DNA of 64,000 nt, taken from positions 124,001-188,000 of the forward strand of contig NZ_JAAORE010000002.1 in the NCBI RefSeq assembly GCF_017696175.1. The letters are read 5' to 3'. The translations under genes and the position numbers were made by a program. Positions within the stretch are counted from its first letter, which is position 1, and every line of letters begins with the position of its first letter. The notes beneath the pieces are model-generated. The model saw only the letters and a list, made by a program, of their open reading frames with translations. It searched no databases and was not told the origin of the DNA. The stretch comes from Prochlorococcus marinus XMU1404. GTDB lineage: Bacteria > Cyanobacteriota > Cyanobacteriia > PCC-6307 > Cyanobiaceae. Shown in pieces: positions 1 through 64,000 of the stretch.

Positions 1-268
1 AAAGAGATAACCCTTCGGGCAACATTGCGAGCACTTTTATTGGATAATCATTATTAATAAAAAATCCATCTGCTTCCCCATTATCAGTATTTACTCTCTC
101 TTTTTTATATGGCAGCCAATTACGTAATGCTTCATATGTAAGCCATTTACCTAATTGTTCATATCCTGTTGAGTACAAAATGTTTGGAGTATTTTTTTCT
201 CGCAATATTGAAAGCCAATGTTTTATTAATGGATGAGGAGGAACAATTACCTTTAGTGACATTGCCAT
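1..268 (-). CDS. upp: Uracil phosphoribosyltransferase, 5' part only (runs off the window)
   Basis: Read on the minus strand, the N-terminus is MAMSLKVIVPPHPLIKHWL, followed by a motif close to GYEQLGKWLTYEALRNWLP. This matches the start of cyanobacterial uracil phosphoribosyltransferase, which makes UMP from uracil and PRPP for pyrimidine salvage. About 89 codons are present; the PRPP-binding loop and the 3' end lie outside the window. ATG at 268 was taken, though the next ATG two codons on (262) is equally possible. The gene is divergent from the pentapeptide gene, with a 63-bp AT-rich gap that must hold both promoters. The family call is from memory of the conserved N-terminus. Confidence 0.8.
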   Translation of the reverse strand, partial: MAMSLKVIVPPHPLIKHWLSILREKNTPNILYSTGYEQLGKWLTYEALRNWLPYKKERVNTDNGEADGFFINNDYPIKVLAMLPEGLSL

Positions 269-331
269 ATATTTTCCTTTAAGATACTCTTACAAACTTT
301 AAATACTTAAGTTCTAAAATACAGTCTTATT

Positions 332-844
332 ATGATTAAATCAATTGTTTTCCCCTCACTAAAGAATGCTTTAATTACTTTGTTATTCGTTGGAATTTTA
401 TTTTTTAATTCTGTAAATTCTGCATGGGCTAAAAGACCTCCAGAAATTAGAAACCAACAAGACCTTAATTTAGAGCCAGATATGCATGGTCAAGATTTAA
501 GCGGTAACGAATACGTTAAGTTTGATTTGAATGGGTTTAATTTCAGTGAAAGTAATTTAGAAGGCGCGGTATTCAATAATAGTAAATTGCAAAACTCAAA
601 GTTTACTGGAGCCAATTTAAGAGATGCACTAGCTTATGCAACAGACTTTACAGATGCAGATCTTTCGGATGTTAATTTTACAAATGCTTTATTAATGGAA
701 AGTAATTTTGAAGGAGCAAAAATAGATGGTGCAGATTTTACTGATGCTGTTCTTAGTCGTACACAACAAAAACAATTATGTGCAATTGCTAATGGCACAA
801 ATACTTCTACAGGAGAGAGTACAGAATATAGCCTAGGTTGTTAA
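332..844 (+). CDS. Exported pentapeptide-repeat protein (thylakoid lumen or periplasm)
   Basis: The protein has 170 aa. Residues 1-33 form a signal peptide with a positive start, a hydrophobic core and a likely cleavage site after SAWA. Residues of about 60-145 carry repeated A(D/N)LxX-type pentapeptides (for example GANLRD, DADLSD, GADFTD), which fold as a right-handed quadrilateral beta helix. Two cysteines near the C-terminus (CAIANG and the final GC) could form a disulfide once exported. Small lumenal pentapeptide proteins are known in cyanobacteria and plastids, but their biochemical role is unclear. The gene lies 9 bp upstream of cobW on the same strand, so the two are probably co-transcribed. 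Confidence 0.85.
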   Translation: MIKSIVFPSLKNALITLLFVGILFFNSVNSAWAKRPPEIRNQQDLNLEPDMHGQDLSGNEYVKFDLNGFNFSESNLEGAVFNNSKLQNSKFTGANLRDALAYATDFTDADLSDVNFTNALLMESNFEGAKIDGADFTDAVLSRTQQKQLCAIANGTNTSTGESTEYSLGC

Positions 845-853
845 TCATTAAGG

Positions 854-1918
854 ATGAAAAAAAAAATACCAGTAATAGTTGTTTCCGGTTTTCTTGGTTC
901 AGGTAAAACAACTTTTCTTAGATATTTGTTAAAGGAAAGTAATAAAAAATTCGGTTTAATAATCAATGAATTTGGTGATGTTGGAATTGACGGTGATTTA
1001 ATTAAAAGTTGCGATAGATGTGATGAAACAGAAGAAGAATGCGTAATCGAATTAAATAATGGATGTTTATGTTGTACTGTTCAAGATGATTTTGTTCCAT
1101 CAATAAAAGCTCTTCTAGAATTTAATCCTACTATTGAATCAATAATTATCGAAACAAGTGGCTTGGCACTTCCAATTCCCTTAATTCAAGCACTTAACTG
1201 GCCTGAAATTAGGTCTTCCATATACCTTGATGTAGTAGTTGGTATCGTTAATGGAGAGTCAATGCTTAATGGTTCACCAATTAATGATCTTAATAAAATA
1301 ACAAAACAATATAATGATACGTTTAAAATTGATCATAACGCCGATATTGAAGAACTTTTTGAGGAACAACTTGAAGTCTCTGATATCGTTTTAGTCTCTA
1401 GATCAGATATCTTAAATGATCATCAGTTTGATGTTGTAAAAAATAAAATCCAAGGAAGTCTGAACTCATCTACACCTGTCCTTAAATCCAAGAATGGCAA
1501 AATTGATTTAAATTATCTATTTGACTTTAACTTTAAAAAGGAGACTTATAAAGAATTTTTAACGGAAGAACATGACCATAATCATGTTGAGCTTGTATCA
1601 GATTCAATTAAATTAAATTATTTCCTTGAAAAAAATGACTTTGAAAAAGAGATGTCAAAAATCTTGGATGAATTAAACATTCTTCGAATAAAAGGACGTA
1701 TTTGGATACCAAACAAATCATTGCCTTTACAAATACAAATAGTTGGAAAAAAAATTAATACTTGGTTTGAAGAAGCTCCCATCAATTGTTGGAAACCAAT
1801 TGATAATGCTGGTCTTGAATTAGTAATAATTTCCTTTGATGAAAAATCGATAAAAATTTTGGAAAAAAAATTTAAAGAGAAATTTAAGATTTTAAATGAC
1901 CCAATAATACCAATTTGA
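854..1918 (+). CDS. cobW: CobW GTPase, metallochaperone of cobalamin synthesis
   Basis: This is a 354-aa G3E-family GTPase. It has a Walker A motif GFLGSGKTT at residues 12-20, NEFGDVGIDG at about 38-47, a metal-binding CLCC (CxCC) at 71-74, ETSG at 100-103 and a His-rich stretch EHDHNH near 240 before a C-terminal CobW_C-type domain. The GDVGIDG and ETSGLALP-to-NWPEIR segments resemble the cobalamin-linked CobW subgroup rather than generic zinc chaperones. Its known role is to deliver Co(II) for corrin synthesis, consistent with cobN, cobU and metH in the same window. The G4 position reads SRSD (182-185) instead of the usual NKxD. A zinc-chaperone role cannot be excluded from sequence alone. 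Confidence 0.85.
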   Translation: MKKKIPVIVVSGFLGSGKTTFLRYLLKESNKKFGLIINEFGDVGIDGDLIKSCDRCDETEEECVIELNNGCLCCTVQDDFVPSIKALLEFNPTIESIIIETSGLALPIPLIQALNWPEIRSSIYLDVVVGIVNGESMLNGSPINDLNKITKQYNDTFKIDHNADIEELFEEQLEVSDIVLVSRSDILNDHQFDVVKNKIQGSLNSSTPVLKSKNGKIDLNYLFDFNFKKETYKEFLTEEHDHNHVELVSDSIKLNYFLEKNDFEKEMSKILDELNILRIKGRIWIPNKSLPLQIQIVGKKINTWFEEAPINCWKPIDNAGLELVIISFDEKSIKILEKKFKEKFKILNDPIIPI

Positions 1919-1964
1919 CTTTATAGTTAGCTGTCGGGATACTTACTACAGTAGAAAGTCGTAA

Positions 1965-2129
1965 ATGGAAAATCCAAAAATTGCTTTAAAACAAATAATC
2001 TCTGACGATGTAATATCAATTGATAAAATCAAATGTTCCAAATGTGGAGGGGCAGGAAATTTTAAAACACCTGAAAATTCAAGAAGAACTTGTTTAGTTT
2101 GTTTTGGTAAGGGTTACATAAACATTTAA
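1965..2129 (+). CDS. Small DnaJ-type zinc-ribbon protein, 54 aa
   Basis: This short ORF runs from ATG to TAA and encodes 54 residues. It begins MENPKIALKQ and contains CSKCGGAGNF near residue 28, then CLVCFGKGYI near the end. That gives two CxxC knuckles of the CxxCxGxG type seen in the DnaJ cysteine-rich domain, so it probably binds one zinc ion. No J domain is present. It follows cobW by 46 bp on the same strand. Similar very small DnaJ-zinc-finger proteins occur in picocyanobacteria; the function is unknown, with protein-disulfide or chaperone-related roles possible. Confidence 0.75.
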   Translation: MENPKIALKQIISDDVISIDKIKCSKCGGAGNFKTPENSRRTCLVCFGKGYINI

Positions 2130-2226
2130 AAATTCAGAAAACCTTGAGGTAAAAATATTTGTTTATTAATCAATAGTACTTTTTATTAGAATTTAAACTA
2201 ATCTTCTAATAGAAATTATTTTTTAA

Positions 2227-2481
2227 TTGGACCAATTTGCTGTAAAAGTTTTTGTAAGACTAAGACCTTCAGTTTTAGATCCAGCAGGGGAAGCTACCAA
2301 ATCTGCCTCTATAAAACTTGGAGCCGAGGGAATAAAATCATTACGTATAGGAAAAATGATTGAAGTAAAAATAGAAGGTAATGGTGAAAACGAAGTAAGA
2401 GAAAAAATTGATTTATTGTGTGATAGGTTATTCGCAAATACTGTTATTGAAGACTATGAATATTCACTAGAAAAATTATAA
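2227..2481 (+). CDS. purS: Phosphoribosylformylglycinamidine synthase, PurS subunit
   Basis: The 84-aa protein is the usual PurS length and has the typical pattern [16 protein letters not shown] near the N-terminus and a conserved acidic end. PurS bridges PurQ and PurL in the FGAM synthase complex (FGAR plus glutamine and ATP to FGAM), the fourth step of purine synthesis. The start must be TTG at 2227: an in-frame TAA sits immediately upstream (2224-2226) and no ATG precedes the conserved region. The gap to purQ is 1 bp, so the two genes are one translation unit. purL is not in the window. Confidence 0.93.
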
Positions 2482-2482
2482 G

Positions 2483-3148
2483 ATGGATAATTTTACTGTA
2501 GGAGTTATTGTCTTCCCTGGTTCTAATTGTGATCGTGATGTTTCATGGGCACTGGAAGGTTGTTTAGACATGAGAACGAAATACTTGTGGCATGAGTCTT
2601 CAGATTTAAGCGATGTAGATGCAATAGTTTTACCTGGAGGATTTAGCTATGGTGATTATTTAAGATGCGGTGCAATTGCTAGATTCTCTCCATTAATAAA
2701 TGCCTTGGATGAGTTTGTTAAAACCGGAAAAAGAGTTTTAGGAATATGTAATGGGTTTCAAATCTTAACAGAATCAGGCTTTTTGCCTGGTGCCCTTACT
2801 GCAAATAAAAACCTTAATTTCATCTGTGATGATGTTGAACTTGATATTGTTTCTTCAAAAGGAGGTTGGTTTAATAATGGAGGTGAAAAACAAACTATTA
2901 AGTTGCCAATAGCGCATGGGGAAGGAAGATATCATTGTGATTCTGATACTTTAAAAAAACTTGCAGATAATGAATTGATCGCTTTGAGATATAAAAATAA
3001 TCCTAATGGATCCTTATTTGATATCGCAGGCATAACTAATGAAAAGGGAAATGTTTTAGGTTTAATGCCTCATCCAGAACGTGCATGTGACGATACAATT
3101 GGTGGGACTGATGGTCTCTTTACATTAAAATCATTAATATTGAAATAA
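2483..3148 (+). CDS. purQ: Phosphoribosylformylglycinamidine synthase, PurQ glutaminase subunit
   Basis: This is a 221-aa class I glutamine amidotransferase. It has [12 protein letters not shown] at the N-terminus, the nucleophile Cys in [11 protein letters not shown] at about residue 93, and the His/Glu pair in GLMPHPERA near residue 197. It hydrolyses glutamine and channels ammonia to PurL for FGAM formation. The length and motifs are normal. It is directly downstream of purS, and a hairpin with a T-run follows within 10 bp, so the purSQ transcript probably ends there. Confidence 0.95.
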
Positions 3149-3155
3149 AAAAAAA

Positions 3156-3175
3156 GACCCCCGATGTTGGAGGTC
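3156..3175. terminator. Rho-independent, probably bidirectional terminator
   Basis: GACCCCC and GGAGGTC form a 7-bp stem with one C-A mismatch around a 6-nt loop (GATGTT). An A-run lies on the left and ATTTTTT on the right, so both strands end in U. It sits between the convergent purQ and class II aldolase genes and can serve both. Its GC-rich stem stands out in this AT-rich DNA. Confidence 0.75.
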
Positions 3176-3200
3176 ATTTTTTGCTTGATTCCTTTTTTAA

Positions 3201-4274
3201 TTAAACAGTAGCTTTTACTTTGGGATCTAAATCACCTTTAGCGTAAAGATCAGCAAAGTAATTGGTGCTGTTTTGCTTGATCTTACTCGCTTGACCTTCG
3301 CACCAGAATTGCTTGTATCTGTCAAGACAAACTTGCTTCATGTATTTTCTAGCAGGTTTGTTGAAATGTCTTGGGTCAAAGTTTGCCTTGTCAGCAAATG
3401 CTGCCTCTCTTACCGCGGCAGTGAAGGCAAGTCTGTTATCGGTATCAATGTTGACTTTCCTAACTCCATTTCTTATTCCCTCTTGAATCTCTTCAACAGG
3501 AACACCATATGTTTGAGGAATTTCACCACCATATTTGTTAATGATATCCAACCATTCTTGAGGCACTGAACTAGATCCATGCATTACAAGATGTGTATTT
3601 GGAAGTGCTTTATGGATTTCAGCAATTCTGCTTATTGCAAGAACTTCTCCTGTAGGCTTCCTTGTGAACTTATATGCACCATGACTTGTACCTATAGCAA
3701 TTGCTAATGCATCAACTTTTGTTTTAGCAACAAAATCTGCCGCTTCTTCAGGATCAGTCAAAAGCATATCTGTAGAAAGTTCACCTTCAAATCCATGGCC
3801 ATCTTCTGCCTCACCTTTTCCTGTCTCTAATGAACCTAAGCAACCTAATTCACCTTCAACACTAACTCCAACTGAATGAGCAAAATCTACAACTTTTTTA
3901 GTTACCGCAACATTGTATTCGTAACTCGCTGGTGTTTTTGCATCTGCCTCTAGAGAACCATCCATCATTACAGACGTGAAACCATTAATTGCTGCTGAAT
4001 AACATGTTGATGGCTCGTTACCATGGTCTTGGTGCATCACAACTGGAATATTAGGATAAGTTTCAGTTGCTGCAAGAATCAGATGACGAAGAAATATTTC
4101 TCCAGCATAATTTCTAGCGCCTCTTGAAGCTTGTAGAATTACAGGACTATCTGTTTCATAAGCAGCCTCCATAATTGCTTGAACTTGTTCAAGGTTATTT
4201 ACGTTAAACGCTGGGATACCATAACCATTTTCAGCAGCGTGATCTAAAAGTAGTCTTAAGGGAACAAGGGCCAT
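3201..4274 (-). CDS. fbaA: Fructose-bisphosphate aldolase, class II, Calvin-cycle type
   Basis: A metal-dependent aldolase of 357 aa. It contains [12 protein letters not shown], the zinc-ligand region VVMHQDHGN, a catalytic-loop segment VSVEGELG, and VMHGSSSVP near residue 233. Subtype features (long C-terminal part, [16 protein letters not shown]) match the Calvin-cycle class II aldolases, which also act on sedoheptulose-1,7-bisphosphate. The start was taken at MALVPLR (4274); an ATG two codons upstream (4280) is the alternative. It lies next to a class I aldolase, so this genome has both mechanistic types side by side. The 150-bp leader holds a promoter-like site and a small hairpin. Confidence 0.93.
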
Positions 4275-4292
4275 AATCAAAATGAATTAGAT

Positions 4293-4308
4293 GCTTAAGT
4301 TTTTAAGC
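4293..4308. repeat. Perfect 6-bp inverted repeat in the fbaA 5' leader
   Basis: GCTTAA, a GTTT spacer, then TTAAGC lies about 20-35 bp upstream of the fbaA start. If the candidate promoter upstream is right, it falls in the 5' UTR and could form a short hairpin or be an operator. It has no T-run that would make it a terminator for the upstream gene. Confidence 0.4.
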
Positions 4309-4326
4309 AATATGTTCCGAGAGTTT

Positions 4327-4356
4327 AGTATACAGAGGTATCAAATGTCACGTCAT
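4327..4356 (-). promoter_or_regulatory. Candidate sigma-70-type promoter for fbaA
   Basis: On the minus strand a -10-like TATACT (4327-4332) is separated by 18 bp from a weaker -35-like ATGACG (4351-4356). This places a start about 45 nt upstream of the fbaA ATG. The AT-rich background makes chance matches likely, so this is only a candidate. Confidence 0.35.
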
Positions 4357-4424
4357 TAGATATACAAAATACTAAATTAACGAATCTAATTTTATGGTCC
4401 AGTGTATATTTTTAGAATTTTAGG

Positions 4425-5492
4425 TTAGTAAGTGTAGCCTGCAACAAATAATTGCTCATCAGATGAAGGTTGCGAACCTGCTACGTAGGATCCTGTTGAA
4501 GCCTCTGAGTTTGCTTGAGCTCTTGCTATTAAGGCCTTTTGACCACCTTCTACATCACTTCCCTTCCAAGCCTTTAAGCACGAGTGCTGTAATGCTCTTC
4601 CATATGAGAATGAAACGTTCCATAAAGCTTTTCTGTAAAGAGTATTCATATTATTTAAATAAACAGAAGCAGCCTCTTCGCTTAATCCTCCTGATAAGAA
4701 AACTATTCCAGGAACAGATGCAGGAACGCATCTTTCCATAGTTCTTATAGTCATCTCTGCAACTTTCATAGGATCTGCCTTAGTTTGACAATCTGCTCCA
4801 TTAACTGTCATAGAAGGTTTTAAAAGTGTTCCCTCTAGAAAGACTCCATTAGCTTGACAAGCAATGTAAACCTGCTTAATAACCTCTTGTTGAACTTCAG
4901 CAGTTTTTTCGATAGTATGATCGCCGTCCATTAAGATTTCAGGTTCAATAATTGGTACCAAGCCCGATTCTTGAACTGATCTCGCATACCTTGCGAGTCC
5001 CCATGCGTTCTCTTGTATTGATAGTTTTGAAGGACAACCATCACTTGTTATCTGGAGAACTGCTCTCCACTTTGCAAATCTTGCGCCTTGTTCATAATAT
5101 TTTGCTGCTCTTTCAACTAATCCATCTAGACCAGAGCAAAAAGTTTCTACATCTCCTGCTCCAGGAAGTGGAATTAAACCTTTATCAACCTTTATTCCAG
5201 GAATGATACCTAAATCATTTAATTTCTTAACCATTGATTCACCATCTTGGTGATTCTGATAAAGAGTTTCTTCAAAAAGTATTGCTCCACTTATGTATTT
5301 ACCAAGGCCTTCTGTAGTAAAAAGCATACCTCTATATGCCTTCCTGTTCTCTTCAGTATTCTCAACACCAATTCCAGCTAGTCTTTTCCCAACTGTTTTA
5401 GTGGATTCATCTACGGCTAATATACCTTTCCCTTTAGAAGCTAGTAATTGAGCATTTTCTTTAAGCTCATTCTTGTAATAATTTAAAGCCAT
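4425..5492 (-). CDS. fda: Fructose-bisphosphate aldolase, class I
   Basis: The 355-aa protein begins MALNYYKNELKENAQLLA and has GKGILAVDESTKTVGKRL near residue 22. It also has GIIPGIKVDKGL and the FAKWRAVLQI and GTLLKPSM segments, with the Schiff-base lysine expected in the latter. These match the Schiff-base class I aldolases that interconvert fructose-1,6-bisphosphate and DHAP plus GAP. The length is normal. It is 150 bp upstream of the class II gene on the same strand, far enough for separate promoters. With two aldolases, one may favour the Calvin cycle and the other glycolysis or gluconeogenesis; that split is inference. Confidence 0.92.
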   Translation of the reverse strand: MALNYYKNELKENAQLLASKGKGILAVDESTKTVGKRLAGIGVENTEENRKAYRGMLFTTEGLGKYISGAILFEETLYQNHQDGESMVKKLNDLGIIPGIKVDKGLIPLPGAGDVETFCSGLDGLVERAAKYYEQGARFAKWRAVLQITSDGCPSKLSIQENAWGLARYARSVQESGLVPIIEPEILMDGDHTIEKTAEVQQEVIKQVYIACQANGVFLEGTLLKPSMTVNGADCQTKADPMKVAEMTIRTMERCVPASVPGIVFLSGGLSEEAASVYLNNMNTLYRKALWNVSFSYGRALQHSCLKAWKGSDVEGGQKALIARAQANSEASTGSYVAGSQPSSDEQLFVAGYTY

Positions 5493-5594
5493 CCTTAAAA
5501 ATTCAGTTCAATTGATTTTTCCAGAATATGAAGAAAAAATAAAATCAATCTAATACTTAATCGGGTGATATTTGCTACGTATCAATGTATAGCC

Positions 5595-6692
5595 TTAAAT
5601 TTTGATACTTAATCCACTTTTCGATGATTCTCTTATAGCTTCACAAACTTTATGACTTGCAAGTCCCTCACTCAAGCCTGGAATGATCGGTGTTTTATTA
5701 AAAATACTTTCAGCCCATAAATTTTGAATTCTCATTACTGGGGCTATCCTCCCATCAGTCCATGTTTTTTTAAAGTTAAAACTTGAATCTGCAGTTAGAT
5801 TTTGGATCTTATTTTCTTTATCTGAATATTTCAAATTAAAACCATGCACATAATCTTTTTGGTTCTCGCTTTTAAGAATAAGTGAACCTTCGCTCCCATA
5901 TATTTCTAAACAAAATCCTCTACCGTTTCTAGAAATCGATGATAACGATACTTGACATGGAATAAGATTCGAGCTGTAGTTTGATAATTCTATATTGGCT
6001 AGACAAACATCCTCGCTCGTAACATCATTTAAATCAGATGAATTAGGTGATGGTCTTTTTTTTATTGAGGTTGCCAACTTGCCAGATACGTTTATGGATT
6101 CTCCAAAAAACCAATTCAACATATCGAATGCATGAGTACCCAAGGCGCCAATAACTCCTCCACCTTTTTCTTCCAAAGAATACCAATTCCAAGTTCTTTT
6201 GGGGTCGGATCTACTGCCCATTAACCAATCTAATTTGACTAAATATATATCTCCTAAGATATTTTCATAAATAAGTTTTTTTGTCTGAAGGAAAAGGGGT
6301 ACTGCTCTATATTCAAAATCAACACATACGCTTAGGTTCTTAATCAATGATATTCTATGTAGCTCTTCAATCTGAGAGGACGATATTGAAACGGGTTTTT
6401 CTAATAGCAAGTTTTTATTATTCTCAAGTGCTTGTTTTGCTAATTTAAATCTTGATTCAGGAGGGGTAGCAATAATAATCCCATCAATTTCTGGAGATTT
6501 AACTAAGTCTTCCCAATCATGAAAAAACTTTAATCCCGTTTCTTTTTCTATTAATGATTTTTGTGCTTTCTCATAATGATATATAGCTACAGGCGTTAAA
6601 TAATGAGACTCTTTTAGTGCCTCTAAATGAACTTTCTTCCCAAACCCAAGTCCAGCAATGGCAATTTTTAATTTTTTATTTTTTGTATTCAT
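5595..6692 (-). CDS. Gfo/Idh/MocA-family NAD(P)-dependent oxidoreductase
   Basis: The 365-aa protein has an N-terminal Rossmann fold, KIAIAGLGFGKKVH (GxGxxG, residues 9-22), and the family motif NLLLEKPVS near residue 95. A GALGTHAFDMLNWFFG segment near 185 contributes to the substrate site. Family members oxidise or isomerise sugar or inositol derivatives, or reduce biliverdin; the substrate cannot be read here. The stop is 2 bp from the next gene's frame, with a secreted-protein gene and accD upstream, so it may be the last cistron of a prk-accD-type run. Prochlorococcus carries such a gene as a core hypothetical dehydrogenase. Confidence 0.85.
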   Translation of the reverse strand: MNTKNKKLKIAIAGLGFGKKVHLEALKESHYLTPVAIYHYEKAQKSLIEKETGLKFFHDWEDLVKSPEIDGIIIATPPESRFKLAKQALENNKNLLLEKPVSISSSQIEELHRISLIKNLSVCVDFEYRAVPLFLQTKKLIYENILGDIYLVKLDWLMGSRSDPKRTWNWYSLEEKGGGVIGALGTHAFDMLNWFFGESINVSGKLATSIKKRPSPNSSDLNDVTSEDVCLANIELSNYSSNLIPCQVSLSSISRNGRGFCLEIYGSEGSLILKSENQKDYVHGFNLKYSDKENKIQNLTADSSFNFKKTWTDGRIAPVMRIQNLWAESIFNKTPIIPGLSEGLASHKVCEAIRESSKSGLSIKI

Positions 6693-6694
6693 TC

Positions 6695-7087
6695 TTATCC
6701 ATTAATAAACTCTGAACAACTATTTTCGATGACTACATCTATAAGTTCGTCATTATTAGAGGTTTGCCATTTTGAATTGAATTGTGGAATTCCATTAATA
6801 GAAGTATCTTTAAACTTTTTTTCATCGCAATTAATTCTCATCACATAAAGTGATAACTCTCCATCATCATCAGAATTAGTTGGATTTTTTAAGTACTTTG
6901 TTAAGACACTTATTTCACCATTTTGATGCGGTCTAATACTTCCTTTGTCAAGCCATTCTTTCCCTTCATTATTCTCTTTTAGGAGGACCCAATCAACATT
7001 TCCTATTCCATATGAATATGGAGCAAAATTTAAAATAAAAAATAAAAGGCTTAAAGAAAAATATAATAAATTTGAAATTATTCTCAT
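6695..7087 (-). CDS. Secreted protein of unknown function, 130 aa
   Basis: The first ~27 residues form a signal peptide (MRIISNLLYFSLSLLFF core, cleavage probably after SYG). The mature part starts VDWVLLKENNEGKEWLDKGSI and has two cysteines, one in MRINCDEKK and one in NSCSEF. The layout of a tryptophan followed by a short beta domain with a cysteine recalls small adhesin-E-like secreted domains, but that resemblance is weak. It sits 1 bp from accD and 2 bp from the oxidoreductase gene, so it is part of that operon. The function is not known. Confidence 0.7.
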   Translation of the reverse strand: MRIISNLLYFSLSLLFFILNFAPYSYGIGNVDWVLLKENNEGKEWLDKGSIRPHQNGEISVLTKYLKNPTNSDDDGELSLYVMRINCDEKKFKDTSINGIPQFNSKWQTSNNDELIDVVIENSCSEFING

Positions 7088-7088
7088 T

Positions 7089-7970
7089 TTATATATTTAC
7101 TTTTGTAAGTTCTTTTACACCATGAATTTTTAAAATTTTAGTCAGAGTATCCTTGAGATCTTTCCTTTTAACTATTACATCAACAAACCCATGCTCAAGC
7201 AGATATTCAGCTGTTTGAAAGTTATCTGGTAATTTTTCTCTTAATGTTTGTTCTATAACCCTTCTTCCAGCAAATCCAATGAGAGCTTTAGGTTCTGCCA
7301 AAATTAAATCACCTAACATTGCAAAGCTTGCTGTCACTCCTCCAGTGGTTGGATGAGTTAATAGGGGCATATATAAAAGATTTTTTTCTTTATGTTTTTT
7401 TAGTGCTCCAGATATTTTTGCCATTTGCATGAGACTTAACATGCCTTCTTGCATCCTTGCTCCTCCTGATGCACAAACAATAAGAATTGGAAAATTTTCT
7501 AAAGTTGCTCTCTCAATTATCCTTGTAATTTTTTCACCAACTACTGAACCCATGGAGCCTCCCATAAATCTAAAATCCATAACAGCTAATGCTAAAGGCA
7601 TTGAATTTACAGAACAGATACCTGTTACTACTCCATCTCTTAAGCCTGTGCCAGCTTGACTTTCTTTGATTCGATCAGCATATGATCTTCTATCTTTAAA
7701 ACCCAATGGATCTGTAGGACTTAGTGAACTATCAAACTCTTCGAATGAATTTTTGTCAGCAATTATATTTATCCTTTCATCACTATTAATCCTATTGTGG
7801 TGTCCACAATTACTACAAACATTAAAATTTGAAATTAGGTCTTTTCTATAGGCTACTTGCGAACATTCAGAACATTTAACCCACAAACCATCCCCCTCAT
7901 CTGTATCTTGCGAAACTTTTCCAACAAATTGATCTTTACGCCTTGCGGCAAACCAGTCGATTAATGACAC
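7089..7970 (-). CDS. accD: Acetyl-CoA carboxylase carboxyltransferase subunit beta
   Basis: A GTG start at 7970 gives the family's normal N-terminus, [12 protein letters not shown], and 293 aa. An AGG sits a few bases upstream. An ATG at 8018 would add 16 residues that do not look like AccD. Residues of about 31-60 form the zinc ribbon (CSECS then CSNCG), and the rest is the carboxyltransferase domain with [11 protein letters not shown] and [11 protein letters not shown]. With AccA it transfers carboxyl from carboxybiotin to acetyl-CoA to make malonyl-CoA. The prk gene lies 137 bp upstream on the same strand. Confidence 0.93.
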
Positions 7971-8106
7971 AACGTTACCTTTTTTTCTATTTAAAACTAA
8001 ATAAGGTACTTTTATCAAGAAAGATATATAAAAATTTGAGATCTTCTAGATTAGAAACTCCTAAAGAAAAATATAAAGATTTGAATTGATAATCGAAAAA
8101 TAACTA

Positions 8107-9003
8107 TTATTTATTTTTCTCCTCAATCATTTTATGAATTATTGGAGTAAGAATTAGTTCCATTGCGAAACCCATTTTCCCCCCATTTACTACGATACTA
8201 GTTGGACTTGACATAAATGAATCGTTTATCATTCCAAGTAAGTATTGAAAATCAATCCCCCATTTCTCTCTTGCACCTTTTCTGAAATGTATGATCACAA
8301 AGCTCTCATCAGGAGTTGGTATATTCCTGCAAATGAAAGGATTTGAGGTGTCTATTGTGGGAATTCTTTGGAAATTAATATCAGTTTTGCTGAATTGTGG
8401 GCAAATGTGATTTATATAATCAGGCATTCTTCTCAATATTGTATCCACTATGGTTTCAGCTGAGTAACCTCTTTCTGCGTTATCTCTATGGATTTTTTGA
8501 ATCCACTCTAAATTTGTTATCGGAACAACACCGACAAGTAAATCAGCGTAAGATGCCACATTGTATCCATCACCTTCTACCCCACCATGCAAACCTTCAT
8601 AAAAAAGTACATCTGTTCCCTGAGGAATATCTTCCCATGGGGTAAATTGCCCAGGTTCTAAGGATGTCCCAAGTCTTGTATTATGTTCTTCTGCTTCTTC
8701 AAGACTATGTAGATAATATCTTTTCTTTCCTCCTCCAGTTTCACCATAGATTTTAAAAAGTTCTTCTAGCTTGTCAAAAAGATTAGCCTCTGGACCAAAG
8801 TGAGAGAAATTTTCACCTTTTGAAAGAGCCTCTGCCATAGCTTTTTTCATAGGCATTCTTTCAAACCTGTGGTAACTATCACCTTCTACAACTGCGGGAA
8901 CAATATCTTCTCTGGCAAAAATATGCTCAAAGGCTCTTTTTACTGTACTTGTTCCTGCTCCTGAAGATCCTGTTACAGCGACTACTGGATGACGTTTTGA
9001 CAT
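8107..9003 (-). CDS. prk: Phosphoribulokinase
   Basis: The 298-aa protein has the P-loop VTGSSGAGTSTVKRAF near residue 10, EGDSYHRFERM, FYEGLHGG and the DLLVGVVPITNLEW region. This is the phosphoribulokinase pattern: ribulose-5-phosphate plus ATP to RuBP, the committing step of carbon fixation. Its length, with no long extension and no cysteine in the P-loop, resembles the shorter bacterial-type enzyme. The classical thioredoxin-regulated pair of P-loop cysteines seen in plant-type PRK is not present here. It lies between accD and leuB, each with an upstream gap of about 90-140 bp. Confidence 0.92.
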   Translation of the reverse strand: MSKRHPVVAVTGSSGAGTSTVKRAFEHIFAREDIVPAVVEGDSYHRFERMPMKKAMAEALSKGENFSHFGPEANLFDKLEELFKIYGETGGGKKRYYLHSLEEAEEHNTRLGTSLEPGQFTPWEDIPQGTDVLFYEGLHGGVEGDGYNVASYADLLVGVVPITNLEWIQKIHRDNAERGYSAETIVDTILRRMPDYINHICPQFSKTDINFQRIPTIDTSNPFICRNIPTPDESFVIIHFRKGAREKWGIDFQYLLGMINDSFMSSPTSIVVNGGKMGFAMELILTPIIHKMIEEKNK

Positions 9004-9092
9004 TTTTAAAAGACAATATCTAATGATTCTGACAGGTCATATGCCAACTTTATGTTCAACTTAAAAATATTTTTTTATTTATTAATTTTTTT

Positions 9093-10166
9093 TTAAATTT
9101 CATCTATTATTTTATTTCCGATTTCACTGCAAGATAATACTTCTGAGGAACCATCAGCTAAATCGGCTGTTCTATATCCTTTTGAAAAAACTTTATCAAT
9201 GGCAGTTTCTAAATTTTCTGCGGCTTCTTCTTCATTTAATCCAATTTTTAACATCATAGAGGCGGATAAAAGCATCGCAATAGGATTCGCTATGTTTTTA
9301 CCAGCTATATCAGGAGCGGAACCATGAACAGGTTCAAAGACTCCAGGCCCGTTATTGTTTAGAGAAGCAGATGGAAGCATACCAATAGAGCCAGTTAACA
9401 TTGCGGCTAAATCACTTAAAATATCACCAAATAAATTACTAGTTAGAATTACATCGAATTGACTAGGATCTCTAACTAATTGCATTGCTGCATTATCAAC
9501 GTACATATTGATTAAAGATAAATTACTATATTTTGAGGTGATATTTAAAACTGTATCTCTCCACAATTGACTAACCTCAAGAACGTTTGATTTATCAACT
9601 GAACATATTTTTTTATTTCTTTGATTAGCAATTTTTATTGCTATTTCAGTTATTCTCTCTATTTCGGCCGAATCATAAACCATCGTATTGAAAGCTTTTG
9701 GAATTTTTGTATTTGTTATATGTCCTCTTGGCTTTCCAAAATAAATACCCCCTATTAATTCTCTTACAACAATAAGATCTACATTCTCAACGATTTCTTT
9801 TTTTAATGTACTTGAATCTATGAGAGATTTTCTTATTTTTACAGGCCTGATATTTGCGAAAAGGTTTAGGGCAGATCTTAACTTTAGTAACCCACTTTCT
9901 GGTCTTAATTCTCTTGCAAGAGAGTCATATTTAATATCTCCAACACATGCTAAAAGCACAGCATCACTTTTTTTGCATTGATCTAGTGTCTCGTCTGGAG
10001 CAGGAGTCCCATATTTTTCATAAGCTATCCCTCCAAATAATTTTTCAATAATCTCAATATCAAAATTATGATTTTTTGAAAGCTTTTTTAAGACTTTTTT
10101 TGAAACTTCTGAAATCTCTGGCCCAATTCCGTCTCCTGATAATAAAACAATCTTATATTTCTTCAT
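9093..10166 (-). CDS. leuB: 3-isopropylmalate dehydrogenase
   Basis: The 357-aa protein has VLLSGDGIGPEI at the N-terminus, ELIGGIYFGKPRG near residue 137, the metal-site pattern DVILTSNLFGDILSDLAA near 238 and EPVHGSAPDIAGK near 278. It converts 3-isopropylmalate to 2-oxoisocaproate with NAD+ in leucine synthesis. The window also has ilvE, the last step of the pathway. The length is normal. It lies 28 bp downstream of lpxD on the minus strand. Confidence 0.95.
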   Translation of the reverse strand: MKKYKIVLLSGDGIGPEISEVSKKVLKKLSKNHNFDIEIIEKLFGGIAYEKYGTPAPDETLDQCKKSDAVLLACVGDIKYDSLARELRPESGLLKLRSALNLFANIRPVKIRKSLIDSSTLKKEIVENVDLIVVRELIGGIYFGKPRGHITNTKIPKAFNTMVYDSAEIERITEIAIKIANQRNKKICSVDKSNVLEVSQLWRDTVLNITSKYSNLSLINMYVDNAAMQLVRDPSQFDVILTSNLFGDILSDLAAMLTGSIGMLPSASLNNNGPGVFEPVHGSAPDIAGKNIANPIAMLLSASMMLKIGLNEEEAAENLETAIDKVFSKGYRTADLADGSSEVLSCSEIGNKIIDEI

Positions 10167-10194
10167 TTAAATTTTTGTTTAATAGAACAATAAA

Positions 10195-11229
10195 TTATTG
10201 CTTGTCTAATTGTCTAAGTTTTTTTGCTAATTCTGGTAATTTTTTAAAAACACTTGAACTCTTTAGCCATGATTTATTTTCCATAGCGGGGAAACCACTA
10301 ATTACCTTGCCATCTTCTATGTCACAATGGATCCCGCATTTTGAACTCGCAATGACATTATTCCCAACTTTTACTCTATTATTGACTCCTACTTGCCCTG
10401 CCAAAATAACACCATCTCCAATTTTTGCTCCTCCAGCGATACCAACTTGAGCTGCAAACGCACAATTCTTGCCAATTTTAACTCCATGACCTATTTGTAC
10501 TAAATTATCCAACTTTGTTCCCTCATCAATAAAAGTAAAACCTACTGCGGGTCTATCAATACAACAATTCGTTCCAATTTCTACAAAACTCATTATTTTT
10601 ACACCACCTTTTTGAGGCATCTTTACCCATTTGCCATCTTTAGGAATAAAGCCAAATCCTTCTGATCCAATAACAGAATTTGAATTAATTACACAATTAT
10701 TTTTTAGAGTGGTATTTTCGTAAATAACACAATTTGGATGAATTATATTGTTATCTCCAATTCGAACATTGCCTAAAATTGATGATCCAGGAAGAATATG
10801 GTTATTGTCTCCAATTACAGTATTTTCTCCTACATAAACATTAGATCCAATATGGCAATCTTCTCCAATAATTGCTGTTTTATCTATAACGGCTGTAGCG
10901 TGAATTCCTGGTTTGAAATTGATCGTTTTATATAAACAATTCAAAACCTCAGCAAATGCAATTCTTGGATTTTTGACGATTATGTTTGATATTTTGAGTT
11001 TCTTTAGGACACTAGCGATTTCATTGTTGTTAGTGGTTATTATTGCCGATGCTTTAGTCTGATCTAATTTTTCTTTAAGGATATTATTTTCTTCTAAAAA
11101 AGATATTTGATGGTTATCTGCAGTATCTAAAGATGCAGCATCATCTATATTTAAATCTTCAAAAATATTGGCACTAATAAAATTTGAATTTCCTTTTTTT
11201 ATTAGATCAACTAAATCACTTAAAAGCAT
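10195..11229 (-). CDS. lpxD: UDP-3-O-acylglucosamine N-acyltransferase LpxD
   Basis: The protein has 344 aa. The N-terminal ~100 residues are the UDP-GlcNAc-binding-type domain. Residues of about 105-310 are hexapeptide (left-handed beta helix) repeats of the form IGxNxxI, including LVQIGHGVKIGKN with the catalytic-type histidine. LpxD adds the second fatty acyl chain to UDP-3-O-acyl-glucosamine in lipid A synthesis. It lies 19 bp from proB and 28 bp from leuB on the same strand. The substrate chain length cannot be read from sequence. Confidence 0.92.
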   Translation of the reverse strand: MLLSDLVDLIKKGNSNFISANIFEDLNIDDAASLDTADNHQISFLEENNILKEKLDQTKASAIITTNNNEIASVLKKLKISNIIVKNPRIAFAEVLNCLYKTINFKPGIHATAVIDKTAIIGEDCHIGSNVYVGENTVIGDNNHILPGSSILGNVRIGDNNIIHPNCVIYENTTLKNNCVINSNSVIGSEGFGFIPKDGKWVKMPQKGGVKIMSFVEIGTNCCIDRPAVGFTFIDEGTKLDNLVQIGHGVKIGKNCAFAAQVGIAGGAKIGDGVILAGQVGVNNRVKVGNNVIASSKCGIHCDIEDGKVISGFPAMENKSWLKSSSVFKKLPELAKKLRQLDKQ

Positions 11230-11248
11230 TTGTCAGGTTTAAATTTTT

Positions 11249-12331
11249 CTAAGAGAGAGCAAGAACATCTCTGTGTACGACAATGATGGTGGAGTTGTTT
11301 TTTTCTTTATTATTTAAGATACTTCTTAATTTGTCGCTACTTATTGATACTAAACCTTTTGCAACTTCTTTATCATTTGTATTTACGATTTTAACTGCTT
11401 GATTAACCGTAAAGTTTCCTTCTACATTTTTAACACCAACTGCTAAAAGTGAGGCACCTTTTTTTTTGATTGCAAAAGAAGCTCCCTCATCCAAAGTGAT
11501 TATTCCTACTGTGTGAATTGCATGTGAAAGCCAACTTTTTTTGTTTCCTATAGGTTTTTCTACTGGATAAAACAAAGTTCCAATTTTGTTATCATTAAAA
11601 ATTTCAATTAAGTTTTTTTTATTAGTTCCATCAACTAGTTGGACTTCAACTCCTCCTTTTGTTGCTATTTCTGCAGAAATTAGTTTTGTAGAAATTCCTC
11701 CTGTTCCCCATTCATTATTTGAGTTTTGAATATTTTTATCTTTAATTTCTTTTAATTCACTATTATGAACCTCTTTAATTGGATGCGCATCTTTATTATT
11801 ACGTGGATCTTTTGAGTATAGATTCTCAATATCGGTTAACAAAATAAGCTTGCTAGCATTTATAGCTAATGCAACTAATGCAGAGAGGGTATCATTGTCT
11901 CCATATTTAAGCTCTTCATTTGCTACAGTATCGTTCTCGTTTACTATTGGAATAACATTCAAATCAATTAATTTTTTTAAGGTTTTAGAAGCGTTATTGA
12001 ATGATTCTCGTGAATTGAAATCAGCTTTCGTGATTAAAATTTGAGCAATATTGTGTCCTAATTTATTAAATACTTTTTCGTACAAAGTCATTAAATTAAC
12101 TTGGCCTACTGCAGCAGTAGCTTGAAGGGTACTTAAATCATTTGGTCTCGTTTTAATATTTAATTTTTGACAACCTAATCCAACGGCTCCACTAGTTACT
12201 AAAATTAATTTATTTCCTTTTGAAAGAAAATTTTTAAAGGATCTACAAAGTGTTTCAATAACCTCTTCAGTAGAAGTTTCCTCCGTTGCTCTTAAAATAC
12301 TAGTACCAATTTTTATGACCCAAGTTTTCAT
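11249..12331 (-). CDS. proB: Glutamate 5-kinase
   Basis: This 360-aa protein begins [13 protein letters not shown], followed by [12 protein letters not shown] near residue 43 and PIVNENDTV and [12 protein letters not shown] near 135-155. The C-terminal ~90 residues form the PUA domain expected for full-length ProB. It phosphorylates glutamate to gamma-glutamyl phosphate, the first step of proline synthesis. Its ATG overlaps the stop of the upstream phosphatase gene by 4 bp, indicating translational coupling. Confidence 0.95.
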
Positions 12332-12822
12332 TTTATAAAGAAGGAAATTAATTTTTCTATTGTCAAAGTTAAATTAAATTTAGTAGGTAAACCATTTCTC
12401 TTTAATCGCTTAACTAATATTGTTTTTATATTACATCTATTCCCACCAATAATATCTGTAAAAATCCTATCGCCAATAATGGCTATATTTTTTGCTTCAA
12501 AATTAACTTCTTTAATAACATTCAAAATCTCTTTTTTTCTGGGTTTTGAAGCATTATATTTGTATCTTAATTTAAATTCTTTTGCTATTTTCGCGATTCG
12601 CTTCTTCGATGGATTGTTACTTATTAGATATAGGGTAAAAAGTTTTTCAGATTCCCTGATCCAATTTTTTACAGCCTTTGGGATCCTAGTTGAGTTTCTA
12701 TTTAAAAGAGTTCCATCAACATCAAGTAATAAACATTGAATTTCTTTTTTTTGTAATTCAGATTGAGAAATTTCATATATTGGTAAATTTGAATCCCAAT
12801 TTACTTTTAGGATGGATCTCAT
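12328..12822 (-). CDS. YqeG-type HAD phosphatase (IIIA subfamily)
   Basis: HAD motifs are clear: [14 protein letters not shown] (motif I), YLISNNPSK (motif II), the lysine in ASKPRKKE (motif III) and [17 protein letters not shown] (motif IV). There is no cap domain, as in the YqeG family related to the mitochondrial PGP phosphatase. The start at ATG 12822 (164 aa, MRSILKVNW) is preferred because it begins just after the upstream stop; the ATG at 12858 would overlap DUF3727 by about 30 bp. The substrate is unknown; phosphatidylglycerophosphate is a reasonable guess from plant and yeast relatives. Confidence 0.8.
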
Positions 12823-12826
12823 TAAT

Positions 12827-13363
12827 TTAAGAACTACTTTTTTCGAGCTCAGATTCAATCAATGGTTGAACTTTATCAAACTCATCATCTTCGATTAATA
12901 AAGCTACTTTATCTTTTAATTTTCCAACAATAAAAAAAGGATCTAGTGGAATATATAGTCCATATTCTTGGTCGAAAAGATTAAAGTTAACAAGTAATTC
13001 ATAACTCTCGCTATCATCATCGATGTAATCTTCTTCTAATTCATCGTAAATTGGTTCTTCAAGTTCTCCTGATACTGTTAAGGTAACGGCTGATCTGATA
13101 AGTTTTAAATCATGTTCTTGAAGAACGGCTTCAGCATTTTTTAGTATCTGTTCATTTTTATCTATTTTCTCTATTAGTTCTGGTTCATCTTCTTCATTAA
13201 TCTTGAAAAGACTTACTGGAGTATCCACTGGCGTTAATAAAGCATATTCTTCTCCTTCAACACTTACTAATTGTTCAAGATAACAAAATAGCTCATTACC
13301 ATTTGAATCATTTAATAATATTGTCTGCGCATCATAATTATTTATTGAGTTAGTTTCTTTCAT
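12827..13363 (-). CDS. DUF3727 family protein, conserved in cyanobacteria
   Basis: The protein has 178 aa and is very acidic (for example EEDYIDDDSESYE in the middle). It has an N-terminal DUF1292-like strand pattern (LNDSNGNELFCYLEQLVSV, then YALLTPVDTPVSLF) and a C-terminal half ending in a segment like YGLYIPLDPFFIVGKL. These features fit DUF3727 as remembered. No signal peptide or membrane segment is seen. It sits between ruvX (26 bp) and the YqeG gene (4 bp) and is likely co-transcribed with both. The function is unknown. Confidence 0.8.
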   Translation of the reverse strand: MKETNSINNYDAQTILLNDSNGNELFCYLEQLVSVEGEEYALLTPVDTPVSLFKINEEDEPELIEKIDKNEQILKNAEAVLQEHDLKLIRSAVTLTVSGELEEPIYDELEEDYIDDDSESYELLVNFNLFDQEYGLYIPLDPFFIVGKLKDKVALLIEDDEFDKVQPLIESELEKSSS

Positions 13364-13389
13364 TTGAAAATTATCTAATTATTTTAATA

Positions 13390-13851
13390 CTAATATTTTA
13401 TCTGAGCTTTACCAGTTAATTCTTCTAATTCAGGACCTTCTTCGATCCATTGTTCAAGTATTATTTTTGCTGAAAAACTATCAATCAATCCAGATTTATC
13501 TTTTTTAATTCCATATCTATTTGAAGATTCCCAAGTTGAACTGTGTTCGTTGACGAAAGAAAATGGCAGCTTTAATTCATTAGAAAGTAATTGGCCATAT
13601 TTTTTGCAGTCTATAGCCTGAGCGGTCATTTGACCTTGCTCATCAAGTGGAAGACCTACAATAAATCCAGTCAAGTTAAATTCTTGTATATGATTTCTAA
13701 TGATTTTAACCTCAAGGTTATTTTCAAACCTTTTTATTGCTGGAAGTATATTTGATGTTATGCATAGAGGATCACAATAAGCCAATCCTATTCTTTTGGT
13801 ACCTACATCTAAACTTAAAATTGACCTGGGTTTGGGTTTGCAGAATTTCAC
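13390..13851 (-). CDS. ruvX: RuvX/YqgF-type Holliday junction resolvase
   Basis: The 153-aa protein has an RNase H-like fold with the first catalytic aspartate in [14 protein letters not shown] near residue 15, [15 protein letters not shown] near 62 and the conserved NEHSSTWES region. YqgF proteins process 16S rRNA 5' ends and/or resolve Holliday junctions. Its start overlaps the upstream GNAT gene's stop by 4 bp, so the two are translationally coupled. Confidence 0.88.
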
Positions 13852-14903
13852 TTTGTTTTTAATGGAAAAGGAGATGGATATGGATTACCTTGTGGACTTA
13901 ATTTTTCAATGATAGATTCCAAAGATTGATTTATTTTATTTACTTGTTTGGCTTCATTCTTAACAATTGTGTTTCTGACAAGAATGATTTCTTGATTTTT
14001 TTCTTTCAGATAACATTCTTCGAGAAAAAGATTTAATTGAAAATTTTCTTTATAAGTTTTTAGATACGACATAGGAGATTTTTTAAAAAAAACTTTTATA
14101 AATTCATTTAGAATAGGATTGAATCTATTATCCCAAAATTTATTTATTGTTAAAGTATAAATTTCTTCGTTTTGATAATTAATATCTTTTAAAATTGTAC
14201 ATAAAACAGAATTCTCATATATTAAGGCACCACTTTTAGAGTTATTTCTTTTAAGGATATCGTCTTGATTAAAATCTAAAATATTTCTTATTAAGGGTGA
14301 TTGATTTGATCTTATGAAATTCACTATTTTCAATATATTTTGTTGATTAATTTTTTGGAATTCATTAATAAAGGCGTAGCTTTGGGTATTTTGCTTTATA
14401 GATTTATTTAGATCACAACCATCCCAAAGTATTATCTCTCCTAACGGTTGAAAGCCTAATTCTCTTGAGCTTGATATAAGATCAACATTGTTTATATCAG
14501 AGTTAATTACCCAACTTGAAGTTTTGATGTCTGTTATTGAGATAGATTTTTTTAACAATCCTAAAGTTAATTGTTTATCTGTTAAAGAACATTTGCCCAT
14601 AATTAACTTGGGCTTAGATATTTTTATGCAAGTCTTTTTTTTGTTTAAAGGAAAAATATTCAAATAACCAATAATTTCGTTTCCAGAAATAGCAATTATA
14701 CATTTATTTTTATTTTTCTTAAGATTATTTAAAAAAATTTTTAAGTCATCAAAGGTATTTATAATTGCCATCTTTAAGAACCAATTATTCAATTTCTTAT
14801 TTTTGATATCTATTAAAAGGTTAATGTGTCGTATATGGAGTTCTTCAAAAGTTACTTTCATTTCTTTTTTTGACTGAAAAGAATTAGAGGTATCTTTTTT
14901 CAT
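13848..14903 (-). CDS. Possible GNAT-fold acetyltransferase, 351 aa, function unknown
   Basis: The first ~165 residues resemble a GNAT fold: strand-helix blocks with [18 protein letters not shown] near residue 68 and [18 protein letters not shown] near 150, the latter like the C-terminal GNAT strand. A second, less clear half follows, ending in a proline-rich tail ([13 protein letters not shown]). The classical acetyl-CoA loop (R/QxxGxG/A) is not obvious, so activity is uncertain. The start could also be the second ATG at 14861. It abuts the CofE-like gene with no gap and overlaps ruvX by 4 bp. Confidence 0.6.
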
Positions 14904-16070
14904 TTACTTTTTTTCTCTTATTAACACTATAGGAGTTTTTTCATCTCCATTGCCAGCTGGATTAGATATTAGGTTTCTTTTAAGTATTTTATTTACTTTC
15001 TTATTTGAACTTGCTAAAACTTTTACACCTCCAAGATCATTAACATCGACAACTGCAACATCTATATTTAGATATTTCGAGACCTCCTTACAAAATAAAT
15101 CTGCATTGAGAGGACCCATAACTATACTTTTGTCGTAAGGACTTACTGTACCGCTTATATCATCAATGAGAGATGATTCTGAACCAGTTAATCTATAAAA
15201 CATACCCTTAATTCCAACTAATTTAAAGATAAATCCAACAATTAATGCAAAGGTTATTCTTGTGACTCCAATTCTATTTATTAATAATTGCATGCCACAA
15301 GCTGTTGCAAGACTGCTTGTAGGGTGAAAAAAATAACATAATGCTATCGAAAATAAACTATATTCTAAATTTTGAGGGGCAATATATCTATTTTGCATAA
15401 TCGCAAGTGGACTCTCACCGATTGTTAAAATATCATTTTTTTCTACAATTCCTTTACAGTATTTAATCACAGTATTTACTGGGTCATCAAAGCAACCAAG
15501 TAAATCAGTTTTAATAGCATAAGCCTTATATTTATTATTTATTGGAATTTCAGAAACTTCGTTCGTCCTTTGTTTTTGACCATCTAAATTAATTAACAAA
15601 CAATCCTTATTTTCTGAAATACCAAAATGACCATAGTTCTCCCAAAATACTTTTAGCCATAGATATTTTATTTTTTCCCTAAAATTATTATTGCTAAATT
15701 TATATATTATTCTTACAAATAATTCTGAATTTGACTTGATAATCGTTGTTGGCCAGTAATTATTTAAATTTTTTTCTTTTTCATTATCGTATATAAAAAT
15801 ATCTTCTTGATAGTTTAAATTTTTGCAATATTCATTACCCTTACTTTTAAAAAAATCTAATTCAAAATTTATATTAGATATCATAGTCTCTTTGGTTTTA
15901 CTAGTATTAGTTATTTTTAAATCAATAGTTAATTCGTTTAAACCATCCTTTTTTTTGATTTTGTAATTTATCGGTACCAGATTTAACTTTGATTTAGGAG
16001 AGTTCTTAATATATAAGTCAGAAAGTATTAAAAAAATTAAAAGAACTAAGAGGGTATTTATTAATATCAT
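14904..16070 (-). CDS. Membrane-anchored F420-0:L-glutamate ligase (CofE)-like protein
   Basis: The 388-aa protein has an N-terminal transmembrane helix (residues 1-18, very hydrophobic) and a ~150-residue beta-rich domain. Its C-terminal ~200 residues are CofE-like: YAIKTDLLGCFDD, then KNDILTIGESPLAIMQNR, then SSLIDDISGTVSPYDKS and AVVDVNDLGGVKVLASS. CofE adds glutamate to coenzyme F420, but no other F420 gene is seen here and Prochlorococcus is not known to make F420, so the substrate is probably different. It lies in a run of genes of unknown function, 22 bp from the thioredoxin-like gene. Confidence 0.72.
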   Translation of the reverse strand: MILINTLLVLLIFLILSDLYIKNSPKSKLNLVPINYKIKKKDGLNELTIDLKITNTSKTKETMISNINFELDFFKSKGNEYCKNLNYQEDIFIYDNEKEKNLNNYWPTTIIKSNSELFVRIIYKFSNNNFREKIKYLWLKVFWENYGHFGISENKDCLLINLDGQKQRTNEVSEIPINNKYKAYAIKTDLLGCFDDPVNTVIKYCKGIVEKNDILTIGESPLAIMQNRYIAPQNLEYSLFSIALCYFFHPTSSLATACGMQLLINRIGVTRITFALIVGFIFKLVGIKGMFYRLTGSESSLIDDISGTVSPYDKSIVMGPLNADLFCKEVSKYLNIDVAVVDVNDLGGVKVLASSNKKVNKILKRNLISNPAGNGDEKTPIVLIREKK

Positions 16071-16092
16071 TTTTAGTTAATTAATATTTGTT

Positions 16093-16629
16093 TTAATCTT
16101 TTTTTTCAGAAATTATACTGTTGTATTCATTAAAACTTTCTAAGGAAAATTCAGTATCTTTAATGTTAATTCCTTTTAGTTCGCTTATAACTTTGTTTAA
16201 TTCATCGATATTAATCATTCCATTTTGATCATATTTAACTTCGCCATCACTATTAAAAATAATGGTTTGTGGTATTAACCCATTCCAATAATTACTCGGT
16301 TCATTTGTGAGATCAGACTTTTCTCTATCTTGTAATTCATCTGTAGTTAAAGCAATAATATCTATACTATTTCTCCATATCAAATCTAAACCGGATATTA
16401 TCGGAGCCATAGCTTTGCTATCAGAACTGTCATCAAGATAAAAAAATAAAACTGAGACTCTATTATTTTTTAATGATTCCTGAAGAGTTGTCTGAGGAGG
16501 AACTATTGCTCCATTGCCTGCATATATAGGAAAGATGTTCCCATCGTAACTATTAGTGTCTCTAGAGGCATTCGCTTTATACGGACTTAAGAAGATTAAT
16601 GTAATAAGGATCCATTGAATTATTTTCAT
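16093..16629 (-). CDS. Exported thioredoxin-fold protein without CxxC
   Basis: The 178-aa protein has a signal peptide (residues 1-21, ending KANA). The remainder has a thioredoxin-like pattern: VSVLFFYLDDSSDSKAM where the WCxxC motif would be, and GLIPQTIIFNSDGEV with the cis-proline of the fold. No cysteine occurs at the active site, so redox activity is not expected. This resembles a protein often labelled thylakoid photosystem I accumulation factor in marine picocyanobacteria; that label is from memory and tentative. It lies 14 bp from the DUF3685 gene. Confidence 0.65.
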   Translation of the reverse strand: MKIIQWILITLIFLSPYKANASRDTNSYDGNIFPIYAGNGAIVPPQTTLQESLKNNRVSVLFFYLDDSSDSKAMAPIISGLDLIWRNSIDIIALTTDELQDREKSDLTNEPSNYWNGLIPQTIIFNSDGEVKYDQNGMINIDELNKVISELKGINIKDTEFSLESFNEYNSIISEKKD

Positions 16630-16643
16630 TAAAGTTTAAAAAC

Positions 16644-18260
16644 TTACTTTGAACTTGATCTTCCTAATCCTTGCAGGATTCCTTTCCCAACTAGACCGAT
16701 AGCTTTGCCTACGACTTTTGTTAAGAAAGTTACAAAAAGATTACCGATGTATTTTACCGCAACTTCTAACTGAGGTGCTACTGCATCTCTTATCTCAACT
16801 AACAATGTAACTTGTTTTTGTAACCATTCTAGATTCTCTAATTCCTGCTCTCTATTTTCATTTTTAAAGTATCGTACAAATTTTTTCTCGATAATATCAA
16901 TATATTCTCGTTTACTCTCATATAAGTAGATGGGCATATAAATATTGTCATGCCAACGATTGTAGTTATTAATATTATTTCTAAATCTTTCAAAATTTCT
17001 TGTTGACTGTAATTCGGGATTTATAAGTAAAGTTCTAAGTTCAGGCCAGGAAGAGCAAATATTAAAGATTTCAGAAGCTAATAAATTACAGTTCCTTATT
17101 GTCCAATTTGAAATAATATTTTCAAGTATTAAAAAAGATTCTGTTTCATATAGAGGTAATAATTTCCCATTATATTCAAGAGCTTCATTTTTAATAATAG
17201 GCTCGATAAACATTATTGATTCATGAGATTCTCTATCTATATCTTCACAACTTACTTCACTATAAATATAGTCATTTATTGAAATAGACTCGCCTCCTTT
17301 TTTTAATCTAAAATAACCGTCTGTGATATTTGAAATTGTATTAACTTTAAGTTCTTTTATAAGAGAATTTAAATCATCTTTAAAATCCTTATCTTTATAA
17401 TTTTCCTTAATATTTTTTACTAAATTATCTAACTCATCTAACATTTTACATATTAAGCGTGAAATAAACTCTTTCTTTATCCCAGAAAGAATTATTGATG
17501 AATTATTAAATTCAACCTGCAAGTTATTTGAGCTATATCTTTCTTTTAGCCTATTGAAAATTAAATTCCAAATTTCTATAGTATTCTTATCTTTAATGAA
17601 TATAGTATTCTTATTCTCAAGATTAATTTTATTTTCAGAGTAAATTGCCTCTGTATAAATCTCTAGTGAATTACCCCATATAAAAATAAGAAATGATTTA
17701 GCAGTAATAAGTTCTCTTAATCTTCCCTTTAAAATAAATTTATAAAATTCTGGAGTTGCATCAGAATTAACATATTTGAATATATAGTTAATCTCAATGT
17801 CTATTTGTTTTAGACCTGAAGTTAGGATTTTTTGACTAAAAGAAAGAGGCTTATCTTTATTTAATTTAACCCTGTAATTATTATCTATATCAAATACTCG
17901 TCCTTCATTTAAAATAATTTTTATAGATTCAAGAACTTTTTCCGCACTTGGATTTAAAAGAAAACCTTCAGCATTTAAAGATGGAGAATTCTTAGCTTCG
18001 TAAAAGAGTTCACCAGAAAGTATTATTAGAATCTTTGACTCATCAAACCTTTCCCTTAATTTTAACAATTCTAACCTGATAAGATCCTCTGATTGGAAAT
18101 TAAGAATATTCCATATAACTAAATCAGGGGTTGTGTCATCTAGTCCATTATTAAAATAAATATTTAAATTTTCGTCTAGTGAAGTTAACTTAAGCGATAA
18201 AGATTCAGCTATTAAGCTTGGAGCAATAATAAATATTGATTTTTTTGAAATTAATTCCAA
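16644..18260 (-). CDS. DUF3685 family protein with receiver-like N-terminus
   Basis: The protein has 538 aa. Residues 1-125 look like a degenerate response-regulator receiver fold: SIFIIAPSLIAESLSLKL, then PDLVIWNILNF in the position of the phospho-acceptor strand, then ILIILSGELFY and AEGFLLNPSAEKVLESI. No clear phosphorylatable aspartate is at the usual site. The long remainder is DUF3685-like, ending in a hydrophobic, glycine-rich tail (VGKAIGLVGKGILQGLG) that may touch membranes. Its role is unknown. It is the first gene of a minus-strand run that continues to the YqeG gene and proB. Confidence 0.72.
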   Translation of the reverse strand: MELISKKSIFIIAPSLIAESLSLKLTSLDENLNIYFNNGLDDTTPDLVIWNILNFQSEDLIRLELLKLRERFDESKILIILSGELFYEAKNSPSLNAEGFLLNPSAEKVLESIKIILNEGRVFDIDNNYRVKLNKDKPLSFSQKILTSGLKQIDIEINYIFKYVNSDATPEFYKFILKGRLRELITAKSFLIFIWGNSLEIYTEAIYSENKINLENKNTIFIKDKNTIEIWNLIFNRLKERYSSNNLQVEFNNSSIILSGIKKEFISRLICKMLDELDNLVKNIKENYKDKDFKDDLNSLIKELKVNTISNITDGYFRLKKGGESISINDYIYSEVSCEDIDRESHESIMFIEPIIKNEALEYNGKLLPLYETESFLILENIISNWTIRNCNLLASEIFNICSSWPELRTLLINPELQSTRNFERFRNNINNYNRWHDNIYMPIYLYESKREYIDIIEKKFVRYFKNENREQELENLEWLQKQVTLLVEIRDAVAPQLEVAVKYIGNLFVTFLTKVVGKAIGLVGKGILQGLGRSSSK

Positions 18261-18502
18261 GACTAAATTTCTTATCTCTTATTCAAAATTAACTAACAAT
18301 TACTGCAAATACCAGTCTTTAATTCATTTTTAGTCCTTCCTTGACAACATAAAAGTAGGCTGATTCCCTAAAACATCAATAAAGCTTCTATAGTCAGAAA
18401 AAAAAACTCTAAAATTTATCTTTTTTTGCTTTTTATTTTTAAGTTTTTTCTTTTTAGTGGTTCTAATTTATAGTCAATAAATCTATTGAGAATCTTAAAA
18501 TT

Positions 18503-18790
18503 TTATGTTTTCTCAATAGGCGCAATGCTTAATCCTTTGCTGAAAAGTTTTTCATGATATAACTCTGCCTTTTCAAGATTACCTTTCCACACTTCAGCCG
18601 AACCTATTTTGTCTACTTTAATGGTTAGATCCCAGGCCCTATTTTCTGTCATCCCGTGGATTATTGTCAGAAGACTATTTGCGACGTGTTGAAAAGTATT
18701 AAAACTATCATCAAGAAAAACTAACCTTGCTTTAGGATACTTTTTATTTAGTTTATTTTAGTCTAAGACTGTAATAGCTGAATCGAACAT
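18503..18790 (-). pseudogene. ClpS-like Clp protease adaptor, interrupted by one in-frame TAA
   Basis: Read on the minus strand, ATG at 18790 gives MFDSAITVLD, then a TAA at 18758-18760, then 84 codons in the same frame. The downstream part has KARLVFLDDSFNTFQHVANS, GMTENRAWDLTIKVDKIG and GLSIAPIEKT, matching the ClpS fold (LDDSFNTF is the LDDDFNTF signature). ClpS delivers N-degron substrates to ClpA/C. No ATG, GTG or TTG lies between the stop and the conserved core, so normal translation of the full domain looks impossible. A CAA-to-TAA change would explain it. It may be a recent nonsense mutation, an assembly error or a readthrough gene. Confidence 0.7.
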
Positions 18791-18855
18791 TATTGTTTGT
18801 GCCAGTTCTAGAATTTTAAAATTTACAATGGGGATCTGATTGAAAATATTTAAAG

Positions 18856-18929
<74 letters not shown>

Positions 18930-18958
18930 ATGAAAATATTGTAAGACATTATTTGTAA

Positions 18959-19441
18959 TTAATTATCATTTTTAAAATTTAATTGTTTATGAGCCTCATA
19001 AATTGCAATACCACATGCTACAGAAAGATTTAAACTTCTAACTCCTTTCTGATTATTAGTGCTAGGTTTTAAATTTGGCATATATATAGATATTAAAAAG
19101 TCGCTTTTATTAATAATGCAATCTGGTAAACCTGTATCTTCTCTACCGAAAAGCAAAACATCATTTTTCTGAAATTTAAAATCGTTCAAATACAACCCAT
19201 TTTTTTTACTAAACGCAATTATTCTTTTTTTAGATTTTGACTCTAAAAATTTGTTAAAGTTCCCGTACTTATTAACAGTAACTAAAGGCCAATAGTCTAA
19301 TCCTGCTCTTTTCAGATATTTATTTTCTATTTTAAAACCTAAGGGCTCTATAAGATTTAATGGAATGTTAAATGCAGCACATGATCTGGCAATATTACCT
19401 GTATTTTGTGGAATTCTAGGTTCAAAAAGAGCGACTTCCAA
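18959..19441 (-). CDS. trmL: tRNA (cytidine/uridine-34 2'-O)-methyltransferase, TrmL/SPOUT family
   Basis: With a TTG start at 19441 the protein has 160 aa and begins at LEVALFEPRIPQNTGNIARS, the exact N-terminus of TrmL-type SPOUT methylases. The TTG lies two bases after the cobU stop, which supports it. The longer ATG start at 19507 would add residues that lie inside cobU. The SAM-binding knot is visible as DVLLFGREDTGLP and IYMPNLKPSTNNQKGVRSLNLSV (quoted in parts). It methylates the wobble ribose of certain leucine tRNAs. It is coupled to cobU. Confidence 0.85.
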   Translation of the reverse strand: MEVALFEPRIPQNTGNIARSCAAFNIPLNLIEPLGFKIENKYLKRAGLDYWPLVTVNKYGNFNKFLESKSKKRIIAFSKKNGLYLNDFKFQKNDVLLFGREDTGLPDCIINKSDFLISIYMPNLKPSTNNQKGVRSLNLSVACGIAIYEAHKQLNFKNDN

Positions 19442-19443
19442 TT

Positions 19444-20004
19444 TTAAGTAGGAATTTCTAAACTTATTTCGTCTATTTTGATTGCTCTGCCGTTTATTGC
19501 AAGCCAATTGTCCTTTGATATTTTGGTTATTCTCTTTTGAAGCTCGCCTATCCTTTCAATATAAGTATTACCAATTTTATATTCTGAGACCAAGCTCCAA
19601 CCTACTTGCTCTCCAACAATAAATGTTATGCTTTTTCTTTTAATTAAAAGACTTATAAGTGAATCCAATTTTGTTGACCATTCTTCTTGTTCTTTATTAA
19701 TACTTTCCATCACAAAACCACCTATCGAGTCTATTAATAATGGACCTTCTTCTTCGCATAATATATTTAAAAGATTTCTTGTCTCAATTAATTTCCAATC
19801 TTTTGGCCTTCTTTTTTTATGTAAATTAATCTTTTCTTGCCATTCTTTATCCTCAATATTGATTTCAGATAAGGCAATATATGATAATTTCTTTGTCTTC
19901 TTTGCTAAGTGTTCTGCAAATTCACTTTTGCCACTTTTTGTTCCACCTGTAATAAAGATAATATGAGATAAATCATTAGTAAGACTTGAATTGTTGGCAT
20001 TCAT
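19444..20004 (-). CDS. cobU: Adenosylcobinamide kinase / guanylyltransferase
   Basis: The 186-aa protein has the P-loop FITGGTKSGKSEFAE near residue 18, a RRPKDWKLIETR segment near 62, GPLLIDSIGGFV near 82 and the FIVGEQVGWSLV region near 125. CobU phosphorylates adenosylcobinamide, then transfers GMP to form AdoCbi-GDP, late in cobalamin synthesis. It fits with cobW and cobN in the same window. The motif VPEYKIGNTYIERIG is changed from the usual VPxNxLARxF, which may be a lineage trait. It overlaps no neighbour and starts 10 bp after the next upstream gene. Confidence 0.85.
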   Translation of the reverse strand: MNANNSSLTNDLSHIIFITGGTKSGKSEFAEHLAKKTKKLSYIALSEINIEDKEWQEKINLHKKRRPKDWKLIETRNLLNILCEEEGPLLIDSIGGFVMESINKEQEEWSTKLDSLISLLIKRKSITFIVGEQVGWSLVSEYKIGNTYIERIGELQKRITKISKDNWLAINGRAIKIDEISLEIPT

Positions 20005-20014
20005 AAATGCTGTC

Positions 20015-20326
20015 TTATTTAGAGAAGTACCACCAAGTTGCTAAAGGAATAATCGTAGCAGCAATTAACAAACCAATTACTATATAAGTAGCAGTTGAAC
20101 TTTCAGTATCTTTAGATCTCATGACATTAAAGTTTGGATCCACTACAGGATTATCAATTGATGAAGGCTGGCTTTTTTCGTAATTTATAGTTGTGTTTTG
20201 TTGTGTGACGACAAAAAGGTTATTTATATCACTGATACTTTTTGCAAAGGTAGTTGGAGGTGTAAGGATTAATATTAAACCAAAAACCATGAAAGAAAAT
20301 AGATATCTATTTATGTTTGATTTCAT
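20015..20326 (-). CDS. Small membrane protein, signal peptide plus C-terminal helix, unknown
   Basis: A 103-aa protein with a signal peptide at residues 1-28 (core FMVFGLILILT, ending TFA). It has a Ser/Thr/Asn-rich middle and a single C-terminal transmembrane helix (YIVIGLLIAATIIPLATWWY). The topology suggests a lumen- or periplasm-facing domain anchored at its C-terminus. It could be a small photosynthetic-membrane accessory protein, but no motif supports that. It is the first gene of the minus run toward cobU, 110 bp from the divergent CCB-type gene. Confidence 0.65.
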   Translation of the reverse strand: MKSNINRYLFSFMVFGLILILTPPTTFAKSISDINNLFVVTQQNTTINYEKSQPSSIDNPVVDPNFNVMRSKDTESSTATYIVIGLLIAATIIPLATWWYFSK

Positions 20327-20436
20327 TTTAATCTTTTTGATTAATTATATATTAAAAAAGATATGTTTGAGTATCTTTAAAATTACTAAACAATATAAAA
20401 TTTGCATAATTTAGATAAGATTAACTAATTTTATAT

Positions 20437-21063
20437 ATGGGATTTAACGGGAAATCTTTAATAATTATCGGTACGATACTTTTTATTTTTCAAATAGTAA
20501 ATTTCTTTTCAATAGAAATTATTACTCCTGAGCTAGAGAGAGCACAAGTATTAGCTGCTATAGCTTCACTAATTGTTATCTTGATAGGCTTCTTATTTAA
20601 ACAATTTGACCCCTTAGCTGGAGTGAAAACTGATCTTAAAGGAGAAAATAAATTTCTCTTTGATAAAAACATACCGGAGGAAGTTATTGAGGAACTCGCA
20701 TGGGGGTCTGAAGCGATATTAACCTCTACTGCAGCAGCAACAATATTAATACATAATGATGGGGTAAATATATTGAGAAGAGGAATTACTTCGAGGAATA
20801 AGTTTACTCCTGGTGAAACCTGTTATAGAGCAATAAAAGATATGAAATTAATATCATTAGCAAATACTAAATTTTACCCAGGAAAAGATGAATTTAATAA
20901 CTTTTGTCCCGAGATACCATCTATTTTAATTGTACCTATAAATAGTAAAGCATTTATTTTGATTGGAGGTTGGAGTACAAAATGTTTTACTAAGTCTGAT
21001 GAAAAATGGATAAATAATTGGTCAAAGAAGATTAATAATGTTTTTTCCAAAAATAATATTTAA
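20437..21063 (+). CDS. Cofactor assembly of complex C subunit B (CCB2/CCB4 type)
   Basis: The 208-aa protein has two N-terminal membrane helices (SLIIIGTILFIFQIVNFF and VLAAIASLIVILIGFLF), then a soluble domain with GSEAILTSTAAATILI near residue 90 and GWSTKCFTKSDEKWI near 180. This is the pattern of the CCB2/CCB4 family, which attaches heme ci covalently to cytochrome b6 of the b6f complex. The family assignment is from memory. The soluble part resembles a GAF-like fold. It ends convergently with lptC, overlapping by 4 bp. Confidence 0.78.
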   Translation: MGFNGKSLIIIGTILFIFQIVNFFSIEIITPELERAQVLAAIASLIVILIGFLFKQFDPLAGVKTDLKGENKFLFDKNIPEEVIEELAWGSEAILTSTAAATILIHNDGVNILRRGITSRNKFTPGETCYRAIKDMKLISLANTKFYPGKDEFNNFCPEIPSILIVPINSKAFILIGGWSTKCFTKSDEKWINNWSKKINNVFSKNNI

Positions 21064-21689
21064 AAATAAATTATTGAGCGGACTTTTTTATTATTTGCCT
21101 TAAAACTTACGGACTCTGTTTTGAGATTATAGAAGGCATTTTCAGAATTTATTTCATATTTATTATTGTTATTAGCATCTTTAATAATATATTTTACTGG
21201 ACTGAAAAATTCAATTATGTTATTTGAATCCAACTTTGCTTTTTCTGAATTTAAGATGATATTTTTATTTTCAAATCTTATATTTCCCTCTAATAAATAG
21301 TTTGTTTCTTCTATATTCCAAATAAAATAATCAGAATATAGGATATCTTCATCTTCCTTAATAGTTTTTAGTTTCACATTCCCTGTTAATTCAAGGAGTT
21401 TATTATTGTCTGATAATGTCGATTTGTCTGAATTTATAATATATTTAGTTTCTTCCCCTTTAAAAATATTTATTGTTGTTTTTTGTAATTGGAATTTTAA
21501 TTTATTTTTATCAAAACTTGAATATGGACTTGTTATGGAATATATTTTCTCTCCTTTCTTAGAAAAAATATTCATGTCTAAACTATTTATTTTTTGAACT
21601 ACTTTATTTTTCTCAATTACGTTAGTTGTACATCCAAGAACAAAAACAGGAAGTAAAATTATTAATTTATGTATGTTATTCATATTCAA
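21060..21689 (-). CDS. lptC: LptC-like lipopolysaccharide export lipoprotein
   Basis: A 209-aa protein with a lipobox LLPVFVLGCT (Cys at about residue 20), then repeated beta-strand segments of the LptC/OstA fold (LSDNNKLLELTGNVKL, EGNIRFENKNIILNSEKAKL). LptC links the inner-membrane LPS transporter to the periplasmic bridge LptA. Cyanobacterial LptC is usually membrane-anchored by a helix; a lipobox is a variation worth noting. It overlaps the metG stop by 14 bp, so the two are coupled. Confidence 0.72.
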   Translation of the reverse strand: MNMNNIHKLIILLPVFVLGCTTNVIEKNKVVQKINSLDMNIFSKKGEKIYSITSPYSSFDKNKLKFQLQKTTINIFKGEETKYIINSDKSTLSDNNKLLELTGNVKLKTIKEDEDILYSDYFIWNIEETNYLLEGNIRFENKNIILNSEKAKLDSNNIIEFFSPVKYIIKDANNNNKYEINSENAFYNLKTESVSFKANNKKVRSIIYF

Positions 21690-23211
21690 GCTTATTTATA
21701 ATTGGAGTGGGTTTAGGAAGGCTTGAATTACTAATTAATATCCCCCATTCTAGTTGTTTTTCCCAAGGGATATTATCTTTGTATAAAGAACCTAGTTGAT
21801 CATTTATTTTTGATGATAATTCTGGCAGCAAAGGCTGTAATAATAATCCTATTATCCTTGTACTTTCTAATACGTTATAAATAATTTCTTTAACAAGAGG
21901 TAAGTTATCTCTTTCTTTTATTAAAAGCCAAGGTTGATTATCGTTTAAATATAAATTTGTGTTAATTGCAAGGCTAAGCACTTCATTAGCAGCTAAATCT
22001 ATTTTGTAATTATTAAATTTATTTATATAGCTCTCTACAGCAATTTTGGCTAAATTCTCTAATTTATTTTCAATTGATCTTTTTTCATTATTAGGCACTT
22101 TATTATCAAACCACTTTCTAGACATAGATGATGTTCTATTTAATAAATTTCCAATTGTATTAGCAAGGTCATTATTGATGATGTCAACAAATCTTCTGTC
22201 TTGAAAATCTCCATCATTTCCGAGTGATATATCTTTAATTAAGTACCATCTAACAGGATCATTACCATATCTAGATAGCAATAAGTCTGGGTCAAGGACA
22301 TTTCCTATGCTTTTACCCATTTTTTGACCTTCCCTAGTTAGAAAACCATGACCCAATACTTTTTTAGGAACCTTCATACCAGCGGAAATAAGCATTGCAG
22401 GCCAATAGACGGCATGAAACCTAAGTATATCTTTACCGATCAAATGAATATCAGCTGGCCAACCTCCATTAATTGAATTATTCAAAAAATTATCTGTAGA
22501 ATTAGAACTAATAGCACTTACATATCCAAGTAATGCATCAAACCATACGTAAAAGGTGTGATTATCGTAACCAGGGACTGGAATTCCCCATGAGATATTT
22601 GTTCTTGAGATTGAAAAATCCTTTAAACCTCTAGAAACAAAGTTTATAATTTCATTTTTTCTTTCAATTGGTTCTATGAATGTTGGTTCATTTATTATTT
22701 CCTCAATTTGTTGTTGGTATTTAGACAGCCTAAAAAACAGATTCTCCTCATTCTTCCATTCTAAATTTTTTTGATGTATCGGACATTTGTATGTTGCTGA
22801 GTTTTCTGGATTATCTTTAAATTCTTCACAGCCAACACAATACCAACCTTTTTGCACGCCCATATAAATATCATCGGATCTTTTTACTCTTTCATAAAAT
22901 TCATTAACAACTAACTCATGATTATTGGAGCTTGTTCTGATGAATTTATCAAAAGATATATCCCATTTTTTCCAATTATTGTGAAAAATTTCTGAAATTT
23001 CATCGCAATGAATCTTTGGTTTAATACCCTTTTCATTTGCTGTTCGTTGAATTTTTAAACCATGTTCATCAACGCCAGTTATAAAAATAACATCTTCTCC
23101 TAATAGCCTCTTGTATCTAGCTATGGCGTCGCATATTATTGTTGTATATACACTACCTAAGTGAGGCTTGTCATTTACATAATATAAGGGAGTAGTAATG
23201 ACAAAACTCAT
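21676..23211 (-). CDS. metG: Methionyl-tRNA synthetase
   Basis: The 511-aa class I synthetase has a HIGH-like TTPLYYVNDKPHLGSVYTT at residues 6-24. A Cys-rich loop with CVGCEEF and CPIHQ follows near 125-145, with the typical GWYCVGCEEF context. It also has FYVWFDALLGYVSA and a KMSKS-like GQKMGKSIGNV near residue 292. There is no C-terminal tRNA-binding domain (EMAP II-like), as in short cyanobacterial enzymes. It charges tRNA-Met. The downstream lptC start lies inside its 3' end. Confidence 0.95.
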   Translation of the reverse strand: MSFVITTPLYYVNDKPHLGSVYTTIICDAIARYKRLLGEDVIFITGVDEHGLKIQRTANEKGIKPKIHCDEISEIFHNNWKKWDISFDKFIRTSSNNHELVVNEFYERVKRSDDIYMGVQKGWYCVGCEEFKDNPENSATYKCPIHQKNLEWKNEENLFFRLSKYQQQIEEIINEPTFIEPIERKNEIINFVSRGLKDFSISRTNISWGIPVPGYDNHTFYVWFDALLGYVSAISSNSTDNFLNNSINGGWPADIHLIGKDILRFHAVYWPAMLISAGMKVPKKVLGHGFLTREGQKMGKSIGNVLDPDLLLSRYGNDPVRWYLIKDISLGNDGDFQDRRFVDIINNDLANTIGNLLNRTSSMSRKWFDNKVPNNEKRSIENKLENLAKIAVESYINKFNNYKIDLAANEVLSLAINTNLYLNDNQPWLLIKERDNLPLVKEIIYNVLESTRIIGLLLQPLLPELSSKINDQLGSLYKDNIPWEKQLEWGILISNSSLPKPTPIINKLEYE

Positions 23212-23277
23212 AAAGCTTTTTTATCAATATTAACAGATATTATTAAACTGATAATAAGTTATTGTTTAAATTTCTAA

Positions 23278-24462
23278 TTAATAAATAAACTCTAAAAGAT
23301 TATTATCACTTATATTAAATTTTACTTTATAAATTTTATTAATATATAGATCTATTGATACGAAAAGAGTAATAATTATTTCGAGTGAATATTCTGGGAA
23401 GTAAACTAAAGCAATATTTCTTTTATAGTTGATCCACTTAACAAATATTATTTTATAAAAAGTTTTATTCTCAATTTTAAAAAATACTGACAAATATTTG
23501 AATTTATTATTTTTGTAGATATTGTTATTCTCTATTTGTCTATTTCTTGAATAATCAATTAATTTTGAAATTGAATTATTACTTATATTTTCTAAATTAT
23601 TAATTTTATTATATACCTGTCTTTGCATAATTAAATCTAAATATCTTCTAAGTGGCGATGTGCATTGTACGTATAATGGAAGACCCAATGACTCGTGGCT
23701 ATTAGGCTTTGTAGTTATATAACTTTTACCCATATGTTGTTTAAGTAATATATATTTTATCTCACTATCTTTATATTTATTAAGAATTTCGAATGGATTA
23801 CAATTAATTTTTTGTGATCTATATGCAGCCGCTAAATTACTTTTTTTTAAAAACAAACTTGTTACATAACCCATTAATATCATTGCTTCAGCAACAATAA
23901 TTTGAGCGATTGTTTTTTCTATTTTATTTATTATAATTTTATCCTTACATTTGTTTATTTTACTATTAGGACTTTCAATGATTATAGCTCCTTGTTTTTT
24001 TCTAAAAATAATGCTTTTTTCTAATAAATTTTTTATTTCAACCAATTCAATTTCTTCTTTAGGTTCTAGTTCTAAAATTTCATTTACATCTTCATATGTC
24101 AATTGATATTTAGGTTTTATAATTGCTTCAATTATTTCATAATTATCTATTGAGCCATCTTCATTGAATTCTATTACTGCACTTATAGTTTCTGAAATTT
24201 TATTTTGAGCTAAATTTGCTTTATCAATAATTTCAATGGGTAGCATTGGAACATATTGATCTATTAAATACAAACTGCTATTATTTTTTCTTGCATCAAG
24301 GTCAATATTAGAATCTTGCAAAAATAGCTTACAAGGATTACTAATATGTATCCATAGATTTTTTACATTCCCATCTTTTATTTCAAGAGAGATAGCATCA
24401 TCTACTTCATGTGGATCTTCAGAATCAATAATATAGGTTTTTAAATTAGTTAAATCTCTCAA
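23278..24462 (-). CDS. RNB-domain exoribonuclease (RNase II/R family), short form
   Basis: The 394-aa protein begins near the catalytic domain: IDSEDPHEVDDAISLE at residues 12-27, then PNSKINKCKD and LGLPLYVQCTSPLRRYLDLI with the RNB signature RRYLDLIMQRQ near residue 277. Full-length RNase II/R have two cold-shock domains before RNB and an S1 domain after it. Here the cold-shock part is absent and the C-terminal part is short. In the catalytic motif one aspartate of DPxxxDxDDA is a glutamate (HEVDD). It degrades RNA 3'-5'. It is the last gene of the rpmG-rpsR run. Confidence 0.82.
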   Translation of the reverse strand: MRDLTNLKTYIIDSEDPHEVDDAISLEIKDGNVKNLWIHISNPCKLFLQDSNIDLDARKNNSSLYLIDQYVPMLPIEIIDKANLAQNKISETISAVIEFNEDGSIDNYEIIEAIIKPKYQLTYEDVNEILELEPKEEIELVEIKNLLEKSIIFRKKQGAIIIESPNSKINKCKDKIIINKIEKTIAQIIVAEAMILMGYVTSLFLKKSNLAAAYRSQKINCNPFEILNKYKDSEIKYILLKQHMGKSYITTKPNSHESLGLPLYVQCTSPLRRYLDLIMQRQVYNKINNLENISNNSISKLIDYSRNRQIENNNIYKNNKFKYLSVFFKIENKTFYKIIFVKWINYKRNIALVYFPEYSLEIIITLFVSIDLYINKIYKVKFNISDNNLLEFIY

Positions 24463-24505
24463 ATATTTAAATATTAAATAGGGAGCAAACTATATTCAAT
24501 ATCTA

Positions 24506-24727
24506 CTAGCCTTCTGGATTCACGAATGGTAGTAGGGCTACAATTCGTGCTCTTTTAACGGCTAATGTCAAATCTCTTTGTTGTTTTGAAGTTAACCCAG
24601 TCATTCTTCTGGGTAATATTTTACCTCTTTCTGTTATGAATTTCTTTAGAAGTTCTACATCCTTATAATCAATTGGATCTCCAGGTTTGATTGGTGATAA
24701 TTGTTTTTTGAAAATTGAATTAGGCAT
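24506..24727 (-). CDS. rpsR: 30S ribosomal protein S18
   Basis: The 73-aa protein has the S18 core: [20 protein letters not shown], then [19 protein letters not shown] and [14 protein letters not shown] near the C-terminus. S18 binds 16S rRNA on the small-subunit platform. It lies 12 bp downstream of rpmG, the usual L33-S18 pair. The length is normal. Confidence 0.97.
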
Positions 24728-24739
24728 GATTTGATTTAA

Positions 24740-24934
24740 TTACTTTATTTCTTTGTGAATTGTCATTCTGTTTAAATGAGGATTAAACTTTTTCAGTTCT
24801 AATCTTTCAGTTGTATTTCTACGATTCTTTTCGGTAGTATATCTTGAGACACCATTAGATCTCTTAGGATCAGTGCTTGTTCTAGCTTCAGTACATTCCA
24901 GGGTTACTACAACTCTCGTCCCTTTTTTTGCCAT
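24740..24934 (-). CDS. rpmG: 50S ribosomal protein L33
   Basis: The start is at ATG 24934, giving [19 protein letters not shown] and 64 aa. An upstream in-frame ATG at 24982 would add 16 residues absent from all L33 proteins known to me. L33 residues [16 protein letters not shown] are clear. The conserved zinc-binding CxxC pairs of some L33 forms are missing, so this is a non-zinc version. It leads the rpmG-rpsR-RNB transcript, with a plausible promoter in the 100-bp divergent gap to pheT. Confidence 0.95.
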
Positions 24935-24951
24935 TTTAATTAATACGTTAA

Positions 24952-24979
24952 TGTATAATTTTCTATTGTACATCTTCAA
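24952..24979 (-). promoter_or_regulatory. Candidate promoter for the rpmG-rpsR operon
   Basis: On the minus strand, TATACA (24952-24957) is 16 bp from TTGAAG (24974-24979). A start at about 24945 would leave a leader of around ten bases before the rpmG ATG. The match is partial (TATACA versus TATAAT) and the region is AT-rich, so it is a candidate only. Confidence 0.3.
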
Positions 24980-25034
24980 CAAACTATTTTGAAGATATTT
25001 CTATTATTAAATTATCACCGAAAAAAAAATATAT

Positions 25035-27479
25035 ATGAAAGTTTCTCAAAATTGGTTAAAAAAATTAGTCGAAATAAATTCTACTCCTGAAGATCTCTCT
25101 GAAAAATTATCTATCGGTGGTTTTGAGGTTGAATCACTAGAAGATTGTTCAAAGAATGTAAAAGGTGTCGTTTTAGGTAAGGTTTTAACTGTTTTAAAAC
25201 ATGAAGAATCTAAAAAACTTTCTATTTGCCAGGTTGATGTTGGCAATTCAAAGAATTTACAAATTATTTGTGGTGCAAGCAATATTAAACCAAATATTTA
25301 TGTTTATATTGCTACTGTCGGAGCAGAATTAAATGCTGTCAATTTAACAATTAAAAGAAGCGAAATTAGAGGTGTACTTAGTGAAGGAATGATATGTTCA
25401 TTGCAAGAATTGGGCATAGAAGATTCTAGCGATGGCATTGCAATTATTGATGAAGAATTAGCCTCAAAATATGTTCTAGGAACTCCTGCGTCTAAGTTTC
25501 TAGGATTAGATGATTTTGTGTATGATTTGGCAATTACAGCTAATAGGCCTGATGGGATGTCTGTAATTGGTATTGCACGAGAAATTTCTGCTCTCTTAGA
25601 AACAAAATTAAATTTTCCAGAATTAAATAATAAATATAGTACTAACTTACTTAATGATATTAAACTATGCCCTGAAGCCATAACATCAAATTGTCTATAT
25701 ACAATAACCAGCATTGACGGAGTCAATGGAGATAAATTATCACCAAGATGGCTTAAGGATCGTATAGAAAAATCAGGTATAAAATCTATAAATCTTATTG
25801 TTGACATAACAAACTACATTCTTTTAGAACAAGGCCAACCTTTGCATGCATTCGATAAGGATAAACTATCAAATTTAATTGGAAAGGAAGTTTCTTCAAA
25901 TGACTTTTCAGTGAGAAAAGCCACAGATAGCGAAAGCCTTGTATGCTTGGACGGGAATAAGTACGATTTAAACAATAACATTACCGTAATAACATGTTCT
26001 AATAAACCAGTTGCTATTGCAGGGGTAATTGGTGGTTTAGAAACTTCAGTATCGACTACTACATCATCCATTTATCTCGAAGGCGCTGTTTTTAATCCGG
26101 TTACAATAAGAAAATCATCAAAGGAGATTGGAATAAGAACTGAATCTAGTAGCAGATATGAAAAAGGAATTTCATCAAAAAATACTATCAATTCTATCAC
26201 TAGAGCAATTAATATTTTAGAGGAATTTTTTGGAATTAATTTACCAACTATTAATACTTCGAGTTTAATAACTAATGAGTGTACTTACATTAAATTACGA
26301 AGAAATCGTATTCACAAAATTCTTGGTCCAATTATCATAAATGATCAGTTTGATAAAAGAAATTTATCTGATAGTGAAATAGTAGACAAATTAACACTCA
26401 TAGGCTGTAATTTAAAAAATAAAGAATACGGGTGGGATGTTGCTGTAATTCCTAATAGATCACAAGATTTAATAAGAGAAATTGATTTAATTGAAGAAAT
26501 ATCAAGATTAATAGGTTATGACAGATTCGATTTAAACCTACCTAGTCCAATTAAGCCAGGAAAATTGTCACCTGATCAATTGGCATTGAGAAAGATAAAA
26601 AATGGTTTCATGGAAAGTGGTTTTAATGAGGTTCTTAGTTATTCACTTGTTCCAGAAGATAATGATGAACTTATTAGGATTTCAAACCCTTTGCTAAAAG
26701 AAACTAGCTGTCTTAGAAACAATATTTGGAAAGAACACCTGCATATTGTAAATCGTAATTTTAAAGCTGGACAGACAAGTTGTTATGTTTTTGAAATTGG
26801 AAATGTTTTCTTTAAAAGTTCAGAATTTATTCAAAAAGAAATTTTAAATGGTGCAATTTTTGGCAATAGAAAATTTGGGAATTGGGCTAATTCAAGTAAA
26901 GATAATTATCTTAATTATTACCAGGCCAGAGGAAAATTAAAGGAAGCTCTGTCATGCTTGAATATAAAAATTGATGATAAGCCAATTAATTCAATTGATT
27001 TTTTACATCCTGGAAGATCAGCGCAGTTATTTATTGAAGGCAAGGATTCAGGATATTTTGGTGAAGTTCATCCAAAACTAATATTGGAAAAGAAAGCTTT
27101 AAAAAATACTTACTTATTTAGTTTAAATTTAGCCAATCTCCTTGCAGCAAGTACTAGGAAAAATAAATGGATCCCATTATTTAAGCAATATCCAACCGTA
27201 CCAAAAATGGAAAGGGATATTAATTTTATTTTCAATAAGAAATACTTAATTAGCGAAATTACATCAGAAATAAAGAAAACAGGTAAGAATCTGTTAGAGG
27301 ATGTAAATCTTATTGATGTTTTTGAAGATATTAATCTTGGAGAAGATTCTATAAGTTATACATTTCGATTATCTTATAGAGATAAAGACAAAACATTACT
27401 AGATTCAGATATTTCCCAAATACACACGAATATCATTTCTAAAGTTGAGAAAAGATTTAATACAAAACTGAGGAACTAG
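25035..27479 (+). CDS. pheT: Phenylalanyl-tRNA synthetase beta subunit
   Basis: The 814-aa protein has the N-terminal tRNA-binding (EMAP II-like) domain at about residues 40-150 (GKVLTVLKHEESKKLSICQV, then GMICSLQELGI). The B3/B4 editing domain lies around 215-400 (GQPLHAFDKDKL, AIAGVIGGLETSV). The catalytic-like core starts near 480 (RSQDLIREIDLIEEISRLIG), and a C-terminal ferredoxin-fold anticodon-binding domain follows (FKQYPTVPKMERDINFIF). With PheS it charges tRNA-Phe. It is divergent from rpmG. Its stop is 18 bp before the first 35-bp repeat element. Confidence 0.96.
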   Translation: MKVSQNWLKKLVEINSTPEDLSEKLSIGGFEVESLEDCSKNVKGVVLGKVLTVLKHEESKKLSICQVDVGNSKNLQIICGASNIKPNIYVYIATVGAELNAVNLTIKRSEIRGVLSEGMICSLQELGIEDSSDGIAIIDEELASKYVLGTPASKFLGLDDFVYDLAITANRPDGMSVIGIAREISALLETKLNFPELNNKYSTNLLNDIKLCPEAITSNCLYTITSIDGVNGDKLSPRWLKDRIEKSGIKSINLIVDITNYILLEQGQPLHAFDKDKLSNLIGKEVSSNDFSVRKATDSESLVCLDGNKYDLNNNITVITCSNKPVAIAGVIGGLETSVSTTTSSIYLEGAVFNPVTIRKSSKEIGIRTESSSRYEKGISSKNTINSITRAINILEEFFGINLPTINTSSLITNECTYIKLRRNRIHKILGPIIINDQFDKRNLSDSEIVDKLTLIGCNLKNKEYGWDVAVIPNRSQDLIREIDLIEEISRLIGYDRFDLNLPSPIKPGKLSPDQLALRKIKNGFMESGFNEVLSYSLVPEDNDELIRISNPLLKETSCLRNNIWKEHLHIVNRNFKAGQTSCYVFEIGNVFFKSSEFIQKEILNGAIFGNRKFGNWANSSKDNYLNYYQARGKLKEALSCLNIKIDDKPINSIDFLHPGRSAQLFIEGKDSGYFGEVHPKLILEKKALKNTYLFSLNLANLLAASTRKNKWIPLFKQYPTVPKMERDINFIFNKKYLISEITSEIKKTGKNLLEDVNLIDVFEDINLGEDSISYTFRLSYRDKDKTLLDSDISQIHTNIISKVEKRFNTKLRN

Positions 27480-27497
27480 GTGTATCACTTATCTTGA

Positions 27498-27532
27498 ATA
27501 AGACTATATATGAGTCTATATATAAGTCTTAT
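27498..27532. repeat. 35-bp near-palindromic AGACT element 1
   Basis: ATAAGACT at the left and AGTCTTAT at the right are perfect inverted 8-bp arms. A third unit (AGTCT) lies at the centre, so units start at 27501, 27513 and 27525, exactly 12 bp apart. It lies 18 bp after the pheT stop and about 50 bp before the start of the small secreted protein, so it could overlap the -35 region of that gene. The same architecture recurs at 28026 and 28207. Confidence 0.8.
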
Positions 27533-27557
27533 ATGAAATAAGTAATAATTTAAAAAA

Positions 27558-27570
27558 AACATCTGATGTT
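27558..27570. repeat. Short perfect palindrome upstream of the small secreted gene
   Basis: AACATC, one T, then GATGTT ends 14 bp before the ATG at 27585. It may be an operator or a short leader hairpin. A TGTAAC/TGTAAT-like stretch follows directly. Chance occurrence is possible given the AT richness. Confidence 0.35.
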
Positions 27571-27584
27571 GTAACATTGTAATC

Positions 27585-27833
27585 ATGATAAACGTATTAA
27601 CTTTATTGCTATCTTCACTGCTATGGGTGCAAGTCCCTCAGTGGTCAGATGATTGGTCAAAATGTTCAGTTGATGTACCTGATGCTTCCTGTCATTGGTA
27701 TATAACTTCACCTGATAATACATTTGGAGAAGGTTTCGACTGGGCTAGCGCCCCTTGGTTTGACGCTAATGGTTTAAGCGATGTGCCAAGTATTGACAAG
27801 CAAACAGCTATACAAAAACTTCAATCTAGGTAG
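27585..27833 (+). CDS. Small secreted protein of unknown function, 82 aa
   Basis: A signal peptide (MINVLTLLLSSLLWVQ) precedes a short mature domain rich in Trp, Asp and Ser, with two cysteines (SKCSVD and ASCHWY) that could pair after export. The coding sequence contains noticeably more G and C than the surrounding DNA (for example GACTGGGCTAGCGCCCC), which suggests strong expression or recent acquisition. It lies alone between pheT and the RHH-J gene, with 35-bp AGACT elements upstream and downstream, and ends in a perfect hairpin. No family is recognised. Confidence 0.7.
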   Translation: MINVLTLLLSSLLWVQVPQWSDDWSKCSVDVPDASCHWYITSPDNTFGEGFDWASAPWFDANGLSDVPSIDKQTAIQKLQSR

Positions 27834-27853
27834 TACTGTCTTTGAGACAGTAC
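27833..27853. terminator. Perfect 9-bp hairpin after the small secreted gene
   Basis: GTACTGTCT and AGACAGTAC form a 9-bp perfect stem around TTG, starting on the last base of the stop codon. A weaker second hairpin follows (AGGC, ATAAAA, GCCT) and ends in TTTT at about 27872. Together they look like a tandem terminator, although the first stem lacks its own T-run. Confidence 0.55.
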
Positions 27854-28025
27854 AGCTAGGCATAAAAGCCTTTTATAGTAATACTTTTTAACCATTATTA
27901 TTTTCTTGGACATCTAAAGGACATAATTTATTGATATATCATTCAGTTTTTAATTTTTCCATGCTAAATCTATTTTGGGCATGATTAATTGAAATTGATA
28001 ATTTACTTTATCTTATTTTTCTATT

Positions 28026-28060
28026 ATGAGACTATAGAATAGACTAATAATAAGACTCAT
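28026..28060. repeat. 35-bp AGACT element 2
   Basis: ATGAGACT at the left and AGACTCAT at the right pair as inverted arms at 7 of 8 positions. All three units read AGACT in the same direction and start at 28029, 28041 and 28053, exactly 12 bp apart. It lies in the middle of the gene-free gap, away from either gene end, so a terminator role is unlikely for this copy. Confidence 0.8.
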
Positions 28061-28206
28061 ATAAGAAAGTATATACAAATAAATTTTTATATTTATAAAA
28101 GTAAATTTTATTTTAATTTCCAATTATATATAATAATTGATTCCAAAAATTCGAATAACAAATGACTAAAGAAGATCTGCAATTTTTCAGTTCATAGCTA
28201 TCTTAT

Positions 28207-28241
28207 ATAAGACTAGTGTATAGACTTATAACTAGTCTTAT
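28207..28241. repeat. 35-bp AGACT element 3 (11-bp perfect arms)
   Basis: ATAAGACTAGT and ACTAGTCTTAT are perfect inverted arms around a 13-bp centre that holds the third unit. Units start at 28210, 28222 and 28234, again 12 bp apart. It lies 16 bp after the RHH-J stop, so as RNA it could also act as a terminator hairpin for that gene. Confidence 0.82.
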
Positions 28242-28256
28242 TTAAGAATGAGTATA

Positions 28257-29264
28257 CTAGTTTCTATAAAGATTTTTTAGCAATTGATAAGCTTCATTTA
28301 ATTTTCTCATTTGATCTGTTGATCCTCCAGCATCTGGATGCGTCTCTAAGGCTATTGATTTATATGCCTCTCTAATTTTACGCAAAGTATGAGCTGATCC
28401 TGCAGATGTTGATAAATTCAATAATTTAAGTGCTCCATGTACTGTCATTGTAGAGTCCAAAGTTTCAAATGAATTTGATCTGTTATTTCGCTTAAATCTA
28501 TTTACAAACCTTCTCATAAGTGTTGGTATCCTATTAATTAGATCTGATGTAGCAAAAGGGTCTTCTAAAACACCAATCATTAATAAAACAATTTCAAGGG
28601 ATGGATTTTTCTTTATCCAAAATGGGCATAATTCAGACATTAATTTATTGGCTGCACTCCACGTAAAGGGTAGATTTTCAGTTCCATCAAGATTTGGCCA
28701 TATATCACTTCCAAACCAATCCATCGAAGCTTCTACTACATGATCATTAGGAACTGATCCATATAAGGTTTTCCAATGACTAATTAACTCAATTCGACAT
28801 TTTATTAATTCAGTTTCTTTAATTGTATTAATTTGAATATCATTAATATTCTCCTTTAATTTTTCACTATTAATACTTCTTCTTAGATTCTTTACTTTTT
28901 TTTCAACAAAATTGGGAAGGCTTATGTTTGAGTTGGCTTTTTCTTTATATTGATTATTATTTGAAAATATTTTTTTCAACGATATCTCATTATCTTCTTT
29001 TTTTACGTCTGATGTAATTAATACCAATGCTGTATCTTCATCAATATTTGAATTTTCATTATTCTTCTTATTAAAGTCTATTTCTTGCTGTTGGTTCTTA
29101 GGTAGTAAATCATCTTCTTGAAGAAGTTCTTTAAGTATCTTTTCTATTACAGGTCCTCTTGCTCTAAATCCCCACTCTTTTCGTAATTGATCAAACCTGG
29201 AAATTAGTTCTTCAGGTAAATCAATTGAAATTCTTTTTGTATTTGAATTTTCAGGAATATTCAA
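28257..29264 (-). CDS. Ribbon-helix-helix DNA-binding / J-domain fusion protein
   Basis: The 335-aa protein starts at TTG 29264 (no ATG is available in frame after an upstream stop). Residues 9-50 fit a CopG/MetJ-like ribbon-helix-helix: strand KRISIDLP, then EELISRFDQLRKEWG and the helix PVIEKILKELL. A polar linker covers about 55-145. A middle helical domain (about 150-260, with NDHVVEASMDWFGSDIWPN) is not recognised. The C-terminal ~65 residues are a J domain with the HPD triad (ETHPDAGGS) that stimulates Hsp70. J domains rarely pair with RHH domains; dnaK and dnaJ are elsewhere in this window. The DNA target is unknown. Confidence 0.78.
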   Translation of the reverse strand: MNIPENSNTKRISIDLPEELISRFDQLRKEWGFRARGPVIEKILKELLQEDDLLPKNQQQEIDFNKKNNENSNIDEDTALVLITSDVKKEDNEISLKKIFSNNNQYKEKANSNISLPNFVEKKVKNLRRSINSEKLKENINDIQINTIKETELIKCRIELISHWKTLYGSVPNDHVVEASMDWFGSDIWPNLDGTENLPFTWSAANKLMSELCPFWIKKNPSLEIVLLMIGVLEDPFATSDLINRIPTLMRRFVNRFKRNNRSNSFETLDSTMTVHGALKLLNLSTSAGSAHTLRKIREAYKSIALETHPDAGGSTDQMRKLNEAYQLLKNLYRN

Positions 29265-29326
29265 TAATATTTTCTTGAATAGTAAGGAATTTCTTTAATT
29301 TTATTCAAAAATAATTGAAAGTCCAT
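29261..29326 (-). CDS. Possible 21-aa leader peptide overlapping the RHH-J start
   Basis: ATG at 29326 opens a 21-residue frame beginning MDFQLFLNKIKE. Its TGA (29261-29263) overlaps the TTG start of the RHH-J gene by two bases. This arrangement fits translational coupling or a regulatory upstream ORF. Such a short frame may also arise by chance in AT-rich DNA. Confidence 0.3.
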   Translation of the reverse strand: MDFQLFLNKIKEIPYYSRKYY

Positions 29327-29408
29327 AAGTAATATTGTTTTTAAATTAAAACCAATTTATTTTCATGTCACAAGTCAATTAAGTATCTTTTTATAATAAA
29401 AATAAAAA

Positions 29409-29588
29409 ATGTTTAATTGTTATTTCAAGTCATCTAAAGAACAAAAGAGTTTTTATCAACACAAGAAATTAGAAATGCTCAACTATATTAAGGATTCACT
29501 CGAACGTAAAATTGCTTCTGTTACAGCATCTATAGAAGTTCTAGAAAGCCAAATAAGCAGGGATAAAGAAGTTGAAGTAACTAACTAG
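29409..29588 (+). CDS. Small helical protein, 59 aa, unknown
   Basis: The frame runs from ATG 29409 to TAG 29588. It starts MFNCYFKSSKEQKSF and has a long amphipathic helix (about residues 20-55, with SLERKIASVTASIEVLESQI) that could form a coiled coil. A second ATG at codon 23 is possible. It is convergent with the Ap4A phosphorylase gene, 2 bp apart, and divergent from the RHH-J gene. Small conserved proteins of this type are common in picocyanobacteria; no function is known. Confidence 0.55.
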   Translation: MFNCYFKSSKEQKSFYQHKKLEMLNYIKDSLERKIASVTASIEVLESQISRDKEVEVTN

Positions 29589-29590
29589 TA

Positions 29591-30421
29591 TTAAACAAAA
29601 CTTTCTAGAAGTTTTTCAGGGCCAAATTTCTTTAAATAATTAATATTTGATTTTTCAGTTACTAATAGATAACCTGCAAACCCTAAACCGTTAACACTGA
29701 AACCATGAATATGATCATTTTTTCTCTTTACAATAGCTATCCATTTATTAGTTATTAAAATATTGTAAGGATATTTGGGTTTCTTATCACTAATAGGGTC
29801 CCCAAGTCCTAATTTCTTGCATAATTCTAAATAAAATTCAAAAAGAGATGATGAATTTTCTAAAAAATTAAATTTGGATACAATAATATTTTTTTCTAGC
29901 TTATTATTTAGATCTTGATATGAGTTCATTTCTAAAAACCACTTTTCTCTAGGGCATGATATCTCACCTCTAGATCTACGCAGAAGTTGAAAATGTCTGT
30001 GAGGTTGACTTGCACCCGCAATTGGAGAACTATTGAAAAACCATAATCCACTAGTATCTTTATTAACTTGTTGGATCGCTCTCCAATCTTTAATATCTAA
30101 CCATCCATTTTGAGGTTTCCATTCATTTGTAATCAGTAAAATATGACCTTTTTGTACAGGGTACTTATTTAATATTAGTTGATGATTATCGCCAATTTTA
30201 TCAATTTCTAGTATCTTTTCCCAAGGACTAAATGGATTCTGCTTAGGACCATAAATTTTTTTTTTATTAAATTTTGAAGTATCGAGTTTCCTGATTATGA
30301 AGTCGTCTTTTTTATATAAATCTCTTGTAATAATTTCAGTTTTGAGAGGATATAATGATCCATCATCAATTGATAATCGAGTTTGCTCTAATGCTTTTTC
30401 CCAATATATTTCTAAACTCAT
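29591..30421 (-). CDS. Ap4A phosphorylase / ATP adenylyltransferase (HIT-like)
   Basis: The 276-aa protein has a central NSSPIAGASQPHRHFQLL (about residues 130-147) with the HxH-type catalytic histidines of the GalT/HIT superfamily. An N-terminal domain has KQNPFSPWEK and LNKYPVQKGHILLIT, and a C-terminal segment has YNILITNKWIAIVKRKN. This fits diadenosine tetraphosphate phosphorylase II. The enzyme splits Ap4A with phosphate to ADP and ATP, clearing alarmone. It is 48 bp from the DUF2237 gene on the same strand. Confidence 0.85.
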   Translation of the reverse strand: MSLEIYWEKALEQTRLSIDDGSLYPLKTEIITRDLYKKDDFIIRKLDTSKFNKKKIYGPKQNPFSPWEKILEIDKIGDNHQLILNKYPVQKGHILLITNEWKPQNGWLDIKDWRAIQQVNKDTSGLWFFNSSPIAGASQPHRHFQLLRRSRGEISCPREKWFLEMNSYQDLNNKLEKNIIVSKFNFLENSSSLFEFYLELCKKLGLGDPISDKKPKYPYNILITNKWIAIVKRKNDHIHGFSVNGLGFAGYLLVTEKSNINYLKKFGPEKLLESFV

Positions 30422-30469
30422 TTAAAAAAAATTATCATATTCATTTTAAAAACAATAATAAATTTGTAA

Positions 30470-30853
30470 TTACTTTTTAGTAAATTGATATTCTTTCAAT
30501 TTTTCCAGAGGTACTGATTCTAGGACTACAATATTCGTTGACTCTATTATGACTTTTGGTGCAAGACCGTCTAATAATGCTTGCTTCCATCTATCAAGAC
30601 AAATACACCAATGATCGCCATTCTTTAGTCCTGGGAATGAATAAATAGGCATGGGAGTTATTAAATCATTACCTTGTGATTTACTATATTTCAGGAAATT
30701 ATCATCCATTACACAACATATGGAATGATTCCCTCCATCATTTTTGTCATAGTTGCAAAATCCATCTCTGAACCACCCTGTCATAGGTGCGCAACTACAA
30801 ACCTCCATTTTTTCTCCTAGGACATTCAACTGATCTTGATTATTTATAGTCAT
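30470..30853 (-). CDS. DUF2237 family protein
   Basis: The 127-aa protein contains NVLGEKMEVCSCAPMTGWFR, DGFCNYDKNDGG and HWCICLDRWKQALLDGLAP. These are hallmarks of the small DUF2237 family, with several conserved cysteines (CSC, CC, CIC) that suggest metal or redox binding. It is conserved in many bacteria and plastids. The role is not established. It follows the Ap4A gene on the same strand, so it may be its upstream operon partner. Confidence 0.82.
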   Translation of the reverse strand: MTINNQDQLNVLGEKMEVCSCAPMTGWFRDGFCNYDKNDGGNHSICCVMDDNFLKYSKSQGNDLITPMPIYSFPGLKNGDHWCICLDRWKQALLDGLAPKVIIESTNIVVLESVPLEKLKEYQFTKK

Positions 30854-30909
30854 AGATTTTTTTAATAATTATAAAACACCAACATTTCTTTAAAAAAGGT
30901 TGACGAGTA

Positions 30910-30925
30910 TGGGGGGTAAGGAGGT
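30910..30925 (+). promoter_or_regulatory. G-rich leader with an ideal Shine-Dalgarno far from the start
   Basis: A run of six Gs (30911-30916) is followed by AAGGAGGT (30918-30925), a full anti-16S complement. It sits 27 bases upstream of the ATG at 30953, too far to serve that start in the normal way. It may be a chance match, an RNA structural site, or mark a short leader frame starting at a weak codon. Confidence 0.35.
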
Positions 30926-30952
30926 AATAATTCTAATAAGGTTTTTTTCATT

Positions 30953-31171
30953 ATGGATTGGGACTTTACTGAAAACATAGCATTTAAAGCTCTTTATGAA
31001 GCTTTTAAAGATAGTGATGAAACTTCCGCATTAGAATTTTTATCTAGTGATGGTGCTTCATATTATCTTGAGTTAACACAGGACGCGGCGGGTGAGGGAT
31101 TTGATCTGAGTGATAATGAAACGATGGAAGAACTACAGGAAGAAATTATTGAATATTTAGAAAAAAACTAG
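30953..31171 (+). CDS. Small acidic protein, 72 aa, unknown
   Basis: The protein is rich in Glu and Asp with no cysteine: MDWDFTENIAFKALYEAFKD, then ALEFLSSDGASYYLELTQDA and an acidic helix at the end (ETMEELQEEIIEYLEKN). It is likely soluble and helical at both ends. The G-rich leader sits upstream. It is convergent with metH, 9 bp apart. It looks like a conserved picocyanobacterial protein, but no function is known to me. Confidence 0.68.
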   Translation: MDWDFTENIAFKALYEAFKDSDETSALEFLSSDGASYYLELTQDAAGEGFDLSDNETMEELQEEIIEYLEKN

Positions 31172-31180
31172 AGATTTAGC

Positions 31181-34100
31181 TTAAGCGCTGAAATATTTAG
31201 CTTTTGAGTGTAGTGAAATGATTGCTGTAGTACTTTGTTCTGGATGAAGTTGTTCAGATTCATCCATGGTCAAGTTTATTCTTTTTGCATCCAACAATGA
31301 TAATTGTATGTTTGAATCAGATACTTTTGGACATGCAGGATAACCAAAAGAATATCTAGCTCCTCTATATTTTTGAGCTAGTATTTCTCTATTTTTGTCA
31401 GGTTCTTCAGTCCTAAAACCACATTCAATACGAATTAATGCATGGACATACTCAGCTAGAGCTTCTGCTAATTGCACTGTAAGTCCATGGAATAATAAAT
31501 AATCGCTATATTTATCTTCTTTAAATAATTTTTGAGAAAATTCACTAGCAATATCGCCCATCGTTACTGCCTGCATAGGAAATATATCTATCGGTTTATC
31601 ATTTTTTAAATCACAATAAAAATCAGCTATGCATAAATTATTCCCAGATTTTTGTCTTGGGAAAGTAAATTGGGAAATTTTATTTAATAATTTATCATCA
31701 AATAAGAAAATACTATTATCTTTTCTTCCGCATCTGAAATATCCATAAACAGCTTTGGGTGTAATAAGTTTTTTTTCTATAATTGTCTCTAACCATCTAT
31801 CTAACAATGGTTTAGCATATGAATCCAAATAATTATTATATTCATCTACGCTTTGGTTTTTTCCTTTTTTTATTTGCCATTGTCCGCTAAATAGAGCTTT
31901 TGTATCTAAATAAAAAATTAACTTATTTAAATCTATATCAACTTCGTTCAAGACTTTCGTCCCCAAGAAAGGGGCTTGAATTGGTTTTTCTTCATTTATA
32001 AATGTAGATCTTATAAAATTTTCTTTTAAATTTAATTTAGAAGTCTCCGTATGTATGGATATTGATTTTTTAAAAGCTTGAGAGTTGGATTTTGATGAAG
32101 CTAAATTAATATTTATACCCTCATTGTTAATGAAGCCCTCTGTATTTGACCAATTACCCTTTTTTTTATTATCCATATATTCATTCATGAATTTAAGATC
32201 AGTGAACGCATCTTTTCCGTACAATATTTTCCCTTTATAAATTTTGCTGCAGTCCTCATTTACAAATTTTGGGGTTAAGGCTGCTCCTCCTAATATTACT
32301 GGTACACTAATATTTTCATTGTTAAAAGCCTCTAAATTATCTTTCATAAAAGCAGTTGATTTAACAAGTAATCCGCTCATAGCAATGCAATCTGCATTGT
32401 GCTTTTTTTGTGCGTCTATAATCGCTGATACATCTTGCTTTATTCCAAGATTTATTACGTCATAACCATTATTTGTAAGTATTATGTCAACCAAATTTTT
32501 TCCAATATCATGAACATCGCCTTTAACAGTTGCAATTAAGAGTTTTCCATTTGATATGCTTTCATCTACAGTTTCCATATATGGTTCTAAAATTGAAACT
32601 GCAAATTTCATTGTTTCAGCGGATTGGAGTACAAATGGCAATTGCATTTGACCAGAGCCAAATAAATCTCCTACAACTTTCATTCCATCTAGTAAAAAGG
32701 TATTAATTATTTCAAGAGGTTTATATGTTTTTAACGCTTTATTTAATTGATCCTCTAAACCTATTTTTTCTCCATCAATAATATGATTCTTTAGACTTTC
32801 TTCCAGAGTAAGGTTTTTATTTTCTGAAGATGCTTTTTTGAAATCTTGAATAGATAAATCTTGAAAAGCCTTCGTTAACTCTACTAGTGGATCATAAATA
32901 CAAATATCATCTTCAAATTCTCTTTTGTCATATATCAAATCTAAGCAAAGCTTTTTAGTTTCTTCAGAAACTTTTGATAATGGCAAGATTTTGTTTGGTG
33001 CGATGATAGCAGAATCCAATCCTGCTTTAATGCATTCATCTAGAAATATTGAATTTAGATTAATTCTTGATAATGGTGAAAGACCAAAACTAATGTTTGA
33101 TATCCCCAGTATGATATGAATATCTGGGAATTTTTCACGAATTTTTGATATAGCAGTAATTGTTTCTTTAGCGTTCAATCTATCTTCTTCTATCCCAGTA
33201 GATATTGGCAGAGCTAATGGATCAAAAAATAGCTCATAATCTGACAAGCCACATTCTCTAGTTCTATTAATCGCTCGTTTAACAATGTTATATTTTTTTT
33301 CTGCATTCCTTGCCATTCCATCTTCATCAATAGTTCCGACAACAAGAGCTGAACCATATCCTAAGGCTAAATTTAGAACTTGATCAAACCTATCATTGCC
33401 GTCTTCGTAATTGGTTGAATTTATAATACATTTACCACCAGCTGACTTTAATCCACTTTCCATTTTGTCAGCATCTGTAGAGTCAATCATTAATGGCAAA
33501 TTTATATTTGTAACTAGTCTTGAAGTTAATTCCTTCATATCTTTCACTCCGTCTCTCCCCACATAATCAACATTCACATCAAGAACGTGTGCATTTTCTT
33601 TTTGTTGTTGCTTGGCAATTGAAACTAGTCCATCCCAATCGTCGTTATTTAATAACTCCCTTACCTTTTTAGATCCACTTGCATTTAATCTTTCTCCAAC
33701 AATCAAGATAGAATTGTCTTGTTTGTAAGGGACAGAATTATATATTGATGATGCAGAAGGAATATAACCACTTTGATTGTTATTACCATTTTTGTTAGAC
33801 CTTTCGTTATAAATAATTTCATCGATTATTGAAGAAAGATATTTAATATGTTCAGGTGTCGTACCGCAACATCCACCTATTAATTGAACGTTAAAGTCAT
33901 ATATAAAATTCATTAACTGCATCTTTAATTCTATTGGCTTTAATCTGTAGTGAGCTACACCACCAATATTTTCAGGTAGTCCTGCATTGGGAATACAGCT
34001 TATAGCGAAGGGAGAATTTTCAGACAAATATTTAATATGTTCTTTCATTTGTTCTGGACCAGTTGCACAATTCAGTCCAAGGATATCTATATTAAATGGC

Positions 34101-34747
34101 TCTAATATTGTTAATGCAGAGGCGATGTCAGATCCAACAAGCATTGTACCTGTTGTTTCCATTGTTATCGATACCATTATAGGTATATCTATATTTTTAC
34201 TATCAAGTACTTCTTTAGACGCTAATAAGGCAGATTTGATTTGTAATACATCTTGACAAGTCTCAATTAAAAGAAGATCAACTCCTCCATCTGTAAGACC
34301 ATATATTTGTTCTTTATATGATTGCTTTAATTCATCAAAATCTATATGTCCTAATGTGGGTAATTTAGTAGTTGGTCCAATTGAGCCAGCAACAAACCTT
34401 GGCTTATCAACTGATGCATATTTGGCAGCAGCCTTTTTTGCTATTAATGCAGCATTTTTATTTATCTCATATGCCTTATCCGCAATATCATATTCATCAA
34501 GAACTATTGATGAGGCTCCAAAAGTATTAGTTTCTATAACATGACAACCTGCTTCTAAGAATGAATTATGAACCTTTTCGACTACCTTTGGTGAGGATAA
34601 AACAAGGTTTTCATTACAACCCTCTAATTCTTTGCCTCCAAAGTCGTCTGCAGTAAGATTTAAGTTCTGAAAAGATGTTCCAGTACCTCCGTCAAAAATT
34701 ATTAATGGCTTTTCATCTCTATTTAGATAGGTTCTGAAAGATTCCAT
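31181..34747 (-). CDS. metH: Cobalamin-dependent methionine synthase
   Basis: The protein has 1188 aa in full four-module order. The homocysteine-binding domain has zinc cysteines in GLNCATGP and LIGGCCGTTPEHI near residue 298. The methyltetrahydrofolate domain has VGERLNASGSKK near 350. The cobalamin domain has VKGDVHDIGKNLVDIIL near 740, with the DxHxxG histidine. The C-terminal reactivation domain has RIECGFRTEEPD and RYSFGYPACP. It methylates homocysteine to methionine and is the main user of the B12 made by CobW/CobU/CobN. It lies 18 bp from ilvE. No cobalamin riboswitch is visible upstream. Confidence 0.96.
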   Translation of the reverse strand: MESFRTYLNRDEKPLIIFDGGTGTSFQNLNLTADDFGGKELEGCNENLVLSSPKVVEKVHNSFLEAGCHVIETNTFGASSIVLDEYDIADKAYEINKNAALIAKKAAAKYASVDKPRFVAGSIGPTTKLPTLGHIDFDELKQSYKEQIYGLTDGGVDLLLIETCQDVLQIKSALLASKEVLDSKNIDIPIMVSITMETTGTMLVGSDIASALTILEPFNIDILGLNCATGPEQMKEHIKYLSENSPFAISCIPNAGLPENIGGVAHYRLKPIELKMQLMNFIYDFNVQLIGGCCGTTPEHIKYLSSIIDEIIYNERSNKNGNNNQSGYIPSASSIYNSVPYKQDNSILIVGERLNASGSKKVRELLNNDDWDGLVSIAKQQQKENAHVLDVNVDYVGRDGVKDMKELTSRLVTNINLPLMIDSTDADKMESGLKSAGGKCIINSTNYEDGNDRFDQVLNLALGYGSALVVGTIDEDGMARNAEKKYNIVKRAINRTRECGLSDYELFFDPLALPISTGIEEDRLNAKETITAISKIREKFPDIHIILGISNISFGLSPLSRINLNSIFLDECIKAGLDSAIIAPNKILPLSKVSEETKKLCLDLIYDKREFEDDICIYDPLVELTKAFQDLSIQDFKKASSENKNLTLEESLKNHIIDGEKIGLEDQLNKALKTYKPLEIINTFLLDGMKVVGDLFGSGQMQLPFVLQSAETMKFAVSILEPYMETVDESISNGKLLIATVKGDVHDIGKNLVDIILTNNGYDVINLGIKQDVSAIIDAQKKHNADCIAMSGLLVKSTAFMKDNLEAFNNENISVPVILGGAALTPKFVNEDCSKIYKGKILYGKDAFTDLKFMNEYMDNKKKGNWSNTEGFINNEGININLASSKSNSQAFKKSISIHTETSKLNLKENFIRSTFINEEKPIQAPFLGTKVLNEVDIDLNKLIFYLDTKALFSGQWQIKKGKNQSVDEYNNYLDSYAKPLLDRWLETIIEKKLITPKAVYGYFRCGRKDNSIFLFDDKLLNKISQFTFPRQKSGNNLCIADFYCDLKNDKPIDIFPMQAVTMGDIASEFSQKLFKEDKYSDYLLFHGLTVQLAEALAEYVHALIRIECGFRTEEPDKNREILAQKYRGARYSFGYPACPKVSDSNIQLSLLDAKRINLTMDESEQLHPEQSTTAIISLHSKAKYFSA

Positions 34748-34765
34748 TTTTAGGTAAAAATTAAT

Positions 34766-35686
34766 TTATTTTAGAGAAATTCTTGTTATCCAATTATCAT
34801 AGTCTTGAGAACGACCTTCTGTTATTTCTATAAGCTTACTTTTTAATTTATTCATTATTGGTCTTTCACCATTTAATTTACTTGATTCAATTTTTTTAAC
34901 TGGTGTAATTTTTGCTGCTGTACCAGTTAGAAAAACTTCATCTGCTATTAATAATTCTGTTTTATCAACAGGCCTTTCAATTACATTTATTCCAAAAGAT
35001 TTTGCTAATTCAATTACACTAGCTCTAGTAATCCCCTCAAGTATATCTTGATCAACACCAGGAGTGATTAAGTCTCCATTTCTTACAATAAATAAATTCA
35101 TACCACTAGCTTCGCTTACCTTACCACTTGAATTTAATAGCAAGGCTTCATCAAAACCCGATAAACTAGCTTCTGTTTTAGCTAATGAACTAGTAATATA
35201 AGCTCCACTTATTTTTCCTCTTAATGGGAGAGATCTATCTTCTTGCCTAGTCCAACTACTCATTCTACAAGAAACACCATCTGGGGATAGATAATCTCCT
35301 AATTCAATACAATAAATAAAGAAATCTGTTTCAATATTGTGTAACCTTGGAGCTATACCTAAATCGCTTGTATATACGAATGGTCTTATATAGATAGGAT
35401 TTTCTGGCTTATTTCTTTTTATAACTTCCTCTAAGGCTTTAAATATATATTCTTCAGAAATATCAGTTAAGAGTAATTTTGCACTTTGAGATAACCTTTT
35501 TATGTGTTTATCAGTTCTAAATAAAAGGAATTCTTCTTTATTTGTAGGGTTAGGTATCGCTCGCATTCCTCCAAATGCAGCAGTACCATAATGTAGTGCA
35601 TGAGTAGCTATTGATATTTTTGCTTCTTTAAATGGAATACATTTACCTTCGAACCAGGCGTATGGAAGAAATTCATGCATATTCAA
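34766..35686 (-). CDS. ilvE: Branched-chain amino acid aminotransferase
   Basis: The 306-aa fold-type IV PLP enzyme has PYAWFEGKCIPFKEAKIS and ALHYGTAAFGGMRA at the N-terminus. It also has YIRPFVYTSD and the lysine-bearing GKISGAYITSSLAKTEA segment near residue 157, plus EASGMNLFIVR and LTGTAAKITPV near the end. It interconverts valine, leucine and isoleucine with their oxoacids and completes the leucine path begun by leuB. It precedes metH by 18 bp, an operon in which ilvE would be first. Confidence 0.93.
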   Translation of the reverse strand: MNMHEFLPYAWFEGKCIPFKEAKISIATHALHYGTAAFGGMRAIPNPTNKEEFLLFRTDKHIKRLSQSAKLLLTDISEEYIFKALEEVIKRNKPENPIYIRPFVYTSDLGIAPRLHNIETDFFIYCIELGDYLSPDGVSCRMSSWTRQEDRSLPLRGKISGAYITSSLAKTEASLSGFDEALLLNSSGKVSEASGMNLFIVRNGDLITPGVDQDILEGITRASVIELAKSFGINVIERPVDKTELLIADEVFLTGTAAKITPVKKIESSKLNGERPIMNKLKSKLIEITEGRSQDYDNWITRISLK

Positions 35687-35752
35687 TTTATTTAATTAAG
35701 GTAAACTTGTTTTATCCTACTTACGTATTCTAAACCCTATTTATATATAAAA

Positions 35753-38700
35753 ATGCACAGGATATTAAATATAGCAGGAAATGAAAAGAATAAGGATGAC
35801 TTAATAGAGCAACCAGCTGCAGATTTTATTTTTATAACAAGTGTCAAAGCTGATTTAAATCTCTTGTCGAACTTATTGTTAGAAAAAGAATTTGCCTCAT
35901 TAAAAAATAATATTAGAGCTTTAGAAATTTCTAATTTAAATACCTCAGCTCAAGTAGATAATTATCTATTAAAAACAATTAATTATGCAAAGGTTGTCGT
36001 ACTACGATTATTTGGAGATAAAGGTACATGGAACTATGGAATTGAACAACTTTTAAATTGGCAAGCAGTTGATAAAAAAAGGAAGTTATTAATCCTATCA
36101 GGTACCCTAGATCAGGAAGTTTCCTTATGTGAATTAAGTAGTATAGATAAAGATGTAGCATTAAATATTTCTAAATTACTAAGATCTGGGGGACTGGATA
36201 ATTATAGAAAATTTCTTAATTGTTTAAATTATCTAAAAACAGATGAAACATTAATTCCTGAAGAGTTTTTGAAGATTTCTTTTTATGCAGATCCTTATTT
36301 GTATGATTGGAAAATGGAAAAAGGAGAAAAGATAGGAATAATATCCTATAAATCGCTTTTTTTGGCTGATGAAATTGAAGTAAACGAAAAACTTAACTTG
36401 CAGTTAAGAAAATGCGGACTATCCCCTAAAACATTTTTTATTTCAACTCTAAAAGATCATATTCTTCAAAAGAAATTAATAGAAATATTTAAAAAAGAAG
36501 ATATTAAAATAATAATTACCACAACTTCATTTTCTTCATCTCAAATCAAAAATAATGATTTGATTGAAAATTCTACAAATATTTTTAATTCTCTAAATAT
36601 ACCAGTTTTACAACTTCTTTCTTCTAATATATCAAAAAAAATTTGGTTAAATTCATCAATTGGATTGAATTCATCTGATTTATTAATGCAAATAATTATT
36701 CCCGAATTTGATGGAAGAATTACTACCTGTCCTTCTGCATTTAAAGAAATAATTTCAAAAAAAAATACACTTTACAGTGAAATAACTAGTTACAAAGCTG
36801 ATCAAGTAGGAATTGAGTGGATTTCAAAATTTGCAACAAATTATGTGAAGCTCCAAAAACTTAATAATTTTGATAAAAGAATTTGTTTAGTAATAAGTAA
36901 TTATCCAGTAAAGAACGGAAGAATCGGTAATGGAGTTGGTCTAAATACACCATCTTCAATAATAAATATTCTTAATTGGTTAAAAGAAGAAGGTTATGAC
37001 CTTGGATCTTTTGATTATCCTCAAGATTCTTCGGAATTAATGTCAAAGCTTATAAAAACTAGAACTAATGATATTGAATCTCAAAATAATAAACCATTAG
37101 ATTACTTACCACTTAGTGAATATTTAAAATATTGGAATTATTTAGAACTTGATCCAAAAAATATTATTGTTAAACGTTGGGGTAAACCATCTGATGCGAT
37201 CGATCTAGATAATGAAGGCTTCTCAATAAATGGTCTTAGATTTGGAAAAATAACATTATTGATTCAACCTCAACGAGGTTACGACGCTTACACTGATAGA
37301 GATATTCATTCTCCTGATCTTCCACCTCCCCATAGATATTTAGCACAATATTTTTGGATTGAAAAAGTTTTTAATGCAAATGCTATATGCCATATTGGTA
37401 AACATGGGACTGTTGAATGGTTACCGGGCAAATCTATAGGTCTCAGTAATAAATGTTTTCCAAATATTATTTGTCCAGCGATCCCTAACATATATCCCTT
37501 TATCGTAAATGATCCTGGAGAAGGTTCCCAAGCTAAAAGAAGAACTGCAGCCACTATTATTGATCATTTAACCCCTCCTTTGGATAGGTCAGAATTATAT
37601 GGAAAATATTCAATATTAGAAAATTATTTAGAAGAATATTTTGAATCAAAATTGTTAAATTCTAATCGTATTGAAATAATAGAAAAATCCATTTTTGAAT
37701 TAATAAAAAAAGATTTTATTGAAATTACTTTTAAAAATAAAAATAATAAAATAGAAGAAATTGATTCCTTTCTTTGCAAAATTAAAGAATCTCAAATTAG
37801 AACAGGCTTGCATGTATTTGGTAATAGACAGAATGATATTAATGAAATAAATTTATTCTTGTGTATTGCTAGAGTACCAAATGCCAATCGAATTGGTCTT
37901 GTTCAATATATAGCGAAAAATTTAAAACTAGATTTGAATCCTTGGACAAATAATTATGATCAAAAGTTAACTGAAAAGGATAAAAAAATATTTTTAAGTT
38001 TTTCAAACAACAAAATTTTAAATTTTAGAATGGCTATTGAGTTTTTGGAACAACAAGCAAAATATATAATATATTTGTTTTTTTACAAAAAGAAAACCAA
38101 TATAAAAAATTTAGACAAATATAAAAATCAGAAAATAATAGACTTTTTCTTAAATGATAAAAAACATAATAATTATTTTTTATTATTAAAAAATGAAATC
38201 CTAAATCCAATCATTAATTCTTCATATAATGAAAAATTATCATTTATTAATTCATTAAATGGCAAATATGTAAAAAGTGGTCCATCTGGAGCTCCTACGA
38301 GAGGTAAAACTGAGGCTTTACCAACTGGTAAAAATTTTTTTTCAGTTGATGCGAGAGGACTGCCAACTGAATCAGCATGGAGTGTTGGTTGTAAATCTGC
38401 GTCTCAAATAATTGATTTATACAAACAAGAAAATGGAGAAGATTTAAAAAATATAGCAATATCTGTATGGGCAACATCCACCATGCGAAATGGTGGAGAA
38501 GATATTTGTCAAATATTATATTTATTAGGCGTACAACCTATTTGGGATGGACCCTCAAGAAGAGTAATTGACTTAGAAATCATCCCTTTATCTGTTCTCG
38601 ATAGGCCAAGAATAGATGTTACATTAAGGATTTCTGGGATGTTTAGAGATGCATTTCCTCAGTTAGTTAAATTAACTTCTAAAGCAATAAATCTAATTTC

Positions 38701-39490
38701 TAATCTTAATGAGAATGATAAATTTAACCCTCTTGCTGGAGCACTAAAAAAAGGTGATCCAATTAATCGTATATTTGGGTCAGCGCCAGGTTCATATGGA
38801 GCTGGTCTACAAGAACTAATTTCAAATTCTAATTGGGAAAATATAGACGATTTTGGAGAATCATTTCTTAATTGGAGTAAGTGGATTTATAGTGATAATC
38901 TTGAACCTATAGAGGATAAAAAATCATTAGAAAATGCTCTTAAAAATGTGCAGTTAGTTATTCATAACCAAGATAATAAGGAACATGATATTTTAGATTC
39001 TGATGACTATTATCAGTTTCAGGGTGGTTTATCTTCTGCAGTAAAAAAATTGAGCGGTAAATTACCCGAAATGTATCATGGTGATTTATCTAAATTTGGA
39101 TTATCTAAAATTTCAAAATTACAAGATGAAATTAATAAAGTTGTTATATCAAGAATCCTTAACCCTAAATGGATAAATGGAATGAAGGATAATGGTTATA
39201 AAGGAGCGTTTGAATTTTCAGCGACACTAGATTACTTATATGCTTTTGATGCTTCTACTGAAGTAGTATCAGATTGGTGTTATGAGGAAGTTTATAAATC
39301 ATGGTTATGTGATCGTGATCTTAGGAATTTCTTTCTAGAGAATAATCCATGGGCTTTAAGAGATATTGCACAAAGATTTCTTGAAATTGTCAATAGAAAA
39401 ATGTGGAATAATTGTTCTTCTGATGTCATTGAAAATTTAAAGAGCATAATTATTAATACTGAATCAATAATTGAAAAAAACGAATTCTGA
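35753..39490 (+). CDS. cobN: Cobaltochelatase subunit CobN
   Basis: The 1245-aa protein is of the CobN/BchH family. Motifs include LVISNYPVKNGRIGNGVGL near residue 380, HSPDLPPPHRYLAQYFW near 520, ICHIGKHGTVEWLPGKS near 545, PFIVNDPGEGSQAKRRT near 580 and the late EFSATLDYLYAFDAST near 1155. CobN inserts Co(II) into hydrogenobyrinic acid a,c-diamide using ATP, normally with CobS and CobT, which are not seen here. The magnesium-chelatase ChlI/ChlD subunits are the usual proposed stand-ins in cyanobacteria. It ends 1 bp before the convergent PHP gene. Confidence 0.92.
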   Translation: MHRILNIAGNEKNKDDLIEQPAADFIFITSVKADLNLLSNLLLEKEFASLKNNIRALEISNLNTSAQVDNYLLKTINYAKVVVLRLFGDKGTWNYGIEQLLNWQAVDKKRKLLILSGTLDQEVSLCELSSIDKDVALNISKLLRSGGLDNYRKFLNCLNYLKTDETLIPEEFLKISFYADPYLYDWKMEKGEKIGIISYKSLFLADEIEVNEKLNLQLRKCGLSPKTFFISTLKDHILQKKLIEIFKKEDIKIIITTTSFSSSQIKNNDLIENSTNIFNSLNIPVLQLLSSNISKKIWLNSSIGLNSSDLLMQIIIPEFDGRITTCPSAFKEIISKKNTLYSEITSYKADQVGIEWISKFATNYVKLQKLNNFDKRICLVISNYPVKNGRIGNGVGLNTPSSIINILNWLKEEGYDLGSFDYPQDSSELMSKLIKTRTNDIESQNNKPLDYLPLSEYLKYWNYLELDPKNIIVKRWGKPSDAIDLDNEGFSINGLRFGKITLLIQPQRGYDAYTDRDIHSPDLPPPHRYLAQYFWIEKVFNANAICHIGKHGTVEWLPGKSIGLSNKCFPNIICPAIPNIYPFIVNDPGEGSQAKRRTAATIIDHLTPPLDRSELYGKYSILENYLEEYFESKLLNSNRIEIIEKSIFELIKKDFIEITFKNKNNKIEEIDSFLCKIKESQIRTGLHVFGNRQNDINEINLFLCIARVPNANRIGLVQYIAKNLKLDLNPWTNNYDQKLTEKDKKIFLSFSNNKILNFRMAIEFLEQQAKYIIYLFFYKKKTNIKNLDKYKNQKIIDFFLNDKKHNNYFLLLKNEILNPIINSSYNEKLSFINSLNGKYVKSGPSGAPTRGKTEALPTGKNFFSVDARGLPTESAWSVGCKSASQIIDLYKQENGEDLKNIAISVWATSTMRNGGEDICQILYLLGVQPIWDGPSRRVIDLEIIPLSVLDRPRIDVTLRISGMFRDAFPQLVKLTSKAINLISNLNENDKFNPLAGALKKGDPINRIFGSAPGSYGAGLQELISNSNWENIDDFGESFLNWSKWIYSDNLEPIEDKKSLENALKNVQLVIHNQDNKEHDILDSDDYYQFQGGLSSAVKKLSGKLPEMYHGDLSKFGLSKISKLQDEINKVVISRILNPKWINGMKDNGYKGAFEFSATLDYLYAFDASTEVVSDWCYEEVYKSWLCDRDLRNFFLENNPWALRDIAQRFLEIVNRKMWNNCSSDVIENLKSIIINTESIIEKNEF

Positions 39491-39491
39491 T

Positions 39492-40139
39492 TTATCTGCC
39501 TAATAGTGAAAGTCCATGGCTATCTGTTCCGCATGTTTTTAGCATTGAATATTTATCTGCTAATTTATCTATTTCTGAACATACAAATAAACTAGGATTC
39601 CATACTTCATTAAGTTCATAATCGTACCAAACCTCTATTCCATCAATACCTTGTATTTTGGCCTCTGGAATTAATTTATAAAAGGGAATCCTGTACCTCG
39701 CTGGATGAGCAAGAAATGATAAACCACCAGCTAAATTTATTGCTTTAATTACTGATTTAATATTTAAATCATTACCTATTGGAGATTCTCCAAGGATGTA
39801 AGGATTTAGGTATCTACTTTTTATATCTATTCCCAATCCAATTACATGTACTAAACATCCTAGAATCAAACAATTTATTTCTATTCCCGAAATTAATGTA
39901 AAAGAATCTTTTGGATAATTTTTGAGTATATTATTTTTTTTTATATATTCATGAGCTTTAATTGTATGATGATCGGTTATTGATAAAAATTTTAAGTTAT
40001 TTTTATAAGCTTGTTCTAAAAGTTCATACGGTTCTAGACTTCCATCGCTAAATTTTGTATGACAGTGAAAATTAATATTTTTAGGACAACTATATTTATT
40101 AATATTGGAAGTTAATTTAATTAAGTCTTCCCTATTCAT
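39492..40139 (-). CDS. PHP-domain phosphoesterase
   Basis: The 215-aa protein has the PHP metal motifs: NFHCHTKFSDGSLEP near residue 22, LSITDHHTIKAH near 53, GIEINCLI near 84, FLAHPARYRI near 142 and CGTDSHG near 203. PHP proteins hydrolyse phosphoesters such as histidinol phosphate or short nucleotides (3',5'-bisphosphate-type RNases). The substrate is not readable. Its ATG overlaps the hemJ stop by 8 bp. Confidence 0.82.
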   Translation of the reverse strand: MNREDLIKLTSNINKYSCPKNINFHCHTKFSDGSLEPYELLEQAYKNNLKFLSITDHHTIKAHEYIKKNNILKNYPKDSFTLISGIEINCLILGCLVHVIGLGIDIKSRYLNPYILGESPIGNDLNIKSVIKAINLAGGLSFLAHPARYRIPFYKLIPEAKIQGIDGIEVWYDYELNEVWNPSLFVCSEIDKLADKYSMLKTCGTDSHGLSLLGR

Positions 40140-40698
40140 TACTTAATGAATTCTCATTTTTCTTTCTAATCTTTGCATATAATTGTATTGAAGCCAACAT
40201 GAAAATAATTAGTCCAACTACACTCCATGTAGCAACACTAGTTGGAAAATTATTTTTAAAAATAACTAAAAGTACAATTATAAATAATAATAAAGTAGGC
40301 AATTCATTTAATAATCTAAGGTTTTTTGCTGAAATCGTTGAGGTGCCATTTTGTAATGAATACATTATTTTGTAACAGTAATAATGATAAATTACTAATC
40401 CTAAAACAAAAGAAATTTTAATTTGCAACCACTTCTCACTTAACCAACCTGGTTCCATAATAACCATGCATATAGCCATACTTAAAGCTAATATCATTCC
40501 AGGAGTTGTGATTATATTCGCCAGCCTTTTTTCCATCAAGGTATATTGTTTATTAAAGGCAATTTTTAATTCATTATCCATATTTTTAGATTCTTCATGA
40601 TATATAAAAAGTCTTACTAAATAAAAAAGTCCCGAAAACCAAACTATTACACCAATAATGTGAAGTGATTTAAACCAGAGATATGCTTCAGCTGCCAA
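40132..40698 (-). CDS. hemJ: Protoporphyrinogen IX oxidase HemJ
   Basis: The 188-aa protein has about four hydrophobic helices. The first contains SLHIIGVIVWFSGLFYLVRL with the conserved histidine, and later LLNELPTLLLFIIVLLVIF with the conserved glutamate-proline. This fits HemJ, which oxidises protoporphyrinogen IX in heme and chlorophyll synthesis and replaces HemG/HemY in most cyanobacteria. Its product feeds the chelatases. It is coupled to the PHP gene downstream. Confidence 0.85.
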   Translation of the reverse strand: MAAEAYLWFKSLHIIGVIVWFSGLFYLVRLFIYHEESKNMDNELKIAFNKQYTLMEKRLANIITTPGMILALSMAICMVIMEPGWLSEKWLQIKISFVLGLVIYHYYCYKIMYSLQNGTSTISAKNLRLLNELPTLLLFIIVLLVIFKNNFPTSVATWSVVGLIIFMLASIQLYAKIRKKNENSLSNE

Positions 40699-40786
40699 AT
40701 TACTAGATTAATTTATAAATATATATTTTAATAATAATTATATTTAAGGATATCAAGAAATCTATTTTTCAAAAATTAATTAATAT

Positions 40787-42745
40787 TTATAACTCGTGAA
40801 AATATTCATATATATCATTTACTGAATTTTTTCCAAGTCCTTTAACTTTTGATAAATCCTCTTTACTAGCTATTCTTATCGCGTCTATTGATTTAAAATG
40901 CACGAGCAATTCTCTTATTCTTGATGGGCCTAATCCACTGATTTGGGACAATTGTGATCTATTCATTCTCTTAGATCTTTTGTCTCTATGAAAAGATAAT
41001 GCAAATCTATGTGCTTCATCTCTTACCCTTCTTAATAGAAGAACTCCTTTTTGATTTTCATCAGTATCTAGAGACTTAGTAAAGCCTGGAATAAATATTT
41101 CTTCATTTTTTTTTGCCAATGAACATATAGTTACTTCTTCTTCAAGATTTAATTCTTTTAATGCTTTAATAGCAGCATTTAACTGCCCTTTACCTCCGTC
41201 AATCATTATTAAATCAGGCCAATCTGATAGAAGTTCATTTTCTAATTTACTATTTGTTTTATCATTTAATATTGAAAAATCCCCTCCGCTTTTTTTAAAT
41301 CTTGACCATTTTCTAAACCTTCTATGTATTACTTCATATATCGAAGCAAAATCATCACTATGTCCTACAAAAACGTTTGGATCTTTAATTTTATATTTCC
41401 TATAATGTTGTTTAGAAGGAATCCCATCAATAAAAACGACTTGTGATGCTACAGGGTCACTACCTTGAATATGGCTTATATCATAACCTTCAATTCTTTT
41501 AGGTTGTTCGCTTAATTCAAGTATTTGGGCAAGATCCTCAATTGATGATTCATTATCTTGTATCCCATTTAATATTCTATCTAATTCTAATTTCGCATTT
41601 TTTAAAACCATCTCTACAGTTTCATGTTTTTTATTTCTTTTTGGGATTAAAATTTTTACTTTCTTTTTTCTTAGCTCCGTTAACCAATCCTCTATGGTTG
41701 CTTGTTTTGGAAGGTTATATTGAATAAGAATTTCTGATGGTATTTCTACTCCTTCAACATTCATATAATGCTCTTCTAATACCTTTTGTAGAATAAGATT
41801 TTGATCTTCATTATTTAATTTTTGACTATAACCAATTCTCCCGATCAGCTTACCAGATCTCATTTGGAAAATTTGTATACTAGCTATATTTTTTTCTGAA
41901 ACTATTCCAAAGATATCTCTATTAATTGAAGAATCTGGTATTGATATTTTTTGCGATTCAGTTAATAATTTTAAACCTAAAATTTGGTCCCTTATTTTTG
42001 CTGCATTCTCATAATCTAAATCATTTGAAAATTGAAGCATTTTTTTTTGTAAAAATATTTCTAAGTCATCATTTCTTCCCTGAAATATCATAGATACTTG
42101 TTTCATTATTTTTTTATAATCCTCAGATGATATAACTTCTTGGCAAACACCTGGACATCTTCCTATTGAATAATTCAAACAAGTTCTATCTTTATAGACT
42201 GGTCTCGGTCTTTGTCTAAGTGGAAATATTTTTTTTATCGTAAATAATGTTCTCCTTAATAATCCGACATCAACATAAGGTCCATAATATCTATCTAAAT
42301 TATTTCTATTTCTTCTTCTTCTTGTAATAAATATTCGAGGATATTTTTCACTCCATGTTATACAAAGATATGGATATTTCTTATCATCCTTTAAAAGAAT
42401 ATTAAAGTATGGTTTGTTTGTTTTAATTAAATTTGACTCTAAATTTAATGCTTCATATTCGCTATCTGTAACTATAATTTCTATTTCAGTTATTTGACGA
42501 ACCATCAAACTTAATCGGGGAGTTAAATCAGAATAATTATTGAAATAACTACTAACTCTACTGCGTAGTTTTTTAGATTTGCCAATATAAAGTAGGTTGC
42601 TATCTATATCCTTAAAAAGATAACATCCAGATGACTTTGGAATTTCGGATAATCTTGATTTTAATAATTCCTTATTATTAATTAATTTATATTCAATTTT
42701 AAAATTGTATTTGTTATCTATGGTTTCGATAGAGGAATTACTCAT
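40787..42745 (-). CDS. uvrC: Excinuclease ABC subunit C
   Basis: The protein has 652 aa. The N-terminal GIY-YIG nuclease is at about residues 37-65 (GCYLFKDIDSNLLYIGKSKK), the CLNYSIGRCPGVCQ cysteine cluster near 190, and the UVR motif near 240 (LDYENAAKIRDQI). The RNase H-like UvrC nuclease is at about 420-560 (DISHIQGSDPVASQVV and LIMIDGGKGQL), and the tandem HhH at the end (ISGLGPSRIRELL and VKGLGKNSV). It makes both incisions in nucleotide excision repair. The length is normal. Confidence 0.95.
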   Translation of the reverse strand: MSNSSIETIDNKYNFKIEYKLINNKELLKSRLSEIPKSSGCYLFKDIDSNLLYIGKSKKLRSRVSSYFNNYSDLTPRLSLMVRQITEIEIIVTDSEYEALNLESNLIKTNKPYFNILLKDDKKYPYLCITWSEKYPRIFITRRRRNRNNLDRYYGPYVDVGLLRRTLFTIKKIFPLRQRPRPVYKDRTCLNYSIGRCPGVCQEVISSEDYKKIMKQVSMIFQGRNDDLEIFLQKKMLQFSNDLDYENAAKIRDQILGLKLLTESQKISIPDSSINRDIFGIVSEKNIASIQIFQMRSGKLIGRIGYSQKLNNEDQNLILQKVLEEHYMNVEGVEIPSEILIQYNLPKQATIEDWLTELRKKKVKILIPKRNKKHETVEMVLKNAKLELDRILNGIQDNESSIEDLAQILELSEQPKRIEGYDISHIQGSDPVASQVVFIDGIPSKQHYRKYKIKDPNVFVGHSDDFASIYEVIHRRFRKWSRFKKSGGDFSILNDKTNSKLENELLSDWPDLIMIDGGKGQLNAAIKALKELNLEEEVTICSLAKKNEEIFIPGFTKSLDTDENQKGVLLLRRVRDEAHRFALSFHRDKRSKRMNRSQLSQISGLGPSRIRELLVHFKSIDAIRIASKEDLSKVKGLGKNSVNDIYEYFHEL

Positions 42746-42754
42746 TTAGAATGA

Positions 42755-43243
42755 TTAACCTCCATAATTCCAGCCAGTTGAAGATAAATTTAGTGAGTCA
42801 ACATTATTATTCAAATAAGCAGATTGAACCTCTCCTACAAAAACGGTATGGTCTCCATGAATAACACTTCCAACAACATTACATTCAACTCCACCCACAC
42901 TATCAACTAAAATAGGCAATCCAAGCTCACCTAAATTAAATTCAACAGATTCAAATCTACCTCCTAATGCTTTTTGAGGTTTAAAGAAAACAGCTGCTAG
43001 ATCCTTTTGATCACTTTTGAGCACATTTAATGAGAACTTATTGGTGGACTTTATTATTTCATGACTAGAACCCTCTGCTCTAACTGCCATTACAACTAAT
43101 GGGGGCGTGAAGGAACCTTGAGTCACCCAACTCGCAGTAAATCCATTCACTTCATTTTTATCTTCGTCTCTAACACCACAAATAAATAATCCGTGAGGTA
43201 TTTTTCTTAATAAGATTTTTTTTGCTTCTAGATTTAATGTCAT
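42755..43243 (-). CDS. Flavin reductase-like FMN-binding split-barrel protein
   Basis: The 162-aa protein begins with a helix, then HGLFICGVRDEDKNEVNGFTASW. It has SFTPPLVVMAVRAEGSSHE near residue 48 and SVIHGDHTVFVGEVQSAYL near 125. This is the split-barrel flavin reductase fold that binds FMN and reduces it with NAD(P)H. In cyanobacteria this domain also occurs at the end of flavodiiron proteins; here it stands alone. The electron acceptor is unknown. It is 9 bp from uvrC on the same strand and divergent from coaD. Confidence 0.82.
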   Translation of the reverse strand: MTLNLEAKKILLRKIPHGLFICGVRDEDKNEVNGFTASWVTQGSFTPPLVVMAVRAEGSSHEIIKSTNKFSLNVLKSDQKDLAAVFFKPQKALGGRFESVEFNLGELGLPILVDSVGGVECNVVGSVIHGDHTVFVGEVQSAYLNNNVDSLNLSSTGWNYGG

Positions 43244-43302
43244 AATTGATTTATCTAATAATCTTATTTTAACTAAATTTCTTATTCGATCATAATAAAT
43301 TC

Positions 43303-43776
43303 ATGAAAATTCTTTATCCAGGTACATTTGATCCTTTAACAAACGGGCATCTTGATTTAATAGAAAGGGCTGAAAAAATTTTTGGCAATCTAGTAGTTGC
43401 TGTTTTAGAAAATACTTCTAAAACACCAACATTTAATCTTCAAAGAAGAATAATACAAATAAAAAATTCTCTTTCTCATTTATCTAATATCGAAGTTATT
43501 TCTTATTCTGGACTCACTGTAGATTGTGCAAATGATCTAAAAGCTAATCTTATTCTTAGAGGATTAAGAGCAATGAGTGATTTTGAGTATGAACTTCAGA
43601 TTGCACATACGAATAAATCTCTTAATAATAATATTGAAACTATATTTTTATCGACAAATACAAATTATAGTTTTCTTAGTAGTTCTTTAGTAAAAGAAGT
43701 TGCAAAATTTGGTGGTGAAATTAATCACATGGTACCTCCCTTTGTTGAAAGAGATTTAAAAGAATATTTTAAATAA
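43303..43776 (+). CDS. coaD: Phosphopantetheine adenylyltransferase
   Basis: The 157-aa protein begins [20 protein letters not shown] with the TxGH-type nucleotidyltransferase motif (NGHLD), then [16 protein letters not shown] near residue 87 and the late [16 protein letters not shown]. CoaD makes dephospho-CoA from 4'-phosphopantetheine and ATP. The length is normal. It is convergent with dacB. Confidence 0.95.
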
Positions 43777-43783
43777 TATTTTA

Positions 43784-45010
43784 TTAACAAGATTTCAAGT
43801 GATAAACATCATTTAATAATTTAAAAGTTTTTTCTTTATCAATATTATTAGAATTTTGGATAATACTTACAATTATTGGCTTTTCATTTTTATACAAAAA
43901 GCCAGATAATGCAAAGACATTTGAAAGAGTCCCAGTTTTTCCAAAAAACTTTCCAGATAACTCACTATTTACAAATCTCTTAGCTAATGTTCCTCTTACT
44001 CCCATAATTGCAAGTGAAGATTGATAAGCTTGAAAATCATTAGAATATCTCATTTTATCTAAAAATAATACAACTAACTTTGTTGTAATTTTATTTTTTC
44101 TAGATAATCCACTAGCATCTGCAAAGTATGTATTAGTTACTGGGAGGCCTTTATTTTCAAGCCATTTTTTCAATTTTATATAGTCATTATCGTTCCATGT
44201 ATTAGAGGCATTTTTAAAGAGTGATTCTGCTGTAAAATTATGGCTCTCAGAATTTGTTAGAGTTAATAATGAAAGAATTGGAGTTGAATATATTTTATTT
44301 ACCTCTGAAATATCTTTTAAATAAAATGTTTTTTCTGAATCAAAAAAATCTATATATACTTTTGAATTTGGAAATTTATTTTTTAAATAGTTTTTAATAA
44401 AATTTTTTAATGCATAAATATCTTCATATTTATTGTGATTACTTTCTATTGCAAGAGATGTGATTGGAGATCCATATTCGTAAAGTTTATCTGTATTTGT
44501 CCAACCATTAGGCCAATATAATTTTGAATCAATTTCTACAATATTAAAGTTAATAATTTTATTTTCCTTAACATTTGAAATTAGTTCGATTATATGTTCA
44601 TAATTCAGATCAGGATCACCTTGACCTTTCAAATAATAATTGTTTTTATTTTTTTTTAATAAGGAAGTTTTTAAATTACTATTTAATTTATATTTACTTA
44701 AAACATAAGCTGATGAGAATAATTTTTGATTTGATGCTGGCAACCTTGGAACTTCATCATTATAGGAACTAATTATTTCCCCTTTATTATTAATAATTGA
44801 TACACTAAAGGAATCATCAAGTTTTTGTTTCAATAAAGCATCATAACTAGGACATTTTTTATTTTTAGTAATTATTCCTGGGAAATTAAAATAAATACTA
44901 TTTAAAATAGTTATTTTCTCATTTGCTAGTAAATATCTTATTAAGAAAGGAGATGTTACTAATACAAGAACAATTAAGAAAAATGAATAAATTTTTTTTA
45001 TCACTTTCAA
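43784..45010 (-). CDS. dacB: D-alanyl-D-alanine carboxypeptidase, PBP4 (DacB) type
   Basis: The 408-aa protein has an N-terminal membrane/signal segment (FFLIVLVLVTSPFLIRYLL). The penicillin-binding motifs are SxxK in LPASNQKLFSSA near residue 94, an SxN-like ADASGLSRKNKI near 297, and KTG in KFFGKTGTLSNV near 354. It trims peptidoglycan stem peptides or acts as an endopeptidase. It is somewhat shorter than typical PBP4, suggesting a reduced inserted domain. It is 1 bp from the DUF1995 gene. Confidence 0.85.
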   Translation of the reverse strand: MKVIKKIYSFFLIVLVLVTSPFLIRYLLANEKITILNSIYFNFPGIITKNKKCPSYDALLKQKLDDSFSVSIINNKGEIISSYNDEVPRLPASNQKLFSSAYVLSKYKLNSNLKTSLLKKNKNNYYLKGQGDPDLNYEHIIELISNVKENKIINFNIVEIDSKLYWPNGWTNTDKLYEYGSPITSLAIESNHNKYEDIYALKNFIKNYLKNKFPNSKVYIDFFDSEKTFYLKDISEVNKIYSTPILSLLTLTNSESHNFTAESLFKNASNTWNDNDYIKLKKWLENKGLPVTNTYFADASGLSRKNKITTKLVVLFLDKMRYSNDFQAYQSSLAIMGVRGTLAKRFVNSELSGKFFGKTGTLSNVFALSGFLYKNEKPIIVSIIQNSNNIDKEKTFKLLNDVYHLKSC

Positions 45011-45011
45011 T

Positions 45012-45638
45012 CTATAAATTTACAAAAATAGATTCGTTGTCGGGTTTAATTTCAAATTCTTTTTTAAAAAAATATTTTTTGTTTTCTTCTTTGAAAAGCA
45101 ACCAGTTATTTGGGTAAATATGCATAAGAGCAGCTTTATTTAAAGGCTGAAGAAAATAAATATTATTCCAAGTTTTGACAAAGTTTTTACGTCTCTCTCT
45201 AATAACACTTCCTATACCAATATTGGCATCTTCAAATTTTGGATTTAATGAATAATGCGTTCCTTTATAATTATTAGACATGGGTTCAAATGAATCGAAA
45301 TCATATGGCTGAGGTAGTATCGATATCATTGCACTATCAAAATTATTTATATTATTTGATTCATTAAATGATTTAAAAGTAAATATTTTATCTTTGATAT
45401 CTGGATAGTCTCTTTGAGCCAAAGCAACAGCACCTTGATCAGCAAATGTTATGAATACATTATTATTTTTAGATAATATCTTGTAGATAGTTATTCCAAT
45501 TCTGTTAAACTTTAACCCTTCAAAATTAAATTCTATAGTAAATCTTTTATTTGAATCTAATAAACTTGGAATAATTGCATCCTCCATATTCTTAAGAGAT
45601 TCATCTAAATCCTTAGGTAGTCTGTAATTAGTTTCCAT
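45012..45638 (-). CDS. DUF1995 family protein (LPA3-like)
   Basis: The 208-aa protein begins LPKDLDESLKNMEDAIIPSL and has RFTIEFNFEGLKF, then FITFADQGAVALAQRDY and MLFKEENKKYFFKKEF-like segments. This fits DUF1995, found in plastid LPA3 (photosystem II assembly) and in cyanobacteria. The plastid link suggests a photosynthetic-membrane assembly role; it is inference for this copy. It overlaps the cysteine desulfurase by 1 bp. Confidence 0.75.
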   Translation of the reverse strand: METNYRLPKDLDESLKNMEDAIIPSLLDSNKRFTIEFNFEGLKFNRIGITIYKILSKNNNVFITFADQGAVALAQRDYPDIKDKIFTFKSFNESNNINNFDSAMISILPQPYDFDSFEPMSNNYKGTHYSLNPKFEDANIGIGSVIRERRKNFVKTWNNIYFLQPLNKAALMHIYPNNWLLFKEENKKYFFKKEFEIKPDNESIFVNL

Positions 45639-46810
45639 TAAAATTTGTCAATACATATTTGAATAAGTTCTAAAAATTTATCTATTTCTGACTTATTGTT
45701 TATTGAACCTAAAGTAACACGAATATTTGAATATAGTTCATCATCTTTTAAACCAATATTTTTAAGTGTAGAGCTAGGTTTCCCAGATGAGCTTGAACAA
45801 GCACTTCCACTACTTATGGCTATTTTATTTTCTGACATGAAATTAACAATCTTATATGCCCTTATAGGCTCAGATAGTTTATTTAATAATAGAAACGAAA
45901 TATGATTGGGAAGCCTGTAGTTAATGCTGCCCGTAATCTTTATGTGATTATTATCCTTAATCCTTAGTAAAAAATAATTTTTTAATTTATTAATATTATT
46001 AGAAGGAAATTTAGTTATGTAATCATATAATTTTATTTTTCCTTTAATATTCTTTAATGATTCATACATTCCAGCGATTAATGGCAAAGCTTGTGTACCT
46101 TGTCTAATTGAAAATTCCTGAGTAAGTGATATGTCTTTATTTTTTAAAATTTGTCTAGACTTTTCTTTTGTTAAAAGAATACCGATGCCTTTTGGACCTC
46201 CAAATTTATGAGCAGATAAACTTAAAAAATCACATTTAAGTTCTTTCCAACTGAATATTCCATTACTTAATATTTGCGTTCCATCTAAATGAAACATTAT
46301 ATTTAATTCTTCACATTTGGAACCTATAAATTGAACAGGTTGTATTGTCCCAATTTCACTTTGTCCCCAAATAATTGATACAAGCTTAGTTTCCTTGGTT
46401 AAAATTTTATCGATATTAGAAATATTTAAAATTCCTTCATTATTTACCTTCCATTCGAAAATATCCCAATTTTGTTTTCTTAGTCTATTAGCACAAATAG
46501 TTGTTGCTTGATGTTCAACATTAGAAATAACAACCTTACCATTTTTAAAGTTCTCATAAATATTATTAAATACAATATTTGTAGATTCCGAAGAACCAGA
46601 TGTAAAAATTATATCCTCTGGTTCTGCTTCAAAAATATAAGCAATTTTAGATCTAATTTTTTCGAGATATGTAGAGCATTTTATCCCTAGCTCATATGTG
46701 GATGATGGGTTATGCCAATAATTCCTATAAGTTGAATTTATTATATTCAGAACATTCTCAGATAATGGAGTTGTGGATGCATTATCTAAATAGATAAAAT
46801 TCTTTTCCAT
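45638..46810 (-). CDS. Cysteine desulfurase (NifS/IscS family)
   Basis: The 390-aa PLP enzyme has YLDNASTTPLSENVLN near residue 6, IIFTSGSSESTN near 66, LSAHKFGGPKGIGILLT near 197 with the PLP lysine, and the mobile-loop cysteine in ISSGSACSSSSGKPSST near 332. It moves sulfur from cysteine to Fe-S or thiolation machinery. It is the group I (IscS/NifS-like) type by its active-site loop. It abuts dapF. Confidence 0.88.
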   Translation of the reverse strand: MEKNFIYLDNASTTPLSENVLNIINSTYRNYWHNPSSTYELGIKCSTYLEKIRSKIAYIFEAEPEDIIFTSGSSESTNIVFNNIYENFKNGKVVISNVEHQATTICANRLRKQNWDIFEWKVNNEGILNISNIDKILTKETKLVSIIWGQSEIGTIQPVQFIGSKCEELNIMFHLDGTQILSNGIFSWKELKCDFLSLSAHKFGGPKGIGILLTKEKSRQILKNKDISLTQEFSIRQGTQALPLIAGMYESLKNIKGKIKLYDYITKFPSNNINKLKNYFLLRIKDNNHIKITGSINYRLPNHISFLLLNKLSEPIRAYKIVNFMSENKIAISSGSACSSSSGKPSSTLKNIGLKDDELYSNIRVTLGSINNKSEIDKFLELIQICIDKF

Positions 46811-47670
46811 TAATTTACTAACATTGATCCTGAGAAAACCTTTTTAGCATTACCGGTCATCATGACTTCACAATCGTCTTTTGACCAATCAATTTTGAGA
46901 TTACCTCCGGGTAAAGTTACTATGGTTTGTGGATTACAATGGCCTAATTTATAAGCTGCTACATGAATAGCACAGGCACCTGTTCCACAGGCTAATGTTG
47001 CTCCAGCACCTCTTTCCCATACTTTTACTTTGATATTATCTCTATTTAAAATTTGACAAAAATGAACATTAGTTTTTTCTGGAAATAATTCATTTTTTTC
47101 AAATATAGGCCCAAGTCTGGAAAGAATAATTGACTCTATGTCTTGAACAAAGAATATTAAATGAGGATTTCCCATTCCTACGGCATAACCTATATTATTA
47201 AAATTTTTCTCAACAAATTTATGCGAAGGAATTGAATTGATTTTTTTTTCAATTGTTGTTGGAATATTTTGACTATCTAAAATTGGAACTCCCATTTTTA
47301 CTGTAATTTCATCTTTTATGTATTTTGCAATTTTTAAACCTGCTTTAGTCTCAATTTTATATTCTATATTTTTATTATTCATTGAATCATTTACATGTAG
47401 ATACTCAACTAAACACCTAATTCCGTTTCCACACATTTGTGCTTCAGAACCATCAGAATTAAAGATTATCATTTTTGCATAATTATCTTCATTAGGTTCT
47501 TCTATAAAAATCACTCCATCTGCTCCAATACCAAATTGCCTGTTGCAAATTTTTTTTATATCAAAAAGTTTATGTGTCTTGTAATTTTTATATAAATCAT
47601 TTCCTCTAGAATCAATTACAACGAAATCATTTCCGTTACCTTGATATTTATCAAAAGTTATATTTTTCAT
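46810..47670 (-). CDS. dapF: Diaminopimelate epimerase
   Basis: The 286-aa protein has FDKYQGNGNDFVVIDSRG at the N-terminus, the first catalytic cysteine in AQMCGNGIRCLVEY near residue 80 and the second in TLACGTGACAIHVAAY near 231. It converts LL- to meso-diaminopimelate for lysine and peptidoglycan. Its length is normal. It shares its boundary with the cysteine desulfurase gene (stop/start overlap) and is divergent from leuS across a 107-bp gap. Confidence 0.95.
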   Translation of the reverse strand: MKNITFDKYQGNGNDFVVIDSRGNDLYKNYKTHKLFDIKKICNRQFGIGADGVIFIEEPNEDNYAKMIIFNSDGSEAQMCGNGIRCLVEYLHVNDSMNNKNIEYKIETKAGLKIAKYIKDEITVKMGVPILDSQNIPTTIEKKINSIPSHKFVEKNFNNIGYAVGMGNPHLIFFVQDIESIILSRLGPIFEKNELFPEKTNVHFCQILNRDNIKVKVWERGAGATLACGTGACAIHVAAYKLGHCNPQTIVTLPGGNLKIDWSKDDCEVMMTGNAKKVFSGSMLVN

Positions 47671-47777
47671 TTGTAGATAATATATTTTAAATTTTAATTA
47701 TAAATTATTCCTTTTAACAATCTATTTCTATTTTATACAATGGATATTAAAATAATAATTTAACAAATAAAAATTAA

Positions 47778-50348
47778 GTGATTTCTCCCGATAAACAATA
47801 TGAGGCTGATAATAATTTATATAATCCATCAGAAATAGAAAAAAAATGGCAATCAATATGGATAGAAAACAATTTATACAAAACCGATGAATTAACAGAG
47901 AATAGTGATAAATTTTATGCTTTATCAATGTTTCCCTATCCTTCAGGTAATCTTCATATGGGACATGTTAGAAATTATGTTATTACAGACTTAATAGCTC
48001 GGTTCCAAAGGTTTAAGGGCAAATCTGTTTTGCATCCAATGGGTTGGGACGCTTTTGGTTTGCCTGCTGAGAATGCAGCGATTGAAAGAGGAATTAGTCC
48101 CAGCGTCTGGACTAAAAAAAATATTTCTCATATGAAGTCACAATTAAAGCTTTTGGGACTATCAGTTGATTGGGAAAGGGAATTTGCAACTTGTGATGAA
48201 AATTATTATATTTGGACGCAATATCTATTTTTAGAATTATACGAGGCAGGTCTTGTATATCAAAATGAATCAGAAGTTAATTGGGATCCTATAGATAATA
48301 CTGTCTTAGCAAATGAACAAGTTGACTCGGAGGGTAAATCTTGGAGATCTGGGGCAGTAGTTGAAAAAAAATTATTAAAACAATGGTTTTTAAGGATTAC
48401 TAATTATGCAGATGAGTTATTAAAGGATTTAGAAAAATTAGATAACTGGCCAGAAAGAGTAAAAATAATGCAAGATAATTGGATTGGAAAGTCAATTGGT
48501 ACAAATATTAATTTCAATATCAATACAAATCAAGAAGAAAAAATAACTGTATTTACAACAAGGCCAGATACTTTATTTGGAGTTACTTATTTAGCAATTT
48601 CTGTTAATCATGCATTAATTAAAAATATTTCTGATCAAGAAACCATAAAAGATATAGAACATCTTAAACAAAATTTGAAAAATAATAAAAATAATGAACT
48701 TGAAAAAATTGGAATAAAAACCAGCTTAATAGCAATAAATCCAGTTAATTCTGAACCTATTCCTATTTGGGTGGCAAGTTATGTTCTCGATGAATACGGG
48801 ACAGGAGCTGTTATGGGAGTGCCTGCTCATGATCTAAGAGATTTTGAATTTGCTAAGAAAAATAATATTGATATTAAGCAGGTAATAATAAATGATAAAA
48901 GTGTACAAACTAAAGAACTTGATAAACCTTATGTGGAAAATGGATATCTTATTAATTCAAATCAATACGATGGTATAGAAAATACTATTGCTAAATTAAA
49001 AATTTCAGAGGAGGGAGTAAATAATGGATGGGCCGAAAATAAGGTTCAATATCGTCTAAGAGATTGGTTAATATCTAGACAAAGATATTGGGGATGTCCG
49101 ATACCCATAGTTAATTGCAAAAAATGTGGATCTGTTCCATTAAAGAAATCGGAATTACCTGTTTCCTTACCAAAAGATATAGAAATCTCGTCTAACAAGA
49201 TTAATGCTTTAGGTGATAATAATAATTGGATAAATACAACATGTCCAAAATGTGGAATAGCTGCAAGAAAAGAAACTGATACTATGGACACATTCATGTG
49301 CTCATCTTGGTATTTTTTAAGATATCCATCTTCAAAATGTTCAACTAAGCCATTTGAAAAGATGGAAATAAATAAGTGGTTGCCTGTAGATCAATATGTA
49401 GGAGGAGTGGAGCATGCCATATTGCATTTGTTATATGCAAGATTTTTTACTAAAGCCTTGCGAGATAATGAACTATTTGAAATTGATGAACCATTCAAAA
49501 AGCTACTAACTCAAGGAATGGTTCAGGCCGCAGCCTATAAAAACAATAAAACGGGTAAATATGTTTCTCCTTCCGATATTACTGACCTATCAAATCCTAC
49601 AGATCCAATTGACAATTCTAAACTTGAAGTTCTTTTCGAAAAGATGTCAAAGTCTAAATATAATGGAATAGATCCTGAATCAGTAATTAAAAAATATGGA
49701 GCAGATACAGCAAGAATGTTTATCTTATTTAAAGCACCACCAGAAAAAGATTTGGAATGGGGAGATACAGATGTTGAAGGACAATTTAGATTTTTAAGCA
49801 GGATTTGGAAGCTTTATATAAATTGTGCAAAAGATATAAATAGTAAAAGTAAGACCTATCCAGACAAAGAAAAATCTTTAATAAAGTCACTTAATATAGC
49901 TATAAAAGAAATCTCAAATGACATATTAAATAACCAATTTAATACTGCGATTTCAGAACTAATGAAGTTTTATAATTCATTATCAAATTCCATTAATGAG
50001 GTAAACAATAATCTTAAAAAAGAAGCTTTAAAAACATTTTGTATTTTGTTGGCTCCATTTGCTCCTCATATTGCTGAAGAAATATGGCATCTTATAGGAT
50101 TTAAAAATTCTGTGCATTTAGAAAAATGGCCTACTTTTAATGCCGAAGCACTAAAAGAAGATTCATATGAACTAGTAATACAAGTGAATGGAAAAGTTAG
50201 AGACAAAGTAAATATTAATAATGAAATGAATGAGGATCAAATTAAAGAATTGTCTCTTAAAAGACCTAACATTTTAAAATGGACTCAAGATAAGGAAATA
50301 AGAAAAATAATTATTGTTAAAGGAAAAATTATGAATATTGTTATTTAA
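47778..50348 (+). CDS. leuS: Leucyl-tRNA synthetase
   Basis: The 856-aa protein starts at GTG 47778. It has HIGH-type [19 protein letters not shown] near residue 50, a CP1 editing domain with [16 protein letters not shown] near 255, and zinc-ribbon cysteines near 430-495 (CKKCG and CPKCG). KMSKS appears in [15 protein letters not shown] near 620. The C-terminal anticodon-binding part is normal. It charges tRNA-Leu. It ends 4 bp into the convergent pgi gene. Confidence 0.95.
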
Positions 50349-51928
50349 GAATTTGTTTTTTGAATAACTAATGAATTTGGATTTGACCAATCGCCCTTAA
50401 CTAAATAATCATCATTACCGAAACACATTTCACGTAGTATGAAAAATATAGGTTCACTCACTGAATTATCAAATAATGATGTTATGTCATTTATAGAATA
50501 TTCACCTCCTTGGTCTAATAAATTACTTACTTTTTGTTGATACTCAATAATATTTGCTGCTGCTTTCTTCCCAGCTTCAACTCCGGGTTGATCATATGCA
50601 TTTATATTTACTAATTCAGCGTAGAAGGATACCGCCCTCTCAAATAAAGCGATTAAGGCACCTAGTGAAAAACAATTTAATTTTTCTAATGTGATAGTGA
50701 TACTTTGCCTGTCTTCACTAGAGAGTGCTGATCTGGTTCCTTGCAAAAAACCAGAAAGATATTCTTTAGGATTCTCTTTTTCTTCAAAAATATTAGTAGA
50801 TGGAGAGTCTAATAATTCAATAAAAATACAAAAGAAATTATCAATTCCATCTCTAAGTTGCTGAACATAAGCATGTTGATCTGTAGATCCTTTATTACCA
50901 AAAACGGAAATACCTTGATTAACTACTTCACCATTCCTATTAAATTTCTTACCTAATGATTCCATTACTAATTGCTGGAGATATTTACTAAATACCTGTA
51001 ACCTATCTCTATAAGGTAATACGACCATATCTCTCCTTCCAACGCCATCCCCGGTTAAATACCATGCAGATGATAATAATGCTGCGGGATTATTTATAAA
51101 ATCACTTGTACGTGTGGCTTCATCCATTAATGATGCACCTCTAATAAATTCAAATATATTTTCATTAATAAGAGCTAATGGTAGTAATCCCACAGAGCTT
51201 GTAATACTTGTTCTCCCTCCAACCCAATCTTGTAAATTAAATATTTGTAACCAACTTTCAGATGTGGCTTTTTTAAATAACTTACTATCTTTCATTGTTA
51301 TAGCTATAGCATTTGAATTCCATTCAATAGAATTATTTTCGCAATGACTTTTAATAATTTCCATAGCAATTCTAGGTTCAGGTGTGCCACCTGATTTGCT
51401 TACTACTACGAATAATGTTGTGGATAATTTTTCAGATAACTCTTCTAACTTTTCACTAATTAAAAAAGGATCAATATTATCTATATAAGAAAAATTTAAG
51501 CCTTTAGAGCACTTCTGCAGTGACTCTGTTATGAGTAATGGGCCTAAACCACTTCCACCAATTCCTATCCATAGAACATCTGTATAGTTATGATTATTCT
51601 TATTCTTAATATCCCCATTTAAAATTTGTTTTCCAAATTCAGAGATTTCATTAATATCTGCGCTAATTTCCTCGCCTATTTTGGAAGATGGAGAAATTGA
51701 TGGATTTCTAAGCCAATAATGTCCAACTTGTCTATTTTCATCAATATTTGAGATTGCACCATTTTCTAATTCTTTTATTGATGAAAAAACATTTATAAAT
51801 TTCTCTTCTAAATTTTTTATATCATTACTTGTGAAATTAATTTTGCTTATGTCTAACCAAATATTTAATTTTTTATCAAACCAAAGATAATTACAAAATT
51901 TATCCCAAGAGTTCAAATCTCCATTCAT
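50345..51928 (-). CDS. pgi: Glucose-6-phosphate isomerase
   Basis: The 527-aa protein has [20 protein letters not shown] near residue 120, [15 protein letters not shown] near 173, [18 protein letters not shown] near 237 and [19 protein letters not shown] near 348 with the catalytic His and nearby Gln. It interconverts glucose-6-P and fructose-6-P, linking the Calvin cycle, glycogen and the oxidative pentose phosphate path. It has the length of cyanobacterial Pgi. It is convergent with leuS. Confidence 0.93.
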
Positions 51929-52079
51929 TTTATATATTTGTTTCCTTATATTTATATTTAATTATATCTATATGAATAGTACAAAGATTTGAATCATTTA
52001 AATTTGTTTAAATTTTTATCTTCAAATAAATATGTTTTTGAATATAAACAATTAAAGTAGAGGGTTTTTTTTATTTCAT

Positions 52080-52136
52080 ATGAATTTATCATTGGATAAA
52101 ATAAAAAACCATTGGATAAATCCTTTAATTACATAA
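52080..52136 (+). CDS. 18-aa frame over the purN start, leader or frameshifted N-terminus
   Basis: ATG at 52080 opens MNLSLDKIKNHWINPLIT and stops at TAA 52134-52136, inside purN in another frame. This may be a leader peptide. Alternatively, purN once began at this ATG and a single-base indel before about 52130 moved it out of frame. An 11-bp direct repeat lies in the same interval. Confidence 0.3.
   Translation: MNLSLDKIKNHWINPLIT
52090..52120. repeat. 11-bp direct repeat at the purN start
   Basis: CATTGGATAAA occurs at 52090-52100 and again at 52110-52120, offset by 20 bp. The second copy contains the TTG used as the purN start. A slipped-strand duplication would explain it and would also shift the reading frame, since 20 is not a multiple of three. 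Confidence 0.6.
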
Positions 52137-52768
52137 TTTCGCCTGAGATATCTGAATTTAGAAAATTCTCACCAAAATTAAAAATAGGTGTACTTGCTTC
52201 TGGTAAAGGAACAAATTTTCAGGAGTTAATTAATCTCTCTGAAAAAGGAGAATTAGATATAGATATAAAAGTTCTTATAACTAACAAAGATGATGCAGGT
52301 TGTATAAAAAGAGCTAAAAATTCAGAAATACCTTATAAAGTAATAAGAGCCAAAGACTTTTCGCAAAAAGAGCTGTTTGAATTAGAAATTATAAATACTT
52401 TAAATAGTTGCGAAGTTGAACTTGTTGTAATGGCTGGCTGGATGAAAATTGTCTCTCCCTTCTTTATAAATAAGTTTAAGAATAAAATTATAAATATTCA
52501 CCCATCATTACTTCCTGCTTATAAGGGTGGTTCTGCGATAAACGACTCTATATTAAATGGTTCAAAAATAACTGGTTGTTCAGTACATTTTGTTGATGAG
52601 GAGGTGGATAGTGGCTCTTTGATAATGCAAGCTGCATTGTCAATTAGAGATGATGACGATATTGAATCACTTTCCAAAAGAATACATATCCTCGAACATA
52701 AAATTTTGCCTCATTCTATCTCTAATGCTGGCTTTTTGATAAGAAGTAATTTTATGGAAAATTATTAG
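52112..52768 (+). CDS. purN: Phosphoribosylglycinamide formyltransferase
   Basis: The conserved part begins LKIGVLASGKGTNFQELI near residue 23. It also has CEVELVVMAGWMKIV near 109, IINIHPSLLPAYKGG near 129 with the catalytic His and Pro pattern, and GCSVHFVDEEVDSGSLI near 153 with the catalytic Asp. It formylates GAR using 10-formyl-THF in purine synthesis. The only start in frame is TTG 52112, after a TAA at 52097. The ~22-residue N-terminal tail is longer than in E. coli PurN but fits cyanobacterial forms. It overlaps argC convergently by 17 bp. Confidence 0.9.
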   Translation: MDKSFNYIISPEISEFRKFSPKLKIGVLASGKGTNFQELINLSEKGELDIDIKVLITNKDDAGCIKRAKNSEIPYKVIRAKDFSQKELFELEIINTLNSCEVELVVMAGWMKIVSPFFINKFKNKIINIHPSLLPAYKGGSAINDSILNGSKITGCSVHFVDEEVDSGSLIMQAALSIRDDDDIESLSKRIHILEHKILPHSISNAGFLIRSNFMENY

Positions 52769-53807
52769 TTAACTCAAGACCATCATCCATTGAATATCCA
52801 CTCATAATATTTAAGTTTTGAATTGCTTGCCCAGTCTGTCCTTTTAACAAATTATCAATTACAGATAAAATAATAATCTTTCCATTTCGAATGTCAACCT
52901 TAACAGAAATGATAATTTGGTTGGTATTTTTAACCCATTTTGTAGATGGGAATGTATCAATAGCTAATACTTTAATATTTTTGAAATTTCTGTAATAATT
53001 ATCCAAAAGAATTCTACAATCATCAGAAGTTAATCCTGGATCTCTTAATCTTGCATATATAGTGGAATGCATCCCTCTCGATATTGGAACCAAATGAGGA
53101 GTAAAAAGCAGTTCTATTTTATTTCCAGAAATTAAAGATGCTACTTGCTCGATCTCTGAGGTATGTCTATGGTTTATCAATCCATATGCTGATAGACCTT
53201 CTCCACATTCTGATAAGAGTAACTTTTGGTTAGGTTCTCGACCACCTCCAGAAGTTCCGCTTTTAGAATCAATCACTATTCCATCATTTTCAATAATTCC
53301 TTGCGAAAGATAAGGAGCTAGTGGAATAAGAGCAGATGTTGGATAACATCCTGGACATGCAATTAATCTACCTTTTGAAATCGCTTCTTTGTTTATTTCA
53401 GGAAGACCGTAGACTGCCTCTTTACATAAATCTTCATCATTCCTTTTATAAATAGCAGCTTCTTTGGAATATACTCTTTTCCATTGATCTAAGGACTTAT
53501 ATCTGTAATCAGCAGATAAATCAATAACTTTAACTCCTCTATCTAATAATTTTCTTGTCAATGTAGAAGAAAGGCCATTTGGTAAGCAAAGCAAAGCAAT
53601 ATCTGAATTTTTTGAAATATTATCAACTGAAATTTCCTCTATAAGAGGATCATTATCTAGATAAATAAAAGGGAAATTATCATTCCACTTTGATCCAGAT
53701 GTTTTATTACCTCCTAAATATGTAATTTTGTAGTTTTTATTTTTCTTTAAAAGATTTACCGCTTGAATACCGCCGTAACCAGTAGCACCTACTATTGCAA
53801 CATTCAT
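52752..53807 (-). CDS. argC: N-acetyl-gamma-glutamyl-phosphate reductase
   Basis: The 351-aa protein has the nucleotide-binding VAIVGATGYGGIQAVNLL at residues 3-20, the active-site cysteine in LIACPGCYPTSALIPLA near residue 152, GTSGGGREPNQK near 184, and FTPHLVPISRGMHSTIY near 235. It reduces N-acetylglutamyl phosphate in arginine synthesis. The length is normal. It is divergent from ribBA with a 76-bp gap. Confidence 0.95.
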   Translation of the reverse strand: MNVAIVGATGYGGIQAVNLLKKNKNYKITYLGGNKTSGSKWNDNFPFIYLDNDPLIEEISVDNISKNSDIALLCLPNGLSSTLTRKLLDRGVKVIDLSADYRYKSLDQWKRVYSKEAAIYKRNDEDLCKEAVYGLPEINKEAISKGRLIACPGCYPTSALIPLAPYLSQGIIENDGIVIDSKSGTSGGGREPNQKLLLSECGEGLSAYGLINHRHTSEIEQVASLISGNKIELLFTPHLVPISRGMHSTIYARLRDPGLTSDDCRILLDNYYRNFKNIKVLAIDTFPSTKWVKNTNQIIISVKVDIRNGKIIILSVIDNLLKGQTGQAIQNLNIMSGYSMDDGLELTNNFP

Positions 53808-53883
53808 TTCTTTGAATTGGCAGACTTTGAGATAGGATTGTAAAGTGTTGAATTTAAGGTAACTAAAACACTATTTTTCTATA

Positions 53884-55620
53884 TTGATAGGAATAATGAA
53901 AGAAACAAGTCCCAAATCAAATAATGGAACAATTTTGGATATAAATGAATCTTTTAAAATTGATTTTGATCCTATCAGCGATGCATTGGCAGCGATAAGG
54001 AATGGTGAGTGCATAATTGTGGTTGATGATGAAAGAAGAGAAAATGAAGGAGATTTAATTTGTGCGGCTCAGTTTGCAACTCCTCAGCAAATAAATTTTA
54101 TGGCTACTGAGGGACGTGGTCTCATATGCCTAGCTATGCAAGGTGAGAAACTTGACTCTTTAGATTTACCTTTAATGGTAGATAGAAATACAGATAAAAA
54201 TCAAACAGCTTTTACTATATCAATTGATGCTGGACCTGAAAATAACGTTTCTACTGGAATTTCAGCTGAAGATAGGGCTAAGACAATTCAAGTTGCTATA
54301 AATCCAAATACAAAACCTGAAGATTTACGGAGGCCAGGACATATTTTTCCATTAAGAGCTAAAAAAGGTGGAGTTTTAAAAAGGGCCGGTCATACCGAAG
54401 CAGCGGTAGATATTGCTGCAATGTCAGGTCTTTATCCCGCAGGAGTGATTTGTGAAATACAAAATCCTGACGGTTCCATGTCAAGACTTCCTCAACTTAA
54501 AGAATATGCAAATCAGTGGGGAATGAAATTAATATCAATAGCTGATTTAATAAGTTATCGTTTTCAAACTGAAAGATTTGTATTTAGAAAATCCGATGCT
54601 GTACTTCCAAGTATTTTTGGTAATTTCAAAGCTTATGGATATGTTAACGAACTTGATGGTTCAGAGCACGTTGCATTAGTTAAACAAAAATCATCAAAAT
54701 TAAGCGAACCTGTACTAGTAAGAATGCATTCAGAGTGCTTAACTGGCGATGCTTTTGGATCATTACGATGCGATTGTAGACCCCAGTTAGAGGCTGCTTT
54801 ATCAAGGATAGAAAAGGAGGAAGAGGGAGTTGTTGTTTACTTGAGACAAGAAGGTAGAGGTATTGGTCTTATAAATAAATTAAAAGCTTATAGTTTACAG
54901 GACGGTGGATTAGACACTGTAGAAGCTAATGAAAAGTTAGGTTTTCCAGCTGATCTAAGAAATTATGGAGTTGGAGCACAGATATTAACCGATTTAGGCA
55001 TAAAAAAACTAAAATTACTTACAAATAATCCTAGAAAGATTGCTGGATTAGGTGGTTATGGAATAGAGGTTATTGAGAGAGTTCCATTAGTAATTTGTCC
55101 AAACGATAATAATGCTGAATATTTGAGTGTAAAAAAAATGAAGTTAGGTCACATGATTGATGAAGATAATCCTAATTCCAGGAATATCGATCCATTTATA
55201 TCAATTTTTCTTGACGGAAAATATAAATCTATTGATCTAGTTCCAATAAAAAATGACGTTATTAAATTCTGTAGTGATAAGAAAATTAATATTAAACTAG
55301 AAAGTACTCCAAGATTATTAGCTTTTTGGAATCGACCAAAATTAGTTTGGCGAATTTTGCATGATCAGAATAGAACCAATTCCAACATTACTGATGAAGA
55401 AATAAAGAATATAGAATTATTTATTCAGTTTTTATCCAATTATGAAGATAGTACAAAGATTGGAATTATTGTTTCTAGAAACATTGAACAGGCATTACAT
55501 CCAAAAAGTAGCATCAAATTAATCAATACTAAATTTACTATTAATAATGAAATCTTATATTCTTCTACAAGAAAATTTAATCTAGATAAAGAGACATTTA
55601 GTATTGTTTTTGAAGACTAA
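53884..55620 (+). CDS. ribBA: RibBA: DHBP synthase / GTP cyclohydrolase II with C-terminal extension
   Basis: A 578-aa fusion. The N-terminal RibB domain has VDDERRENEGDLICAAQ near residue 47 and LRRPGHIFPLRAKKGG near 155. The C-terminal RibA domain has MHSECLTGDAFGSLRCDC near 280 with the zinc cysteines, and EGRGIGLINKLKAY near 322. A further ~140 residues with no known catalytic motif follow, an extension seen in cyanobacterial RibBA. The two activities supply the four-carbon unit and the pyrimidine ring for riboflavin. Start: first ATG, with another ATG five codons in. Confidence 0.93.
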   Translation: MIGIMKETSPKSNNGTILDINESFKIDFDPISDALAAIRNGECIIVVDDERRENEGDLICAAQFATPQQINFMATEGRGLICLAMQGEKLDSLDLPLMVDRNTDKNQTAFTISIDAGPENNVSTGISAEDRAKTIQVAINPNTKPEDLRRPGHIFPLRAKKGGVLKRAGHTEAAVDIAAMSGLYPAGVICEIQNPDGSMSRLPQLKEYANQWGMKLISIADLISYRFQTERFVFRKSDAVLPSIFGNFKAYGYVNELDGSEHVALVKQKSSKLSEPVLVRMHSECLTGDAFGSLRCDCRPQLEAALSRIEKEEEGVVVYLRQEGRGIGLINKLKAYSLQDGGLDTVEANEKLGFPADLRNYGVGAQILTDLGIKKLKLLTNNPRKIAGLGGYGIEVIERVPLVICPNDNNAEYLSVKKMKLGHMIDEDNPNSRNIDPFISIFLDGKYKSIDLVPIKNDVIKFCSDKKINIKLESTPRLLAFWNRPKLVWRILHDQNRTNSNITDEEIKNIELFIQFLSNYEDSTKIGIIVSRNIEQALHPKSSIKLINTKFTINNEILYSSTRKFNLDKETFSIVFED

Positions 55621-55624
55621 ATTA

Positions 55625-56062
55625 CTATTTTAAAGTTGCTTTTAAAATTTTGGAACCATTAGTAAGCTTTAGAACTACATCCATATCGTCAGTCTTACCA
55701 AAAACAGTATGAACTCCATCGAGATGAGGCTGTTGTTCATAGACTATGAAAAACTGACTACCACCTGTATCCTTTCCTGCATGAGCCATAGAAAGTGAGC
55801 CTTTAAGATGTTTATTGGAATTAATTTCACATTTAATATTATATCCAGGACCTCCAGTTCCAGGCATACCAGATGCTCCGTCACGAGTATTAGGACATCC
55901 ACCTTGGGCCATAAAACCAGGAATAACTCTGTGAAAAGCTAGTCCGTCATAAAAACCATTACTAATCAATTTAGTAAAGTTGTTGACGGTATTTGGGGCG
56001 TCTTCAGAGAAAAATTCAATATTAATGTTCCCAACTTCTGTTTCAAATAATGCAGTTGTCAT
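55625..56062 (-). CDS. ppiB: Cyclophilin-type peptidyl-prolyl isomerase
   Basis: The 145-aa protein has [20 protein letters not shown], then [20 protein letters not shown] near residue 38 with the catalytic arginine, [23 protein letters not shown] (in parts) near 96-118. It is cytoplasmic (no signal peptide) and isomerises Xaa-Pro bonds. It is convergent with ribBA, 4 bp apart. The length is close to the E. coli PpiB. Confidence 0.93.
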
Positions 56063-56100
56063 TTTTTATTTGTTTAATAATAATTCTGATATTTTAATAG

Positions 56101-56478
56101 CTAAAGCAACTTTTCAAGGTTTTCTTTAATGGTATTTATATCAATGTTATTATTATTTTTGTCTTCCTCCCAATTTTCAACTTCTAGGTTTTTCTGGGGT
56201 GGTGAAATTAACAACCTATCTTCTGCGGTTTTAGGTACAAAATTTTTTTCTACTAATTTGCATTCATAATCTAATTTATTGCAGAAATCTTTAATTTCCT
56301 CAATGTTGATCATTTCAACTGTTGGCAAAGGAAAATCTTGAGCTTCTAGTAGACCACAATATCTCGTTGCATCATCCTTATCTTCAAACATAAGAACAAT
56401 GGTCCTTCCTTTAAGTTCTATTGAATGAATTCCTTCCTTATCTGTTCCTGAATTATATAGAAGAACAAATATGTTCAT
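56101..56478 (-). CDS. DUF3110 family protein
   Basis: The 125-aa protein begins MNIFVLLYNSGTDKEGIHSI, with VLMFEDKDDATRYCGLLEAQ near residue 29 and DFPLPTVEMINIEEIKDFC near 48, fitting DUF3110, a family specific to oxygenic phototrophs. It has several cysteines and a polar C-terminal tail. The function is unknown. It sits 18 bp after dnaJ on the same strand, so it may be the last gene of a dnaK-dnaJ operon. Confidence 0.8.
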   Translation of the reverse strand: MNIFVLLYNSGTDKEGIHSIELKGRTIVLMFEDKDDATRYCGLLEAQDFPLPTVEMINIEEIKDFCNKLDYECKLVEKNFVPKTAEDRLLISPPQKNLEVENWEEDKNNNNIDINTIKENLEKLL

Positions 56479-56496
56479 AAGTATCGTTTTTTCTAT

Positions 56497-57438
56497 TTAT
56501 ATAATATTTGATTGAGAATCAGAAAGTGATAATTCTTGTAATCTTGTATATAAAGCAATTTCTTCATCATTAATATCAGCAGGTATCACTACCAAGATTT
56601 CAACATATTGATCGCCTACATTATCTTCGAAAGTTAAACCCCTACCTTTCAAACGTAACATTCTACCCGTAGATGATTTAGGTGGCACTTGAAGTGTGAC
56701 ATTTCCATCTAGGGTCGGAACCTCAACTGCACAACCAAGAAGAGCATCATGAGGAAATAACTCTAATTTATAAAGAACTCTTAAACCATCAATTCTTAGA
56801 CCACTTTTGGTTTGAACTTTTAACTGTAGATAATGATCTTTACCTCCTCTTGCAATATTTTCAAGTCTTAATCGCCATCCATCTCCAGCGAAAGGAGGTG
56901 TATCTACTTCTACTACGGTTTCATCTTCGAGCTCTATTAAAATTGAAGCTCCATTTAAGGCCTCATCAGGAGTTAAATCAATAACTGTTTCAATATCTTG
57001 GTGGAGTTTAACTGGAGGCGGCTCTTCTGGAGAGGTTGTAGGGTAGTCATAATTATTAAATTCATCATTATTTGTATTTATCGATTCATCTTCAAATGGT
57101 TCATTGTCATATTCTTCGTAATTCTTTTGTGAGTATTCATATCCAAATAATGAATCAAGATAATCTTGAAAATCAGGAAACCCCGTCTTGAAATTATTAT
57201 TTTCGGAATCATCATCAATATTTTTATCCGAACCATTTTTTCTAATATTAGGATCACGTAGACATTCGTATGCTTCGTTAATTAATTTAAATCTTTCCTC
57301 TGCATTAAGATCATTTTTATTTAAATCTGGATGCCATTTTCGTGCTTCTCTTCGAAAGGCCTTTTTAAGTTCTTTATCATCGAAATCAGGGGATAAACCC
57401 AAAATCGACAAATAGTCTTTTTTAGAGGAAGTAGTCAT
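56497..57438 (-). CDS. dnaJ: DnaJ-family co-chaperone, type II (no zinc finger)
   Basis: The start is ATG 57438 (313 aa, [16 protein letters not shown]), which overlaps dnaK by 17 bp; earlier ATGs at 57471 and 57453 would lie deeper in dnaK. Residues of about 8-70 are the J domain with HPD in ARKWHPDLNKND. Residues of about 85-150 form an acidic Asn/Glu/Tyr-rich linker instead of the usual Gly/Phe region. The C-terminal substrate-binding domains have DLTPDEALNGASILIEL and HDALLGCAVEVPTLDGNV. No CxxCxGxG repeats are present. It stimulates the adjacent DnaK. Confidence 0.92.
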   Translation of the reverse strand: MTTSSKKDYLSILGLSPDFDDKELKKAFRREARKWHPDLNKNDLNAEERFKLINEAYECLRDPNIRKNGSDKNIDDDSENNNFKTGFPDFQDYLDSLFGYEYSQKNYEEYDNEPFEDESINTNNDEFNNYDYPTTSPEEPPPVKLHQDIETVIDLTPDEALNGASILIELEDETVVEVDTPPFAGDGWRLRLENIARGGKDHYLQLKVQTKSGLRIDGLRVLYKLELFPHDALLGCAVEVPTLDGNVTLQVPPKSSTGRMLRLKGRGLTFEDNVGDQYVEILVVIPADINDEEIALYTRLQELSLSDSQSNII

Positions 57439-59419
57439 TGTCCCATGGATCATCGTCCCTAGAATTACCATACCTCGAATTTCTATAATTTCTATTCATT
57501 TGATTATCCCAAGGATCATCATCCCAATAATCATCTGAAAAGAGTTCATCCTTTAATGATCCAAATGTATTTTTAATGCTCTGTAAGGGATTATTATCAG
57601 TTTTCTTTTCTGCCGAAAATTTTCTGTTTAATCCGAATAATGCTTCTTGGAGAGCACTTACTGAAATTTCTAATTCTTGAGGATCATCGTAATCTATATA
57701 ATCTTCAACATCTTGAATGGCTATTTCAACAGCTCGTTGTTGCCTTTCGGCTCCATAAGGACCAAATTCTAATGAGGCATCCCTAAGTCTTCTTTCAGCT
57801 TGCGCAATAAGAGTTAAAGCACTATTTTTTCTATCAATTACAGATCTTTTCTTCCTATCTTCATTTGCTTTTATTTTAGCTTCTTCAATTATCGAATTTA
57901 TTTCTTGTTCATTTAAATTAGAACCTCCAGAAATTGTAACTGTTTGCTTTCTTCCAGTTGTTCTATCAGTTGCACTTACTTCTAAAAGACCATTAGCATC
58001 AATATCAAATGCTACCTGGACTTGAGGTATTCCCCTTGGAGCTGGAGGTATTCCTGATAGTCTGAATTTACCAAGTGATTTATTTTCAGAGGCTAATGGC
58101 CTTTCTCCCTGCCGTACTTGAACAACTACTGATGATTGATTAGCTTCGGACGTACTAAAAACATCAGATTGTCTAACTGGTATTGGTGTATTACGAGGAA
58201 TAAGTACCTTCATAAGACCACCAATAGTTTCTAAACCTAAAGATAAGGGAGTAACGTCATTTAGGAGTAAATCTTGTAAATCACCATTAATAATTCCAGA
58301 TTGTATAGCAGCTCCAACTGCTACTACTTCATCAGGATTAACAGATTGACATGGATCATTTGGAACTAGAGTCTTTACTAATTGTTGAACCATTGGGATT
58401 CTTGTGCTGCCACCTACAAGAACTACCTCATCAATATCTTCTGCGTTCCATCCTGAATCGTCTAAAGCTATTTGCACAGGCTCTAATAATCTATCTAGTA
58501 AATCTTGTGATAATGATTCAAATATTTTTCTATCTAATGTTTCTTCAATATGTAACGGCCCCTCTTTACTTGTTGTGATAAATGGTAATGATATTTTTGT
58601 TTTTTGCAATCCTGACAATTCACATTTAGCTTTTTCAGCAGCCTCAGTTAATCTCTGTAAAGCTTGTCTATCCCTTCTTAGATCAATATCATGTTTAGTA
58701 AGAAATTTTTCCGCAAGCCAATCAACTATTTTTGAATCAAAATTGTTTCCTCCAAGCTGTGTATCACCACAAGTGGCTTTAACATCAAATACACCATTAG
58801 AAATTTTCAATAATGAAACATCAAATGTTCCTCCTCCTAAATCAAAAACCAAAACATTATTAGAAGAACTTTTTTCAAAACCATAAGCTAGAGCTGCAGC
58901 TGTAGGTTCATTTAGAATTCTATCTACTTTAATACCAGCTAATATTGCAGAATCCTTTGTGGCTTGCCTTTGAGATTCATTAAAGTAAGCAGGGACAGTA
59001 ATAACTGCAGAATCAACAGTATCTCCAAGATATGTTTCAGCATCATTAATTAATTTTCTAATCAATGAGCTAACTAATTCTTCTGGTGCATACTCTCTTT
59101 CTGTATTTGGACTAAGAACCCTAACACTTCCATTGGTATTAGCTTTTACGTTATAAGGAACAGAAATACTATTCTCATCTAATTCATCCCAGTCACTACC
59201 AATAAATCTTTTTAGGTTATAAAAGGTATTCTTAGGATTTAGAACAAGTTGTCTTCTCGCTTGGTCTCCTATAACTATTTCTTTGTCTTTTGTAAATCCA
59301 ACTATTGAAGGTGTTGTTCTAGTTCCCTCAGAATTTGCAATAACAATTGGACGACCAGATTCTATAACTCCGACAACAGAGTTAGTAGTACCTAAATCAA
59401 TTCCAACTATTTGCCCCAT
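57422..59419 (-). CDS. dnaK: Hsp70 chaperone DnaK
   Basis: The 665-aa protein begins [18 protein letters not shown], with the ATPase motifs [13 protein letters not shown] near residue 192 and [16 protein letters not shown] near 334, and the inter-domain linker plus [14 protein letters not shown] near 388. The lid is followed by an unusual acidic, aromatic tail containing DDDPWDN at 633-639 and again at 655-661. That tail lacks the EEVD-type end. It is paired with dnaJ. It is one of several DnaK proteins typical of cyanobacteria. Confidence 0.95.
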
Positions 59420-59632
59420 GATTTTAGAATGCTAAATTAAAGCAAAATTTACTAATAACTTAATTAATTTTTATCTTAGATATTTACATATAATAGTAAA
59501 ATTATAATAATTTCAACTTAATTTAAATAAATAAGATTATTTATAACTAGTCAAAAAGATAACTATTTTTTCTAGAACATTTTTTACAGACAAAGGTGTT
59601 GATGTAGTTAACCAAAATAAACTAATATAAAA

Positions 59633-59719
59633 CGGAGAGAGAGGGATTCGAACCCTCGATAAAGTTGCCCCTATACAGCATTTCCAGTGCTGCGCCTTCA
59701 ACCACTCGGCCACCTCTCC
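59633..59719 (-). tRNA. tRNA-Ser (GGA anticodon)
   Basis: The 87-nt gene has acceptor GGAGAGG/TCTCTCC (one G-T pair), D arm GCCGAG, anticodon stem-loop GCAGCACTGGAAATGCTGT with GGA, a long variable arm typical of serine tRNA, and T loop TTCGAAT. The discriminator is G, as in tRNA-Ser. It reads UCC codons. No CCA is encoded. Confidence 0.95.
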
Positions 59720-59768
59720 CAAGATCACCATTTTAACCCTTGATCATCCCATTTTTGAGGAAAGTTAT

Positions 59769-60143
59769 TTGAGAAAGACTTTCACAGTCACGATTAAAAA
59801 TAAGGAAACCGGAAAGGTATACCAAGAACAGGTTAATAGTGATGAGTACATACTTAAGGAATTTGAGAAGAAAGGTTTTAAGCTTGCATTTTCATGTAGA
59901 AATGGTTGCTGTACAAGTTGTGCAGTTAAAATAATATCTGGTTCTTTGGAACAGCCTGAAGCCATGGGTGTATCTCAAGCATTAAAAAATAAAGGTTATG
60001 CTCTGCTTTGTGTAGCTAAAGCAACTTCAGATCTTGAGGTGGAAACTACATATGAAGATGAAGTTTATGATTTACAATTTGGACAATATTTTGGGAGAGG
60101 AAATACAAGAGTTGCGCCACCTTGGGAATTTGAGGAAGATTAA
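59769..60143 (+). CDS. 2Fe-2S ferredoxin with extended C-terminus
   Basis: The 124-aa protein has the plant-type cluster motif in FSCRNGCCTSCAVKI (about residues 42-56; ligand cysteines CxxxxCxxC), an extra cysteine inside the loop, and the fourth ligand in ALLCVAKA near residue 78. Residues of about 95-124 form a tail (GQYFGRGNTRVAPPWEFEED) longer than in photosynthetic PetF. It starts at TTG 59769 with no ATG upstream in frame. It carries electrons; its partners are unknown. It lies just after tRNA-Ser on the opposite strand and 5 bp before the next gene. Confidence 0.85.
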   Translation: MRKTFTVTIKNKETGKVYQEQVNSDEYILKEFEKKGFKLAFSCRNGCCTSCAVKIISGSLEQPEAMGVSQALKNKGYALLCVAKATSDLEVETTYEDEVYDLQFGQYFGRGNTRVAPPWEFEED

Positions 60144-60148
60144 TTATC

Positions 60149-60997
60149 ATGTTTGAATCAAGTGAAATAGATGAACTTGCTAATCAAGTAAACTTATCCA
60201 GTTTGTATGATATAGCAAAGAATTCAGCTCAAATTGGTAATGAAATTCTAAAAATTAATTACAATAAAATTCAGAAAATATCATCAAAGGGTAGAAAAGG
60301 TGATTTAGTAACCAATGTAGATTTGGAAGTCGAAAATAAAATAAAAGATTATCTATTAGAAATGACCCCAAACATATCTATCCATGCAGAGGAATCGGGT
60401 AAATTAAACAAATTCTCAGATTTTACTTGGTGTATAGACCCATTAGACGGTACAACAAATTATTCTCATGGATATCCTTTCTTTGGAACTTCTATTGGTC
60501 TTGTATATAAAAACAAGCCAATTATAGGGGCCATATCAGTACCTTATTTAAATGAGCTATATTCAGCCTGTATCGGTTTAGGATCATTCTGCAATGATTG
60601 TGAACTTAAAGTATCTAATCCATCTCAGCTTGCTGATAGTCTACTTGTAACTGGTTTCTCTTATGACAGATTTGATACAGAGGATAACAATTATGCTGAA
60701 TTTTGTTACTTAACACATAAAACTAGAGGTGTCAGAAGAGGAGGAGCAGCAGCAGTTGATCTAGCATTTGTTGCTGCAGGTAAGGTCGATGGATACTGGG
60801 AAAGAGGATTGGAGGTTTGGGACCTAGCGGCTGGTGCTATCATTGTAGAAGAGGCTGGTGGAATTATTTCAGATTATCCATCAGGCAAATTTAATTTAAG
60901 ATCTGGAAGAATTCTAGCTTGTTCTCCCAGCCTTGAAACTGAATTAAAAAATGAACTAGATAAAGTTTCTCCATTTAATAAAAATCTCTATACCTAA
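60149..60997 (+). CDS. Inositol-monophosphatase-family phosphatase
   Basis: The 282-aa protein has GDLVTNVDLEVENKIKDYL near residue 51, HAEESGKLNKF near 78, the metal motif WCIDPLDGTTNYSHGYPFF near 95 and the late WERGLEVWDLAAGAIIVEEA (residues near 216). This is the SuhB/IMPase family, which hydrolyses inositol-1-phosphate or related phosphates. The start is ATG 60149, 5 bp after the ferredoxin stop. Without a search, substrate (inositol, histidinol or 3'-phosphoadenosine phosphate) is undecided. Confidence 0.85.
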   Translation: MFESSEIDELANQVNLSSLYDIAKNSAQIGNEILKINYNKIQKISSKGRKGDLVTNVDLEVENKIKDYLLEMTPNISIHAEESGKLNKFSDFTWCIDPLDGTTNYSHGYPFFGTSIGLVYKNKPIIGAISVPYLNELYSACIGLGSFCNDCELKVSNPSQLADSLLVTGFSYDRFDTEDNNYAEFCYLTHKTRGVRRGGAAAVDLAFVAAGKVDGYWERGLEVWDLAAGAIIVEEAGGIISDYPSGKFNLRSGRILACSPSLETELKNELDKVSPFNKNLYT

Positions 60998-61015
60998 AAT
61001 ACGTTAAATATTAAA

Positions 61016-62167
61016 ATGTCAGAAATAAAAGAAATTAAATTAGTCGATGTAAAAAATAACTCTAATATCATAAATAATTTAAATAGTATTTATAAACTAT
61101 GGGGCTATGAAGAGGTTTCACCATCATTTATAAATACCTTAGAGACGATAAAGGGCCGCGGAGTTATTGAAGAAAATCAGCTTGTGGGAATAGTAAGTAA
61201 TAATTCATTATGTCTTAGGCCAGAAATGACAACATCCATTGTTAAATTGTCATCAACTAGATTAATAAATAAGAAAAGACCTATAAGATTATTCACCAAT
61301 GGAATGGTCTTTGATAAAAAACAAAATAATAAAAATTCATTTAAGTTACAAGAAAAACTGCAGAGTGGAATTGAATTAATTGGATATGATACAAAATACC
61401 CAGAAATTGAAGTCATTAATATCTTGTTTGATGCAATAGATAATATTAATTTGAGGGATGGTTGTAGTTTATATCTACTAGTAAGTACAACAAAAATAAT
61501 GGATTTAATCTTAAATAAATATAAGGATAATAATTTTGAAGAAATTAAGAAAAGTCTGGTAAATTTTGATCAAGATAATTTATCTAAATTAGGAATTGAT
61601 GAAGATGATAAATATATTCTTAAAGATCTCTTATTCACAAGAGGAGAACCAATTGCAATATTAAATAAATTGAAAACTACATATGGTACAAGTAAAACTT
61701 TAGATGACTTAAATTTTTTATTTGAATCATTAACAAAAATATCAAGTAGATATGGAATCAAATTACAACTTGATCCCACGTTTCAACCTCACTTGAATTT
61801 ATATGAGGGAATAGTTTTTCAACTTATAGGCGATGATGGTAAAAATAAAAGCGTTATTGCAAAAGGCGGAAGATATGATGAATTAGTAAGATACTTTAGT
61901 CCTAAGGAGAAGATCTTAAATGGGATTGGATTTACAATTTCAATAGACATTTTAAGAAATTTAATTAGGGAAGATAAGACAGATAAAAAAAAGATTTTAT
62001 TAATGTTTAAAGATTCTTATTTGTTAGAAAAAGGTATGAATGAACAAAAAGAACAACAGAATAAAGGAAATATTGCCGTCTTACATTTAAATCCTATTGA
62101 TGACTTGTCTAAAGCCAACCAAATAATGTTAGAAAACAATTGTAGTGAGATTATGTGGATTAAATAA
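61016..62167 (+). CDS. hisZ: ATP phosphoribosyltransferase regulatory subunit HisZ
   Basis: The 383-aa protein has a class II synthetase-like fold. It shows YKLWGYEEVSPSFI near residue 28, LCLRPEMTTSIVKLSSTR near 66, KQNNKNSFKLQEKLQSGIELIG (in parts) near 103-125, and the histidine-activation-like AKGGRYDELVRYF near 280. There is no anticodon-binding domain. HisZ allows short HisG to make phosphoribosyl-ATP in histidine synthesis. The length is normal for HisZ. It is 18 bp after the phosphatase gene. HisS is the alternative but is longer. Confidence 0.85.
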   Translation: MSEIKEIKLVDVKNNSNIINNLNSIYKLWGYEEVSPSFINTLETIKGRGVIEENQLVGIVSNNSLCLRPEMTTSIVKLSSTRLINKKRPIRLFTNGMVFDKKQNNKNSFKLQEKLQSGIELIGYDTKYPEIEVINILFDAIDNINLRDGCSLYLLVSTTKIMDLILNKYKDNNFEEIKKSLVNFDQDNLSKLGIDEDDKYILKDLLFTRGEPIAILNKLKTTYGTSKTLDDLNFLFESLTKISSRYGIKLQLDPTFQPHLNLYEGIVFQLIGDDGKNKSVIAKGGRYDELVRYFSPKEKILNGIGFTISIDILRNLIREDKTDKKKILLMFKDSYLLEKGMNEQKEQQNKGNIAVLHLNPIDDLSKANQIMLENNCSEIMWIK

Positions 62168-62284
62168 AACCATTTATAAGTTTATTTTGGTTTAAATTCA
62201 TATATTGTTCGGACAATACTCCTAATTAAACTTGATTAACTAGTTTTTAGGAAATAAGATTTAATATGTTTGATTTTTTTTTAA

Positions 62285-64000
62285 ATGGAAAAAGGTGAAA
62301 TTCGTATTAATACCGAAAATATTTTCCCAATTATTAAGAAGGCAGTATATTCTGACCATGAAATCTTTTTAAGAGAACTTGTTAGTAATGGTGTTGACGC
62401 AATAAGTAAACGAAGAATGGCATCTATGGCAGGTGACTGTGAAAATACTGAAGAAGCTCAGGTAAAAATATCTATTGACCGTGAGAATAAAACCTTAACA
62501 ATTTCTGATAATGGAATTGGAATGAATGACGAAGAAATTAAGAAGTACATAAACCAAGTAGCTTTCTCTAGCGCAGAAGAATTCCTAACAAAATATAAAA
62601 AAGATAATGATGAATTTATAGGTCACTTTGGACTTGGTTTTTATTCAAGTTTCATGGTGGCAGATAGAGTTGATATATTAACTAAATCAGCGATTGGAGA
62701 ATCAAAAGCTTTTAAATGGTCTTGTGATGGCTCACCAAATTTTACTTTAGAGGAGTCAGAGAGAGAGACAATTGGTACTGATGTGATACTTCACCTACTT
62801 GACGAAGAGAAAGAGTTTATTGAGCCAGAAAGGATTAAATCATTAATAAAAAAATATTGTGATTTTATGCCAATAGATGTTTTATTAGAAGGTGAGACAA
62901 TTAATAAGAAAAATCCTCCCTGGAGAAAACAACCTAGTGAATTAAAAGATGAAGATTATATTGAGTTGTATAAATACCTTTATCCTTTTCAAGGAGATCC
63001 ATTGTTATGGATTCATCTAAATACAGATTATCCATATGACATACAAGGGATATTGTATTTCCCTAAATTGTCTGGTAGAGCTGATTGGGAAAAGGGAGAA
63101 ATTAAACTATTTTGTAATCAAGTTTTCGTAAGCGATTCAATTAAAGAGATAGTCCCAAAATATCTTTTACCTCTAAGAGGAGTAATTGATTCTACTGATA
63201 TACCATTAAATGTAAGTAGAAGCGCATTACAAACAGATAGAAAAGTAAGATCTATATCATCATTTATTTCAAAAAAAATTGCTAATAAACTGAAGGATTT
63301 GATTAAAAATTCTCCAGAATTTTATGCAGAAATTTGGGATTCTATCTCTGCATTTATTAAAATTGGTGCTATCGAAGATGAAAAATTTGCTGAATTAGTT
63401 GTTAACAGTATTATTTTTGAAACAATCATAAATTCAGAGAAAAACATAACTAAAGATATTGAAAATAAATCACTTATTAAATCAAATGATAAATATTTCA
63501 CAACTCTCGCAAATTACAAAGAACGAAATAATAAAACTGAGTCAAAAAAAATAATTTACTGTTCAGATTCGATTGCTCAGTCAAGTGCATTAAATATCTG
63601 TTTATCTGATAACAAAGAAGTTATTAAATCAGATCCCTTAATAGATGCACAATTTCTTCCTTGGTTAGAAAGTAAAAACGAAGATTATCAGTTCCAAAGA
63701 GTTGATTCAGAAATAAATGAACTTGAAGATAAAGAATCTAATGAAATTGTAGATAAGGATGGTAAATCAAATTCAGAAAATCTTCGAGATACAATTGTTA
63801 AAGCACTTAACAATGAGAAAGTAACAGTTAAAGTTCAGTCACTATCAAGTAAAGGGGCTCCACCCGCTATGATCTTGCTTCCAGAACAAATGAGAAGAAT
63901 TAATGATATGGGTGCTTACATGGAACAAAAGCTGCCTGGCTTACCTGAATATCATGTGCTTTTAATTAACAAAGAACATCCTCTTATTGTTGGACTTAAT
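62285..64000 (+). CDS. htpG: Chaperone HtpG (Hsp90), 3' end outside the window
   Basis: ATG 62285 opens 572 codons without a stop. The GHKL ATPase motifs are HEIFLRELVSNGVDAISKRR near residue 24, ISDNGIGMNDEEI near 75 and GHFGLGFYSSFMVAD near 115. The middle domain has GILYFPKLSGRADW near 257 and LPLRGVIDSTDIPLNVSRSAL (in parts) near 296-315. HtpG folds stress-damaged and phycobilisome- or tetrapyrrole-linked clients in cyanobacteria. The asparagine for ATP-binding appears as SNGVDA in place of the usual SNASDA. Confidence 0.95.
   Translation, partial: MEKGEIRINTENIFPIIKKAVYSDHEIFLRELVSNGVDAISKRRMASMAGDCENTEEAQVKISIDRENKTLTISDNGIGMNDEEIKKYINQVAFSSAEEFLTKYKKDNDEFIGHFGLGFYSSFMVADRVDILTKSAIGESKAFKWSCDGSPNFTLEESERETIGTDVILHLLDEEKEFIEPERIKSLIKKYCDFMPIDVLLEGETINKKNPPWRKQPSELKDEDYIELYKYLYPFQGDPLLWIHLNTDYPYDIQGILYFPKLSGRADWEKGEIKLFCNQVFVSDSIKEIVPKYLLPLRGVIDSTDIPLNVSRSALQTDRKVRSISSFISKKIANKLKDLIKNSPEFYAEIWDSISAFIKIGAIEDEKFAELVVNSIIFETIINSEKNITKDIENKSLIKSNDKYFTTLANYKERNNKTESKKIIYCSDSIAQSSALNICLSDNKEVIKSDPLIDAQFLPWLESKNEDYQFQRVDSEINELEDKESNEIVDKDGKSNSENLRDTIVKALNNEKVTVKVQSLSSKGAPPAMILLPEQMRRINDMGAYMEQKLPGLPEYHVLLINKEHPLIVGLN

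Follow-up and report, generated by a model that had tools for sequence, protein, structure and literature searches.

An array of short palindromic sites, set in the gap between the convergent genes pheT and RHH-J, lies near the replication terminus in all five genomes in which nucleotide skew was tested. RHH-J is, as far as profile matches and a structural model allow it to be read, a ribbon-helix-helix (RHH) fold joined to a J-domain of the Hsp40 type, and we tentatively favour a reading in which this protein covers the array and brings Hsp70 to the terminus, after the manner of MatP/matS or ParR/parC and as a member of neither system. The locus appears to represent a means, not described before, by which Prochlorococcus and its relatives deal with the chromosome end-point, and the cells that carry the array are some of the most abundant photosynthetic cells. 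In the literature searched (mostly outside subscription journals, and including the available portions of PMC3025954, PMC7198777, PMC4177673 and PMC5016525) we found no description of the array or of the RHH-J protein, nor of any pairing of a co-chaperone domain with a sequence-specific chromosomal array; if the favoured reading is true, a co-chaperone domain would here be tied to such an array.

Three elements between pheT and RHH-J

The window, i.e., the whole stretch of 64,000 nucleotides of Prochlorococcus marinus XMU1404 that was analysed, had been described in a preliminary description as holding three copies of a 35-bp element with units exactly 12 bp apart. The unit starts (27501/27513/27525, 28029/28041/28053 and 28210/28222/28234) proved right, and all three elements match AGWCT-N7-AGWCT-N7-AGWCT (the triplet) exactly. 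The first 35-bp copy starts 18 bp beyond the stop of pheT (25035–27479, plus strand), and the third ends 15 bp from the stop of RHH-J (28257–29264, minus strand), the convergent neighbour on the other side of the gap, whose 3′ end points towards the array. When short flanking half-sites (see below) are counted in, element 1 spans 27493–27529 and has the left half-site only (CT, 27493–27494) beside its units at 27501, 27513 and 27525, whereas element 2 (28021–28065; units 28029, 28041 and 28053) and element 3 (28202–28246; units 28210, 28222 and 28234) are 45 bp long and carry both, CT on the left and AG on the right; none of the three is assigned to a strand. In the whole genome (1,668,840 bases, 3 contigs) the triplet occurs at three sites, all of them in this interval and within 740 bp, and the reversed control pattern gave 0 matches. 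That the pattern exceeds chance was borne out by dinucleotide shuffles of the window, which at ≤1 mismatch yielded a mean of 0.03 matches (0 of 100 shuffles reached three). The looser unit RGWCY is found 232 times in the window and forms six pairs at 12-bp spacing, all six inside the three elements. No further site was found in the window at ≤2 mismatches, hence none upstream of RHH-J. An operator role at the RHH-J promoter found no support: the elements lie 3′ of this gene, between it and the convergent pheT. With elements 1 and 3 placed behind the two stop codons and no site standing upstream of RHH-J, control of its promoter is unlikely. Of the claim that the middle unit can face either way, the two spellings remain and the facing largely dissolves: AGWCT is a quasi-palindrome, of which AGACT and AGTCT are the readings of the two strands, differing by the central A/T alone. 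The outer-symmetric order AGACT-AGWCT-AGTCT was seen in 89 of 102 distinct triplets, a set in which a few copies come from elsewhere than the RHH-J locus (from repeat-type matches in genomes G255 and G195).

Among relatives, too, the element is 45 bp long: a half-site stands 11 bp outward of each outer unit, CT on the left side and AG on the right. In the distinct copies of the two main elements (54 and 57, respectively), the left half-site has C in 54/54 and 56/57 and T in 48/54 and 55/57, and the right half-site has A in 54/54 and 56/57 and G in 54/54 and 55/57. Variable positions of the arms in these copies pair with their mirror positions no oftener than after shuffling, and many spacer positions seldom pair. 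Since the arms show no covariation, the elements are best read as sites in duplex DNA and not as hairpins, and their symmetry, to judge from the alignments, suits the binding of duplex DNA by a symmetric protein. Folded as single strands and compared with shuffles, elements 1 and 3 gave z-scores of −2.79 and −4.34, and element 2 gave −1.24; no terminator-like site (a GC-containing hairpin with a T-run) was found in 27300–29500. A simple terminator hairpin, which had been doubted from the start, is thus unlikely, given that neither covariation nor a terminator-like site is present and that it would leave the middle unit and the 12-bp period unexplained. Rfam at gathering scores returned two tRNAs over the window and nothing else.

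The gap contains two other conserved features. In a well conserved non-coding part, GGACAT is repeated 11 bp apart (27908 and 27919; block 27908–27924), possibly as a further type of site. An ORF of 82 aa (27585–27833, plus strand) lies between elements 1 and 2, with codon-type conservation across 79 aligned loci and with no Pfam match; it is retained in one genome, G042, that has lost RHH-J.

Conservation of the array and of RHH-J

The candidate binder encoded beside the array has 335 aa. An RHH domain (aa 8–50; 29115–29243, minus strand) is predicted by the Pfam RHH_1 profile, found in 21 of 34 aligned members, and by fold alignment with NikR and CopG chains (Z 5–6); a helical middle (aa 118–261; 28482–28913, minus strand) appears in the AlphaFold2 model (mean pLDDT 72.1, pTM 0.41), in which a low-confidence stretch (aa 51–114) joins it to the RHH domain. 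The C-terminal J-domain (aa 273–335; 28260–28448, minus strand) is assigned from the DnaJ profile, present in 34/34 members, from the HPD motif (H309, P310, D311), invariant in all 34, and from a fold match whose best Z is 10.2 (Tim16, chain 2guz_B). Among 388 genomes drawn from the class, a full-length match was obtained in 63, all of them Cyanobiaceae; outside this family 44 genomes matched with best E-values of 2.2e-10 or weaker, and the matches listed there cover the J-domain alone. Stand-alone short matches to the RHH part, some with stops, were also noted (G121:C1:1526339, G183:C1:913177, G309:C1:986096, and others).

Within Prochlorococcus the exact triplet is present in 55 of 73 genomes searched (the window genome counted in), and the reversed control pattern in one of them. 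RHH-J was detected in 60 of the 73, including a pseudogene in G042, and the 13 genomes without it are 50–81% complete. From 80 loci fetched by RHH-J, 78 could be measured (the end of RHH-J was not found in L282 and L293), and 75 of these have one to three exact triplets. In 64/78 loci element 3, at +19 counted from the RHH-J stop, is an exact triplet, and in 62/78 so is element 2, 160–240 bp past that stop; element 1, at the end of pheT, is usually the weakest copy among relatives, being a full triplet in four of the 78 loci and showing two perfect units in 67. Over 661,873 bases of Prochlorococcus loci, no triplet lies farther than 1.2 kb past RHH-J. A loss of the elements in relatives that keep RHH-J, which would have spoken against the preliminary description, was not seen in those checked (G024 and G335, which lack an exact triplet, have three elements with 1–2 mismatches), and in the alignment of the gap interval (79 sequences) the units stand out as conserved blocks amid a variable gap. 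A natural loss is seen in G042 (G042:C1:880125–880481; L018), where RHH-J is a pseudogene with many stops and its middle lost. The elements of G042 are retained, at 1, 0 and 1 mismatches, despite this loss.

The array extends to other genera of the Cyanobiaceae. A draw of 251 genomes from the family gave the exact triplet in 46 and an RHH-J match (E ≤ 0.001) in 218, some of these to one domain alone. In the 1.1 kb after RHH-J, 34 loci from other genera contain 9, 31 and 55 triplets at ≤0, ≤1 and ≤2 mismatches (dinucleotide shuffles: 0.01, 0.02 and 0.31); at least one triplet at ≤2 mismatches is present in 25/34, as degenerate forms with the same 11/12-bp grammar, and none in 9/34. The spacings between RGWCY units in these loci peak at 12 bp (110 pairs against an expected 1.3), with further peaks at 23 (46), 24 (37), 11 (32), 32 (29) and 35 bp (28), the expected count per peak being about 1.3–1.6. 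A search for degenerate sites with a hand-made matrix placed sites of the interval at ranks 2, 3 and 6 in G041 (where the best site in 400 kb lies outside the interval), 1, 2 and 6 in G241, and 1–3 in G189. The array is kept in genera in which the gap has another length and content. In G235, a closed genome of the genus Prochlorococcus, a third exact match lies 120 kb from the cluster, within an A-rich stretch. In L199, from a larger Cyanobiaceae genome (G290), the array sites lie in the gap ahead of an ORF (5200–5694), which we take to be allophycocyanin-like and which separates RHH-J from pheT; the same locus has an ORF of 513 aa (1492–3033) before RHH-J. Several genomes of g38 and g67 have one more weak site, some 2,550 bp ahead of the RHH-J end. 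It was set aside: in L199, the locus checked, it coincides with the start of the 513-aa ORF, and coding conservation may explain it.

Arrays were also found where RHH-J was not. In the cyanobiacean genus g42, RHH-J was matched in 0 of 10 genomes drawn, seven of them at least 95% complete, whereas the exact triplet is present once each in four (G181:C35:2120, G251:C81:1298, G281:C2:33337 and G304:C61:17634). The four sequences resemble one another; the reversed control gave two matches, both in G181. Either RHH-J was lost in g42, or it has diverged past detection, or a different protein binds there. In the distant family f15, arrays with the 12-12-11 (and 20) bp grammar were found in two genomes, neither with an RHH-J match: G104 has the 12-12-11 grammar four times (L013, 158–578; in one copy the final unit reads GGACT), and G086 has it together with a dense cluster (L216, 3441–3660 and 6455–6494). 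These cases speak against a simple pairing of array and RHH-J, and the g42 triplets without a detected RHH-J make this protein less probable as the binder. A phage origin was considered and rejected: a scan of viral contigs for the outer-symmetric pattern gave at least 80 stretches, and none of the 80 listed encodes RHH-J or pheT; 17 of these 80 have two or more near matches, for the most part in-phase hits that overlap one another, or simple repeats.

Position on the chromosome

The preliminary description had missed the place of the locus near the terminus, which is shown by its distance from dnaN and by the skew switch. From dnaN to RHH-J the median distance over 53 closed genomes from 16 genera is 0.485 of the chromosome, and 49 of them reach 0.45 or more; these genomes are related and syntenic and hence not independent, and many of their sizes are rounded to 0.1 Mb; the four below this value are G189 (0.332), G321 (0.388), G259 (0.441) and G289 (0.449). 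The set was taken from 66 genomes with a dnaN position, leaving out the multi-contig genomes G000, G004, G042 and G254 and nine further genomes without RHH-J coordinates. RHH-J and pheT are convergent in 53/53 of the closed genomes, with a gap of 503–3644 bp, and because pheT adjoins RHH-J in all of them, position cannot single out RHH-J.

Skew was strand-corrected, computed at fourfold-degenerate sites over 400 kb round the locus, and searched for a switch to about 180 kb on each side. The switch lies at +83 kb in G241, −30 kb in G041, +11 kb in G189, −30 kb in G142 and +23 kb in G356 (+3.4, −1.7, +0.5, −1.3 and +1.0% of genome length); in G241 the switch 83 kb away fits clearly better than the locus itself, and in G041 the locus is just outside the favoured range. 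With plain GC skew the optima in G041 and G189 were weak or far away, and raw skew across the window alone showed no clear switch. Only in G189 was the entire chromosome sampled. There, the T/A skew stays above zero up to about 400 kb, is close to zero or below it at 500–700 kb, rises above zero again at 700–780 kb, and is negative from 780 kb on, save near 1,060 and 2,180 kb; the locus, at 802 kb, is near the skew switch though only 33% of the way round from dnaN, and the switch might instead be placed near 500 kb.

We know of no dif site in picocyanobacteria. FtsK (PF01580) was found in 0 of 15 Cyanobiaceae at E ≤ 0.001; in four other cyanobacteria it passed the cut-off in one, was weak in a second and was not found in the control S. 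elongatus. According to Kono et al. 2011 (PMC3025954), XerCD-like proteins are present in the five cyanobacteria tried there, and the prediction of dif failed in all five. For the end of replication and the sorting of the terminus in cyanobacteria, the locus described here offers one candidate protein and one short motif.

Possible binders and roles

We interpret the elements as putative palindromic binding sites for a protein, grouped near the terminus in an array like a centromere. The earlier suggestion of an array of the RHH type is sustained in so far as palindromic 12-bp units are conserved in a variable gap, lack covariation and adjoin an RHH gene; against a simple pairing with RHH-J stand the arrays of g42 and f15. 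Dimers of the RHH domain would sit on one AGWCT unit after another, at a spacing of 12 bp that narrows to 11 bp at the edges; with three full sites and two half-sites in each element, and at least three elements per locus, one large nucleoprotein complex could form in the quiet gap between the convergent genes. The flexible linker and the helical middle of RHH-J would then hold out the J-domains, by which Hsp70 (DnaK) may be recruited; once there, it could organise the terminus, hold it or clear it, at a late stage of replication or during division. We infer the binding by RHH-J, the recruitment of Hsp70 and the cellular role from the convergent gap, the multi-element tandem array, the adjacent RHH protein with an effector domain and the place near the terminus, which together suggest a terminus complex. 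A bolder version, which seems to us rather doubtful, is that picocyanobacteria have a terminus system of their own kind, in which an RHH-J-coated array acts like a kinetochore and the J-domains direct Hsp70 to remodel its occupants (replisomes that converge, sisters still linked, or the division apparatus), with a grammar that predates RHH-J and may mark cyanobacterial termini more widely.

Several known systems resemble the locus in part. With MetJ, CopG and NikR it shares tandem short palindromes and an RHH domain that aligns with those of NikR and CopG, and MetJ boxes, AGACGTCT, are not far from AGWCT; the array, however, lies away from the promoter of its own gene, and RHH-J is long and carries a J-domain. 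RTP/Ter of Bacillus subtilis and Tus/Ter of Escherichia coli are fork traps at the terminus, and in the RTP case the gene of the binder likewise adjoins the sites, whereas the sites described here are symmetric and non-polar and RHH-J is of another fold kind. Like Xer/dif, the array is a single locus at the terminus, but dif has two arms round a spacer and the element has three equal units, its centre being the most conserved kind of unit, unlike the Xer/dif spacer; FtsK, moreover, was not found. MatP is itself of the RHH kind. MatP/matS (see PMC4177673) is a site-specific DNA-binding protein and its sites at the chromosome terminus of Enterobacterales and Vibrio, which RHH-J and the array may resemble in their action; matS, however, comprises many single sites spread over the terminus in place of one compact multi-unit array, and RHH-J has a fused J-domain and, in 34 members searched against Pfam-A, no listing of the MatP model at E ≤ 0.1. 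Nor does MatP figure among the fold matches listed for RHH-J, though this carries no weight as evidence. As to plasmid partition, dimers of the RHH proteins of ParR/parC, omega and ParG bind tandem repeats, direct and inverted alike, and these proteins carry a separate effector part (PMC5016525). A tandem repeat array adjoins an RHH gene here as well; it lies, however, 3′ of RHH-J near the terminus and not upstream of a par operon, and no partner motor gene (ParA- or ParM-type) is present among the five ORFs scanned, i.e., RHH-J and four neighbours.

Another protein, older than RHH-J and common to other cyanobacteria, might bind the array, with RHH-J as a neighbour or a later accessory. We consider this unlikely, if far from negligible, and it may be compatible with a role at the terminus. 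The arrays without a detected RHH-J in g42 (4/10) and f15, the elements of G042 that outlast the gene, and the short stand-alone RHH-like matches in some Cyanobiaceae would all fit it; on the other hand, RHH-J adjoins the array at every RHH-J locus where an array was found, no second match to its profile was found in the window genome at E ≤ 1e-5, and the cases of g42 and G042 could reflect secondary loss with relic sites, or an RHH-J too diverged to be recognised. Local control, in which an array-bound protein would regulate the 82-aa ORF, read-through from pheT or an RNA of the gap, appears improbable: element 1 ends about 50 bp ahead of the ATG of this ORF and RHH proteins often are repressors, yet elements 2 and 3 lie past both convergent stops in a stretch where no gene was seen, the region upstream of RHH-J has no site, and the array persists in genera with a different gap length and content.

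Quite improbable, to our mind, is a fork trap analogous to RTP/Ter or Tus/Ter, in which the protein-bound array would halt forks at the terminus. Although the position near the terminus and the adjoining gene for a DNA-binding protein (compare RTP of Bacillus subtilis) would suit it, the units and elements are near-palindromic and show no polarity in sequence, they form a single cluster and not oppositely oriented sets, and the array is up to 83 kb from the skew switch. That the elements are terminators of pheT and RHH-J, or hairpins in their RNA, is a reading that we disfavour and deem highly improbable. In its favour, elements 1 and 3 stand directly behind stop codons and surpass shuffled sequences in folding; the folding of element 2, the lack of covariation and of a terminator-like site, and the middle unit and period speak against it. 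An accessory or core site for the resolution of chromosome dimers, by analogy with Xer accessory sequences, is very improbable on present evidence: the terminus position and the failure of dif prediction in PMC3025954 are in keeping with it, as are the tyrosine-recombinase-like matches in 19/19 genomes searched, a recurrent ORF of about 390 aa among them, but the three equal units are not two arms round a spacer, FtsK was not found in the Cyanobiaceae searched, and the recombinase-like genes lie away from the array, none beside it. The recurrent ORF, of about 390–430 aa and with a weak tyrosine-recombinase match in many Cyanobiaceae (e.g., G000:C1:506475–506903), is a candidate for a housekeeping Xer-like enzyme.
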